DNA from: Bugula neritina
Taxonomy: Eukaryota > Bryozoa > Gymnolaemata > Cheilostomatida > Bugulidae
Assembly (NCBI GenBank): GCA_964035545.1
Contig: OZ037770.1
Span: forward strand, 363,001 to 427,000
Direction of reading: 5' to 3'
DNA length: 64,000 bases
In this document: piece by piece, positions 1 through 64,000 of the stretch
Layout of the letters: every line of letters starts with the position of its first letter
How positions within the stretch are numbered: position 1 is the stretch's first letter
The notes under the pieces: generated by a model
Seen by the model: only the letters and a program-made list of their open reading frames with translations
Told to the model about the DNA's origin: nothing
The model's database searches: none
Made by a program: the position numbers and the translations under genes

Positions 1-84
1 ACTCACAGCTATCTCCAGACGACTCAGTTACTTGCCTTCCGCTACAGAGAGCACGACGTCTGCGTTCTAAAGCTCGCTGAGTAA
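1..84 (+). CDS. Partial exon or gene end at the left edge
   Basis: An open frame runs from the first base to a TAA at 82-84 and would give 27 residues starting T-H-S-Y-L-Q. The stretch is much less AT-rich than the 470 bases after it, as the confirmed exons further on are. A donor-like GTAAAG begins at 81, so it may be an internal exon, possibly from the helical-repeat part of VPS15, or the last exon of another gene. I do not recognise the peptide. Its phase (two bases left over at 80) does not join directly to the next certain VPS15 exon at 558, so another exon would be needed between. Confidence 0.3.
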   Translation, partial: THSYLQTTQLLAFRYREHDVCVLKLAE

Positions 85-557
85 AGACTGCGACTGGACG
101 TTATGTTGTGTGAAATTGTGTCACTATGATTTTGAATTCTGAACAAAAATATATTATGAAATATATTGAAGTAAAAACAAGATATCTTTGTTTTGTTTTC
201 ACTTTACAAACTTTATAATTTGCTGTTCCACTTCCCTCTAGAAGGTTTATTAAAGCGATTTCTGTTTTGTAAAATGAAAGCAACAATAACAAATAGAATA
301 TTGATAATCAGGTCAACCTGATATGCCACAACGTTTAGCTTAATGTAACACATGACAAATATATACAGGCATCTTGAAGAAAGGACAATGTTTCTTAAGC
401 AGTAGCACTACGGCGGTATTCTGGTCCGGGTTTGTGGCCGGGCCAGTAAGCAGACTAGACTCATGCTAGTAGTGCAGTGTTTCTACTCTGTACGTATATT
501 ATGTACAGCACGCTTTCAACTTTATCTCCATAGTGTAGTGTGGTTTATTATTTCTAG
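85..557. other. AT-rich interval, no certain gene
   Basis: Mostly AT-rich and probably intronic to VPS15. A short open stretch at about 400-445 ends at a donor-like GTAAG (446) and has a phase compatible with the exon at 558. Its translation does not resemble the VPS15 family as I know it, so I do not call it an exon. Confidence 0.4.
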
Positions 558-10203
<9,646 letters not shown>

Positions 10204-11040
10204 CATGCAATAGACTTACCTTAATTTACCTGTAGATACACGTTTATTTATCCCTGACTATTTATTGCTCTCTCAATCCCACGATACAGAGAGTTCAACC
10301 CACAGTTGTGCATAGTACTTCATTCTTTTACCTTATCTTGTAATTAATTCTTAATATAATGTATTAATATTCATTTATGATTTCCTGTTTTTAAATGCTC
10401 CAATCTGTCCTTTCAACTGTGTGCTAGATTTTATACACGCAAATTAACAAATATGACTGTTTCCTGCTATAAATATGGCGGCTAAAATACAAGACGAAAG
10501 ATTTTCAGTTTCATAAATTAATGACTATTGTAATGTAGCATGATGGAAAGTAATAATCAAGTGTTTGATATGAAGTTGTGTTCTCTCCAGTTAAAAGAGA
10601 AGATAACTACAGCAAGATTTTTATTATAACAAAAAGTATAGCTGTAATTGTCCTCTCTTTTAAATTCAGAGACCAATAATTATATTTGTGGGTAAATTTT
10701 ATATACAATTATGTTCCAATATAATACAATCTACTTTCTCTTGAGCAATGAGTGATTGAAAATTTCTGCTATAGAGAAGTTGTTTTTTATTAGACTGTGT
10801 TCTTATAAAAGCTGTTGATTAACGGGTAGTCAACTAGCTACCCTGTAAAAGATCTAATAACTGTCAGAAGCACTGGCTATTTCTGCTGTTGATTGTCTTG
10901 TGAGAACTGAGAGTTGTCTTTCCTTTTTAGCTGCTTCAGTAATATACTGTAGTATGTAGTAATACACTGTAGTATATAGTAATATACTGCAGTATATAGT
11001 AATATATTGTAGTATATAGTAATTCATACTGTAGTGGTGT
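10204..11040. other. 3' flank of VPS15, no gene
   Basis: The VPS15 3' untranslated region must begin here, but there is no AATAAA close to the stop; only AATATA-type variants are seen. At 10938-11035 lie about five imperfect 20-bp copies of a GTAATATACTGTAGTATATA-like unit. Confidence 0.5.
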
Positions 11041-11044
11041 AATA

Positions 11045-11768
11045 TAATGTGGTAGTAGCGGTGTGGTGTGGTAGTAGGGGTGTGGTGTGGTAGTAGCGGT
11101 GTGGTGTGGTAGTAGCGGTGTGGTGTGGTAGTAGCGGTGTGGTGTGGTAGTAGCGGTGTGGTGTGGTAGTAGCGGTGTGGTGTGGTAGTAGCGGTGTGGT
11201 GTGGTAGTAGCGGTGTGGTGTGGTAGTAGCGGTGTGGTGTGGTAGTAGCGGTGTGGTGTGGTAGTAGCGGTGTGGTGTGGTAGTAGCGGTGTGGTACTAG
11301 CGGTGTGGTGTGGTAGTAGCGGTGTGGTACTAGCGGTGTGGTGTGGTAGTAGCGGTGTGGTGTGGTAGTAGCGGTTTGGTGTGGTAGTAGCGGTGTGGTA
11401 CTAGCGGTGTGGTGTGGTAGTAGCGGTGTGGTGTGGTAGTAGCTGTGTGGTGTGGTAGTAGCGGTGTGGTACTAGCGGTGTGGTGTGGTAGTAGCGGTGT
11501 GGTGTGGTAGTAGCTGTGTGGTGTGGTAGTAGCGGTGTGGTGTGGTAGTAGCGGTGTGGTGTGGTAGTAGCTGTGTGGTGTGGTAGTAGCGGTGTGGTGT
11601 GGTAGTAGCGGTGTGGTGTGGTAGTAGCGGTGTGGTGTGGTAGTAGCGGTGTGGTGTGGTAGTAGCGGTGTGGTGTGGTAGTAGCGGTGTGGTGTGGTAG
11701 TAGCGGTGTGGTGTGGTAGTAGCGGTGTGGTGTGGTAGTAGTGGTGTGGTGTGGTAGTAGCGGTAGTG
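11045..11768. repeat. 19-bp G-rich minisatellite
   Basis: About 37 head-to-tail copies of a 19-bp unit, GTGTGGTGTGGTAGTAGCG. Variants include shortened units (GTGTGGTACTAGCG) and AGCTGT substitutions that recur in higher-order blocks. On the + strand each period carries closely spaced GG pairs. Frames through it on the - strand (His/Thr/Pro/Tyr repeats) are artefacts. Confidence 0.95.
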
Positions 11769-13495
11769 TACGAGGCAATTATTCAACACTAATGTCTGAT
11801 TAACACCGTATTATAAATTACCTCCTTATTATTAGTAATTATTGTTTCCAATCACAATGGCCCATTAGTTGTCTTAAATTCACAACAAGTCATGTTGAAA
11901 AAGTAGAAATATTTCAATATATGATTATCTGAGCCAACTTCAAACCTGTTGATCCTGTAACTGTATAGCACCACACACCGTATACTGCACTCTGTTGTGT
12001 ATAAAGTAATAATATATAATACAATATAAGTATACAGTGTGTAGTGTACAATCTATACCACACACTGTGTGCTATACACTGTATACCACAAGGTGTATAA
12101 TTCACATTGTATATATTGATACTTTATATGCACCACATTATGTGTTATTTTATGTATTCTATTACAACATAACATATAATATACCATTTTATATATAACA
12201 TGTGATATATATCATTATACTTACTCTACAGTAAGACACCTGAATACATTGTTGCATCATATTAGACTATCTTCATAAGTAGCACATGACTGTACATCAG
12301 AATGTCATTTCGTAACATAATACGCTTAATATAGTCCGCGTCAATCCTTAAAGTTTGTCTCTTGACAATTCTTAACCTATACAGTTATACTGGACATCAA
12401 CTCACATCGAATATGACTGTACATGTATAAATCTATAAGTATTCAATATTAATTATTAATTGATTAATTGGAGATGCAAGAAATACACTAATTTATACGA
12501 AGTAAGTAAATATCAGCTTATAGTTAGAAAGAAGTACAGCTAAACTCAATTGGCACGCATAACCATGATGAAGTGATACAGTTGCCATGCTAAGTGTTCC
12601 TGACAGGCTTATAAATTATTCCTACAATTAATATACAAATAACTTCCAGATGTACGTCTTCCTTTCCCTCTCCGCTCACAGTTGTACTACTAGGTGAACT
12701 TTCTAGCCTGCTAAGACTTGAATTAAATAAGTTTTCTTTTGGGTAGAAATCATTTTCTTAAAGGAAGGGCATTTGGGTAACAAAACATGTGACTGCCAGA
12801 AAAGCTACTACATTTTTAGTGTTCTTTTTTCATTTGTCACTCTATCCTCCATTTTGTCCCCAGTTGCACCTGGAATATTGTAATAGAAGTAGCTATAGTA
12901 CGGGTGGGACACTACACGCACCACAATTCACCAAGCAGGGTTATATACTATGTGTGCATGTAATAACCTATCATGTCTAACCATGCATTGCATTGAGCTT
13001 CATAAACTAGTACTAAGTTAGTTATATATTTGTTATTGTGTAGTTTGGCATTTCACACCAATAAATCATCCAATTCATCAACTCATCAAATTTCACAATA
13101 TGTGTGCATATATATAGCGGAAGGTGTATTCATAGTCACATGAACTAAGCAAAATAACACTTTTAACTTGTTTTCAGTTATCATTCACGCTACATGTGGT
13201 GCTTTATTGACAAATGAATATGCACTTTCCTCTTATAACTACAAATTCGAACACAGTATTGTGTACAAGAGGGCAACACAATACTATGGCTAATCAAAAT
13301 ATAAAACATTTCTCCAAATGAGCACAACTTTTTCCATATGATAAAAAACTGTCAGATAAAAAAGTTGTCATAAATAATTTTCATACTGTACACCGGGGAA
13401 AATTTACAGCTTTTACACTAGCATAACTAATGTCAAGGACATATCTCTGTGTAGCCACACGTCAGCTGCCGTGCTTTGTCGTTAATTACAAAATA
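11769..13495. other. Intergenic, no gene seen
   Basis: AT-rich, with scattered palindromic TATA-like stretches at 11990-12210. No coding, tRNA or rRNA signal recognised. The 3' end of the receptor gene (- strand) must extend into the right part. Confidence 0.5.
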
Positions 13496-14833
13496 TTAGT
13501 AGGTTGAGCGTTCATCTGAGGTGATGCCCGAGAGACCGCTGTAGGTACGACTCAGCTCAGACTTCTCGCTGATAACTGACATGACGTCTACAGCGTCGAA
13601 TACGCTGTGTCTGTCCCTCACCGAGCCCGACCTCGTTCTCTTCACCTCGCCTTTGATGTCTCCACTCCTGCCAAACGTCAAGTCCTCAGTGATGGTGATG
13701 AAGTCACCGTCTGAGTCTGAGTCATCGGAGTTGTGCAGACGGTCGCATACGGACTCCTTGCTTGCTGTCACAGAGTTAGACGAGATCGTCACGACTTGCT
13801 CCATCTGTTTGGGGCGTCTCAAAGTCGCCCATATTTTACGCCTTAAAGCTGGATTGAGGACGAGGAAGACAACCGGTAAAGCAATTAGACAGAGTTTGTG
13901 GAGTATAATACACGCCCTGAATATCACGTCTGGCAGGATCTCGTTACAGAAATAGTCTCCTGTCAGCTCATTGCTGCCGCACATCAGTACTAGTTGGAGA
14001 GAGGCAGCGAATGGTACGAGAGCAAGGAACAGCAGGCCAGTAATGACTACCGCCGACACTGTTCCTTGTTTCATCACTATTTTCCTCCGCATAGAGGTGT
14101 GTAGGTGACTGAGTCTGAGCTTGAGCCTGAATACTACTGCTACAGAGAACACGCTTGTCAGAGCTACAGAGAAGATGGTGAGGGCGGTGTAGACGTAAGC
14201 AAATGCATAACCATATAGTAGGTTCCTATTGCACCTGGTGTTGACGTCTGCACTGAATAGGTTGGTAGTCGGGAGGATGCTGACCACCAGCGCCATGGAG
14301 TAGGCAATGACCAGCAGACAAGCGAGTAAGTGCTTGGTCTGTCTGGTGGATAAATACTCCTTAGACTCCAGTCGTATAAGTCTCTCTACGCTCAGCATGG
14401 GTAGAGACAGCAGTATCGCTATCATGAAATAGTCTGGGGTCAGTGTCATAATCATACACAGTACGGGGTGTGTTATGCCCATCCTATCTTCCTTCATTAC
14501 CATGAGAGGAGCTCTCAGTCCGAGGTCACAGATTGCTACGAGACAAATGTTGGTGAGAATACTGATCATGACCAGACTCGCGTGTTTGGCGATTTGTTTC
14601 CTCAGAAGAAAGAGTAGCAACAGGAAGCCGCACGTCACCAACTGACCAATAGAGGAGACTATAACAGTGGCAACAGCCGGCACACTAAATGTCGTGTCAT
14701 TCAAAATGGCTGCAAACTCGTCATCCATTGTATCGGTTTGTAACTCGGTAGAGTTTAAACGGAAGAGCAGCTCACTTTCTGCCGGGGTGCTTCCTGTTGA
14801 CATCATGCCTTCATTATACAGGAAGTATGTCAT
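13496..14833 (-). CDS. Rhodopsin-like seven-transmembrane receptor
   Basis: A 445-residue single-exon frame with seven hydrophobic segments at about residues 52-77, 87-111, 124-148, 168-188, 207-235, 259-285 and 304-327. C126 near the start of helix 3 and C201 in the second extracellular loop could form the usual disulphide. Helix 3 ends in E150-R151-L, replacing Asp-Arg-Tyr. Helix 7 has N327-P328-A-L-R instead of NPxxY, followed by the basic juxtamembrane RRKIW. The N-terminal 50 residues include possible glycosylation sites (N27-S-T, N45-D-T). The long tail (residues 340-445) has acidic and Ser-rich clusters suitable for kinase and arrestin control. An in-frame TAG two codons upstream supports the start region; M10 or M11 are alternatives. 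Ligand and subfamily are not recognisable. Confidence 0.85.
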   Translation of the reverse strand: MTYFLYNEGMMSTGSTPAESELLFRLNSTELQTDTMDDEFAAILNDTTFSVPAVATVIVSSIGQLVTCGFLLLLFLLRKQIAKHASLVMISILTNICLVAICDLGLRAPLMVMKEDRMGITHPVLCMIMTLTPDYFMIAILLSLPMLSVERLIRLESKEYLSTRQTKHLLACLLVIAYSMALVVSILPTTNLFSADVNTRCNRNLLYGYAFAYVYTALTIFSVALTSVFSVAVVFRLKLRLSHLHTSMRRKIVMKQGTVSAVVITGLLFLALVPFAASLQLVLMCGSNELTGDYFCNEILPDVIFRACIILHKLCLIALPVVFLVLNPALRRKIWATLRRPKQMEQVVTISSNSVTASKESVCDRLHNSDDSDSDGDFITITEDLTFGRSGDIKGEVKRTRSGSVRDRHSVFDAVDVMSVISEKSELSRTYSGLSGITSDERSTY

Positions 14834-16403
14834 CAGCTACAGAGTGTGCAGCGTCGTCTATGGGTTCAAGTTCTAACCTGTAATGAGGTAATGACTGCTC
14901 AGTATATTCTAAAGACTTACACAACGTCCACCATGTCGCATCACATTACATTCTGTCACATGTGTCAGACATGATGTCTGTCACATCACACTACATTATG
15001 TGACAGTACATTACGTCAGACAGTATCATACTATATGTCACCAAGGTGTAAAAGAGCAATACAGAAGGTAAACTTACAGATAAATCTATATTCAACTTAC
15101 CAGCTTGGTGAACCACCAGGATCTGGTGACTTTCTAAAAGGAAACAAGATCTTTTCTTCTTAATAACTATTTCCAAATTACTTGGTTTATAAAGTATCCA
15201 TTGTAATGGCTACAGCTGAAACTTCTCTTGGCGTCTTACCCTCTTACCTTCTCATCTAGCTTACCTTTGTCTCGTTTACAAACAAGCCAATGCTCTCACT
15301 CGTAATGCTCCACTGGGCATGCTCCTTCGGATTAGGCTCACCACAACCTATCATTCACCGTTTCCATACAATCACTCTAAAAGTGAGACTGAAAATCCTG
15401 AATGGTGCACTTTATCATAGAGTAGGTCTGGGAAGTTACACGCCCTTCCCAATTTGCTTGGAGCCAAAGCTAGCTCAGGGCAAATAGCTTAATCTCTTGA
15501 TCTCCCAATTGTGTTTGGAAACGGAGTCACGTAATAAAAGTGTTGATCTGCTGTTTGCTGAAAATGTGTTCAAAATAAATATAAGAATACAAGCAGAGCT
15601 AAATACAATTTTATATACACCAACACACAGATGTGTCAGAAGTGACAGAAGTGTCAGATGTGCTGTTGTTAACATGACACACTGTACAGGTTCCCTCCTC
15701 CATATTCTCATCTACCTAAATGTATAGCCATTAGATATGGTTAATTAGAAAGTTTCCTACAGCATCCAAGCGTTCAAAAACTGGTGATAAGAAGACACAC
15801 AGACAGACGAATCACTCTGTCACCCTGACTCGGCAATTTTTTGTGATTTATATTTTCGTTCTCCGTTACTTCGTCTCACTCTGTAAAAGGAAGTTGATTT
15901 ATGAGAAAGATTCATATATTTGATGAGTTTAACCAGGAATATATGTGATTAGGTCCAACATGCTACAGCAGTATAGAGTGTGTTATAAACATCAATGACT
16001 GTATATGTTACATATGTTATTATGTTACATGTGGGGGGGGGGGAGTATAACTTCTTATAAATTGAGTGGGAATCTAAGCAGTATATAATTGAGTATTTTT
16101 CTATCAAATCATAATAGGTGTTAGAATGTAGGACCTGCATCTAGTTGCTGTAATATAATATTATATACTGTCAACTTGCTATAATAATATATAATATATT
16201 ATCAATAACTGTTATATTATATATGCAAGTTAACAAATTTTTTATACTACATTATATATACTCTATTATATTATTTATTATATGCAAGCAGTCTTTTCTC
16301 TATACAAATTTGCATAAAGCTGAAAATATCATCTATGTGTGCAAATTTACAAGAATTACATAATGTTTATTTGCTGCTATTTCATTGCATATAACAATAT
16401 AGT
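14834..16403. other. Intergenic, nothing certain
   Basis: Contains the upstream region of the receptor gene (repeated TGTCACATCACACTACAT-like motifs at 14930-15030), a G10 run at 16033-16042 and AT-rich sequence. Short frames look spurious. Confidence 0.5.
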
Positions 16404-16690
<287 letters not shown>

Positions 16691-17368
16691 TACCATTCTT
16701 AAAAACTTCTTCAAAGGCTTTCAGAGAGTGGAGATTTTAAACAAATTTTGTATAATACTATGGGCTATTTATAATAATACAATAATATATTACATACCTA
16801 CATAAAATATAATAGTATTATGTTATGCATTATATAGTAATATTATACTATACACTATATAGTAATATATATTGTTATGCATGTATTAAGTAATATATAC
16901 ACAAAATAATATATCATTGTCGTTAATCTGCACTTGAATCTTTACTTAAAAAACCTGCAATGATGTAAAAAACAGTATTTTCATTTTTCCCATTTAACCC
17001 ATCACTATAACTACTGCATCAAGTATCAGACGAGACTGTGTGACTTATCGTCACGTGTCCCATTAGTAGGTCAGTTACTCTGTGACCTTTTATACTCTGC
17101 ACATCCTCTTGGAGCTTTTCCCTGACTGCATATTTCAGCTTCTCTACTCACATACCACAATGAACTCCTGTCAGTTCCTATACCTGCTTTACACAAGCAG
17201 GAAATGCAACTCGTTTCCTTGCCAACTGCCTTCGAGAGTTCTTCAGCCTCTTTTTGAATTACTTCAAACTTTTAATCACAGTTGGAGCCAAACTGGTTAT
17301 TATTAATTTCTTCTACTAGTTTTATAAATTGGTGATTACCCTCTGTATAATAAGCCATTAGGCAACAG

Positions 17369-17530
17369 AGTAGCCGTGGTCCAGAGGTTAGAGTGTCTGC
17401 TTAGTAAACAGGAGGTCATGGGTTCCAACCCGACAAAGACCATTGGTGATGATAGGAAGAGCATTCAGTCATAATTGCTCCTGTGCCCCATCTAAATAAA
17501 TCCTTAACAGAAAAACCCTTCCACTAGGAG
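17369..17530 (+). mobile_element. tRNA-Thr-derived SINE, copy 2
   Basis: GTAGCCGTGGTCCAGAGGTT is followed by CTGCTTAGTAAACAGGAGGT and GGGTTCCAACCC, a good Pol III B box. The anticodon loop TTAGTAA would read AGT, as in tRNA-Thr. The acceptor stem cannot pair and unrelated sequence follows (CATTGGTGATGATAGGAAG), so it is a SINE head and not a working tRNA. Confidence 0.7.
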
Positions 17531-19668
17531 TTCTCACAGGGATAGTGACTATAAACCTGTGCAAGTGTTTTATAATAAGTTACTAGGCAAAGCCGTTTAG
17601 TTCTCACCATAGATACAGATAGTAGATTTACACTCCCCATACTTCCCTGTACGCTCAGACTGACTGGTCATATTGTAAGTTATAATTTCAGGGGTTGGAT
17701 GTAATAATGAGCCCCTCCTTTTTACTGACCCAGCACACTACTTTTATAGTGTATGTGATGTGCAGGGAAAGACTTACTGTAACTGATGGATATCTACCTC
17801 TACCAGTGGTGGATAACAACCCCTGCCAGTGGTGGATATCAACCCCTACCAGTGGTGGATATCAACCCCTACCAGTGGTGGATATCAACTTTTATACCTG
17901 CGGCTGCAGAAAGCTTTGTTTAGCATGAGTTTTAAGGCATTGAAACTTTAATTTAAAGGAACTGATGCTATGTGAAAGACGTCCCCCACCTGCCCTGTAA
18001 GGCAGGCCTAATTGTTCACAGAGTCACATGACGTGACTTCTCGAATGGGAGGATTAGGCTACAACCCAGCATTACTGCAGCTCTCGTAAATGTTGGGGCG
18101 AGTTGTTCACACACCCCATATGCTGGCCCAGCAATAGGCTAACCTAAGTCTATAATCCTGACAGATGGCTACTTACAATCTGCGGTGAAAAGTTCATTCC
18201 TCTAGGATGTCATGAGATTAGAGGAACATACCAGATCACCATGTGAAGCTCTAAAAATCCGGCTGAGTTAAACAATTTTCATCAAATTGCTACATCAAAC
18301 TGAACCTGGTTTCAGCTCAACAAATGTATAACTACTAGTCAATAACATGAAGTTGTCTGCTCCTTATTGGATAAATTCTCTGAAGTCTGCATTAACTAAT
18401 GAAATCTTACCAGTACATATGCCAGAGAGCCAAACTATTTAAAATAACGTAACAAAACTAAATGTTTAAAAGAACTTACAAAAGCTAACCATAGAAAGTA
18501 AAGTTGCTCTCGGTTACAGTGGGGTCCAGTAACTACCAGCCCAGAAACAGGGGGGAGGGGGGGTCCCGGCCCTAAACCGTAGTCCCTAAAGACACTAGCC
18601 CAAGGTCAGTTTTCTTATAGCTAATCAAGATGGCTCAACGTAGCTATAACCATTCATATACTTGTTATATAGAATATATTCAAGTTATCTTCAACCGAAT
18701 TTATGTCTCAGCAAAACACATTTAATTTTAATCTGCACAGCTTGAGCCACTGCCCTGAGTTCTACAGCCATTACACTGAGTTCTACAGCCATTACACTGA
18801 GCTCTGCTTACTCCATGAGAGCACTCGAAGCTGGCACAGAGACAAGTATGTATGGGTAAGCCTAACCCAGGCACTAATAGTATAAATTACTCGCAATGTA
18901 TTCCTTTACTGTAACTCATCAATTATAATTAGTCTACTTTCATTACAGCATCTGGCATGTTCAGCTGTTTGTTAATTACCTTCTCTTACACTGAGAGGGG
19001 TCTACACCCGCCCCACCTTTTACTAATAGCAGCGAGGAACTAGGCCAGCTATTGAGTGAACTAGTTGTGTTACGAGTCTGGTGATGCAAGACAGAGTAAA
19101 CAGTGTATCACGAGTTTCAGATATAGCTTGAGTACCACAACGTTTATTGCAGCAAGTGAGGGTGGCAATGGAACCACCCGATAATCAGCAGAATATAAAT
19201 ATCTTCTGAGAAATTATAGAAATTATATCACGAGACCATAAAATAGTTCATGACATGCAATGGGGTATATTTGGTGTAGAGGGAGATAACTGTACAGGAA
19301 ATAGTCTTATGCTAAGAGAAACTGCGGGCTATATAGTCTGAGTTCATGTAGAGTCTAAGGGAGGGTAAGATAACTTCTCAACTGTACAAGAGACTAGGGG
19401 AAGATGGTCCACAACCTTGCTGGCATCAGTTATATCTGTTACAGGAATCTACAAACAAAGTGTACGGAGTTGTTCTGCCTTGTAAATATGCAACGACATG
19501 CTTCTAACTAATGGTAACAGATCTAGTGTGTTTACAAGTAATAATTGAACTACTAAAAGTAAAAAAGCTACAAAATATGCTGCGATATGATTTCTTTCAA
19601 TTCATGCGGAATATGCATTTTATTTTCATCATTTTTAAAACATATTCTCACAGCAAATTGGGGAAACA
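17531..19668. other. Intergenic, no gene seen
   Basis: Holds a 23-bp minisatellite (listed separately), poly-G blocks at 18550-18566 and moderately GC-rich patches at 17980-18170 that may be old mobile-element sequence. I searched the - strand for a last TIPRL exon and found none. Confidence 0.45.
17806..17888. repeat. 23-bp minisatellite
   Basis: Four copies of CAGTGGTGGATATCAACCCC plus TAC. A single related copy (CCAGTGGTGGATATGAACCC) lies far away at about 47478, which suggests that the unit began as part of a dispersed element. Confidence 0.85.
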
Positions 19669-19679
19669 ATGACTGTGAA

Positions 19680-20011
19680 TGACTCACTCACTCACACCCA
19701 CTCACTCACGCTCACTCACGCTCACTCACTCACTCACACTCACTCACGCTCACTCACTCACTCACTCACGCTCACTCACGCACTCACTCACTCACTCACT
19801 CACTCACTCACTCACTCACTCACTCACTCACCCACCCACCCACCCACTCACTCACTCACTCACTCACTCTCTCACTGAATACTCACTCTCCCACTCACTC
19901 ACTCTCTCACTCACTCACTCACTCTCTCACTGAATACTCACGCACTCACGCACTCACTCACTCACGCTCACTCACTCACTCACTCACTCACTCACTCACT
20001 CACTCACTCAC
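19680..20011. repeat. (ACTC)n microsatellite
   Basis: Mostly ACTC tetranucleotides with ACGC, ACCC and CTCT interruptions. It lies just downstream of the last identified TIPRL exon. Confidence 0.95.
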
Positions 20012-20078
20012 ATGTATCTAACCAATCAAACAAGGAATAGAGTGAGTTACACAAGAAAGCCTGAGTTCTTAGACTCAC

Positions 20079-23037
20079 ATCTAGCTGGTGGTAGGGGCTC
20101 TCCCTGAGGCTACACTCTCTGAGGATGTAATTCTTACTATAATCACAGTATAGCCTCGTATCACGAATCCTGACCAAAACATTGTCAACTCTGAGATAAA
20201 ATCTCAACAATATGAAGTAACCAGACGCCATTGCTCTCTACAGTAACACACATTGTGGAATATAGACACGCATAATGATCTCTACATGGATATAGTATAT
20301 ACAGTACTACTCACTAGTATATACCGTATTACTCACTAGTATATACAGTATTACACACTAGTATATACAGTATTACTCACTAGTATATACAGTATTACTC
20401 ACTAGTATATACAGTATTACTCGCTAGTATATACAGTACTACTCACTAGATTATATACCGTATTACTCACTAGTATATACAGTATTACTCACTAGTATAT
20501 ACAGTATTACTCGCTAGTATATACAGTATTACTCACTAGTATATACAGTATTACTCACTAGATTATATACCGTATTACTCACTAGTATATATAGTATTAC
20601 TCGCTAGTATATACAGTATTACTCACTAGATTATATACCGTATTACTCACTAGTATATACAGTATTACTCACTAGTATATACAGTATTACTCACTAGATT
20701 ATATACCGTATTACTCACTAGTATATACAGTATTACTCGCTAGTATATACAGTATTACTCGCTAGTATATACAGTATTACACACTAGTATATACAGTATT
20801 ACTCGCTAGTATATACAGTATTACTCGCTAGTATATACAGTATTACACACTAGTATATACAGTATTACTCGCTAGTATATACAGTATTACTCGCTAGTAT
20901 ATACAGTATTACACACTAGTATATACAGTATTACTCACTAGATTATATACCGTATTACTCACTAGTATATGAAGCATTACATACTAGTATATACCGTATT
21001 ATTTACTAGTATATACAGTATTACTCACTAGTATATACAGTATTACTCACTAGTATATACCGTATTACTCACTAGTATATACCGTATTACTCACTAGTAT
21101 ATACAGTATTACTCGCTAGTATATACCGTATTACTCACTAGTATGTACAGTATTACTCACTAGTATGTACAGTATTACTCACTAGTATATACAGTATTAC
21201 TCACTACTATATACAGTATTACACACTAGTATAGACAGTATTACACACTAGTATATACAGTATTACACACTAGTATATACAATATTACTCACTAGTATAT
21301 ACAGTATTACTCGCTAGTATATACCGTATTACTCGCTAGTATATACCGTATTACTCACACACTTTAGACTGAGTATAGAAGCCCCATTATCAGCCAGCTC
21401 ATCTTCATAAAGTATCAAACTGGCGAAAAATAAAATCTTTTCTTCTATCTTCAATTTTTCATAATCAATTTTCTCAGTCGTTGGATGTACCTACAGATCA
21501 TATAATCTTCATTATATGGTAATATATATAAACTATAAAGTATAGTATGAGACAATATAATAAATATATATATTATACTGTAAGATATGTATCATAGCAT
21601 ATATTACACTATAAAATATAACATAACATAATTATTATGATAGTATAATGTATAATATCTACTGATGGATATTCAAAAACTGAAATACTTCTACTACTGA
21701 AGACGGCAGACAGTAAATGAAGTGCGCATTGCTAATTGTAGGGAAGAAAACTCCAAAGTATAAATAACCGGGTTGCTTAAACTGTTTTAGTTACTTTGCG
21801 AAACAGCCCCTAAAATGGAGACAACTCTAAAGTATGGCACATCACTACAGAGTGTACACACTGAGTGCTACTCACAGTGAAAGCTTTTTCTCCCTCATTT
21901 ATAAGAGTCCCGCTGTAGGTTGTGCTGAATGTCCAATCAAATGGCTTGAATACTTCATGAATGTGTTGACTCTCGTCTCTTGAAGTACACAAACAGATCA
22001 CGTTCTCACAAAGTTACTAACTCAACACAACTCAAATCAATGGTTGCCTGAACTTGGCACTTTTGTATTACATTACTCTACATGACTTAGTTAGCCATTA
22101 ACTTGACTTACCCAACTTGAAACTAGTTTTAGTATGAGTGCGGATGCTACTAGTACCACTGCTACTAGTACTACTAGTAGTAGGCTATTACCACTACTAG
22201 CACTATGAAAATAGACTCTCTAACTACTATTAGTAACACAATACAACATAATTTCTACCTGCTGGACTTCCATGCCTCAGCCACAGCAACTTTCATCAAG
22301 TCTTTCTCTGCATTCACCAACTTTAAGGCATCTAAAGCTGAAAACTCAACTCCAAACCCTTCAGTATGAGTCACTCTGAGTATATTCTGATCATAAGTCA
22401 TTTCTGGAGTCTGGGGGAGAGGTGAGAGAGTCTTCTCAAACCTAGATAGTCAAAAGTAAACCAACAAAAACACACACTACTGTGACTACAATGAAAATTC
22501 TAATTTTTATTATTACTATTTGAAATATTTAGACTAGTGAAACTAGTAAATTTTAAAGTAACTGCAACTACAGCTACTCATACTAATTACTATATAATTA
22601 TAATTACTATAAACAAAATATTGAATTTAATTTTAACTATTAGATATAAAACCACACATTTTGGTTATCATTGGCTATAAAATGAGATTAAATTATAAAT
22701 AACTCTAACTCTAAGCAACAAAACACAAACCTTGAAAAAACTAACAGTTTACTCATTACTGTTTAGACTTGATTTGAATACCGTAAAGTAAATTTGCCTA
22801 ATGAAAGCAAAAGAGTCACCTACTCTTAAGGTTAGAAATAATCTTATAAGTAATAAATATAAGTTATAATTTATAAGTTATAAGACTAAGTTATAAGTAA
22901 CAGTTATAATAATAGTATAACTTGAACTTAGTTACTTACGCTTCTCTGTCTGGTCCATCTGACTTTAAAATATGACTCTCTGTAATATTAAAGTCCCAAT
23001 TACCAAAACTAAACAAACCATGTTTTGCTGTAGCCAT
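20079..23037 (-). CDS. TIPRL: TIP41-like protein (TIPRL)
   Basis: TIPRL/Tip41 binds catalytic subunits of PP2A-type phosphatases and modulates TOR and stress signalling. Five exons are recognisable on the - strand: 22940-23037 (ATG, GLFSFGNWDFNITESHILKS), 22259-22410 (NILRVTHTEGFGVEFSALDA), 21876-21978 (EVFKPFDWTFSTTYSGTL), 21359-21490 (PTTEKIDYEKLK...FF...LYEDELADNG) and 20079-20237 (SGYFILLRFYLRVDNVLVRI, then the DTRLY motif). They follow the family in order. Exons 2 to 5 join in phase with GT-AG borders. Exon 1 ends with two bases left over while exon 2 starts in phase 0, so a small exon (the family's KLADEL region) is missing from my model. The last exon, about 45 residues of the family C-terminus, was not found. 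The gene lies head-to-head with gene A. The intron 20238-21358 is a satellite array. Confidence 0.9.
20285..21357. repeat. 22-bp satellite inside a TIPRL intron
   Basis: About 48 copies of a 22-bp unit, TATTACTCACTAG then TATATACAG, with ACTCGC, ACACAC and ATACCG variants. A longer ATTATATACCG form recurs at intervals. The array touches the donor of the exon 21359-21490: that donor (GTGAGTAATA on the - strand) is itself the repeat sequence. It is homologous in period and sequence to the array at 36275-37185. Confidence 0.95.
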
Positions 23038-25318
23038 AGCAGCAAAAAACTTATTGAAGTCAAGATTACACAACTTAATTAACAATCGTTACTGTTTAAG
23101 TTTCCAAAATAACCTCCCTTCCATTTCGATTGAAATAAAAAATTGTTTCTCATAAAGGAAGTGTTAGAGAAATTGTGGCACTACCTTCGCCAAAATGATG
23201 CAATAAAAAGCGTGAATGGTATCTTTATAAACAGTCATTTGTACGATAATAAAACTACTATCAATGAGACTACAAATTACGTCATCGATAAATATAATTT
23301 AGGGGACATTCGTCTGCTTCCGGGTTTGTCAACTAATTTGAACAACCATCGTCCACTTCTAGCCAGTGTGATTTAATCCTTTATCTCTTTGCCTTCATAT
23401 TCTCTGCTGAAATAATATTGATACTGGAACAAGTATAACTAAACACAGTTATAAGTAAGTCATAAATAGTTGCTTTCAATAATTATTGTGGGCCTACTAA
23501 TAGTAACAGTAACTATTTACTAATTTAGAGTTAGTAAGTGTAACTGAGTTAGTAACTAAGTTGAAAATAAAAATATCTTCAAATTCAAGTTGGAGTTTAA
23601 GTTAAACTTAAAAACTAAAGTATTGATTGTCATTAAATGTAACTTATTATGAATATTTACTTCCATTAATCTACGACTCATAGTCATAGATATTATAAGT
23701 ATAACTATATACTTCAGGAATATTAACTACGTAATTTCATGGCCAGTAGCCTATTGACTCAGTTGTTTCTTAATCTGAAAGTGAAGTAATATAAATCAAT
23801 TTGGAGCTTGACTTCAAGTCAGAGTCAATAGTTGAAATTATTGTAAACTTAAAGCTAAAACTTCTGCATCAATTTCTACTTGAACTTGTTAAAAATTAAA
23901 GTATTATTTTGGAAGCAACTACTCTAACTTAAAATAACAAGCCAATAGATTTACATTGTATCTATTAATTCTAGAAGATTTATAACCCCCACTCCTTTCA
24001 TTGAAAAGGTGGACACTAGAAGTTTGCTAGACTCTATTTCCTTGCTTAGAGTTGGTCAGTGGTTGGTAGGAGCTTCCGATACCACTCGTACTCGTGGTAA
24101 AAGTTCCAGGTAAGATTTTAACTAAAATTGATTTCTTAATGCTTAAAAAGATAATTTTTATCTCTTGCGGACTCTTGTATTTTAACATTAAGAAAGGGCT
24201 TTTCAGTTCCTAAATAAAATTTTCTGCTGACATTTGTATGTGTACAATTAACAATGAGTTAATAGAACACTGCTGGAGTGAATTCACAACAATCTAGTTA
24301 AAATATAATTATTACTCTATACTCTATAGTCTGTACACTTACAATTATTGAACTTCTCTATAGTCTGTATGTTAAACTAGTTGCATTTCACAATATCTTT
24401 GATAAACAATATTCAGATGGAATGACATTTTTGTAATTACAATGCTAGTTACCACACTGAACCGCCCTTTTTAGTCTTTTCTCTGTCAGTATCTTATTTG
24501 AAACATTCAGATAAACTGTCAGAAGTTACCCTCTCCCTGTATATTAACTGAATGAATAGGTATTATTAGACACAGTCATACTAAATAGAGAACATAGAGC
24601 TAGTAATAGACAAGGTTGAACATAAGTGAAGCTATTATTGACAATTTTTATCTAATAACAACTCACTTGCCTGTTTCCTGTTTCCCAATCGACTAAAGAT
24701 TAAACTCCATTTGGTGCTAACATACTCTCACTTTGCAGATTAATTAGCAGAAGTTACCTCCTCCTGTAGTCTACTAACATCTCTTCTACTGAACTGACAT
24801 ACAATTATACATTTCAAAGGAGATAATGTGTATTTATTAGTACAGGTATGAGTGCGTGAAATAACTACCTAATAAATCAAAGTAAAGTATATGGCTTACA
24901 AAGCTATACAAGTGTTGTTATATTATGGTTGTTGTTATTGTTGTTGTTATGAATGTTTATCAATTTGTTTTAGTTTGGGTTGAACTGACAGATACAGGAG
25001 CTACTGTACACTTCATTTCTATGCTGTATTGAAATCTTATCAGGTAAAGAACAGGTAAATAATTGAATAAACTATTGACATTGTGTAACATTATAGATCA
25101 TATCTTTTTTTACATTCTTGTAATTGCCTGCGATATCTCCTGGTCCACTTTTTTTTATTATGTATTCTCATTATTATACAGCTTTAGATTGGGTTAAACT
25201 GACATATTCAAGTAATACTCACCCTATATCATTAGGTTTGGAAGTGTGATATATAAATCTATTGTGTAGGCCAGTATCAGTTCTATTTAATATTATCAGA
25301 TGTGATTCATATCACAAC
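23038..25318. other. Shared upstream region of TIPRL and gene A
   Basis: AT-rich divergent intergenic region. A candidate untranslated first exon of gene A ends at CCAG|GTAAG near 24110, after a less AT-rich patch (24040-24110). No protein-coding frame is supported. Gene A's ATG lies just after GATTCATATCACAAC, which is almost identical upstream of gene B. Confidence 0.45.
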
Positions 25319-28300
25319 ATGGAGGACTACACTAATATATTAAAGTTAGAAGAGCTGACCATAGAATACCAAAAGAAGGCTGAAACTAGTAGAAACTGGG
25401 TGCACCATCTACAGGTATAGTTTGTTGCTATTTTAGTTAAACAGTTGTTTAGCTATCATAAACATGATATGACATAACATGAAAGTTTATTAGAAGGGTT
25501 AAAACTAACTACAGAGGAGCATGTATGTTGTTGAAGTCGAAGACCAGCTGAAGACAAATTAGACATGTGTATTTTTCTAATGAGTTTATAGGAAGTACAT
25601 TTTATTATTCTGAATAACGACTGCATATTGCTCAGCTTGAAAAAACTGCATCATCCTTGATCTGTAGGCTCATGGACTAGCTAACAGATGTCTGGCTCTA
25701 GAGTTCAGTGAGGAGAGACAGAGGAGAGTCTACCAGATAGAAGACTGTTGGTACGAACGAAGACATCCACTCAGCTATGAGGAACATCAGGAATTGACAA
25801 AGAAACATCTCAAGCTACTGGAGGACTACAGAACTGAGACAACAACTGACTTCAGCTCTATTGACACAAGTAACTTGAAACTTGATAACTATCCTTCAGC
25901 TAATCAGCTCACTGAGTTTAGTAATTCTGTATTTGAATTAAGTCAAAAGTGCAGTGATAACTTTATATCAACATGTAGTAAGTTTATACAGTCCAGTGTT
26001 GATACTTTGAGTACATCAGGTTTAAATATTCCCTGTTCATTTGCTGTGATTGGTCTTGGTTCTGTTGCTCGTGGTACAGCCACTCCATATTCTGACCTAG
26101 AGTATGCCTTTGTCGTTGAGTCAGACTCTCATATTGACTACTTTACTAAACTAGCAGTTGATAGCTACTTTAGAATTGGTAATATGGGAGAGTCACCATT
26201 GAAGGGTTTTAATATTCCTGAACTAGACAAATCATACACAGATAGTGCTACTGTAGGGTTCCGTATTGATGGAATATCCACAAATGCTGGAAATATTCCC
26301 ACAGGGAAAGGAGATGGTAGCAGGGGTTTGATATTGACTGTTGAACAGTTGACTGAACTATACTCTGAGACACTGACTACACCAGCTGGTGATATAGCAG
26401 ATATAGCTGATCTGTTATCTTCTATTGTCATGATATGTGCATATGAAAATGGTGAAATTCTGTTTGACAACACTCTTGAAAACTTTCAAACTATTTTAGC
26501 AGAAAATGTAAACAATTCAGTTGTGATAAACAAACGACTGAAATTATTAAAAACAGATGCTGAATCTTACAATTTTCTCCCAACCTTCAAATCCTTTGGA
26601 CCTCCTGACAACACAAAACTCAAACTTAAAGGTGATATTTTTCGATACCCAACACTGTTAGTTGACCACCTGAGACTGTTGATAGCTTTAGATAAAATGA
26701 CTCCTTGGTCTATAATATGCCACTTGAAAGAGCAGAACTTTGTGACTGACAAACAACTGTTTAGACTAAACCTAATAACAGCTATGGCCATATACATCAG
26801 AACAACTGCATACTTACAATCAGGAACTCAAAAAGATCATTTCTCTTTATATCCTCCCACTGAATGTCACACCAAAGGAATTTATCATTTATCTAGAGAC
26901 ATGTTTGTTCTATTAGCATTTATGATTGTTCCTGTGAAGAAATTTGTTAAAAGAAACTTGAATAATATTAATTGTGAAAGTGAATGGATAGGCTCTGCTG
27001 TTTTGAGAAGACTAGTGAACCAAATTGGTTTAGATAACCCAGGTTTCACATTGAAAATGGAGGTGGAATTTTTTTGTGGAGATTTTGAGCAATCCATTCA
27101 AACTGTTAAAGCAAATTGTGGTGCTGATATATTTGATAAAAATCCTAAAGATTTTGGTGAAACAATCAACAGTTCATATTATTCAGACTCTTTAGTTGCA
27201 TCTCAGGATTTTGAGCATGGAGACAATAATGTGTTAACCGCTCAACTCAAATACATTGAAATGGCTGCATATCTATTGTACTCCTCTAGAAAGTATGATA
27301 GTTGTCTTAAGTATTTTACTTGGTTAGCAGAAAACTGTGTAAAGTCTGCATCTGATAGGTTGAAATGGAAAGTGTTAGCTGCTGACTCCGCCAATCAGCT
27401 TCACAATTACCATGACGTCTTCTCTTTGATTGGTGAAGTTTTGTGTACCATTAGATCAAAGTACAAACTAAAGAATAATCAAACTCTGTACAGATTTGTG
27501 AGAGACCAGGCTAAACACGATCAGCATTCAGCTGAAGACAGAGAGTTGTTTGAAATTGTTGCACAAGCTTTAAGAGTGACTAGCAAAGCTTATGAGAATG
27601 TAAAACATTATGTGCAAGCTGAAGAGTTGGCAAATGCAGCACTCTCACTTTTTGATAGTCTGTATTCCCAAAGGTCAGGGCAGCAATTTGGCAGTCATTA
27701 TGTAGATTTGATAGTTTCCCTTGCTTTGCTACAGTCAGAAAGAGGTGAACATGATGAAGGTGTTGAATACTTGACTCATCATTTAGATAAGTTAAAAGAA
27801 GTTCACACTGACCAGACTAACCACCCAGACATTGCCCTTCTACTGAGTGGTTTAGGTCAACTTTATGAAAAAGCTGAAAATTATGACATCTCCTTAGATT
27901 TCTATAACAGAGCTTTAGCTATGACAAAAAGTTTGTACAGTTTGGATCATGTTGATGTTGCTCAGTGCTATCGGAGAGTTGCAGCTCTACAGGCTGAAAT
28001 AGGTGATTATAATTTATCTTGCAGCAACTATCAAATTGTAGAAAGGTTGTTTGATAAGTTGAAGGTTAATGAGCATGAGAAAGCTGGTCTGTTAGTAGAA
28101 ATTGGTCTTCTTCATTGCTGTAAGAGTGAATATGACTCAGCTCTGTCATATCTTGATTTAGCTCTCAGTATGATAGAGTCTAAAGTAGAAACCATCCACA
28201 TAGATATGGCAGATATAAACTCTGCATATGGTAGAGTTTATAGTAAAATGGGACAAACAGAACTTGCATTAGAATATTACACAAAGTCTCTAGAAATAAC

Positions 28301-31300
28301 CAAAGAAGTTCTGAGTAGTATTGATGGTATTCCATTGTTATCTCAACTCTATGGTGAGATGGGAAAGTTGTCTGTCGAACTGAGCGCAGAGGCTATGATG
28401 TTGAATATTGAGAGAGCTAGTAGAGAGGTGAACAGTGTTAGTCCTGATGTAGCTTCTTGTTATATGAGAGTTGGTAATGTCTATAGAGATATGTGTCTGT
28501 ATGAGCAGTCTTTGCTGTACCTCAATGAGGCATGTGAAATGTTCAGGGCTGTCTATGGCAGTGATGCAGTGCATGCAGATATTGCTAGTAGTTATAACAA
28601 TATTGGTCTTGTGTATAGTGACATGGGTGAATATAGCAAAGCACTAGAGTACTATAGGAAGAGTCTTGAGATGAGACAAGCTGTGTATGGCAGTGATGCA
28701 GTACATGCAGACATTGCTAGCAGTTATAACAATATTGGTAATGTGTATAGTAACATGGGTGAATATAGCAAGGCACTAGAGTACTATAGGAAGAGTCTAG
28801 AGATGCTGTTAGCTGTCTATGGTAATGATGCAGTACATGCAGACATTGCTGGTAGTTATACCAATATTGGTATTGTGTATGGTAACATGGGTGAATATAG
28901 CAAGGCACTAGAGTACTATAGGAAGGGTCTAGAGATGAAACAAGCTGTCTATGGCAGTGATGCAGTGCATGCAGACATTGCTAATAGTTATAACAATATT
29001 GGTGCTGTGTATAGTAACATGGGTGAATATAGCAAGGCACTAGAGTACTATAGGAAGGGTCTAGAGATGCAGCTAGCTGTCTATGGCAGTAAGGCTACAC
29101 ATGCACACATTGCTAGTAGTTATAACAGTATTGGTAGTGTGTATAGTAACATGGGTGAATATAGCAAGGCAATAGAGTACTATAGGAAGGGTCTAGAGAT
29201 GAGACAAGCTGTCTATGGCAGTGATGCAGTGCATGCAGACATTGCTAGTAGTTATAACAATATTGGTATTGTGTATAGTGACATGGGTGAATATAGCAAG
29301 GCAATAGAGTACTATAGGAAGGGTCTAGAGATGAGACAAGCTGTCTATGGCAGTGATGCAGTGCATGCAGACATTGCTAGTAGTTATAACAATATTGGTA
29401 GTGTGTATAGTGACATGGGTGAATATAGCAAGGCACTAGAGTACTATAGGAAGGGTCTAGAAATGAGACAAGCTGTCTATGGCAGTGATGCAGTGCATGC
29501 ACACATAGCTAGTAGTTATAACAGTATTGGTAATGTGTATATTAACATGGGTGAACATTGCAAGGCACTAGAGTACTATAGGAAGGGTCTAGAGATGAGA
29601 CAAGCTGTCTATGGCAGTGAGGCTACACATGCAAACACTGCTGGTAGTTATAACAATATTGGTATTGTGTATAGTAACATGGGTGAATATAGCAAGGCAC
29701 TAGAGTACTATATGAGAGGTCTAGAGATGGAGCTAGCTGTCTATGGCAGTGATGCAGTACATGCAGACATTGCTAATAGTTATAACAATATTGGTATTGT
29801 GTATAGTGACATGGGTGAATATAGCAAGGCACTAGAGTACTATAGGAAGAGTCTTGAGATGAGACAAGCTGTGTATGGCAGTGATGCAGTACATGCAGAC
29901 ATTGCTAGCAGTTATAACAATATTGGTATTGTGTATAATCACATGGGTGAATATAGCAAGGCACTAGAGTACTATAGGAAGGGTCTAGAGATGAGACAAG
30001 CTGTCTATGGCAGTGATGCAGTGCATGCAGATATTGCTAGCAGTTATAACAATATTGGTAATGTGTATAGTAACATGGGTGAATATAGCAAGGCACTAGA
30101 GTACTATAGGAAGAGTCTTGAGATGAGACAAGCTGTCTATGGCAGTGATGCAGTGCATGCACACATTGCTTGTAGTTATAACAATATTGGTGGTGTGTAT
30201 TGTAACATGGGTAAATATAGCAAGGCACTAGAGTACCATAGGAAGAGTCTAGAGATGAGACAAGCTGTCTATGGCAGTGATGCAGTACATGCAGACATTG
30301 CTAGTAGTTATACCAGTATTGGTAGTGTGAATAGTAAGATGGGTGAATATAGCAAGGCACTAGAGTACTATGAGAAGGGTCTAGAGATGAGACAAGCTGC
30401 CTATGGCAGTGATGCAGTGCATGCAGATATTGCTAGTTGTTATACCAATATTGGTAGTGTGTATAGTTACATGGGTGAATATAGCAAGGCACTAGGGTAC
30501 CATAGGAAGAGTCTAGAGATGGTGCTAGCTGTCTATGGCAGTGATGCAGCACATGCCCACATTGCTGGTAGTTATAACAATATTGGTAATGTGTATAGTG
30601 ACATGGGTGAATATAGCAAGGCACTAGAGTACTATAGGAAGGGCCTAGAGATGAGACAAGCTGTCTATGGCAGTGATGGAGTGCATGCACACATTGCTGG
30701 TAGTTATACCAATATTGGTGGTGTGTATAGTAACATGGGTGAATATAGCAAGGCACTAGAGTACCATAGGAAGAGTCTAGAGATGCAGCTAGCTGTCTAT
30801 GGCAGTGATGCAGTGCATGCAGACATTGCTAGTAGTTATAACAATATTGGTGGTGTGTATAGTAACATGGGTGAATATAGCAAGGCACTAGAGTACCATA
30901 GGAAGGGTCTAGAGATGCAGCTAGCTGTCTATGGCAGTGATGCAGTGCATGCAGACATTGCTAGTAGTTATAACAATATTGGTTTTGTGTATAGTAACAT
31001 GGGTGAATATAGCAAGGCACTAGAGTACTATAGGAAGGGTCTAGAGATGAGACAAGACGTCTATGGCAGTGATGCAGTGCATGCACACATTGCTGGTAGT
31101 TATAACAATATTGGTAATGTGTATAGTGACATGGGTGAATATAGCAGGGCACTAGAGTACTATAGGAAGGGTCTAGAGATGAAACAAGCTGTCTATGGCA
31201 GTGATGCAGTGCATGCAGACGTTTCTAGTAGTTATTACAATATTGGTGTTGTGTATAGTAACATTGGAGAATATAGCAAGGCACTAGAGTACTATAGGAA

Positions 31301-32471
31301 GGGTCTAGAGATGCAGTTAGCTGTCTATGGCAGTGATGCAGTGCATGCCCACATTGCTGGTGGTTATAACAATATTGGTGGTGTGTATAGTAACATGGGT
31401 GAATATAGCAAGGCACTAGAGTACTATAGGAAGAGTCTAGAGATGCAGCTAGCTGTCTATGGCAGTGATGCAGTGCATTCAGACCTTGCTAGTAGTTATA
31501 ACAATATTGGTATTGTGTATAAATACATGGGTGAATACAGCAAGGCACTAGAGTACTATGGGAAGAGTCTAGAGATGAGACAAGCTGTCTATGACAGTGA
31601 TGCAGTGCATGCACACATTGCTAGTAGTTATAACAACATAGCCTCAGTTCATCACAAACTCTCAGACTACACCTCATCCCTCCATTACTATAGCAAAAGC
31701 ATAGACATGCATAAAGCAGTCTATGGTGAAGGAACCAATCATAATAACATTGCTGAAAGTTATAGAGGTATTGCTGATGTGTACACAGATACAGGTGAAT
31801 ATACAAAGTCACTACATTATCTCACCTTGTCTCTAGACATGACTAAAGCTATACATGGTGACAATACCACTCACATAGATATAGCAGACACTTACCATAA
31901 ACTGGGTAGACTGTATCATAATGCAGGTCAATATACACACTCAGTACACTGCTATAACATGGCCCTTGTAGAGAGAGATAGGTGTAATACTGCTCATCTC
32001 CCTCTATATACAGCTGTGTTAGTCAGTCTCTCTCAGACTGTAATCTCATCATCAGACTACAAACACGCTAAGGGTCTCCTACTACTCGCTCTCAAACATT
32101 CACCTACTGACTACTGTAAGGATACTCGGGCTAATATCTGTCAACTCTTAGGACAGTGTTGTCTCCACTTACATCAGTACAGAAAGTGTTGGAAATATTT
32201 ATATTCAGCTCTCTGTTACTATGAGTCACTTCCTTCCTCCAACTGGAAGATGAAATCTCTAGCTCAGGTTCATTTGTACATCTCCCACTTGCTCTTACAT
32301 CTGGGTCATGTTTCACAGGCTATAGAACACTCTGAGTTAGCTTTTGATTTTGTAGAAAGTGTTTTAGTTGACAGAGATAACATAACTCCTGAATTTACTA
32401 GACTGTATACAGACATTACACACATGATTCTTGGTTTATATTCAACTCTTACTCTGTATATAGATATATAG
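25319..32471 (+). CDS. Gene A: nucleotidyltransferase-TPR giant repeat protein
   Basis: Two exons, 25319-25414 and 25668-32471 (GT-AG, phase 0), encode 2299 residues. Residues about 140-260 carry GLGSVARGTATPYSDLEY, matching the Pol-beta nucleotidyltransferase signature G-S-x(10)-D-x-E (S164, D175, E177). It resembles the DUF294 / GlnD-type uridylyltransferase N-terminal domain. A helical segment follows to about 520. TPR motifs run from about 560 almost to the end. Residues 993-2004 are 23 near-identical 44-residue TPRs (NIG.VY..MGEYSKALEYY type, as in kinesin light chain); more diverged TPRs lie on both sides. No signal peptide or membrane segment is seen, so it is probably cytosolic. The nucleotide donor and target are unknown. 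An ATTAAA signal lies at 32946. Gene B is a tandem paralogue. Confidence 0.93.
28548..31583 (+). repeat. Coding 132-bp repeat, 23 copies (gene A)
   Basis: Exactly 23 in-frame units of 132 bp, with no indels between units. Each encodes one 44-residue TPR starting A-V-Y-G-S-D. Most units differ at only a few bases; the changes cluster at TPR positions 2, 5, 9, 12-13 and at the last two residues of the unit. Some units carry a KATHAH or EATHAN variant. A degenerate 24th unit begins at 31584. Confidence 0.97.
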
Positions 32472-34671
32472 ACATACAGTACTTCTATAGTATTTAGTAT
32501 TCTATATTCTCAGTTAAACAGTCTGTATGTTTAAATGACTTTTTCAGCTACATTTCTCTTGTCTTCTTCTTTATAGTATCAACATTTTATGCATTTTTAG
32601 TCGTTTTGTTGAATTTGTGTTGGAAAATGCTGTATTTAGTCAAATATACTATTCAAAGTCATTTTTTCTAATAGTTATCACTCCTTAGTCTTCTACTTTT
32701 ATACTTATTATATATAGTAATTGCATATACTAAGTTTGTATGGATATACATTTCTTGTTCATAAAATAGCCATCCCACAGCACATTTTCTTCTCTTTTCT
32801 TTTGCTTCATGGAGCTATGGTAACAATTTCTGTATTTTATTGTGTATATAATTGTATGTTGGTTTTCCTATTGGTTATCTTATAATGGCTTTACAGTGTA
32901 AATAATGCTGTTTGTAATTTTTGTGGAATTTCTGTATATAAATTTATTAAATATAATATATCTCAAGATGTCTAAAAGTTACACAAGACATTTCATTTCA
33001 ACAAGTTGGCTGTATAGCCTACTTTCTTCACACTGATGAAGACACCTCAGTGTTTGTATTTTAGGAATCAAAGTAAAAATTTATTGACACATTACAGTCA
33101 AGTAGTATTTATTTGTTCACACATATCTTGGCTATAATCAGCTAATTAAAGACAAAAAAGAAGTTACATTTTGCATTATATAATAGTTGCCTTCATCAAT
33201 TTTTGAGTGACTTGACTGCATATACTCAGTTCACCTGCATGTGTACAACAGCCAAAGTAATCTAATACTTGGTAATCTTTGCATTTATTACCATGACCCG
33301 TTGCCGTTTGAAAATAAGATTGCCTTACATCACATGTTAGCAGTAAATAAAACATGCATTATATATTTAGCAAAGCCTAATTGGTTAATCATGCATTAAC
33401 TATCTAAGCATAAGCTTTTTTCAACTGCGGCTATATAGTTTGATAAAACTGAACTTTAGTTAACATAAAAACTCTTTTTTTAGCTTAACTCTCTGTCCAA
33501 AAGAAGGATACCCTACGAGAAATAACTGCCTAGCAGATTATATTCATATACTTGCTATCAGTTTGCTCAGCCGGTAATTATATGCAGTAGAAAACAACAA
33601 GTAAAAACAAATCATTTAAATGAAACTAACTTTGATATACTTAGTAACCTCTGCAATTATCACAATGACCTGCTCCTATAAGATAATTAGTGATAGATTT
33701 GGTGAGAGGAACTAAATCTCGGTAAATGGCATTTGTATAAGATTAATATAGTTTCAAAGGTTTGTTGCATTAAACAGTAATTTACTTGGTAAAGAATGTC
33801 AGCTTCATTTTACTAATAGTCAGTATATATAGGAACTTCTCAGCTAAGATTAAGCTGAGGTTTTCTACGACTCAATTAACTTGACTTAGAACTTTGTAGT
33901 GCTAGCTAGCTAAGATTACTCTGGGTTTGGGTTATATATAAATATAAAGTAAAGAATCTGTAATTGCATGCAGTGGATTGAAGTTGCACAAGTGTGATTA
34001 GAAGCACTTTGCAATGAATTTGAAGAGTTTCAAACAGCTTGGCTTTACCATGAGTTATGTACACTATTATGAAACTTGTACTTTAATTATAGCCAACTTT
34101 CACCACATGCTATTTTTAGCTGCTATAACAACACGCAGTCCAATCACCAGGCTGGGTTAAAAGTCCAAATGCCAAATCAATTCAGTAAATGTGAGCAAAA
34201 TTCATCATAAACAAAATTATTTGAACATAATACAACCCTAAACCAGCATGTAGCAAATACATGTAATATAATCTTAATACTACATAAGTGTAGTGTTTCA
34301 GTTACCATGGAAACAACTTTCTTGAATCAAAATTTATTCACTTTTATTTAGAATAGAGAGCAACTGTTTTTATTAATAATAAAATAATAGCGAATATAAC
34401 ACCATGAAATGATGTATTATATTACAAGTAATCAAATCAACATAGCCTATCAGCATATGAAATAGATATGAACATAATTATGTGTCTAAAAAACTACAGT
34501 AAATACTAAGATGTGGTGAAATCAATTATATAGAATCTAATTTGGAGTTATATTCTCAATAGTGAATTGAATTATAGAAAACTTGGAATACTCATAGAAA
34601 ACTTTTAAAGAACTTTTAGTTCCCATGAATTGAAAAATCAGTCTACCCTGATATAGCATAAGTTCCAGTGT
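32472..34671. other. 3' flank of gene A, no gene
   Basis: To about 33735 this is homologous to the 3' flank of gene B (45982-47230), with shared stretches such as TGAGTGACTTGACTGCATAT. ATTAAA at 32946-32951 is the likely poly(A) signal. From about 33740 to 34671 the sequence is unique, AT-rich and without recognisable features. Confidence 0.6.
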
Positions 34672-36141
34672 TTAGATGTAGCCAAGGAGAGAGAGGGCGG
34701 TGGAGATGACGCACCCAAACAGTACGAGTTTACCGAGAATCATGAACCCACCTCTTCTTCTCTTAGACGGATCTACAGACACACAGAGTGGTTTATATTT
34801 CATTTACCAGCTGCAGCTGAACCAGTCAGCCCTGCAGAGTGAGGGTTAAAATATGTGACATTATCAGAGGAGATAATCACTAAACAAATATATCATTACT
34901 TACTGCATACTATGAAAGTAGTTGTATAAGCTATACAGGTGGAGATAACTGTATATAACTAAACACTTTACTAGAGTTACAGATAAGGACACAGAAGATA
35001 ATAGGAGTGAGTTGATATCATGACTAGACTATACACTACATCCTATATTAGTATTACCAGAGAATTCCTAGATAAATTGGGAGTTATCTTACCACCAGTA
35101 TAGTATCCCAGTGCGTAGAAAACTCTGCCCAGAATCATCACCAGACCAGCACCAGCAGAAACAGACTACAATAGAGAGTATCTGGTGATGAGAGAAGACA
35201 GAGTATTATGAGAGTATAATAACGGAGGAGATAACTCAGTCACCAGATCTCAGTCTGACTACAGTCAGTGATACATGGGAACAGGCCAAAGGTCAAACTC
35301 AGTCGTTCTAATCAGTTAGAATCAAGTTTCATGCGAAAAAGACAGAAAAAGTAAATTGCTTGCAAAACATCTTAAAAATTAACCATTTATTTAAGAAAAA
35401 AGATTTAACTAGCAAGAAATAAAATGCAGGTAGTTTTATCAGAATTTGTGTCAAATAATGGAAATTTTCATTTAGTAACTACCAGCAGAATGAGATGGTG
35501 TATTGACTTTGTACATTTCACAAACATAAACACTTGTGGGATTACAATAAATTGCTGAATTTAAAGTAGAATATAGAATCATTTCTCTCTGACAACAAAT
35601 AAATTGAAAATATGAAAGTAGCTAAGTATAATAGAAATATGTTCAATTTCTGACTAAATAACTGGCAGACAACTGACATCTGTAAAGTATCACTCAGATT
35701 ATATTATTTGTTGGTTAATTCGACAAACAGTAATCAGAAAAATCTTAGTTTTTTCCTAAAACTGTAAGAGAAGAAAACTCACAGGGTGTTTCAGTCATCC
35801 AAGGAAAATGAGAGCCAGAAACTGGGGATAATCTTCCAAACTACAGAAAAGAAAGAAGTTAAATATTCAGGAAGAAAACTTCATCGACTGAGTTAATAGA
35901 TGCAAGTAGCATATACCATCATCACATGACCAGATACAGTCACATGACCAGATATAATCACATGATGAGATATAGCCACATGACCAGATATAGTCACATG
36001 ACCAGGTATAGTCACATGACCAGATATAGTCACATGACCAGATATAGTCACATGACTAGATATGAGTAGAACTCACGTATTCTGATGAACTCTTTGGATA
36101 CAGTTGAACATGTCACTCTTCGTAGAATAAAGTGCGGGATG
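34672..36141 (-). pseudogene. MGST3: MGST3-like MAPEG glutathione transferase, headless and interrupted
   Basis: MGST3 is a four-helix membrane enzyme of the MAPEG family (glutathione transferase/peroxidase, ER). Four exons in order on the - strand: 36077-36141 (LYSTKSDMFNCIQRVHQNT), 35783-35840 (LEDYPQFLALIFLG), 35093-35165 (LVMILGRVFYALGYYTG) and 34672-34772 (DPSKRRRG, then a final hydrophobic helix ending GYI). All borders are GT-AG and in phase. Exon 35783-35840 has an in-frame TGA at 35797-35795, where relatives have glycine; one base change from GGA would explain it. The first exon, encoding helix 1 and the basic loop (about 45 residues), is not visible. The satellite and duplicated block start only about 130 bp upstream of the first remaining exon. 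A misread base or a polymorphism is possible. Confidence 0.8.
35922..36065. repeat. 18-bp minisatellite in an MGST3 intron
   Basis: About eight copies of AGTCACATGACCAGATAT with small variants, between the MGST3-like exons at 35783-35840 and 36077-36141. Confidence 0.9.
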
Positions 36142-36274
36142 CTACGAAATAGAAATTAGAATAAAAAACATCAATATTTTACTCATGTTTGGAACTTCAA
36201 AAATATAAATATATGACAGTATAAGAGGACTAAAAGCTGCTGTAGTAATAAAATGAGAAATTGCTAGACTAGTA

Positions 36275-37185
36275 TTACATTATACTCTATACAGTATTAC
36301 ACTATACTCTATACTCTATACAGTATTACACTCTACTCTATACAGTACTACACTATACCCTATACAGTATTACACTATACTATATACAGTATTACACCAT
36401 ACTCTATACAGTATTACACTATACTCTATACAGTATTACACTATACTCTATACAGTATTACACTATACTCAATACAGTATTACACTATACTCAATACAGT
36501 ATTACACTATACTCTATACAGTGTTACACTATACTCTATACAGTGTTACACTATACTCTATACAGTATTACACTATACTCTATACAGTATTACACTATAC
36601 TCTATACAGTGTTACACTATACTCTATACAGTATTACACTATTTTCTATACAGTATTACACTATACTCTATACAGTATTACACTATACTCTATACAGTAT
36701 TACACTATACTCTATACAGTATTACACTATACTCTATACAGTATTACACTTTACTCTATACAGTATTACACTATACTCTATACAGTATTACACTATACTC
36801 TATACAGTATTACACTATACTCTATACAGTATTACACTATACTCTATACAGTATTACACTATACTCTATACAGTATTACACTATACTCTATACAGTATTA
36901 CACTCTACTCTATACAGCATGACACTATACACTATACAGTATTACACTATACTCTATACAGTATTACACTATACTCTATACAGTATTACACTATACTCTA
37001 TACAGTATTACACTATACTCTATATAGTATTACACTATACACTATACAGTATTACACTATACTCTATACAGTATTACACTATACTCTATACAGTATTACA
37101 CTATACTCTATATAGTATTACACTCTACTCTATACAGTATTACACTATACTCTATATAGTATTACACTCTACTCTATACAGTATA
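36275..37185. repeat. 22-bp satellite, second array
   Basis: About 41 copies of TATTACACTATACTC then TATACAG (22 bp). It shares TATTAC and TATACAG at the same spacing with the array in the TIPRL intron, so the two descend from one ancestral array and were homogenised separately. Long Tyr/Leu/Ile frames across it are artefacts of a 22-bp period. Confidence 0.95.
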
Positions 37186-37391
37186 CAACAGAACTGACAC
37201 CGTGTACTGAATGACATAATGGTGGAAGACTGTAGCTTTACTCCAACATACATGACTGAGTTTACACGAACTAACACTATTGTTCTATAGGTATATTACA
37301 ATGGTTAATAGCACCAACACTATCACACTACGGTCTAGAAAGACTACTAGCACTATTAAACTAGACTATCTAACTACAACATAGTTTCTAC

Positions 37392-37543
37392 CTGCTGGAC
37401 CTCCATGCCTCAGACACAGCAACTTTCATCAAGTCTCTCTCTGCAATCACCAACTTCAAGGCATCCAAAGCTGAAAACTCAACTCCAAACCCTTCAGTAT
37501 GAGTCACTCTGAGTATATTCTGATCATAAGTCATTTCTGGAGT
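37392..37543 (-). pseudogene. Orphan duplicate of TIPRL exon 2
   Basis: A 152-bp copy of the TIPRL exon at 22259-22410: same length, open frame, same acceptor phase and the same AGCAG|GTAGAAA donor. Only a few residues differ (for example Asn to Ile, Ala to Ser, Lys to Arg). No copy of exons 1, 3, 4 or 5 is visible nearby. It marks the left part of the second copy of the duplicated block. It could be spliced into another - strand transcript, but no partner exon is evident. Confidence 0.85.
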
Positions 37544-40500
37544 CTATGAGAGAAGTGAGACAATTTTTCTAAATGTAGATAATAACAGAAAATACAATAT
37601 CTAAAATATCTCTAAATATCAATGCCAGGAAAAACTAGAAGAATTGTTTAAAAACATGGTATAAGTATATTTAGGATACTGATGCTAATATTAATGGTAG
37701 TACCGATAGCAATAGTAATTTAACTAAATACATATATTACTATTACTATTAGTAGTAGCCTTACCCCTTATATTTGTGATACATTTACTATAAGGCTAAT
37801 AGTAATAGAAATAACATGTTATTATGTTAAATGATTATGCAGCTTTAACGACTTATTGAAAATTGAAGTTGTGCAAAATCTAGTGGCCAATAATTATAAA
37901 TTAAAATGCATAACCACATTTAATATTTCTGTTCGCCAAACGAGGCACGTCGCTTACACTAATTTAGTGGTCTAACGTGATTGCATCTTCAAGTAAGTCA
38001 AGTAAAATACTAATACTAATAGTAATAATACACCTACAGTGACAATTATTCATAAAATAATTCACATTGTTAATGTTACAGTTGAACCTACATTATCGCT
38101 CAAACTCAGCGTGAGTTTACTCAGTGCAGTACTTTGATTTGCTAAGTTACTAATACTAATAGTAATACAAATAGTAATAATTATAATAAATTTATTATTA
38201 ATAATAAAATATTAGTAACAACATAAATATAATATAAATATTAATATTTTTATTTGCAATAATATTATTATTAAAATTTTATTATCATCAAAGTTTCAAC
38301 TTATTGACTAAACATTACAAATTCTATCAACACTGAGTAACTGACTAGTACTACCGCTACGAGTACGACTACGAGCAATCATGATAGAAACGCTAATACT
38401 AATAGTAATAGTAATAGCAATTGTAAATCAAATGTAATTACTAGGTTTATTTTTGTGATCCAGTACTTAAGAATGACCATTTAATTACAAAGCATAGTTC
38501 ATCTTACAAAGCAATACACGTTTCATATGAGCATTAGTAACCGAAGAAAACAAGAACATTCTACTCAGTTAGAAACAAATCTATACAGGAAGCGATAACG
38601 AAACAGCGGTATTACGCTCGCTGATGGCGTAGCTTCAAAACGAACGCTATTTGAACAAAGCTGGAGACGGTGGAGGAAGCAGAAGGGGCTAAAACAAAAT
38701 ATGACCTTGACATTCACGCCCACCGACGTTATCAGCAGACGTTTACGCCCTCTGAAACTTTACTGCATACGGCTCAGAGACAGCAGGCAATAACAATATT
38801 TTTGAGTAATACTGCTCGAATTCCACTTTTAATTGGTAAGTAAATACTAATAACTATTAGGCTAATTGCTTTTCTTCTTTTGCTATACGTCGTTGAACAC
38901 CATCACACTTACCAATTCAATAGCACTGAAGTTTTAAACCTGAAAACAGTTAGTCTGATAGATCTGTGTTGTTGAAAATTAGGACTTGCTTTCTATTCAC
39001 CACAAGCAACTTTAATTGTGTTGTATATTCTGATTGCGATTGAACATTGATGTTAAAATATTTTGAACTTATCGCATATGTTTATATATCTTAATTACAA
39101 TGAAATATGTCTCATGTCTTGTGGGCTGCAAGTCAATACACAAGATATATGTATAGCCCCTGGTAGTTTGATAATTCAAACTGAGTAAATAAAAATATTA
39201 TTTGCACTAGCTACAGCTTCAGTAAAGTATTATATTGTAAATATTTGTTGAACACATTGTGTTCTATAGTGTTGAAATTAGCGTTGTGAGTTGAATAATT
39301 TACCATCTTGCATAAAGTGAATTTGTAAACTATAACATTTGAGAATGTGCGGGTAAAATTTATATTTTAGTCTACAGAACTCAGTCCAAGGTACTAAAAG
39401 AGACTGACTCAGCTAGCTGTCTCTTTATATCAACTCTTCCTAGTACTGAATAGATTCACATTGATAGACTGGTTTATAGAAAGGACACAGCTTACATGTA
39501 TTCAGTGCCAACAGAAGGTATAAGTAAGTACAATGCACACACTTTTCTCTTAAGTATAATTTATAACCTGTATATGTATTTATATGAATTTAATAATATG
39601 ACGGTATTTTATTCATCAATTGATTTAATCAAGTCTATTTATATTTTTCTACTTTTACAGGACTGAGACTGTGAGGTGTAAACAGAAGTATAGATTAATA
39701 ATTCCCTTCCCTACAGTTTCCTTCTTATTGGTAGTTGTACTCAGATGATGTAAGACTACAGATTCAGCTGAGAAGGTAATATTATATACTAACATTGTTG
39801 AGTTATTACACACAGGAACTCTTTCTATTATAAGAATTTTTTTTAATTTCTATCAGTCAGTAAGACACACAACTAACTGCCTTTGAATTGTGTCAAGTAT
39901 AATATAGGATTTTGTTGAAACTGGTGGTCACTCAACTATGTTTTAGCTATTCCAGAAATTGTATGTTATATGTTGAGAAAAATACGATAGTGCAATAATG
40001 ATATTTTTTAAAGAAATGCATTATAGAATAATATTGTGTTTTACTATCAGGAGTTGTACCTCTATAACTTCATACTATAACAATGAGTACACTAGGTATA
40101 TATAACCATGTATGGTTTAATGATTTGCTGACTAATTAATAACATTATGCTCAGCTTTCCGTTGTAAATATCAGTGCCATGTCCTACTTTATTATACCTG
40201 ATACTTACCAGTTGTTTACTTTACCTCCCATATGTTATCTACTTGTTGACTTAGTAATATACATGCAAGTAGTTCTTAATTATATTAATCTGAAAAAGCA
40301 GGGGCTACTTCAAACACCTTCAGCTACTAACTATGTTTTGAAACTAGGCTATATTAAAGTTATAAAAATATGTTTGAACAGCTCAAGATAATATCTCAAG
40401 TGGATACATTATAAGAGGTCTTATCTTCATAATAAGAGTCTATAGTTGATCATAGTTACTTACCTATTGTTTTATATTCAGTTTATAGACTGGCAGATAT

Positions 40501-40936
40501 ACGGGACTTCTCAACAATTCCCCTACTGGCTAGAAACAGTCTGTTCCTGGGCTATAACAAAGTTCCAACTTTTTGTGTAGAGAGTTGAAAGTTAAAGTGA
40601 TATAAGTAGGTGAAACATATTTCTAAGTTGTATGTGAGTTTCCCAAGTACCTAATCATATATGTAGGAGATTGATAATATTACTTATAGCACTTTACAAC
40701 ACTACAGTGAATATATCTGAATGCGATAGTATGTTGTATATAAATTTAGTCACTCAACTATTGAATACACATATGTTTTGTGTTGATCATCTTTATTTCA
40801 TCACTAATACATATGTTAATATCTGGTATCACATGACTTATCATAGGTGTAAAAGATATACAAGTCTATTGTGTGAGATATAGTATAGCTATGTTATGTT
40901 TCATCTAATAGGATCAGATGTGGTTCATACCACAAC
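37544..40936. other. Upstream region of gene B
   Basis: AT-rich. The part next to the orphan exon still resembles the TIPRL intron. A GC-richer patch at 38560-38780, followed by a donor-like TTG|GTAAG at 38836, may be a promoter with an untranslated first exon of gene B. No coding frame supported. Confidence 0.45.
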
Positions 40937-43900
40937 ATGGAGGACTACAAAGACATATTAAAGTTAGACGAACTGACCATAAAATACCAAAAAATGGCGG
41001 AGTCTAGTAGAAACTGGGTGCACCATCTGCAGGTAGCAATTACTACTATTTGATTCAAATTAATGGTGTACCTGTCATAAACATGATATGACATAACATA
41101 AAATGTTCATAGAAGGTTTAAAACTAAATACAGAAAAGCATGTCTGTTGTTGAAGTTGAAGACTGCAGCTGAAGACAAAGACATATGTATTTTTCTAATG
41201 AGTTTATAGGAAGTATACATTTTATTATTCTGAATGAGGACTGCATTTTGCTCAGCTTGAAAAAACTGTATTTTCTTTTTTATCTATAGGCTCATGGACT
41301 AGCTAACAGATGTCTGGCTCTAGAGTTTAGTGAAGAGAGACAGAGGAGAGTCTACCAGATAGAAGACTGTTGGTATGGAGGAAGACATCCAATCAGCTAT
41401 GAGGAACATCAGAAATTGACAAAGAAACATCTCAAGTTGCTGGAGGATTTTAGAGACGAGACAACAACTGACTTCAGCTCTCTTGACACAAGTAACTTGA
41501 AACTTGATAACTATCCTTCAGCTAGTCAGCTCACTGAGTTTAGTAATTCTGTATTTGAATTAAGTCAAAAGTGCAGTGATAACTTTATATCAACATGTAG
41601 TAAGTTTATACAGTCCAGTGTTGATACTTTGAGTACATCAGGTCTAAATATTCCCTGTTCCTTTGCTGTGATTGGTCTTGGTTCTGTTGCTCGTGGTACA
41701 GCCACTCCATATTCTGACCTAGAGTATGCCTTTGTCGTTGAGTCAGACTCTCATATTGACTACTTTACTAAACTAGCAGTTGATAGCTACTTTAGAATTG
41801 GTAATATGGGGGAATCACCATTGAAGAGTTTTAATATTCCTGAAATAGACAAATCATATGCAGATAGTGCTACTGTAGGCTTCCGTATTGATGGAATATC
41901 CAAAAATGCTGGAAACATTCCAACCGGGAAAGGAGATAGTAGCAGGGGTTTGATATTGACTGTAGAACAATTGACTGAACTATACTCTGAGACACTGACT
42001 TTACCAGCTGGTGATATAGCAGATATAGCTGATCTGTTATCTTCTATTGTCATGATCTGTGCATATGAAAATGGTAAAATGCTGTTTGACAAGACTCTTG
42101 AAAACTTTCAAACTATTTTAGCAGAAAATGTGAACAATTCAGTTGTGATAAACAAACGACTGAAATTATTAAAAACAGATGCTGAATCTTACAATTTTCT
42201 CCCAACATTCAAATCCTTTGGACCTCCTGACAATACAAAACTCAAAGTTAAAGGTGATATTTTTCGATACCCAACACTGTTAGTTGACCACCTGAGACTG
42301 TTGATAGCTTTAGATAAAATGACTCCTTGGTCTATAACATGCCACTTGAAAGAGCAGAACTATGTGACTGACAAACAACTGTTTAGACTAAACCTGATAA
42401 CAGCTCTGGCCATATACATCAGAACAACTGCATACCTACAATCAAGAACTCAAAAAGATCATTTCTCTTTATATCCTCCCACTGAATGCCACACCAAAGG
42501 AATTTATCATTTATCTAGAAACATGTTTGTTCTATTAGCATTTCTGATTGTTCCTGTGAAGAAATTTGTTAAAAGAAACTTGGATAATTTTAATTGTGAA
42601 AGTGAATGGATAGGCTCTGCTGTTTTGAGAAGACTAGTGAACCAAGTTGGTTTAGATAACCCAGGTTTCACATTGAAAATGGAGGTTGAATTTTTTTGTG
42701 GAGATTTTGAGCAATCCATTCAAACTGCTAAAGCAAATTGTGGTGCTGACATATTTGATAAAAGTCCTAAAGACTTTAGTGAAACTATCCGTAGTTCAAG
42801 TGATTCCAATTCCTCAGTTACATCTGAATATTGTAAACAGGAAGTTAATAATGTTTCTGCTGCTTCATCCAAATACATCGAAATGGCTGCATATCTATTG
42901 TACTCCTCTAGAAAGTATGATAGCTGTCTGAAGTATTTCACTTAGTTAACAGAAAACTGTGCAGACTCTGCATCTGATAGGTTAAAATGGAAAGTGTTAG
43001 CAGCTGACTCAGCCAATCAGATTCACAATTATTATGAGGTCTTCTCTTTGATTGGTGAAGTTTTGTATACCATCAGATCAAAGTACAAATTGAAGATTAG
43101 TCAAACTCTGTACAGATTTGTTAGAGATCAGGCTAAACACACTCAGCATTCAGCTGAAGACAGAGAGCTGTTTGAAATTGTTGCACAAGCTTTTAGAGTG
43201 ACTAGCAAAGCCTACAAGAATGTGAAGCATTATGTGCAAACTGAAGAGTTGGCAAATGCAGCACTCTCACTTTTTGACAGTCTGTATTCCCAAAGATCTG
43301 GGGAACAATTTGGCAGTCATTATGTAGATTTGATAGTTTCCCTTGCGTTGTTACAGTCAGAAAGAGGTGAACATGATAAAGGTGTTGAATATTTGACTCA
43401 TCATTTAGATAAGTTGAGAGAAATTCACACTGACCAGACTAACCACCCAGACATTGCCCTTCTATTGAGTGGTTTAGGTCAACTTCATGAAAAAGCTGAG
43501 AATTATGACATCTCCTTAGATTTTTACAACAGAGCTTTAGCTATGACAAAAAGTTTGTACAGTTCAAATCATGTTGATATTGCTCAATGTTATCAGAAAA
43601 TTGCAGCTGTGCATGCAAAAATGGGTGATTATAGTTCATCTTTCAGCAACTATCAAAGTGTAGAAAAGTTGTTTGAGAGTTTGAAGATTAGTGAGCATGA
43701 GAAAGCTTTTCTGTTGGTGGAAATTGGCCTTCTTCATTGTTGTAAGAGTGAATATGACTCAGCTCTGTCATATCTTGATTCAGCTCTCAGTATGATAGAG
43801 TCTAAAGTAGAGACCACCCACATAGATATGGCAGATATAAACTCTGCATATGGTAGAGTTTATAGTGAAATGGGGCAGACAGAACTTGCATTAGAATATC

Positions 43901-45981
43901 ACACAAAGTCTTTAGTGACAACCGTAAAAGTTCTGAGTAGTATTGATGGTATTCCATTGTTATCTCAACTCCATGGTGAGATGGGAAAGTTGTCTGTGAA
44001 ACTGAGTGCAGAGGCTATGATGTTGAATATTGAGAGAGCTAGTAGAGAGGTGAACAGTGTTAGTCCTGGTGTAGCCTCTTGTTACATGAGAGTTGGTAAT
44101 GTCTATGATGATATGTGTCTATATGAGCAGTCTTTGGTGTATCTCAATAAGGCATGTGAGATGTTCAAGGCTGTCTATGGCAGTGATGCAGTGCATGCAC
44201 ACATTGCTATTGGTTATAACAATATTGGTAATGTGTATAGTAAGATGGGTGAATATAGCAAGGCACTAGAGTACTATAGGAAGGGTCTAGAGATGCAGCT
44301 AGCTGTCTATGGCAGTGATGCAGTGCATGCCCACATTGCTAGTAGTTATAACAATATTGGTAATGTGTATAGTAACATGGGTGAATATAGCAAGGCACTA
44401 GAGTACTATGAGAAGGGTCTAGAGATAGAGCTAGCTGTCTATGGCAGTGATGCAGTGCATGCACACATTGCTAGTAGTTATAACAATATTGGTGTTGTGT
44501 ATAGTAACATGGGTGAATATAGCAAGGCACTAGAGTACTATAGGAAGGGTCTAGAGATGAGACAAGCTGTCTATGGCAGTGATGCAGTGCATGCAGCCAT
44601 TGCTAGTTATTATACCAATATTGGTAGTGTGTATAGTGACATGGGTGAACATAGCAAGGCACTAGAGTACTATAACAAGGGTTTAGAGATGCAGTTAGCT
44701 GTCTATGGCAGTGATGCAGTGCATGCCCACATTGCTAGTAGTTATAACAATATTGGTAATTCGTATAGTGACATGGGTGAATATAGCAAGGCACTAGAGT
44801 ACTATGAGAAGGGTCTAGAGATAGAGCTAGCTGTCTATGGCAGTGATGCAGTGCATGCCCACATTGCTAGTAGTTATAACAATATTGGTAATGTGTATAG
44901 TAAAATGGGTGAATATAGCAAGGCACTAGAGTACTATAGGAGGGGTCTAGAGATGAGACAAGCTGTCTATGGCAGTGATGCAGTGCATGCAGACATTGCT
45001 AATAGTTATACCAATATTGGTGTTGTGTATAGTAACATGGGTGAATATAGCAAGGCACTAGAGTACTATAGAAAGGGTCTAGAGATGCAGCTAGCTGTCT
45101 ATGGCAGTGATGCAGTGCATGCACACATCGCTAATAGTTATAACAACTTAGCCTCAGTTCATCACAAACTCTCAGCCTACACCTCATCCCTCCACTACTA
45201 TACCAAATGTATAGAGATGTTTAAAGCAGTCTATGGTGAAGGAACCAACCATAATCACATTGCTTTTTGTTATAGAGGTATTGCTGATGTGTACACAGAT
45301 ACAGGTGAATATATAAAGTCACTACATTATCTCACCTTGTCTCTAGACATGACTAAAGCTATACATGGTGACAATACCACTCACATATATCTAGCAGACA
45401 CTTACCATAAACTGGGTAGACTGTATCATAACACAGGTCAATATACACACTCAGTACACTGCTATAACATGGCCCTGGTACAGAGAGATAGGTGTAATAC
45501 TGCTCATCTCCCTCTATATACAGCTGTGTTAGTCAGTCTCTCTCAGACTCTAATCTCATCATCAGTCTACAAACACGCTAAGGGTCTCCTACTACTCGCT
45601 CTCAAACATTCACCTACTGACTACTGTAAGGATACTCAGGCTAATATCTGTCAACTCTTAGGACAGTGTTGTCTCCACTTACATCAGTACAGGAAGTGTT
45701 GGAAATATTTATATTCAGCTCTCTGTTACTATGAGTCACTTCCTTCCTCCAACTTGAAGATGAAATCTCTAGCTCAGGTTCATTTGTACATCTCCTACTT
45801 GCTCTTACATCTGGGTCATGTTTCACTGGCTGTAGAACACTCTGAGTTAGCTTTAGTTCTTGTAGAAAGTGTTTTAGTTGACAGAGATAACATAACTCTT
45901 GAACTCACTAGACTGTATACAGACATTACACACATGACTCTTGGTTTATATTCAACTCTTACTCTGTATACAGATATTTAG
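40937..45981 (+). pseudogene. Gene B: nucleotidyltransferase-TPR paralogue with one in-frame TAG
   Basis: Same two-exon structure as gene A: 40937-41032 and 41290-45981, phase 0, with introns of 257 and 253 bp. The 1595 codons align with gene A over the first 992 codons with no net length change and keep the nucleotidyltransferase motif GLGSVARGTATPYSDLEY. Only 7 of the 44-residue TPRs are present (residues 993-1300), then the same C-terminal TPRs. Codon 584 (42943-42945) is TAG where gene A has TGG (27321-27323). The frame is otherwise open to the TAG-type end at 45979-45981, with no frameshift. It could be a young pseudogene, a null allele, a truncated 583-residue nucleotidyltransferase, a read-through gene or a base error. 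AATAAA at 46455 follows. Confidence 0.9.
44170..45093 (+). repeat. Coding 132-bp repeat, 7 copies (gene B)
   Basis: Seven in-frame 132-bp units homologous to the gene A array and starting at the same residue number (993). Units 2 and 5 share the EKGLEIEL ending, which suggests duplication within the array. A degenerate eighth unit follows, as in gene A. Confidence 0.97.
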
Positions 45982-48900
45982 ACTTACTGTACTTCTAGTA
46001 TTTAGTATTCTATATTCTCTGTTAAACAGTCTGTGAGTTTAAATGACTTTTCAGCTACATTTCTCTTGCTTTCTTCTTTATAGTATCAACATTTTATGCA
46101 TTTTTAGTCGTTTTGTTGAGTTTGTGTTAGAAAATGCTGTATATAATTAAATATAATAATCAAAGTCATGTTTTCTAATAGTTATCACTCCTTTGCTTTT
46201 TATTCTTATACTTATTATATATTACTTGTATATATTAAGTTTGTATTGGTGTAGATTTCTTTTCATAACAAAGCCATTCTACAGCCCATGTGTCATTTTC
46301 ATTTTCTTCTCTTTTCTTTTACTTCCTGAAGCTATGGTAACAATTCCTGTATTTTATTGTGTATATAATTGTATGTTGTTCGTTCCTATTGATTACCTTA
46401 TTATGGCTTTACAGTGTAAATAATGCTGTTTGTACTTTTTGCTGAATTTCTGTAAATAAATTTATTAAATATAATATTTCTCAAGAACATACAAACTGCA
46501 TATAGATGCCTAAAAGTTACTTAACACATTTCATTTTTTCGACATGTTGGCTGTATAACCTACTTTCTTCAAAATGACGAAGAAACCTTAGTGTTTGTAT
46601 TTTAGGATTCAAATTAAAAATTGGTTGGCATATTAGAGTCAAGTAGTATTTATCTGTTCACATAATATAGCTTGGCGATAAACTCACTGAATACAGAGGA
46701 GAGGTTAGATTTTGTGTTATATAATAGTTGCCTTTATATCAATTTTTGAGTGACTTGACTGCATATATTTAGTTCACTGCATGTGTACAACAGCTAAACC
46801 TCATCCCTGAATAAGATTACTTTATAGCGCATGTTAGCAGTAAAGAATACATGCATTATATATACAGCAAAGCCTTGGGTTAATCATGCATTACCTAGCT
46901 AAGCAACAAGCTAATTTCAACGGAAGTTATAGTTTCATAAAATTGGACTCTAATTTAACATAAAAACCCTTATTTTAGCCACACTCTTTGTACAAAGGGT
47001 ACCCTAAGATAAATAGCTGTCTGTATAGCAGTTTATTGTGAAACTTGCTGTATTTTTAGACTTACCATATGTGTTTTGCTAAGTCTGTAGTTATGTTGAA
47101 GACAACAGATAAAAGCAAATCATTTAAATGAAGTCAACTTTCATATACTGGGTATAATCTCTGCAGTTATCACAATGACCTGTTGCTAGAGGTAGTTGGT
47201 GATTGATTTTGAAAAAAAAATCAATATTGGTTAAAGATAGCATTTGTAAACTTTCTATAGCAGTTGCTCTACTTTGCTGCATAATTAAGCCATAATTTCA
47301 GTATATATTTTCCTAGAATGTTGTTTAGAGACATAAAAAAACTGCCTATGCACAACATACTTTGCATCTGTTTAGTATCTCGTAATTAGATATAAAAAAA
47401 TCAAAGCCAATTATAAGGCAAAAGACCATAATACTGTACTATCATTGGATAGTTCTTCATCAATAAACAGGTAGTCGCCAGTGGTGGATATGAACCCCTC
47501 CTAGATGTTTCTCGTACTTCTTCCTCAAAAAACATTTTCATTAAGCCAAAAAGAAATAACAATACACCTTTTTAGTAGACACTTTTTAATTTCTGACTGA
47601 TATTTCACCTTATTTCCAATTATAATTAACTTTTAACCGGCACTTTTCTTTGTAGTAATTCCTACCCTTTAGACTGTGTACTTTGAAATGAGTCTGTTTT
47701 ACTCGTTACATAAAGTATAGTTGCACTGGCTACAGGTTGACACAAAAGCAAGCCTATCTTGATAAAATCATGCGCAAATGTAGAAACTACCGAGGAGTTT
47801 GTTCCTCATAATTAGAAATTGACAAATTATTTTTAATCCGTTTAAAAGCATCTGGTTAGGGAAGCATATGCCGTGTTCAATTTGTTATTCTAGCATTAAC
47901 AATAACAGAATGCAATAATTATAAGTTTATGAAAGTAATTTGTTTTCTTTCTAATTACAAATATAATATTTTAGTATATATTGTAAATTTATAAGGCTTG
48001 CATTAGGAATAACGCAGCTAAAACATCATTTTCCTTAAAGTCTTAAAAATATATAAGTATAACATAATACACTATGCCAATAAACTTATTAAAGTACCAA
48101 GCAAGCTTAGCTAGTTTAAGAAAAATTACACTAGGTAAATTCCCATTATTTATAGAATGCTTGCTGATATTAGCTTTTGATGTAATTAAAGTAAATTATT
48201 ATTTATCTTTCTAGCTAAGGATTTCTTGCCGTAAGTTTTGCTTTTATGCATGGAGAAATGTCGTAACAAACCAGTTAAATTTTTATAGCACATAAAAATG
48301 TAATCTATAAGTCGAAGATATTTAAACTTAGCCATTAACTCATTTTAATTAGCAATGTAGCCTAAATCTAATACAATACAAAATATATACCAGTATATAT
48401 AATATATTTTTACCATGCTGTTAATTACAGTATTTGTAAAACAAATTTTATGCTCATTAATTAAATGCAACAAATATTTATAAAATACTAATAATGTTGA
48501 ATAAATAAATTCAATAATTCTTTTTCTATTTAAATGGCTGCATAATTTCTTGCAAGGTTGTATAAAGGAGTTGTGGCCCACAACTTATTATGTGTTCAAT
48601 TGCCACATATGTCTTAGGAAGAAGAAAACTCCCCAAAAATTCTTGGTTTGAAAATTCTAGTATAATTAAAATCACTTAATATATGTCTTTGAAATGCATT
48701 TTGCCACTCTGCAAAATTGCAGGAACAAATATTGCATGAAGTAATAAATGATTTATGAAGTAATTAACAAACCAATGTAAAAACTGTTGTTGTATATAGA
48801 ACACAACATATTGATTTTCTTCAATCTCCACATCAAATCTATATATTCAATTATATCTAACCAATGCTAATAAACTAAACATGCATGCATACAAATATTT

Positions 48901-51842
48901 GCATCGTATGCAAGTAATATTAGCTAATTAGCAACTATAGCATTTTTTTCATTATCTTTATTGCTTGCATATGTCTAAGTATTATTAAAATAAGGTTTTT
49001 ATTTGCAACTTTGCACCACAAATTACATAAAATCTAAAAACTTGAGTTGTGACATGCATTAGGGCTACCTATACACAAATAGACCTTCATAAAACTCTCA
49101 ATGATTTTATTCAACTCATGTATGCAAAAGTTTTGCATTAAAACAATTCTTCTAAATCACCCTAGAGCAGGAAATTATTACAAAAACAGCTTCTCATATA
49201 TAATCTTTCTCCAGATTAATTTTTTTTCCTGTATTTAAACTAACTTAGCAAGTGAAGATTGTGATATCACTCAGGTAATCACATATATATTATTCATAGC
49301 TGTAATACTTTAGCAATGAATAGATCATGTTTAATTTCCACTCTACCTAGCAGTTTTTCAGAATTATAGAGCTATGTATATCGTGAAATTGGAATAGCCT
49401 AATAGTTTTACATGTGTTTATAGCTAGACAAATTAACTTAAAAAACTTACAATAATTAGATGATATTTGCATTCTTTTGAAGGTTATGGTGAAGCTACTG
49501 CAAAACTGGCCATTAGTTTAGCATAATATGCAATGCCACGCAAAAGCATGCCAAACAAGCAATGTTTATTTACCTTACCAGTGCAATTTTATCACCTTAA
49601 ACACAAAAGCAAGTATAAAATACACATCCATATTAGATTAACTGTCAAGTTAAAAAAAGACAACATATATTCATGAGCTGGTTCTGTTTGCACAAGTACA
49701 ATTTAGACCAGCTTATTATTTAGATTGCCACAAAAATATGACGTAAAATATGTCTTTAATCATTATTTTGATATTCACTGGTTGAAGATATTTTTTATAT
49801 CCTAATATGTAAATATTGTACATAAATCTTAAAAATTAACTAGGTGAATAAGGAAAACTGCTAATTTTATGAAACTGTTATGTTAATAAAGACAATGGCT
49901 ATCAACAAATCCCACCAGACCACAAACTAATTGTAAATACTAAAGCAATTATATAGTGCTATGTGTTGATCTAGCCTAGTCAATACACCACAAATATGTA
50001 TTATGACATACCACATTTTAAGTACTGGGTTACCATTTATTCTAATGGGTATTTGTTTAAACTGTTATATACAGCTTTTTGCACTACCAATATACAAGCC
50101 AGTTGTTATTCTGTCACTTTTTATCTACATCTCTTTTTAATGCCAGTTACTTGTTAGCTTCAGTACAAACAGCTAAACATTCTACTCTACAGCCAATCTT
50201 ACTGTTAACTCTTGTTTAACAATATTACAAGAATCTAAAAATTTGAGTGCGTTTTAAGTATAATATTCTATTATTATAACTTTTAAATGAAACAATAATA
50301 TGATAAATGCATTATAACTTTCTGAAAAGTTTTTTTGCAAAGTATATGTTTTTGGAAAATAGTTTTACAACATTTGCTAGGAGCGTTATATTTATTCCTA
50401 TCTAAAATAATTTTGTTTGAACTGCTATGTTTGTAATCATGTAATCAGAAGTAAAGCATCAGTAAAATGAGTATAAGTAGAAGCTTGACAGCTACATTAG
50501 GCATTGCTACATAGTACATAAATATATGGCCGTATTAAATACTTAGCTGCATTCACAGATAAATGCATGGCTTGGAATTACAATACCATGAATACATTAT
50601 TTATTTAGCTGGGTAACTATACAATTATGCCAAAGTGAAAAGCTTTTGGTTATTAATGCCTGAAATGTCTAACAATCTACTTGGGAGACCACCTTGTTGT
50701 TACAGAGTGAATGAGTTATTTGTTTGGCATTTGGATGATGGCACAAAGAAAGGCTATTTGGTTTGTTACTTGAGACTAGTAGCAAACTGCTACAGTCATA
50801 GCATCTTAGAAGATTTTGCATCACTTGCTAGAATTGTACATTATTTTAATGTAGCTATTGAAATTAATATCGCACTGAAAACACAGTATTGCAAAATCTT
50901 AAGCTGTACATAATTATATTATGCATCAAAAAGTACTTCTGCTATTCGACTATCCCAGGTTTATTTTAAACTAGCACTGCCAAAGTGCCTTGACTCTATT
51001 ACAGTGTTTACTAGCTAATTTTGTTCTTCTCAATAGTGAAATAGATCTATTGCAAGAAATTAATGACTAGATATAACAATAATGATTTTTAGGCAAGACT
51101 TTCGCATCTATATTGCTCATCTGCTAGCTTGAAATACCCCTCTCCTTGGACTAATCTCAGGCTTTTCATTGTTGTTTAAACAGTTTTTAAACTCCTATTT
51201 CAATAAATCATTACCAACACTGCCTGCATGTATTAATATTCATTAGTGCCATCAATGCACTGTGGAGACAGCACCTGATGTTCTGTATATTACATTATAG
51301 TACAGAGATACTAAATCCAAAACATCTAAAATAATTGATGCTTCTACCAGATTTTTAGCACACCTATAATATGTATTCCTGTAGTAAATATTAATAAGAT
51401 GTTTTAACTGATAGTTTTTATGCCATTATAATAGTTTGATACTATAACTACAACTTGAAACTCTTTAACCAGCACATTGGTTAGTAATATTGCTTCTTGA
51501 TATTTAATTGCTGGTTCACAAACTATCAATAATAGGGATGCATATCAAAACTTGACTGCATTCATAATATGATTTTAATGCTAGGTAATGACTAAGCATG
51601 TCTGGCTGATATGAGGTGACTATTTTGTACACTGTTTAACAACATCAGCTTTTTGGGTTCATTTAAAGCATCTGCAAATCTGTATTATACATAATTACTG
51701 TTAGGGCCAATTAATTAAATTGTTAACCCTGAAATGCTTTTTACACTGTAATACTAAGTAGTAAAAGATATGTATATATATATAAACTGATTGTAATTTA
51801 TACATAACATTGTACATTTAAAAAAAATCACAAAATACATAA
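45982..51842. other. Gene B 3' flank and long gene-free interval
   Basis: To about 47230 it is homologous to the gene A 3' flank. One dispersed copy of the 23-bp unit (CAGTGGTGGATATGAACCCC) lies at 47479-47498. From 47.5 to 51.8 kb the sequence is uniformly AT-rich without recognisable genes, RNAs or tandem arrays. A 92-codon frame at 50635 is not convincing. Confidence 0.55.
46455..46460 (+). other. Polyadenylation signal of gene B
   Basis: AATAAA, 474 bases after the gene B stop. The corresponding place in gene A reads TATATAAATTTATTAAAT. Confidence 0.55.
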
Positions 51843-51848
51843 TTTATT
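51843..51848 (-). other. Polyadenylation signal (- strand)
   Basis: AATAAA on the - strand, 73 bases past the TAA of the putative gene ending at 51921. Confidence 0.4.
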
Positions 51849-51920
51849 AGCTAAATTTCAAGGCGTTTTGTAGGTAGTGGGTTAATGTCAATAAAGTAGA
51901 ATCCGGGAAGTTGAGTAGCT

Positions 51921-53024
51921 TTATTCAAGAGGAAGGCTCTCCAACAGTTCTACCAAAGCCTAAATAACATGTATAAAATAAAGGTTATATGCACAATTTT
52001 TTTTCCAAAACAGCCTGCAACTGTTTTGCTATTGCATATGCCCTATGCCATTCATCAAGTAGAACAATTTTAACCAGGATATCTAGAAAAGTTGACACAA
52101 GGGCTTTATAAACTATGTAACAGTAAAACTGTGAGTAGAAATTAATTGACACTAATGAATAATGCTTTAGGTGCTGGCAACAACCATAAAAGAAAAGTTA
52201 TATAACAAACAAATAGAAAAAGCACTAAACAAATCAACAGCATTATATACAATTGGGGCACATACATGAAAACAGCAGCTAGTGTCATTTTCTTAAGACA
52301 GCACTATTTTAGGTATAAATTTAAGAAGTATTAGAAAATGCAGAAATTTACTGCAATTGGTTCATTTTATTTAAGTTAGTACATACTGAAGATCTCAAGT
52401 TTTTGCTAATGAACATGAGTTTTGGCCCGAAACTAAAAAAATATCAATAAATACACCTAAATAATCAAGGCTCTTTTTAATTTTCTTTGATTTCCTATGC
52501 TTTTTTTCTAATTACAGCAACTTCTGACTGGGGATCGCCACGGTTAGTTTGTAACAGTAGGCAATCCAAATGAAATGAATAAATAGGAAAAAACATGAGA
52601 AATCATGCACAATTAAGAAGAATCTTGATTATTTAGGTGTATTTCTTGATGTCTCACTAATTTTAAGCAAAAAGCATTGTTCATTAGCAGCTAAAATGTA
52701 AAAATGGCTAAAAACTGCAGATTTCCAGTGTGTACTAAATTAAATAAAAGGACTCAATCACCTTTGCAACATAATTCAATAATTGCATGGTCAAGCAGAA
52801 TAAACTACAATTAACAGCAACAACAGTGTAATAGTTGCGTAGAAAAGTTGTACTGCAAAAAACTAAAAGAATGCAAAATCTATAAATGTGTGCTACCAAG
52901 TAAATGCTGAACAGACATCATGAAATAGTGTACGAAATACAAACTATTAAACTTACCTGTTGATCTAATGCAGCCAAAACCTTAAGCTTAGAGTAGTGGA
53001 ATGGTGCTGTTCGATGTTGATATG
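51921..53024 (-). CDS. Putative spliced gene, C-terminal exons
   Basis: Two - strand exons join in phase 0. Exon 52957-53024 encodes YQHRTAPFHYSKLKVLAALD, then QQ, and ends in a strong CAG|GTAAGT donor. Exon 51921-51959 encodes ALVELLESLPLE and a TAA, after a TTATTTAG acceptor. An AATAAA signal follows. Further upstream, 53761-53858 is another coding-like stretch (LSHNAAISYKDVTDPNIENQ and on) with an AG|GTAAGT donor, and a strong pyrimidine-rich acceptor lies at about 53159. I could not join these into one frame. The protein is not recognised. A non-coding spliced RNA is the main alternative. Confidence 0.4.
52443..52652. mobile_element. 210-bp inverted-repeat element (MITE-like)
   Basis: The left arm ATACACCTAAATAATCAAG (within 52443-52500) is repeated in inverted orientation as CTTGATTATTTAGGTGTAT (within 52600-52652). 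Similarity extends over about 55 bp per arm with mismatches. The loop of about 100 bp includes GGGGATCGCCACGGTTAG. It lies in the intron of the putative gene above. A foldback or MITE origin is inference. Confidence 0.5.
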
Positions 53025-54461
53025 CTACAAGTAGCTAAGATGACTCAAATTCTTGCCTTTAGGAGTAAGAGGCCTCAGCTCAGTTTCAACAAAACTTCCA
53101 ATAATCTCAACGGATGCGCTCAATTAGGAGCCACAACAAAGCACACCCATGTCATTTTAGTAAACTCTAAAAAATGAACGGAAATAAAACTGTTAGAGAG
53201 TAAACAGAGAAACATATAGTGATGGGGGAAAAACCTGTCAGCAAAGGTTATATACACTCATAGCCATAACACGAAGAAAAAGATAATGAATAACAACCTA
53301 TTCAAGATGACACAAGAAACCAAACAAATTTCTTTGACTAAAAAATATAATTAAATACTATATTACTTGGCAAAAAATATTTGTTTTGAACAACGTATTA
53401 TTGGGAAGAATTGCCAGTGTCTTAAATTTTGAGATTAAAATTTCTGCCTTATAGCGGAAATAGAGAGGCAATCAATAGTGTACAAAACATGTTTTCAGTC
53501 ATTGGCTGTTGACTAAATTGACAAAGTTAAAGAAAGCTTCCATATCATTATTTATTTTGTTCTCAAGTGTGTGGTTACAGTTTCATGAGTCAGAAATATA
53601 ATTATTTGAGATATGAAATCAAATGTAGTCAAAAGAGTGTCATACAATTTAAAATGTAGTAATAGAGCTTTGACAATAATTTCTTCTGCTAAGTAAAACA
53701 GGTACCATTATGTGCTACTTATCTTTTAGAGATGAACGTCAAGGATGTTGAAAACAAAATAGTTGTAAATTACAGCAAATACCTTTCTACTTACCTAACC
53801 AGAGAAAATAAGTTTTCAACCTTGCATGCACTCAGCTGGTTTTCAATGTTTGGATCAGTGACATCTTTATAACTGATAGCAGCATTATGTGATAGCTTTA
53901 GGAATTGTTACCTTAAATCTAAATTATATAGAACAAGAAGTGCAAAAATATGGCATTAGTACTCATTGCACAATACACACTTGCTAGAGTAGCTAATCTA
54001 GCATCACATTAATTTAAGAAAGACAAAATTTTATTACTGTTCACAAATGATGAATATTAAAATTTGAATAATTAGACAAATTAACAATGATATTGATGTT
54101 ACTTCAAACATTACTAATGGTAAACACCAAAATACTAATAGGAATAGTCATGTTAACATCAATTAGAAAAGTAAAGATAATTTGAAAATGAGACAGTTTA
54201 TAGGTCTAACTCTTATAGTTGACAAGCAATTACAGGGCAGTCATATTGATGTAGGCTACCCTCAAAATGTAGCACTTTAAAAATATTAAAAAGACAGCAC
54301 ATATAAGAACATAATCTTAAAAATAGGCATATGTGACACCTATATTTTGATTAACAAAGAAATCTTCTTTACTTTATTAATCTAGCTCATATAATGGTAT
54401 TCTGTCTTAGTATGTTATTTTAATACTTGAAATCTAATCAGCTACAGAAAAGTACTTCAAT
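53025..54461. other. AT-rich interval with possible exon fragments
   Basis: Apart from the coding-like patches at 53033-53160 and 53761-53858 discussed with the gene at 51921, nothing recognised. Confidence 0.4.
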
Positions 54462-54722
54462 TCAAAGGCCTTCATAATTATTCTTTAGTTTGCTATTTAA
54501 ATAGACAGTAAGGTTGATGAATAAAATAAAAGTTAGTAAAGTAAAAACTAAATAAATTGAGAATAATATCTCCACTCTAAGGTTATAATCCTTATAAATC
54601 AACATTTTAATACTCCTGTTATCCTTAGGTATAGTTGTTAGCAATTTAACTATGAGCTCAAAGCCAAATGTCAGTATCAGCATCCCCATTACATTGACTA
54701 AGACTGACTTTATAACCCTCAA
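54462..54722 (-). CDS. Small two-helix membrane protein frame, doubtful
   Basis: An 86-codon frame with two strongly hydrophobic stretches (about residues 8-30 and 52-75) separated by a polar, basic loop (KDNRS...KDYNLR). Long open frames are uncommon in this AT-rich context, but hydrophobic frames arise easily from T-rich sequence. No family, splice context or polyadenylation signal supports it. Confidence 0.18.
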   Translation of the reverse strand: MRVIKSVLVNVMGMLILTFGFELIVKLLTTIPKDNRSIKMLIYKDYNLRVEILFSIYLVFTLLTFILFINLTVYLNSKLKNNYEGL

Positions 54723-54889
54723 GCTGTGGCACTCAATTTCTATAAGTAGTAACTAATAACAAATATAAAATTATTTATTTGCTACTGATAGTGATAATAA
54801 TAATAATTAAAAATAATAATATGATCCATTAAAATAGAACTAATAAAGCCAACGACGTTAATGGTATGTCTAACTAAACATGGCATGTC

Positions 54890-57785
54890 TCGTCTGGCAG
54901 TGGGTATGTGGAGGGCCAGGCAACCTACGGCCGTCAACCCGTTAATGGCACAACTAAAAGAAGATACTCAAGAGAAGACAACACAGTTGTCATGAAATGC
55001 TGCTTCAAAAGTACACCCAAATTGAGAGGTTATAGAAAAACAATGTATGAGCTCTGTAGACCCGGATCAAAGAATTATTTAAAAAGAATGTGCAAACGCT
55101 GGAAAACAGAGGAGAGTTTAACATCAGCGAATAGAGACTAGCAGATTAAGCAAGAACTATGAAGAAACACAAGCATTTTATGGAAGAAGAACTCCATAAG
55201 ATTGAAGAAGGAACCTTGCAAGAACTAGGCACATCAATTGGTAAAGAAGATAATGAAGAGCTAAATTTGCAAATAGAGGATGTTATAGCACAACATGAGA
55301 TAGCATATAAATCAGCCATGAGAATTTTAAGAGTACCTAGTTCAGAGGTAGAAAAAGTGTTAGTAGAAAAATTATAAATGAGCATAACAAACTATCTAAT
55401 GATCGACTAACACTAAGAGCCCTTAGGCACATTGAGAGGGTCAAATTACTACAGGCAGTAAAACAGATTAATGATGTGCTAAACTGTGTTGAGATTATTA
55501 ATACCATTGAGCTTAATAACACCACCATGGCTTGTGCGAAAAATAGTAACAGAACAAGTGTGTAACAAAAAGGAAAAAGAAAAACTGACAATGTACAAGT
55601 ATGGAAAATACGACTGCAGAAGAAATAAAAAGAAATTAGATCAGACTTAAGTAAAATAGCAGAGTGAAAAAGTAGAGCTTACAATGATTCATTGAGAAGA
55701 ATGGTTGAAGAAAAATATAGGATAAAGAACAAAGAGTGTGGTGTAGTGATTGAAAAACTGAAGCAAAACCTGAGAGCTGTAAGCCAGAAGATAAACAGAT
55801 ATACAGAATGAGTTGATCAATATAATCAGAACACAATGTTTACAATGATAAGCGCTTTTATCAAGAATTACGAGGAAATGAATACGTACATCTAAAGAGG
55901 CACCTGACAAGGAAATCAAAAGCATTCTGATAAAATATATGGGGTCAGCCAACTAAAAATAATACCAATGCAGAATGACTAAATAAAGTTAGCAACAAAT
56001 TGGAGCATATGTAAAGACAAGGAAATTAGATCTTAGAAACGATGCAAACAACTGGAATAGCAATTATTGTCATAAGGTTGATAAGAAAAAGCATGAAACC
56101 TGGAAAACACAACTGAAATACCTGGAAGAAAAGATAGGAGAAAAAAAGATCAAACTAAGAATTTTCCAAGGAGACTCTTTATCTCTATCCCTTTTCTCCA
56201 ACTACCGATTCGCATGACAGAAGCGGCTCAATGATGCAAATTTCGACGAGACAGAAAACAAACCATCTCCTATATGTGGATGACCTGAAGGTAAATAGGA
56301 AATCAAAGTGGGAACTGGAAGCTTTGGTAAACACTGCCGGGATCTTCACAAGGAATATAGAAATGAAATTTGGATTGAAAAATGTGCCACACTGGTTATG
56401 AGAAAGGGAAAGAAAATTAAGGACACAGGAATCAGTTTGCCTGATGAACAGGTAATCAAAGATCTGGGTGAGAAGCCGTATAAATATCTAGGAGTTCTTG
56501 AGATTGATGGAATACAAATATATGAAATGAAAAATAAGATCAAGGAGTACTACAAACAAATAAGAAAAGTTCTGGATTCAAAACTGAATGGTGAGAACAC
56601 AATCAAAGCAATAAACACATGGGCAGTAACAGCAGTGCATTACACAGCTAGAATACTTGACTGAACTGTTTCATGAGCTAAAAAATATAGACTGAAAGAC
56701 AAGGAAGCTAATGACAACAAACCGTGCACCCTATCCGAGAGCAGATGTAGGCAGGCTGTATTTTAGCAGAAGGGAAGGCGGTAGAAGAATGTTGTCAACT
56801 GAAAAATGCATAAAGATTGAAAACTGCAGCATGTCAGACTACATAAATATAACATAGACTGATAGAAACACCACACTGAATACCTTCCTAAAAGACAGAA
56901 CAGCGGTAGAACTAAATAATGATAAAGTGATAGAAAGAACTGATGAGTGTAAAGAAAAGCTTCACGTGGTCAATACATCAAAATGGTGGAAGACATGAAA
57001 GCATTTTCCTGGAACTGGTTGAAGTATGGTTGGCTGAAAAAGGAAACAGAAGGACTGCTGACAGCTGCGCAAAATCAACTATTCACTACTAGAAATTATA
57101 AAGTGGCTATGATGAGAGAACAGGGTAGCAAGAAGTGTGGAATGTGTAACGCAAGAGACAAAACTTCGATGCACGTATTGAGTGAGTTTGAGAAGGTAGC
57201 AGAAGGAGAATATAAGAAAAAACACAACCTTTTGGCATTGATAATTTCAATAGTAGTTGTGTGAACTTCGTGGGTTTCAGAAAAGTAAGAATTGGTACGG
57301 CCATCAAGCAGAATAAGTACTGGAAAATGATAATGTGAAAACCTTGTAAGATTTTAACATACACACTGACGTAGTCATCAAAGTTAGGAGACCCGATATA
57401 TTAGTAGTTGACAAGCATAATGCTGAAACAACGATAATTGATATCACAGTCCCTGTTAACTACAGAGTAAAAGAAAAAAATTCGAAAAGTTAGGAAAATA
57501 TCAGAATTTAGCACTAGAATAAACCCGCCTTTGGAAAACATCAAAAAAGTCATCCCGTTGTAACTGGAGCCTTTGGAGCTTTATACAAGATTGTAGACTG
57601 GCTGACACTACTTGGAGTAGCTGAAAACAGATGCTCATTAATTCAGCAGACACCCTTACTAGGATCAGGATAAGCTCACATCCTGAGGAAAGTTCTAGCC
57701 ATTTCAGCCTAGTATAACTAGGCTAATGGTAAAAGGTTACACCAGCTAAAAAACTACGGTCAATCAACAATAATAATAATAATAG
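54890..57785 (+). mobile_element. Decayed non-LTR retrotransposon, restriction-like endonuclease type
   Basis: A degenerate + strand open reading frame, broken by many stops and frameshifts. In order: a basic N-terminal motif (RYSREDNTVVMKC, RGYRKTM) near 54960-55080; charged helical sequence to about 55950; the reverse-transcriptase segments FQGDSLS (about 56166) and LLYVDDLK (about 56270); the thumb with YKYLGVLEIDGI, SKLNGENTIKAINTWAV (56308-56660); then RADVGRLYFSRREGGRR (56740-56790). A zinc-knuckle-like CGMC...H follows at 57135-57175 (fourth Cys replaced), then the nuclease core RRPDILVVDKHN...IIDITVP (57390-57460) and VVTGAFGALYKI. The region before FQGDSLS is shortened, so palm motif A is deleted. 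It ends in (AAT)n at 57768-57783; a similar (AAT)n run lies upstream at 54795. It cannot move by itself. Confidence 0.8.
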
Positions 57786-58815
57786 TGCAGTTGGTTCTAT
57801 TATTATATTAGCATATCGATTATGACTTTTCGATTGCCACCCTGATACTATGAGTAAAATGTACAAGCATACGTGAAAGTATAGATATGATCATAAGTAT
57901 AAAAATAGGTATAAGTATAAATATAAATATAGGTACAAGTATAAAACGAATGATTATATTATTAATAATATTAGTCAGTGATACCTATAACCGTAATGGT
58001 TTTTAGACTTACAGTTATCATTAACATTAGCTGAGTAATATGATTAGTTAAAATAATGGTATTCATTATTATATCATAGTTATAAGTTATAACTCTAGTC
58101 TCTAAAGAGCAACAGCAAGTGTAATTGGGATATTCATATTAAATTTCATATTCACATAGTGAAATGTTTATGTTATGAACTAATTTATTCCTTCAACATT
58201 TAACTATAAATATGATTAACACTCACTTTGACCAGCAGTATTACTAAAAGAAGCGTATTACAAATATAAGATAATAAAATTCTAGTAGTAGGACTAATAG
58301 TATTACTAGGTCCAGTATTATTCTTGTTATCTTATTCATCATTCATGAGTTATCAAATTTAAAATTACTACTTATTAGCATCAGCATATAAAAAGTAAGA
58401 TCATTAGGAATAATTATCATGAGGTATGATCTATGATTTGCATTATCCATATATAGTTTAATATCAATATGATATATTATTATTGCTGATAGTCTATGTT
58501 ATAGTTAAATTTATACTTATCTTTACAGTTACCTATAGTAGCACTTATTAGTTATTTGTGGTAGCCAAACTAATGTTTAATATTAATAAATTAAACTGAG
58601 TATCATAAAAGTGTTACTAAGAATTTTAATTATAATCGTAATGGTGATCATATTACTTTATTATAATTATTATATTTTATCATTAATGCTAAACTGAGTT
58701 AATGCATATACTTTGAGTTTTACTATTACTCATTATATTTACACTTATAGTAAAACTAAATATGTAAAAGTTATACTTATACTATTATTATTCGTATTTC
58801 ATTAGACTTACATCT

Positions 58816-58975
58816 AAGATCGCAGTCCTATTACTACTACCACTGATACTAGTACTACAACTAGTACTAGTACTGCTACTAGTACTAGTACTACTACTAC
58901 TACTACTACTACTAATAGTACTGTTACTACTACTACTACTAGTACTACTACTAGGTCTACTACTGTACCAGTACA
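58816..58975. repeat. (ACT/AGT)n trinucleotide repeat
   Basis: Runs of CTACTA and CTAGTA trinucleotides. The poly-Ser frame on the - strand is an artefact of this repeat. Smaller runs recur at 59575-59600. Confidence 0.85.
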
Positions 58976-60167
58976 ACTACAAACTTTGAAAATAACTGCA
59001 AGAAAGGTATGACTTACTCTTTTTCTTAGTCTTACTGTGACTCTCAGTCGTAACGGTAATGTAAAATAAAATTGTGAACTGTAAAGTTAAACCCAAGGCT
59101 GAAATTTATTTAATTAAATTTAGACAATCTGAATCATTGGCTCAATCCTTGAGTTTGACTATTACTATTATTATTAGTGTTACGATTGTGATTATCATTG
59201 GCATTATGCCATTATGATTATCATTATGATTGTAATTGTGGTAATTCTAACATTAATTATAATCATAAATTAAAAGGTAATGATTAATGATAATTATTTT
59301 CATTTTGTAATCATAATGATAATCATAATGATGTAAATTTTGATGTAAAACCAAAATACTAAAACTAAAAGTAAAAGTTATAAAATTAAATGATAAAATA
59401 TTATAATGATAATTATTATATTTATTATATTATTATTGAATATATTATTTCATTAGAAAATAGGTTGCAGCTTAGCATGATTAAAATTCAGTAAAAAATA
59501 GTTTACCAACAGCAAACATGCATGCGTCTTGTCAACATTCAATTCGTAGTGTCATAGCGAAGCCAGATTACTGGTAGTACGACTACTAGAACTACTACTA
59601 CTAGTGATGGATTACAGATCCTTGGCGATTTTAGCTGTGAGTGACCTTCACCTCACATTCTCGTCATGTGCGCGGCATTAGACTAAGTAGAGGGTATGAA
59701 GCACTGAGCTGGAAAAGAAAGAATATATTTTAATTATAGGTAATACTAATAGTAATATAATTTATGGTAATATATAGGTAATATTATTGAGTTCATTGGT
59801 ATGGAGTATAGACCTATCACTGATAGTATCAGTATCAACTACCACTTACGTACTACTTCAACTTATAACTTACCTTCAACTCAAACTCAAACTGAAACTG
59901 CTTGGAATGAGTGAATCATTTGTCTTTGATCATATTGGCATTGTCATTGTGATTGTAATAACTATTAATAATATTTTTAGTTCAACATCAATGCCGAACA
60001 TATTGTAATAACTAATAAGATAATCATAAGGTTGATATATTTTGCTAATACTAATACTAATAGTTATAGTAATAGTTATAGTAATTCAGTGTCACTCTCA
60101 CTCTGGTGGAGTGAGACTCAGACTTAGAGTTAGAGACAGAGTGAGTCCGAGTAAGTCTGAGTGTTGG

Positions 60168-60560
60168 TAATAGTAATAGTCATATAAATTTAAATTATAT
60201 TTACTTATTTCTAGCAATCACAATGGCAATAGTTATAGTAACTTTCACTTACTCTTAAATCATTGAACCTGAACTAAAAGTAAAATTAAGCATTATCATT
60301 ATGATTATCATTATGATTATACCTATGATTTTATTATGTTTAAATTAAAAATCAATATCATGATAATATCATAGTGATAGACATATTATTGATAAATGAT
60401 AATATAAAAGTAATTTGATAAATTATACATTTATTTTGAATTAAGGTGATACTGATACTAGACCGGTACTGAAAGTGATAGTAATACTAATAGTAATAGT
60501 AATAGTCATATAAATTTAAGTTATATTTACTCATTACCGGCAATCACAATGGCAATAGTA
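60168..60560. repeat. Local direct duplication of about 75 bp
   Basis: The sequence around TAGTCATATAAATTTAA and CAATCACAATGGCAATAG occurs at about 60168-60243 and again at about 60483-60560, with few differences. The intervening 240 bp is not duplicated. Confidence 0.7.
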
Positions 60561-62728
60561 ACTTAAACTGTAACAGTAATGGTATGGGTATGTTTGAAAT
60601 TGTCACTATCAGTAGTGCTATGAATCAAAATATAATGCTATCATACCAATAATTTAAAATAATATTACAAAGCTTCAGTAGCAACTTTTACTTGTACCAG
60701 TTTGGAATTTTGAATTATACATATTCTTAGTTAAAGTCTTCAAGTTTATTGTCAAAATGAACTTGAAATTAAAGACTTAGTAGTAAAAATTAAACTAAGA
60801 CTGACTGTAAGTGACTAAGATTAAAAATAAGTAATTTTAAATATCGATTTAGTATTTTTCTTACTCTTTGTCTTAAAATTGACTTTTATTTTGCACCTAC
60901 TCCTGGTCAATGATTCTTTTTTCTATTTATATTACTATTGCTATTAGTATAATTGACTTAAATTTAATAATAGATATGATTATATCTTTATAAATGTGAT
61001 ATTTGATTTTATGAATAGTAATTCGAAAACTCTTTGGTATTATTTATTTTTGATCATTGTAGTTATTATCATTATATTTGTATAATAATTATGATTATCA
61101 AATTCAATATCGATATTTGTATTATGGTATGGATATCTGCCTCTATCCCATGTTCTGTTTTCCAGTGCCTTTTTACATTCACGTCTAGGTTCACATTGCG
61201 ATGGTCATACTGATAGCACTTGGGGACAGTGATGTTAGGATTATCGTTATTAGGATTTAGAATAATTTAATAAACAAGCAACTTAAAACAAATGTTTTTA
61301 CTAATATACATATTAATTACTAATATAAATATACTACTATGAATATTATAATTATTATACTTTACAATTCAAAGTAAGATAATCATAATACGAACTGGTA
61401 AAACTAAATATAAAGTAAATGTAATAATACTAATAGTAGTTATCCATTCCCCTTTGGTTTCACATACTAATAATTGGAAACCTCTGTCCTAATATTATTT
61501 CTATTAATATTGCTCAAAGTTTGATCCCTATTTAATTTTATAGTTCACTCACCAGCTACATAATTTTATTAAAATACATGTGGTATTGGTTATAGTACTA
61601 GTGAAACTTGAAGTTGAATAGCATGCTTATTACTCACTGCTCTTTGCTTACATTATTAGGGTTACTCTTTAGTCTTAGAGATACCCTAACATAAACTTGA
61701 AAGCTGGAGGTAGTACTAGTCTAGTGCTGTGTTAATCCTACACTGTTGACTTATCAACACTGTGACTATAATTATGACTCCTAAGTCAAAGTCATTTTCA
61801 TATAGTAGTAATCACTATGACAGACTGAAAGTCAGGAAGACTAAATATAATGGTAAAGTGTGTAAGAATAAATCATACTTAATCAATTACTTTTAGTTTT
61901 GTTACCAGTGTTGGGTCAACTTTCAGAATAAAGAATAAATATAATTATAAAGATAAATGGATAAAAATTCCAATCATGGTTTAATGTGCCTATTTTAAGC
62001 TGTTAATTTAATTACTATAATATAAGTGCTCAAAATACAACTTTTGATTTTCATAATTATGTTTTAATTTAATACAGATACCATAGTATCATATACAGTA
62101 GAGTCAGTTGTATCTTATTTAATAATGAAGTAACTTATTGGAGCTTTCACAGTTATTAATTATTTACTTGTTAGTCTTTGAACTAGGACAATGTTTGAAA
62201 CTTGAAGTAGAATGAAGTTTGATTTCAGTTACCGCAATGGTATCTGCAGTCACAATAGGAATACGCATATAACTATGTTTATATTTGTGAAAAATATATA
62301 GTCAAAACTAGATAAGGTAATAGTAATTATAATTGGTTTCACTTTTAATATATTCCTATAAACTGGAAAATAGACAGAAGCATTTAATCATGAAAGTAAA
62401 CCTAGTGGAAGTAAATCAATTCACTAAGTATAGTAAAATATTTACTATTCAGTAAGTTTATTTACTTTAGTTAATTGTACTTGATTATTTCTGTCGGTTT
62501 TTCAGTTGATTTTTCTACCTTTTGCTATAGCATATCAAACTACCACAAAGTCATGCTTCCGTATTACAATTATAAACATAGTGTTACTGTGTAATGTTAT
62601 AGTAATGTAATAGTAATATTTGGATCATTGTAAGTATTTCTGTTGTTGTACTGATTGATAAATATTTTTTAGCTTGCATGGATATTTGCAACGATCAAGA
62701 TGTCATTTGAACCTGGACTGGAATAAAG

Positions 62729-64000
62729 ATGGCAAATCGAGAAGCTAGCTACAATTATTCTGCAGAAAGAAACTTGGTAAGCAAAAATAAGCTGCAGCAT
62801 TAAGCAGTAAGCAATATGACGATGAACTTTGCTTGATTTTGATTGACCTTAAAATATCTGGTCACCTTTCACCAACGTGGTCCTGCGCGGGTGGCGGGTG
62901 ACCTTAAAATGTCTGTTGCACGTAAAATAAATTTTGTGACAGTCAAAAGTATGCTGATCTTTTTCGTATTTCAGTGCATCGGTGTCTTAGCTTAAGAGCT
63001 GAACCTAACAATTATGATCTAAAGCTATTTTTTAATAGAAAGTGATTTTACTGTCTTTCTGATTATTCTTGGTTTTTCAGCTTGATGAATTGAATAAATG
63101 GATTTGATTTCGGGTATTATGTAATGGATGAAAGAAATTTTTCTTAAATTTGTACTGAGCAATTTTTGCTATTGCTATGATGTTTAGTGATAAAATTGCA
63201 CCCTTAATAACCCTGAAAACTTTCATTACTAGCATTTGTTTATGCTCATTTTTAGGAAATTAAAATGAAGACACAACTCACCGATGTTATCTCACTGTGC
63301 CTGCATGCAGTTTATCTAAAAAGGTACTCCTATTAGCTGGCTCTTGCCCAATACCTGGTTGTCTCTGTAACTATTTTTTGCTCGCAGATGAGTTTTTTGA
63401 ACTTGACATTTTATTGATTTTGAAAGTTATAGTGAGCTTTGAACTTGCTAGCATCGTTTTTAAAGACTTGCTGCAGTTTTTATCAACATTTTTTCAGTCA
63501 ATGGTGTTAGTTTGGAAGCTCTCTCACTCCTCTCTCTGTCTCTTTCTCCCACACCTTCCACTCAACCTCTCTCTCTTTCTCCCCCTCTCTCCCACCTTCT
63601 CTCTCTCCCACTCTCCGTCTCTCCCACCTTCTCTCTCTCCTAACCTTTCTCTCTTCCCTTTTCCACTATCTCTCTGACTCTCTCCCTTTCTCTCTTCTAC
63701 CCCATCTCTCTTCCATCCTCTCTCCTAACCTTTCTCTCCCACCCCTCCCTCTCCCACTCTCTTTCTCTCTCTAGTTTGCATGGCTTTACCCAATTTTGGT
63801 TTATTTTTTTATTTTGTTTCAGAGTATCCAAAAGGAAAGCTAAAATTTATTTAATATATATTATACCAACTTGAGCTTTACATATAATATCAAATAAATG
63901 CTGTGTTTTGTTAAAACAATGTTTGCAACTTTGTAGTATATTCAAATTCATAATTTATTTGTAGAGTCACACAACAAGACACTACTCTGACACACTCACA
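62729..64000 (+). CDS. Putative first exons of a gene running off the right edge
   Basis: ATG at 62729, with an in-frame TGA seven codons upstream, opens MANREASYNYSAERNL and ends at TTG|GTAAGC (62776). A second exon, 63256-63323 (EIKMKTQLTDVISLCLHAVY...), follows a TTTTTAG acceptor in the same phase; its donor AAG|GTACTC is weak. A third could start at 63965 after TTTGTAG and stays open to the window end. Phases are consistent through all three. The protein is not recognised and is too short to judge. Confidence 0.3.
63520..63775. repeat. CT-rich polypyrimidine tract
   Basis: CTCTCT with CCC, TTT and ACC interruptions on the + strand, in the second intron of the putative right-edge gene. 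Confidence 0.9.

Follow-up and report, generated by a model that had tools for sequence, protein, structure and literature searches.

Fast-changing contact positions in the TPR arrays of a candidate NTase-TPR receptor-like family in Bugula neritina

INTRODUCTION

The window analyzed here, a stretch of 64,000 nucleotides that sits on Bugula neritina chromosome 6, contains a gene with a long array of near-identical TPR units that differ from one another at a few recurring positions. What keeps the framework of such an array constant while a handful of its residues vary? A preliminary description of this DNA proposed diversifying selection on a binding surface. Alternatively, the differences may reflect ordinary repeat turnover, the fixed partners of a scaffold or transport adaptor, or a local mutational process. 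We examined the layout of this gene (gene A) and of a second one in the window (gene B), the variation within their arrays and those of their paralogs, and the extent of the gene family.

RESULTS

Predicted layout of genes A and B

The main coding exon of gene A (25668 to 32471, forward strand, as are all features below) is an open frame that runs to a stop codon and has a TAG acceptor just upstream. A short first exon probably lies further upstream; Watersipora subatra proteins, P0026 for example, have about 30 residues ahead of the same AHG... segment, and the TTG at 25794 is merely the frame's earliest start codon under table 11. The exon is predicted to encode an NTase-type N-terminal domain, weakly DUF294- or PII-uridylyltransferase-like (25794 to 27173, placed by PF03445 and motif residues), a middle region of divergent TPR-like units (27174 to 28547), an array of near-identical 44-residue TPR units (28548 to 31583), three divergent closing TPR units (31584 to 31979), and a C-terminal region conserved among paralogs (31980 to 32471). 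As read from the sequence, the gene plan places a conserved NTase-fold domain ahead of a long TPR solenoid. Over most of the length of the closing units and the C-terminal region, eight paralogs (L009, L010, L012, L015, L016, L017, L020, and L021) are 83 to 93% identical to gene A, and dN/dS in the C-terminal region is 0.61 (seven genes).

Gene B follows the same plan. Its NTase part (41290 to 42945) ends in an in-frame stop (42943 to 42945), past which the same frame continues (42946 to 45981) through an array of seven near-identical TPR units (44170 to 45093) and a C-terminal region. This interruption speaks against the receptor-like reading that we favor below.

By profile, the assignment of the N-terminal domain to the NTases is weak. 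PF03445 (cutoff, 21) scores 21.4 bits on the domain alone and 19.9 bits on the whole gene A protein, and it matches all 16 family domains scanned at E values up to 1 (best, 1.2e-7). Weak NTase hits and general TPR hits also came from PADLOC and NCBIfam, with every NCBIfam hit below cutoff. In alignment A2, composed of genes A and B and a chosen 45 of 61 proteins, the residues G89, S90, D101, E103, and D159 (counted from 25794) are invariant in all 47 rows. We take the GS-plus-acidic-residue pattern, here G89-S90...D101-x-E103, to be the NTase active-site motif, with D159 as the likely third active-site acid. The NTase core is under purifying selection where tested, with dN/dS values of 0.28 (eight genes) and 0.26 (five genes). 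Among the 25 of 26 Pfam matches listed for gene A there is no NACHT, NB-ARC, CHAT, death-fold, or TIR domain, and no Death, CARD, TIR, or NACHT partner was seen upstream of the gene.

Variation within the array

As described earlier, the array consists of 23 head-to-tail 132-bp units in a single open frame. The register given for them was also right: in a HMMER alignment to an engineered consensus TPR, A-S-S-Y-N-N-I-G falls on A-E-A-W-Y-N-L-G (positions 1 to 8), and residue -1 of the 44-mer corresponds to canonical position 33. With this register and TPR profile matches above the curated cutoff, the array qualifies as a TPR protein.

In the 23 units of gene A, minority residues number 17 at position 9, 10 each at 13 and 31, 9 each at 2 and 27 (S/G at the latter), 8 each at -1 (D/H/N) and 32, 5 each at 5 and 12, 4 at 24, and at most 3 elsewhere; position 9 alone carries eight different residues (L, N, I, A, S, G, F, and V). 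These counts agree with the variation reported at 2, 5, 9, 12, 13, and the last two residues (31 and 32), but that list omitted -1, 27, and 24, which are variable too. The framework around these positions is constrained, as had been claimed, and 13 of the 44 positions show no amino-acid change at all in gene A.

For comparisons across the family, we used 22 arrays (217 units) that have at least five units at 70% identity to their own consensus; being paralogs, they are not independent samples. Left out were L027, L031, and L033 (too few units in a row), L022, L025, L034, and L035 (fewer than five units at 70%), and single units below 70%. Mean pairwise amino-acid identity of units is 0.82 in gene A and ranges from 0.68 to 0.89 over the 22 arrays, across which positions 2, 5, 9, 12, and 13 rank 1, 3, 4, 6, and 7 among the 44 in nonsynonymous diversity, a result matched by 12 of 200,000 random five-position sets. 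All five, named in the preliminary description as canonical concave positions, indeed belong to the hypervariable concave set given in PMC1261162 (2, 5, 9, 12, 13, 33, and 34), and the mapping of the variable residues to the concave face rests on these published positions together with the sequence register. The seven-residue contact sets differ among all 23 units of gene A.

Selection on the contact positions

At positions 2, 5, 9, 12, and 13 of gene A, nonsynonymous diversity is 2.52 times the array-wide synonymous diversity, compared with 0.60 times at the other 39; the CpG-aware ratio is 2.07 at the five positions and 0.43 at 37 codons, from which -1 and 31 are also removed. Before CpG correction, the five-position ratio exceeds both 1 and the rest in all 22 arrays (range, 1.21 to 7.12), and that of the other 39 codons is greater than 1 in three arrays (L019, L020, and gene B). 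With correction, the five-position ratio is again above 1 in all 22 (1.04 to 6.13), and the other 37 codons exceed 1 in none. When the test was repeated with no identity filter (26 arrays, 307 units), the ratio was above 1 in 24 arrays and above the rest in all 26, with the divergent members L025 (0.93) and L035 (0.96) falling below 1. Two arrays of the main set give a weak signal at position 9: L024 (overall ratio 1.21, position 9 merely 1.10) and L014, where this position, at 0.99, is not above synonymous diversity.

Taken codon by codon, the CpG-aware intervals lie above 1 at 31, 9, 12, 2, 13, -1, and 5, and marginally so at 24. Six of the seven firm positions fall in the concave set of PMC1261162 (chance P of about 7e-6). 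At the other 36 codons, the eight fast positions aside, the ratio is 0.04 to 1.37, and the five codons that reach 1 (-11, -2, 25, 27, and 32) have intervals that include it. The predicted groove positions 2, 5, 9, 12, 13, and canonical 33, plus 31, outpace the synonymous sites of the arrays by a factor of about two to four.

Could ordinary repeat turnover account for these rates? New tandem units would then drift with constraint relaxed, the groove positions being simply tolerant of change, with neither diversifying selection nor a recognition role. Fast divergence between the repeats of one protein is described as general (Persi et al. 2016, PMC5120217), concave positions are reported as the most variable across TPRs generally (PMC1261162), and synonymous change is elevated too at positions 5, -1, and 31. 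Yet under relaxation the ratio approaches 1, a value that the intervals exclude at seven positions, while the remaining 36 codons stay in the range given above; moreover, the general divergence of new repeats, as presented in PMC5120217, does not readily predict ratios of 2 to 4 at contact positions. The record of position 9 (120 nonsynonymous to 0 synonymous changes, detailed next) also argues against turnover, which we regard as an unlikely explanation, though one to be reckoned with.

Measured against each codon's own synonymous changes, the N/S counts are 120/0 at position 9 (P, 3e-6 to 1.3e-4 CpG-aware; 1.4e-14 when CpG context is ignored), 76.7/3.3 at position 12, and 409/34 for the five positions pooled, with 60 to 81 synonymous changes expected. 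By this yardstick position 9 is clear and position 12 nominal throughout, and only these two survive every setting; 13 and 2 pass only under an assumed transition bias of 2 to 3, and 5, -1, and 31 do not pass. Counted synonymous diversity is 0.263 at the seven contact codons versus 0.096 elsewhere, so linkage, multistep codon changes, or local mutation contribute. The per-codon check proposed for diversifying selection gives, in sum, a split answer: the contact positions change fast on a constrained framework, and the five-position ratio exceeds 1 in every array, but the case weakens when each codon's own synonymous changes are the measure, the rate then being firm at 9 and nominal at 12.

A protein comparison counted arrays with at least four units at 60% identity (18 proteins). 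Thirteen of these proteins are of the Bugula type and come from other records, and in them the same seven positions top amino-acid diversity, with 13 tied with 24; among the five arrays outside the Bugula type, P0006 is reversed, and the leading positions include 19, 16, and 18.

The third base of codon 9 and local mutation

The constant T at the third base of codon 9 had also been read as a sign of selection. The observation holds in gene A (23 of 23 units) and nearly so across the 22 arrays (212 of 217), but the reading does not. The base after codon 9 is G in 211 of 217 units, and NNY codons in these arrays end in C in 1.3% of cases before G (n = 1956) versus 32 to 55% before other bases. 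The T is frozen because the next base is G and CpG is avoided; CpG avoidance accounts for its constancy and rules it out as evidence of selection. Family exons are CpG depleted (median observed/expected, 0.16 versus 0.40 in flanks; below flanks in 26 of 29), probably a sign of past methylation. A mechanism like that of diversity-generating retroelements, brought to mind by the NNT codons, was dropped because many adenines close by are invariant.

This depletion is one of the features expected if the variation owed its origin not to selection but to local mutation, be it by CpG deamination, repeat-directed hypermutation, or a diversity-generating system. Third-base diversity is likewise higher at the seven contact codons (0.197) than elsewhere (0.078), and Podospora arrays may draw on RIP for their supply of mutations (PMC1805685). 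However, the increase is larger at bases 1 and 2 (0.37 versus 0.05 to 0.07), T/C differences between NNY codons with the same first two bases are just 1.8 times as frequent at contact codons (0.058 versus 0.033), and many bases of the same kind between contact codons never change. We consider a purely mutational origin very improbable.

Unit turnover and the gene family

Mean r2 in gene A is 0.30 at 1 to 2 bp, 0.16 at 3 to 9 bp, and 0.04 to 0.05 past 10 bp, with 0.045 under independence; in four other arrays, linkage is at or somewhat over the independence value. Low linkage is also produced by recurrent mutation. No identical unit is common to two genes among the 22 arrays.

The family has at least 29 loci, including genes A and B, of which 16 lie in two stretches of C6. 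This count is a lower bound: 150 of 739 candidates were scored, long open frames on C2 and C4 to C8 were taken, and short matches on C1, C3, C7:6061k, and small contigs were omitted. All but one of the 27 further loci match the N-terminal NTase core. One paralog, L030, shares 81% identity with a Bugula neritina protein, which speaks against a sponge as the source of the DNA. Array length, counted at 45% identity or more, ranges from 25 units in gene A down to 3 in L031 and L033. None of 17 sister-gene pairs shows a shared unit register at P < 0.05 (lowest, 0.054), in small arrays that give little power. Among the loci fetched from other Bugula-type records, none is an array-bearing ortholog; the nearest cross-record pair, P0038 and L034, is 90% identical, and P0038 lacks an array.

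These features bear on the possibility of a scaffold or transport adaptor of the kinesin-light-chain or nephrocystin type, whose units would each be specialized for set partners and differ in old, conserved ways. Among solved structures, designed TPRs aside, the array matches kinesin light chain 1 best, followed by TONSOKU, kinesin light chain 2, and GPSM2, and TPR_NPHP3 matches gene A. The number and placement of the loci, the range of array length between members, and, within the power of small arrays, the sister genes without a common register all argue against such an adaptor, which seems to us improbable.

DISCUSSION

We conclude that gene A is probably a member of a diversifying NTase-TPR receptor-like family in Bugula neritina, for which a recognition role is the best candidate. 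The linkage pattern suggests that units exchange sequence inside arrays. Diversity could arise by point mutation, by unequal exchange or gene conversion between units, and by positive selection on the groove, a route that we liken to proposals for fungal het-d/het-e and TPR NLRs. The groove may bind variable ligands, such as pathogen, symbiont, or conspecific molecules, and the output upon binding would be nucleotidyl transfer, carried out by the N-terminal domain. Innate immunity or allorecognition would be the most likely role.

Historecognition is said to be well documented in sessile colonial animals, including bryozoans (PMC12018476), and in its host Bugula neritina a bacterial symbiont produces protective bryostatins (PMC11480708). 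A limited literature search found no molecular historecognition candidate in a bryozoan and no report of comparable NTase-TPR array diversity in any animal. More tentatively, the family may constitute a germline-encoded recognition repertoire of bryozoans that differs from those described in other animals: dozens of NTase-TPR receptors with grooves combinatorially shuffled from near-identical units, under diversifying selection and with a nucleotide-transfer output, serving allorecognition or symbiont/pathogen recognition as a convergent animal counterpart of het-d/het-e. We find this broader proposal possible, if somewhat doubtful as a whole. The family also offers a natural collection of variant grooves built on a single scaffold, with 199 contact combinations in 217 units.

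Several known systems resemble parts of this gene plan. The N-terminal domain is like the GlnD, DUF294, MntA, and SidM (DrrA) NTases in its GS...DxE motif and local profile similarity, but the matches are weak and local, that to SidM being under the Pfam cutoff. GlnD is defined by the HD and ACT domains that follow its NTase, and unlike GlnD, gene A has neither family among the 25 of 26 Pfam matches listed. Like the cGAS-like receptors of animal innate immunity (PMC9980059), the Bugula proteins would be nucleotide-signal enzymes, if our proposed role is correct; unlike them, they have no Mab-21-type profile among the eight families that 16 members match at E values up to 1. Coral TPR-CHAT genes likewise form a big tandem TPR gene expansion of very variable TPR length in a sessile animal; they carry CHAT, as described in PMC12314368, where the Bugula family carries NTase instead, and we saw no account there of selection at contact residues.

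The closest parallels are fungal. In the fungal NLRs described by Dyrka et al. (2014, PMC4986451), TPR, ANK, or WD repeats show high internal conservation, and the Bugula family resembles these NLRs in its near-identical superstructure-forming repeats, variable array length, and selection on concave TPR positions. They differ in carrying NACHT or NB-ARC and in showing repeat-number polymorphism between strains, whereas the animal family carries NTase and was compared through the paralogs of one haplotype; their criterion, computed with those authors' own program, requires units to be more than 85% alike across 100 residues or more, and our mean pairwise identity is 0.82 in gene A. The Podospora het-d/het-e NWD family (Paoletti et al. 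2007, PMC1805685) has WD propellers whose function in incompatibility is known and repeats that swap between loci, whereas the Bugula TPR array is known from sequence and its genes have no identical unit in common. Both families combine repeat exchange, as suggested here by linkage, with selection on residues of the interaction surface. If our interpretation is correct, the Bugula loci follow the fungal recipe for non-self recognition, in which repeated units, exchange between units, and selection on the binding face come together.

Genomic organization of the NTase-TPR family

The main exon of gene A is one long open frame on the forward strand, running from 25668 to a stop at 32471. It encodes, in order, a nucleotidyltransferase-type (NTase) domain, divergent TPR-like units, an array of 23 units of 132 bp (28548-31583), three more divergent units, and a C-terminal region. 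For the array, Tandem Repeats Finder gives about 90% matches. A TAG acceptor lies directly 5' of this exon, and Watersipora proteins extend approximately 30 residues N-terminal of its start point; therefore, gene A likely has a short first exon. Long 22-bp minisatellites flank the gene on both sides (20293-21358 and 36271-37184; 48 and 41 copies, 91-93% matches). Gene B lies 9 kb downstream and follows the same plan with 7 units. A single in-frame stop at 42943-42945 separates its NTase from its TPR part, for which a pseudogene, a null allele, and the state of the assembly are candidate explanations.

The assembly examined (G000; 215,847,546 bases, 295 contigs) places the window at 363001-427000 of chromosome 6. 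Bugula neritina tzBugNeri2.1 spans 216.00 Mb in 320 scaffolds and represents one haplotype, with second-haplotype contigs also deposited (PMC11480708). From a set of 739 candidates, of which 150 were scored, we drew 27 places with long TPR frames, all of which match the N-terminal 460 residues of gene A by tblastn. The NTase core is covered in 26 of them, the match of L009 being limited to residues 307-460; in L027 and L029 the match is split over two frames. Including genes A and B, the family thus has 29 or more loci: one stretch of C6 (0.39-1.0 Mb) holds 11, a second (2.9-3.15 Mb) holds 5, and 13 are on C2, C4, C5, C7, and C8 (C2, C4, C5, C6, C7, and C8, of 33.58, 24.80, 17.72, 16.05, 15.81, and 13.35 Mb, are chromosomes 2, 4, 5, 6, 7, and 8). 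TPR matches also occur on the small contigs C39, C78, C210, and C282, in frames that are short and often broken by stops; these are perhaps bacterial cobiont sequence within the assembly. Named relatives come from B. neritina and Watersipora subatra, and distant ones from an octocoral, a lancelet, and Funneliformis fungi. The W. subatra NTase-TPR proteins P0034 and P0037 are labelled "tetratricopeptide repeat protein 28-like", a name that gives no hint of their NTase domain.

The NTase domain is conserved. Residues G89, S90, D101, E103, and D159 (numbered from window position 25794) are invariant across the 47 rows chosen for alignment, and dN/dS is 0.28 among 8 genes in the first stretch of C6 and 0.26 among 5 genes in the second. 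Matches to solved structures are weak and local (best E, 0.0022). Across 7 genes, the closing region has a dN/dS of 0.61, with pairs ranging from 0.36 to 1.84; one further pair gives 0.55. Judged from sequence, the family plan is that of a constant, putative output domain carrying a variable, putative sensor.

Sources of unit diversity

Linkage between variable sites of the gene A array falls from 0.30 at 1-2 bp to 0.16 at 3-9 bp and then to 0.04-0.05 at distances above 10 bp, where independence would give 0.045; in four other arrays it drops to 0.06-0.13 versus 0.06-0.09 expected. We read this decay as a probable sign of units exchanging sequence, a pattern to which recurrent mutation may contribute, since it lowers linkage as well. 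For 91 of 217 units, the closest other unit belongs to the same gene (5% expected), and identical units form 5 pairs within genes and none between genes. Unit register was kept at P<0.05 in none of 17 paralog pairs (lowest, 0.054), a comparison with little power in small arrays; in 16 of these pairs the longest DNA match has 91-96% identity. The adjacent paralogs L032 and L033 are 95.9% identical over 4.5 kb; L032 has one three-unit block twice, and the L033 array is shorter. The first unit of L033 looks mosaic-like.

Amino acid diversity at contact positions

Units were cut with an HMM, and in 22 arrays with 217 units nonsynonymous diversity per codon was divided by the synonymous diversity of the entire array. 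Unit exchange should affect both diversities alike, so no tree is needed. The ratio at TPR positions 2, 5, 9, 12, and 13 exceeds 1 in all 22 arrays (1.21-7.12) and always exceeds that of the other 39 codons, which is above 1 in three (L019, L020, and gene B). Gene A gives 2.52 versus 0.60, with 4.82 at position 9; of the 22 arrays, 21 have more nonsynonymous diversity at position 9 than synonymous diversity array-wide. Bootstrapping over arrays, the ratios are 4.0 (3.0-5.4) at position 9, 3.8 at 31, 2.6 at 2, 2.4 at 12, 2.3 at both -1 and 13, 2.2 at 5, and 1.7 (1.1-2.3) at 24. By place, the five-position ratio is 2.38 and 4.61 in the first and second C6 stretches, 4.00 on C2, 3.02 on C5/C7, and 1.21 on C4, which is weak and a single array (position 9, 1.10). 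When the identity filter is dropped, giving 26 arrays and 307 units, ratios are smaller (position 9, 1.89); the five positions are above 1 in 24 arrays, the exceptions being L025 (0.93) and L035 (0.96), and above the other codons in all 26.

CpG avoidance inflates these ratios, as it removes synonymous T-to-C changes preceding G; CpG observed/expected is 0.08 in the gene A exon, 0.02 in its array, and 0.39 in the window. If changes that create a CpG are disallowed, pooled synonymous diversity becomes 0.152 instead of 0.115, and the five-position ratio still exceeds 1 in 22 of 22 arrays (1.04-6.13; median, 2.80). With the seven contact codons (the five plus -1 and 31) set aside, the remaining 37 codons exceed 1 in none (median, 0.48). 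Intervals stay above 1 at 31, 9, 12, 2, 13, -1, and 5; position 24 is marginal (1.03-2.16) and 32 fails. Position -1 corresponds to canonical 33 in a HMMER alignment to an engineered consensus TPR; six of these seven thus fall within the published concave hypervariable set 2, 5, 9, 12, 13, 33, and 34 (PMC1261162; chance P, ~7e-6); position 31 falls outside it.

Across the family (window 26000-32000 and 42000-46000; L009-L035), exon CpG observed/expected is 0.05-0.49 (median, 0.16; flank median, 0.40), below the flanks in 26 of 29 loci, with TpG and CpA in excess. This suggests that the family genes may be methylated in the germline. A GPCR-like frame at 13496-14833 has a value of 0.76.

A stricter comparison sets each codon against its own synonymous changes, using parsimony counts (N/S) on FastTree trees and CpG-aware P values over transition biases of 1 to 3. 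Counts are 120/0 at position 9 (P, 3e-6 to 1.3e-4), 76.7/3.3 at 12 (0.011 to 8e-5), 72.5/6.5 at 13 (0.089 to 1.6e-4), and 75/11 at 2 (0.086 to 0.005); the five positions pooled give 409/34 (6e-5 to 1e-10). Position 27 is nominal (0.012-0.037). Under the same settings, positions 5 (64.7/13.3), -1 (73/16), and 31 (94.2/26.8) have no significant excess. Counted synonymous diversity is itself 0.263 at the seven contact codons versus 0.096 elsewhere, whereas T/C differences between codons sharing their first two bases are only 0.058 versus 0.033. Given these results, linkage, multi-step codon changes, two old codon sets at 31-32, or mutation may account for part of the fast change at 5, -1, and 31. 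The preliminary description had noted that differences among units collect at concave positions, and had taken this to suggest diversifying selection on a binding surface. The excess holds at all five positions by array-wide rate, CpG-aware or not; by own-codon comparison it holds clearly at 9 and at nominal level at 12, depends on transition bias at 13 and 2, and is not significant at 5.

In other records, 13 proteins were classed as Bugula type (one named B. neritina, the rest metagenome entries closest to family genes). On protein data only, their most variable positions are 31, 9, 12, 2, 5, -1, and 13, with 24 equal to 13. Among five other arrays, likewise protein data only, four are more diverse at the five positions than at 37 background positions, the exception being P0006 (Watersipora); their leading positions are 2, 19, 16, 12, and 9, and so they fit the Bugula pattern less well.

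Comparison with known systems

Diversifying selection on the groove best explains the pattern seen in the sequence. The NTase-TPR family is not named in the literature searched, in which coverage of subscription journals is thin. In behaviour it resembles two fungal systems: TPR NLRs, in which repeat number is polymorphic and selection acts on the concave face as modelled with kinesin light chain 2 (PMC4986451), and the Podospora WD family, explained by a supply of mutations together with exchange and selection (PMC1805685). From the groove pattern and these parallels, we infer a possible role in immunity or allorecognition. The fungal NLRs carry NACHT or NB-ARC domains, whereas neither is among the best 25 of the 26 Pfam families listed for gene A. 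Coral TPR-CHAT genes share gene expansion with the bryozoan family but have a CHAT domain instead (PMC12314368).
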